Assembly (NCBI GenBank): GCA_003242275.1
Contig: QGUX01000224.1
Coordinates: 1-5,705 of the forward strand
Source of the DNA: Pseudomonadota bacterium
GTDB lineage: Bacteria; Pseudomonadota; Gammaproteobacteria; Steroidobacterales; Steroidobacteraceae
Length of the DNA stretch: 5,705 nucleotides
Direction of reading: 5' to 3'
Notes under the pieces: generated by a model
Databases searched by the model: none
Told to the model about the DNA's origin: nothing
What the model saw: the letters and a program-made list of their open reading frames with translations, nothing else
Translations under genes and position numbers: made by a program
In this document: positions 1 through 5,705 of the stretch, piece by piece
How positions within the stretch are numbered: position 1 is the stretch's first letter
Layout: each line of letters begins with the position of its first letter

Positions 1-821
1 GCGTAGCTGATCGCGAAGCGGTACGCCAGCGCGGTCAGGGGCTGTTCGTACTCGGGATCATCGGCATGTTCCCAGGCATCGCCCAGGTCCATGTTGAAGT
101 TGATCGCCACCATCAGCCGTCCGTGGTCGTCGAATACGCCGCGCCAGTGCGGCGTGTAGCCGTCCTCCTCGTAGGTCGTGCCGCGCATCACCGCGTAGAT
201 GCCGGGGATCTGCACCTTGTGGTCGAGGTCGTAGAGCACGTGGAAGACCTCGTGGTCGTCGGGGATGTCCACCACGTCGCGGTCGGGGAACACGCGCCGC
301 AGCGACTCCATGAATCCCTCCCACTGCTCGGTGCCGTGGAAGTCGTCCACCATCAGGAAGCCACCCTTCTCGAGGTACTCGCGCAGGGCGGCCGCCTCCT
401 GCTCGTCCAGGTACCAGCGGCCCACCTCCACCGCGTAGAGGAAGGGGAAATCGTTCAGCGACGGCGAGGTGGCGGTGATCAGGATGGCCTCGTCGCGCAG
501 CGGCTCATCCGGATTGATGCGCCGCGGCCCGAAGTCGCGGCTCCTGGGATCGATGGCATCGATGCGCGTGAGGCGGCGGATGCCCTGCAGCAGGTGGTAT
601 TCCGCCTCGGGCAAGTCGGTCTGCCACGCGCGGCCACCGAAGCCGCGGCCGTCGAGGTAGTTGCCGTTGTAGGCAAGGCGGGCGAAGCGGAATTCGCGAT
701 CGGGCGGCGGCAGCTCGCCGCTGCGGCCATTGCCCGTGACGGCGCCGGGCAGCAGCACACACAGGGCCAAGGCAGATGCCAGGCCGAGCTGCCGGCTGAA
801 CTGCCTGACTCGAAACCCCAT
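1..821 (-). CDS. DUF4159 domain-containing exported protein (partial at its C-terminus)
   Basis: The frame is open from an ATG at 821 to the window edge, giving 273 residues. An in-frame TAG lies four codons upstream, so translation cannot start earlier. Residues 1-30 form a signal peptide: basic MGFRVRQFSRQLG, then a hydrophobic stretch (LASALALCVLLPGAV). From about residue 42 the protein matches the DUF4159 pattern as I know it: FARLAYNGNYLDGRG, then TATSPSLNDFPFLY, EKGGFLMVDDFHG (151-163), WEGFMESLRRVFPDRDVV, and INFNMDLGDAWEHAD (240-254). The family has a glutamine-amidotransferase-like fold. No enzymatic role is established to my knowledge and I see no complete Cys-His-Glu triad. Family members often sit near MoxR ATPase/DUF58/von Willebrand genes, which would lie left of the window. 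The Shine-Dalgarno sequence is weak. The family match is firm, the function unknown; few residues should be missing. Confidence 0.86.
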   Translation of the reverse strand, partial: MGFRVRQFSRQLGLASALALCVLLPGAVTGNGRSGELPPPDREFRFARLAYNGNYLDGRGFGGRAWQTDLPEAEYHLLQGIRRLTRIDAIDPRSRDFGPRRINPDEPLRDEAILITATSPSLNDFPFLYAVEVGRWYLDEQEAAALREYLEKGGFLMVDDFHGTEQWEGFMESLRRVFPDRDVVDIPDDHEVFHVLYDLDHKVQIPGIYAVMRGTTYEEDGYTPHWRGVFDDHGRLMVAINFNMDLGDAWEHADDPEYEQPLTALAYRFAISY

Positions 822-908
822 GCGGCCAAACTAACCTTGAACAGGCTTCTGCGCCAGCCTCCCGATGCAGGTTCGCTTTGCGCAGGTGGCCGCCGCATTA
901 ACATCCCT
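822..908 (-). other. Intergenic gap between the rhomboid and DUF4159 genes
   Basis: This 87-base gap separates two minus-strand genes. I see no stem followed by a T-run, so there is no clear intrinsic terminator, and no convincing -10/-35 pair. A 6-base inverted match (CTGCGC at 849-854, GCGCAG at 880-885) has a 25-base loop and is probably chance in such GC-rich DNA. Read-through from the rhomboid gene is possible. Confidence 0.4.
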
Positions 909-1850
909 TCAGGATGGCTGCTGCGCCAGGCCCCAGGCGATGGCCAGCACCACCGGCGGAATCGCAGCCGCGAGCCATGTGGGCAAAGAGCGGATGGCAC
1001 GCGCACCGCGCGCCGATGCGGCAACCGCCCCGGCAACCACGCCGCAGCCAAATCCCAGCAGGTGCGACAGCACGTTGGTGGAGCCCGCGTCTTCCAGCAG
1101 GAAGGGATCGGGCGCGGGCATGCCGGCCACCGGCACATTGGAGCCGGCGCCGAAGAAGCCGAGCATGGCCACGCCGGCCACCAGCGGACCCCAGCGTGCC
1201 AGCGGATTGCCGAAGCGCTGGCCGCGCGTGCGCCATGCAAAGGCCGCCACCAGTCCCAGCATCGCGAATACCGCAGTGGAGGCGCCCGCCGAGACATAGC
1301 CCGGCAGCCCGATCAGCGCCTCGATGAAGTTGGCCAGCGTGGCCGCGGCGAGCACCAGCAGCCATGCGCGCGCATTGCCCCAGATCTGCGCCGCCGAGTA
1401 GCCCAGCAGCGCGCCGCCGCCCAGGTTGCCGGCGAGGTGCCCGATGTCCCAATGCAGCGTCAGCGCCGTCACCGCGCGCCACCACTCCCCGGCCCGCATC
1501 AGCGCGGGGTTCAAGGTGGCCGACTCGTACGGGTCGCGGCGCAGCCAGTCCTGTCCCAGCGCCACCGGCACCGCCACCAGCACCAGCACATAGAAGAGCG
1601 AGCCCAGCCATGCCCGCGGCTGCGGCGTGAAGCGCACCTCGGCCTGCCGCGGCCGGCGCGTACGTTCCTGCTCGTACTGCCACAGGTGATGCTGGGCATG
1701 CGCCAGCATGGGCTGCTCCACCAGCACCACGAAGCCGCCTTCGGGATGGACCTCCACCGTGCTCTCGATGCCCACGGCAATCAGCATGAAGGCGCGGTCC
1801 TCGCAGGCGCGCAGGTCGGCGGCACGGAACACGGGGACCGGCTGGTGCAT
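909..1850 (-). CDS. Rhomboid family intramembrane serine protease
   Basis: This is a polytopic membrane protease that cleaves transmembrane substrates within the bilayer. With the start at 1850 it has 313 residues: a soluble N-terminal part (about 1-80), then about six hydrophobic segments. Rhomboid hallmarks appear in order: a WR-containing L1 loop (GEWWRAVTALTLHW, 121-134), the HxxxN motif of TM2 (His138, Asn142 in HLAGN), the catalytic serine motif GAST (Ser191), and the catalytic His263 in SHLLGFGCG. All residues needed for the Ser-His dyad are present. A longer ATG at 1901 would add 17 residues and leave 12 bases after the VOC stop. I prefer 1850 because those extra codons have poorer third-position GC and an AGGG lies just before the 1850 ATG. 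Both starts have weak ribosome sites. Substrate unknown. Confidence 0.9.
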   Translation of the reverse strand: MHQPVPVFRAADLRACEDRAFMLIAVGIESTVEVHPEGGFVVLVEQPMLAHAQHHLWQYEQERTRRPRQAEVRFTPQPRAWLGSLFYVLVLVAVPVALGQDWLRRDPYESATLNPALMRAGEWWRAVTALTLHWDIGHLAGNLGGGALLGYSAAQIWGNARAWLLVLAAATLANFIEALIGLPGYVSAGASTAVFAMLGLVAAFAWRTRGQRFGNPLARWGPLVAGVAMLGFFGAGSNVPVAGMPAPDPFLLEDAGSTNVLSHLLGFGCGVVAGAVAASARGARAIRSLPTWLAAAIPPVVLAIAWGLAQQPS

Positions 1851-1913
1851 CGGCCCTGTATGGAGGCCGCCCCGGCAAGGTTCAACCGGCCGCGGGTGCA
1901 TCAGCGCCGGCGC

Positions 1914-2336
1914 CTACTTCGCGAAAAGCTGCGAAGGATCGCGGAAGCTCTTGAATTCCAGTGCGTTGCCGCTGGGATCCTGGAAGAACATCGTGGCCTG
2001 CTCGCCCACCTGGCCGGCGAAGCGGATGCCCGGCTCGATGCCGAACTTCACGCCGGCGGCGCGCAGGCGGTCCACGAGGTCATGCCACTGCTGCCATTCC
2101 AGCACCACGCCGAAGTGCGGCACCGGCACATGCTTGCCGTCCACCACGTTGTGGACGGCGCGGCGGCTGCGCACGTCCGGGTCGAGGTGCGCCACGAGCT
2201 GGTGGCCGAAGAAGTCGAAGTCCACCCACTCGGGTGAACTCCTGCCTTCGGGGCAGCCGAGCAGGCCGCCGTAGAAGGCGCGCGCCTCGGCCAGGTCGGC
2301 CACCGGCACGGCCAGGTGGAAGGGCTGCAGCGACAT
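1914..2336 (-). CDS. VOC superfamily protein (glyoxalase/extradiol dioxygenase-like, COG3565 type)
   Basis: A complete 140-residue protein of two VOC beta-alpha-beta-beta-beta modules, the usual length. It opens with [20 protein letters not shown] (residues 5-24), the typical first strand and helix. It then has [19 protein letters not shown] (28-46), [12 protein letters not shown] (70-81), and ends with [16 protein letters not shown] (116-131). Candidate metal ligands are His7, His74 and Glu127, the positions VOC metalloenzymes use. This arrangement matches COG3565, predicted extradiol-type dioxygenases whose substrate is unknown; glyoxalase I activity should not be assumed. The ATG at 2336 has AAAGGAG four bases upstream, a strong ribosome site that settles the start. 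It follows the methyltransferase stop by 25 bases, suggesting co-transcription. Probably cytoplasmic, as no signal sequence is seen. Confidence 0.92.
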
Positions 2337-2361
2337 GGGGCTCCTTTGCGGGTGGGGGCTG

Positions 2362-3231
2362 TCAGGCCTCGGGCTTCACGAACTTCAGCGTGAAGCGGTC
2401 GGACTCGCCGATGGCCTGGTACTTGGCGCGGTCGGTGTCTCCCAGCGCGAAGCTGGGCGGCAGCGTCCACACGCCGCGCGGATGGTCCTTGGTGTCGCGC
2501 GGATTGTTGTTGATGTCCGAGCGCGCCTCGAGCCTGAAGCCGGCGGCCTCGACCTTGCGGATCAGCCACTCCTCGCCCACGTAGGCCTGGCCCGGCTGCG
2601 CCGGCTCGAATCCGGGATCCGCGTGGCGGTGCTCGACCACGCCGAACACGCCGCCGGGCCTGAGCGCACGGAACACGGCGGCGTAGACCTCCTCGTCCAT
2701 GTCGGCCCAGGTCCAGTTGTGCACGTTGCGGAACGACACGACCAGATCGGCGCTGCCCTCGGGCGCGATGTCCGTCTTGCCCTTGGCCAGCACCGAGCGC
2801 CGCACCTTCGAATACAGCTCGGGGTTGGCGCTGGTGAGCGCGTCGAAGCTCTCGTTGTAGCGCAGCTCCTCGGGGCTCGCGGTCTCCGGGTCCATGATGG
2901 CGGCATAGTAGGTGCCGCGCTCGCGCAGGTAGGGCGCGAGGATCTCGGTGTACCAGCCGCCGAAAGGCCACAGCTCCACCACCGTCATGTCGGGGCGGAT
3001 GCCGAAGAAGGTCAGCGTCTCGACCGGATGGCGATACACGTCGCGCGCCCGGTTGGCCTCGGAGCGGTGCGCGCCCGCCACCACCTCCGCCAGTCCCTCG
3101 CCGGGCGCGACCGCCTGCGCCGCGGACGCGGCATCGCCGCCCTGCTTCGAGCAGGCCGCCAGCGCCAGCAGGGCACCGGCGAACGCGGCCACGCACCGGG
3201 CAGACCGAAACTTCCCCACCTGTGGTTCCAT
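2362..3231 (-). CDS. Exported (predicted lipoprotein) SAM-methyltransferase-like protein, COG4798 type
   Basis: A complete 289-residue protein. The N-terminus is a lipoprotein signal: basic residues, hydrophobic [14 protein letters not shown], and lipobox LAAC ending at Cys27. A class I methyltransferase-like domain follows: [20 protein letters not shown] (66-85), motif I as [17 protein letters not shown] (84-100), an acidic residue after the second strand (AAIMDPE, 110-116), and [13 protein letters not shown] (161-173) in the motif IV region. Next is [15 protein letters not shown] (189-203), the usual post-motif helix and strand. The [10 protein letters not shown] and FRNVHNW signatures fit COG4798, predicted methyltransferases that are often secreted. 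Motif I reads WPFGGW where I would expect a glycine-richer PGGGW-like loop. The ATG at 3231 has GGAG seven bases upstream. Substrate, methyl donor outside the cytoplasm and true activity are unknown. Confidence 0.87.
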
Positions 3232-3291
3232 GATTCTTCTCCACTTTCGCCCGCGCCCGCGGGACGCGGCACCGGGGGTGGAAGTCTAGCT
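3232..3291 (-). other. Intergenic gap between RES toxin and exported methyltransferase
   Basis: A 60-base gap on the minus strand. It contains a GC-rich self-complementary segment (CCGCGTCCCGCGG at roughly 3256-3268, continuing into CCCGCGGG) that could fold as a small hairpin. No T-run follows, so I do not call a terminator. The last bases carry the GGAG ribosome site of the methyltransferase. No good promoter is visible. Confidence 0.35.
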
Positions 3292-4029
3292 TCAATCGCC
3301 GGCAGGCGGTCCCCCGGCGAAGGTGAATTGGAAGCCCTCGCTGTGCAGCACCGAATCCCGCCGCCACGTGACGCGCGTGCGCGTGACCGCCAGGTGCCAG
3401 GACTGCTCGGACTGCGGCCCGGAGGTGAAGGCCTGCGGCGACAGCACCGCGGTGCACTGGCCGCCCTTCGGGTCACGCACCGAGCGGTAGCGGATCATCG
3501 CGATGCCTGCCTCGCGCGCCTGCGCGCCCAGGCGCTGGCAAGGCAAGTAGTCGTCGGGCGCCGTCCACAGTGCAGCCTGGGCATCGAATGGCGGCGCGCG
3601 CAGGTCGATGGTCCTGCCGGCCACGCGGCAGGCGAACAGCGTGTGCGGCACCGGCGCGAGGGACGCGAGCGCCGGGCTGTCCATCAGGAAGCGCCAGCGC
3701 CAGTACCCCAGCTCGGCGCAGGCCGTGCGCACCTCGGCCGCGCCGTAGAACACCCCGGGATCGGTGGGCGAGCGGAAGCGCGAGCCGCCCGGGAACCGCG
3801 GCGGATAACGGAACGGCGTGGCCAGCAGGTAGTGGAGCCTTGCGGCCGCCTGCGGCACCGGCGGCTTGCTGCCTTCGAGCAGCCGCTCCAGCTGCGCCTG
3901 CTCCTCCAGCGAATCGACCAGCCGCATGGTGGCGGCGCGGTGCTGCGCCTCCACCGCGCGCCACAGCCGGCCGGCCGCGCGGCGCGCCTCAGATGCGAGA
4001 GCGGCTGGCGTCCAGGTACTGGAGGACAC
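3292..4029 (-). CDS. RES domain toxin of a type II toxin-antitoxin system
   Basis: A complete 245-residue RES-family protein. Characterised RES toxins degrade cellular NAD+ and stop growth; the cognate Xre/DUF2384 antitoxin binds and blocks the active site. Visible family features: LHYLLATPFRYPPRF (65-79), GSRFRSPTDPGVFYGA (82-97), TACAELGYWRW (102-112) and AMIRYRSVRDPKGGQC (177-192). The R-E-S residues that name the family are probably Arg84 or Arg86, Glu106 and Ser183, with Tyr95 as another likely active-site residue. All are present, so the toxin looks intact. The start is a GTG at 4029 with GAGGG eight bases upstream, inside the antitoxin reading frame. The two genes overlap by 41 bases, which implies translational coupling and antitoxin made first. 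An internal ATG at 3927 would delete conserved N-terminal sequence (RLWRAVEAQH) and is unlikely. Toxin activity is inferred from the family. Confidence 0.9.
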   Translation of the reverse strand: MSSSTWTPAALASEARRAAGRLWRAVEAQHRAATMRLVDSLEEQAQLERLLEGSKPPVPQAAARLHYLLATPFRYPPRFPGGSRFRSPTDPGVFYGAAEVRTACAELGYWRWRFLMDSPALASLAPVPHTLFACRVAGRTIDLRAPPFDAQAALWTAPDDYLPCQRLGAQAREAGIAMIRYRSVRDPKGGQCTAVLSPQAFTSGPQSEQSWHLAVTRTRVTWRRDSVLHSEGFQFTFAGGPPAGD

Positions 4030-4369
4030 GCACCAGGCCCTCGGCGCCGCCGATCAGGTCCACCGGCCGCGCCGCCAGCGCCAGGTTTTCGCTGCGCAGC
4101 CAGGTGCGGGCGTCGGCGTCATTGCCGACCAGCGCCGCCAGCGAGCGGTACAGCCGCACGAACAGCAGCGCGAATTCCCATTCGCGCCGGCGCGAGGGTG
4201 CCAGCCGGTAGGTGCCCGCGAACAGCCGCGAGGCGGTGGCGCTGCTGACGCCCAGCACCTCGGCCACCGCGGCCTGGCTGAGCCCCAGCAGCCCGGCGGC
4301 CCGCACCACGGCCTTGCTCAGCGTGACGGAGGGATCGGGCTCCTGGCCCGGCAATGTGGATGCGCCCAT
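3989..4369 (-). CDS. Xre-type antitoxin with DUF2384 (MbcA/ParS/Xre toxin-binding) domain
   Basis: A complete 126-residue antitoxin paired with the RES toxin. Residues 16-52 form the DNA-binding helix-turn-helix (LGLSQAAVAEVLGVSSATAS at 28-47, then RLFAG). Residues 63-126 form the DUF2384 toxin-binding region, with LFVRLYRSLAALVG, the W90-LRSENLALA segment (the typical WL.s.N.aLgg motif) and the closing GLVRVLQYLDA helix. It should neutralise the RES toxin and repress its own promoter. I chose the ATG at 4369 because AAAGGAGG lies four bases upstream and a candidate promoter and palindrome lie just before it. An in-frame ATG at 4402 (11 more residues, MAVSFLQKGGR) also has a good site, AGGAG at seven bases. 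It would be usable only on transcripts begun further upstream, for example through the FlhD-like gene 54 bases away. Confidence 0.91.
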   Translation of the reverse strand: MGASTLPGQEPDPSVTLSKAVVRAAGLLGLSQAAVAEVLGVSSATASRLFAGTYRLAPSRRREWEFALLFVRLYRSLAALVGNDADARTWLRSENLALAARPVDLIGGAEGLVRVLQYLDASRSRI

Positions 4370-4376
4370 GCGGCCT

Positions 4377-4392
4377 CCTTTCTGAAGAAAGG
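4377..4392. repeat. 7-bp inverted repeat, candidate Xre operator
   Basis: The plus strand reads CCTTTCT-GA-AGAAAGG: two perfect 7-base arms with a 2-base spacer. It lies 8 bases before the antitoxin ATG at 4369, shares three bases with the candidate -10 box, and its left arm overlaps the AAAGGAGG ribosome site (4374-4381). The position is that of an autorepression operator for the helix-turn-helix antitoxin. As RNA it could also pair with the ribosome site. No experimental support is available. Confidence 0.6.
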
Positions 4393-4418
4393 ATACCGCC
4401 ATTTTGGTTCTCCTGCAA
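4390..4418 (-). promoter_or_regulatory. Candidate promoter of the Xre-RES operon
   Basis: On the minus strand TTGCAG (4413-4418) and TATCCT (4390-4395) are separated by exactly 17 bases, fitting a sigma-70 promoter. The -35 matches three of six consensus bases and the -10 four of six. Transcription would begin near 4383, leaving a leader of about 14 bases that carries only the ribosome site of the ATG at 4369. Short promoters of this quality occur by chance, so the support comes mainly from the location and the adjoining palindrome. Confidence 0.45.
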
Positions 4419-4456
4419 TTTCCGGGACGGACGCCCCACGCACCCCGGCGATGGAG

Positions 4457-5125
4457 TCAGCGGCGCGGACGCGGCGGGGGATGCCCAGCCGCGGTCAGCA
4501 CCCCCGCGGCCATGAGCTGCAGGCCCCTGAGGCTGACCTGCGTCAGCGCCGTGCTGGCCGGGTTGCGTGCCGCCAGCAGCAGGTGGCGCCACACCTGCGG
4601 CTGGCGCTCCCAGCGCGGCCGCACCCAGCCGGGACGGTGCTGCGCCAGCCAGTTGAGGTCGGCCAGGCGCAGCTGGCCGATGCGCTCGGCGCAGGCCGCC
4701 GACATGCCCAGCACCACGCGCGCGAGCTGCCGCTCGGCCCGGGCGAAGTGCCAGCCCAGCATCAGCACCTGGCGGATGAAATCATCCACGCCCTCGCCGA
4801 CGAACACCGGCTCGGCGAACTGCATGGGCAGGTCGTGCACCATGCGCTGCTCCAGGCAGCGCCAGCGCGGCAGGTCGTCGAAACCCGCGTCCACCAGCAG
4901 CCACGGCGAGGCCGACAGCCGCTGGCGCGCCGCCGCCGGCAGCTCGCGCCAGAACGCGCCCTGCCCCGCGAACAGCGCCGGGCACAGCCGCTCGTCCCTG
5001 GCGGCCATGTCGGCCAGCAGGTCGATGCACTGCAGGTTGATGTCCGCAACCGCATCGAGGGAGCCGTCGGCGAGCCAGTTGCCCGCCTGCCAGGGCCGTC
5101 CCGAGCCTGACACCTGAATTGCCAT
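4457..5125 (-). CDS. Uncharacterised protein with two FlhD-like segments; candidate transcriptional regulator
   Basis: A complete 222-residue protein, mostly helical, without signal or membrane segments. I do not recognise it as a named family. The C-terminal half can be placed without gaps on the E. coli FlhD core, recalled from memory: the region from Asp115 through LML (121-123) to LGMSAACAERIGQLRLADL (139-157), LA (160-161) and RW (171-172) matches FlhD LGI-NEE-MA, LTLPQM, LA and FRF in spacing. The N-terminal half begins DINL (28-31), as FlhD does, and ends LPAAARQRLSASPWLLVDAGFD (62-83), matching the equivalent FlhD region with about three residues lost. FlhD is about 116 residues and dimerises; this may be a fused tandem copy. 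The C-terminal tail (HPPPRPRR) is basic and proline-rich. The ATG at 5125 is preferred to a TTG at 5146; its ribosome site is weak. The divergent FlhC-like gene at 5286 supports a regulatory role. Confidence 0.72.
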   Translation of the reverse strand: MAIQVSGSGRPWQAGNWLADGSLDAVADINLQCIDLLADMAARDERLCPALFAGQGAFWRELPAAARQRLSASPWLLVDAGFDDLPRWRCLEQRMVHDLPMQFAEPVFVGEGVDDFIRQVLMLGWHFARAERQLARVVLGMSAACAERIGQLRLADLNWLAQHRPGWVRPRWERQPQVWRHLLLAARNPASTALTQVSLRGLQLMAAGVLTAAGHPPPRPRR

Positions 5126-5285
5126 CGTCCGCGTCCGCCTGCGCAAAAAAGCCTGAAAAATCCCTGTTGCGGCCAGATATTCCCGTGGAGGGGCTGTTGT
5201 TGGAATCCTTAAAATTGGGAAAAATTTCCCAATTTCATTTTTCCAGCATTTTAAGCACCAGAACCGGCAGGCAGGGAAGGCCCCG
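5126..5285. promoter_or_regulatory. Divergent intergenic region between FlhD-like and FlhC-like genes
   Basis: These 160 bases separate two divergent starts and must hold promoters for both genes. The centre (about 5200-5255) is AT-rich, in sharp contrast to the coding DNA, and holds nested inverted repeats. On the minus strand, nearer the FlhD-like gene, CAGG recurs three times at 11-13 base steps with T-runs between (5135-5164). A weak GGAAGG ribosome site precedes the plus-strand ATG at 5286. I could not assign a convincing -35/-10 pair in either direction. Confidence 0.6.
5208..5255. repeat. Nested inverted repeats in the divergent AT-rich island
   Basis: The inner palindrome has perfect 11-base arms, AAATTGGGAAA (5212-5222) and TTTCCCAATTT (5225-5235), around a 2-base AA spacer. 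An outer pair of 8-base arms, CTTAAAAT (5208-5215) and ATTTTAAG (5248-5255), partly shares bases with the inner left arm, so both structures cannot form fully at once. Since no gene ends here, a terminator makes little sense. A dimeric regulator's operator, possibly for the flanking FlhDC-like proteins, is the likeliest reading. Confidence 0.7.
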
Positions 5286-5705
5286 ATGAGAATCCACGAG
5301 TCCCGCTACAACCGCGACCGGCAGCGCTACGACCTCGCGCTGCGCTTCATCCAGCACGAGGCGCGCACGCGCACCATCCGCACGTGGACCGGGTTGACCG
5401 ACGACCGCATCAGGAAGCTCTACCGCGCCTGCGCCTTCGACGGCGGTCCGCCGCCGGTGCGCCACCGCGGCAAGTCGCCGCAGCAGACCGGCTACTTCGT
5501 ACGCACGCCCGAGATGCGGCAGGAGACCGCCGTGCTGGCCAGCGTGCTCTACCTGCTCGGCGTGGTGCCGCTCTCGCACGTGGCCGACGCCACCCGCCTG
5601 CTGCCCGGCATGCAACGCGGCGAGGCGCTGTGCGCCGCCTTCGAGACCTACCGCCGCCTCGTGCCCGACTCGCGCATCAGCTTCGAGCACGCCGTGTTCC
5701 TGGTG
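5286..5705 (+). CDS. FlhC-like transcriptional regulator (partial, C-terminus beyond the window)
   Basis: An ATG at 5286 opens a frame that runs through the right edge, giving 140 residues. Its layout follows E. coli FlhC (192 residues, recalled from memory): YDLALRFIQHEARTRTIRTW (15-34) corresponds to the IQLAMELITLGARLQMLE helix, TGLTDDRIRKLYR (35-47) to TQLSRGRLIKLYK, and GGPPPVRHRGKSP (53-65) to GSPPPKGMLPF. GYFVRTPEMRQETAVLASVL then matches the DWF..WEQNIHASMF helix, and GEALCAAFETYRRLVPDS matches GVDAVIKAYRLYLEQCP. FlhC is the DNA-contacting subunit of the FlhD4C2 activator of flagellar genes; relatives activate transfer genes in some conjugative elements (SetC/AcaC). The FlhC zinc site (four cysteines near 137-160) would lie just past the edge and cannot be checked. 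The match is by pattern, not search. Divergence from canonical FlhC suggests a paralogue rather than the flagellar master regulator. Confidence 0.7.
   Translation, partial: MRIHESRYNRDRQRYDLALRFIQHEARTRTIRTWTGLTDDRIRKLYRACAFDGGPPPVRHRGKSPQQTGYFVRTPEMRQETAVLASVLYLLGVVPLSHVADATRLLPGMQRGEALCAAFETYRRLVPDSRISFEHAVFLV

Follow-up and report, generated by a model that had tools for sequence, protein, structure and literature searches.

The gene on the minus strand at positions 4457..5125 of the analysed window, a 5,705-nucleotide stretch of DNA from a gammaproteobacterium of the family Steroidobacteraceae, encodes a protein of 222 amino acids, for which comparisons at the family level confirmed a predicted architecture of two FlhD-like modules in one chain. 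FlhD is known from flagella and is normally a pair of identical molecules; the E. coli protein comprises 116 residues and a single module. The tandem gene is divergent from a gene for an FlhC-like partner, and a probable operator lies between the two. We consider with good confidence that this locus is best explained by an FlhDC-type complex that regulates itself, is probably not flagellar and contains a covalent FlhD pair.

The tandem gene and its family

In the list of open reading frames, the tandem gene starts with an ATG at 5125 and ends with a stop codon at 4457–4459. Database searches retrieved 203 homologues of its product at E ≤ 1e-3, which marks it as a member of a real gene family, and two of the best 120 of these 203 relatives are Steroidobacteraceae bacteria (order Steroidobacterales) by source name. 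A precomputed PF05247 (FlhD) tag, derived from another Pfam version, is attached to 73 of the same best 120, and the FlhD label of the tandem family is hence already known and not new. Long antisense frames, which are common in high-GC DNA, lie over the gene at 3866–5110 and 4404–5117 (both plus strand).

Searches with the single sequence gave weak signals. Pfam FlhD matched the window protein only at residues 120–163, within the C-terminal half (E = 0.09; 13.5 bits, below the cut-off of 27), and no match was returned by an NCBIfam scan, by a PDB search or by a search of genome contigs with this sequence as the query. Single-sequence searches are too weak here and, taken alone, would argue against a tandem FlhD. 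A profile built from close relatives only (A1) reached no FlhD in the PDB, and its best match, a proteasome subunit (E = 0.15), was taken as chance. The same applies to an MNHE identity, for which 19 of the 46 family members scanned showed weak Pfam matches (best E = 0.0096); in that scan, Pfam FlhD matched 25 of the 46 (best E = 7e-4).

Two FlhD-like modules in one chain

The family was widened stepwise, from 45 close relatives to 8 genome loci, to 101 of 196 genomes of one order, and by a further 20 loci reached via the FlhC-like neighbour. The resulting alignment contained 211 sequences, with 210 and 208 rows for the two halves (107 and 111 after a 90% filter), and was matched against 133 aligned FlhD proteins; each hhalign value refers to one single comparison. 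The N-terminal module (residues 20–94; 4844..5068, minus strand) aligns with FlhD 4–81 at a probability of 92 and P = 6.2e-7 when the half is used alone, and at 87 and 3.8e-6 within the full profile. The corresponding values for the C-terminal module (residues 118–198; 4532..4774, minus strand), which aligns with FlhD 15–91, are 96 and 1.2e-9 for the half alone and 95 and 1.9e-8 within the full profile. Both modules are in register with FlhD and do not overlap. The proposal of the preliminary description that both halves are FlhD-like is thus upheld by the family, and its expectation of two significant, non-overlapping matches holds for profiles and fails for the single sequence. Judged in this way, both halves genuinely resemble FlhD, yet the window sequence alone cannot prove it.

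None of 300 shuffled N-half profiles (150 column and 150 block shuffles) reached the real score, and the best of the block shuffles still gave an hhalign probability of 75. It is very improbable that the C half alone is a true FlhD and that the N half is some other, unrelated helical domain with a compositional likeness to FlhD. In favour of this reading, the window protein by itself does show just the C half, and the two halves match each other poorly. However, an HMM of the N half ranked FlhD first among 133 FlhD proteins and 4615 other frames, and the only two non-FlhD frames in its top 25 represent one unremoved tandem gene of genome G337, entered via two loci. A 56-sequence profile searched against the PDB likewise found FlhD (8j56, 5hxg and 1g8e/2avu/4es4, three distinct sequences; E = 1.5e-9 to 6.5e-6), in every case through profile positions 18–105, which correspond to the N half; the next match, at 0.28, was at chance level. 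Against solved FlhD chains it is therefore the N half that matches, contrary to its earlier description as the weaker one. In the Pfam copy used here, the curated FlhD profile exceeded its gathering cut-off in 0 of the 196 genomes and produced 22 weak matches, spread over 21 genomes; of the 16 that were placed on tandem genes (13 by interpolation on profile rows and three on fetched loci, with six unplaced), 12 fall in the N half and four in the C half. Finally, the N half shares an invariant Asn with FlhD in register: Asn30 (codon 5036..5038, minus strand), the counterpart of FlhD Asn14, is Asn in 55 of 55 tandem and 12 of 12 FlhD representatives.

Among 321 genomes of the class, the N part of the tandem matched the single FlhDs of G115, G232 and G097, and the C part matched single FlhDs from six other genomes. 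When tested against the one-module-per-chain organization of FlhD (PF05247), the tandem protein differs by its two predicted modules, and one chain would form a covalent FlhD pseudo-dimer. A search of the open PMC library for tandem, fused or Steroidobacter FlhD, which covers part of the literature with subscription papers outside its scope, found no description of the tandem form, in agreement with the earlier statement that no such protein is known to have been described.

The FlhC-like partner

The gene at 5286..5705 (plus strand) encodes the first 140 residues of an FlhC-like protein and is cut by the window end. This cut copy matches FlhC with E = 0.16 in Pfam, below the cut-off, and with E = 0.044 in NCBIfam, and it is 69–78% identical to the FlhC-like genes in eight of eight loci. 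At the family level, the similarity to FlhC (PF05280) extends over the full length: a profile of 68 relatives aligned with FlhC over residues 11–183 of 187 (hhalign probability 99, P = 5e-18). The FlhC alignment used comprised 22 sequences, two of which (L148 and L149) were added by eye, and P was 6.5e-18 without both. The FlhC-like profile also matched the FlhC chains of the PDB (E = 1.6e-8), and one relative (L106) exceeds the Pfam FlhC cut-off (30.8 versus 27 bits).

The four zinc-site cysteines, in the pattern CxxC-x(10-30)-CxxC, are present in 67 of the 68 relatives, the sole exception being cut by the locus end; in the window copy, this site falls outside the window. According to excerpts of PMC3510510, DNA binding is lost in E. 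coli FlhC mutants of K42/K45, and of R37/R39/K42/K45 together. In the alignment, R39, K42 and K45 of FlhC have the basic counterparts R41, K44 and R47 in the FlhC-like query, and R37 is opposite an Asp; at least 90% of 33 sequences conserve R41 and K44, and position 47 is not conserved. As far as sequence can tell, the gene at 5286 encodes an FlhC-like partner with the conserved cysteines and most of the basic patch, and the presence of this adjacent gene, on which the preliminary description is silent, makes the FlhD identity of the tandem protein much firmer.

Gene arrangement

Every one of the 48 loci selected via the tandem gene contains the FlhC-like gene, with a partial match in L107. 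Forty of these loci come mostly from the higher-scoring profile rows, with one copy per genome except in G389 (two). In 46 of the 48, the genes lie head to head and their matched starts are no more than 423 bases apart; the exceptions are L105, where they are head to head and 2.9 kb apart, and L095, where they have the same direction. Conversely, when loci were selected via the FlhC-like gene, all from genomes with an FlhC-like match and without a match to the first tandem profile, 20 of 20 contained the tandem gene. A clear head-to-head order is seen in 19 of these, and in the remaining locus, L143, the longest open frames overlap. The divergent window pair thus differs from flhD and flhC of E. 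coli, which lie side by side and share one direction.

The window contains further genes, all on the minus strand. Directly downstream of the tandem gene lie an Xre/MbcA/ParS antitoxin gene (PF09722, PF20432; 3989–4402) and the gene of its RES-domain toxin partner (PF08808; 3292–4029). These are accompanied by a weak methyltransferase match (2362–3231) and by genes for a VOC/glyoxalase-type protein (1914–2336), a rhomboid protein (909–1901) and a DUF4159 protein (3–821). A DUF4159 gene is also found near the tandem gene in L007.

A palindrome in the intergenic region

The divergent intergenic region contains the palindrome AAATTGGGAAA-AA-TTTCCCAATTT (5212..5235), a probable operator whose 11-nt arms are 100% complementary. 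By a dyad pattern that was written after inspecting the sequences, related dyads occur in 18 of 47 intergenic regions, including that of the window, and the other 29 are without a palindrome; 0.8 would be expected after simple shuffling. The arms show compensating changes, for example from GGG/CCC to GGT/ACC. A strict 20-base form with at most two mismatches has exactly one match per genome in seven of eight genomes, and the reversed control has none; G002 lacks a strict match but contains a variant palindrome. The strict matches are located in the pair's own locus, six of the seven having been re-found by sequence and that of G008 placed by coordinates. No promoter-like hexamers were found at 5080–5300.

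Because the strict palindrome is confined to the intergenic region of the pair itself, we favour a local autoregulatory site, and other targets with weaker sites are possible. The palindrome also scores as a terminator-like stem and, in the 18 regions with such a site, begins 44–101 bases away from the FlhC-like match, both of which would suit a binding site for a different regulator or a hairpin in the leader RNA of the FlhC-like gene. We regard this as rather unlikely, since at the stringency used the confinement to the pair's intergenic region is of an autoregulatory kind.

Distribution and relation to flagella

The set of 196 genomes represents one order, by inference the Steroidobacterales, and the tandem profile matched 101 of them. 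Full-length tandems were found in four of 321 class genomes, and all four also belong to the order set. Within the sampled genomes, the tandem form accordingly seems restricted to the order. Two to four tandem-profile matches, some of them partial, occur in eight of its genomes, and G005 carries a second, diverged tandem copy (L009, 816–1460, minus strand) that is 32% identical and matches FlhD with E = 3.6e-5.

FlhC-like genes were found in 161 of the 196 genomes and FlhA in 94, with both in 89, and the 72 FlhC-like genomes without an FlhA match must be read with the incompleteness of metagenome-assembled genomes (MAGs) in mind. One of them, G359, consists almost entirely of one contig (at least 2.85 Mb of 2.9 Mb). 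A FleQ-type profile scored over the cut-off in 100 of the 196 genomes, a count taken from a full list of matching genomes, and also matches short frames of ~200–300 aa, so that it is not specific. In at least 27 genomes, a FleQ-type match lies 14–20 kb from flhA; these pairs were noticed on one contig, and their number is a minimum and gives no rate. None of ten neighbours scanned from four loci is flagellar: they comprise NudC-like, TamA, TamB and DUF4159 proteins, a weak GATase-like match, ABC transporter parts, an asparaginase, an FAD oxidase and one protein without a family. Because no genome of the order exceeds the Pfam FlhD cut-off, FlhC-like genes occur without an FlhA match, FleQ-type matches lie near flhA and the scanned neighbours are not flagellar, a non-flagellar or not only flagellar role of the pair is favoured.

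As FlhDC is the flagellar master elsewhere, the complex might instead be a flagellar regulator of the order, acting beside or above FleQ. Seven of the eight closest genomes have FlhA (with partial matches in G001 and G003), and of the 94 genomes with FlhA, 89 carry the FlhC-like gene as well, a co-occurrence above chance (odds ratio 7.4, Fisher p = 9e-6, 196 genomes) that uneven MAG completeness could likewise produce. The FlhC-like genomes without an FlhA match (72 of 161, including the nearly single-contig G359), the scanned neighbours and the FleQ-type matches near flhA all count against a flagellar regulator, which we consider distinctly unlikely.

In L007, NudC-like, TamA and TamB genes come after the FlhC-like gene, similar ORFs are seen in other close loci, and ORFs of the TamA cluster are present in 22 of the 48 tandem-chosen loci. 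This repeated NudC-like/TamA/TamB neighbourhood may hint at envelope assembly.

Divergence and origin of the two halves

The two halves retain different FlhD residues. The counterpart of Gly37, in the LG[IM] turn of FlhD, is Gly140 in the window protein (codon 4706..4708, minus strand); Gly is found at this position in 10 of 12 FlhD representatives and 51 of 55 C halves, versus 21 of 55 N halves. The counterpart of Arg68 has a similar distribution, being Arg in nine of 12 FlhDs and 52 of 55 C halves, versus 23 of 55 N halves. Around the Asn14 position in the C half (residues 115–118 of the window protein), the six commonest residues do not include Asn. The halves also differ in their FlhD affinities: the N-half HMM gave a mean of 21.7 bits for canonical FlhDs (79 sequences) versus 7.3 for divergent ones (54 sequences), and the C-half HMM gave 32.0 bits for divergent FlhDs versus 21.0 for canonical ones.

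A direct comparison of the N and C halves gave only a weak match (P = 0.015), which does not establish an internal duplication; the tandem may stem from a duplication or from the fusion of two FlhDs. In a FastTree phylogeny of 34 tandem and 21 FlhD representatives, N halves form one clade (0.935) and C halves another (0.999); based on 66 columns, this tree supports each half as a clade and does not settle the relation between them. Since the halves each form one clade, a single origin of the tandem before the order diversified is suggested.

We further propose, tentatively and with slightly more doubt than belief, an order-wide swap of the FlhD homodimer for a one-chain heterodimer of fixed order, which perhaps joined two already different FlhD lineages, with a canonical-like N half and a C half closer to divergent FlhD. 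The internal and peripheral positions of the FlhD4C2 ring would then be pinned to different modules, in a near-core, self-regulating system serving something other than flagella.

Comparison with known systems

The locus resembles FlhD4C2 in its FlhD-type modules, as recognized by profiles, and in its FlhC partner, which has the four cysteines and most of the basic patch linked to DNA binding. It differs in that the tandem protein has two diverged modules in one chain, compared with one in E. coli FlhD, and in that the tandem-type system is also found in genomes without an FlhA match.

The D subunits of SetCD, AcaCD and SgaCD presumably have one FlhD module each. Excerpts of PMC4542580 describe these systems as FlhDC-like activators of conjugative elements, distantly related to FlhDC and not flagellar, and report that its authors termed Pfam models unsuitable for finding SetCD/AcaCD. 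The tandem family is similar in being distantly related to FlhDC and poorly served by Pfam models. SetCD, AcaCD and SgaCD are found on mobile elements, whereas a search of plasmid and phage records with the tandem protein gave no match, and thus no sign of a mobile-element origin of the tandem.

Divergent single-module FlhDs of other Gammaproteobacteria (e.g. L024 and L027) resemble the C half, with the mean of 32 bits given above versus 7 for the N half. In contrast to the tandem, they have ~97 residues and are followed by an FlhC gene in the same direction. One gammaproteobacterial genome, G255 (L024, L036, L039, L040, L160 and L161), contains six genes for divergent FlhD-like proteins of one module, accompanied by FlhC-like genes.

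Discussion

We infer that a complex forms with the stoichiometry given below, that it binds DNA and regulates itself, and that its role differs from flagellar master control. The locus would encode an FlhDC-type transcription regulator whose FlhD part is one chain with two FlhD modules. Two tandem chains and two FlhC-like chains would assemble into (FlhD-FlhD)2C2 and so preserve the four FlhD folds and the pair of FlhC subunits found in FlhD4C2. DNA would be contacted by the FlhC-like subunit and the ring held together by the tandem, and the complex would control its own divergent promoter via the palindrome at 5212–5235, perhaps together with other targets. The N module retains the invariant Asn14 of FlhD, and the C module Gly37 and Arg68; as the modules are fused in a fixed order, each could specialize.

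The tandem family would represent an order-wide regulator that scores below the cut-off of the Pfam copy used here, and an FlhDC-type complex that may no longer serve flagella. According to excerpts of PMC3510510, helices 1 and 4 are buried in the two internal FlhDs of FlhD4C2 and exposed in the two peripheral ones. Identical FlhD subunits cannot adapt separately to these internal and peripheral places, whereas a fused pair can. Since the four FlhDs of FlhD4C2 are not equivalent and a fused pair is adaptable, the tandem would provide a natural experiment on position-specific FlhD residues.
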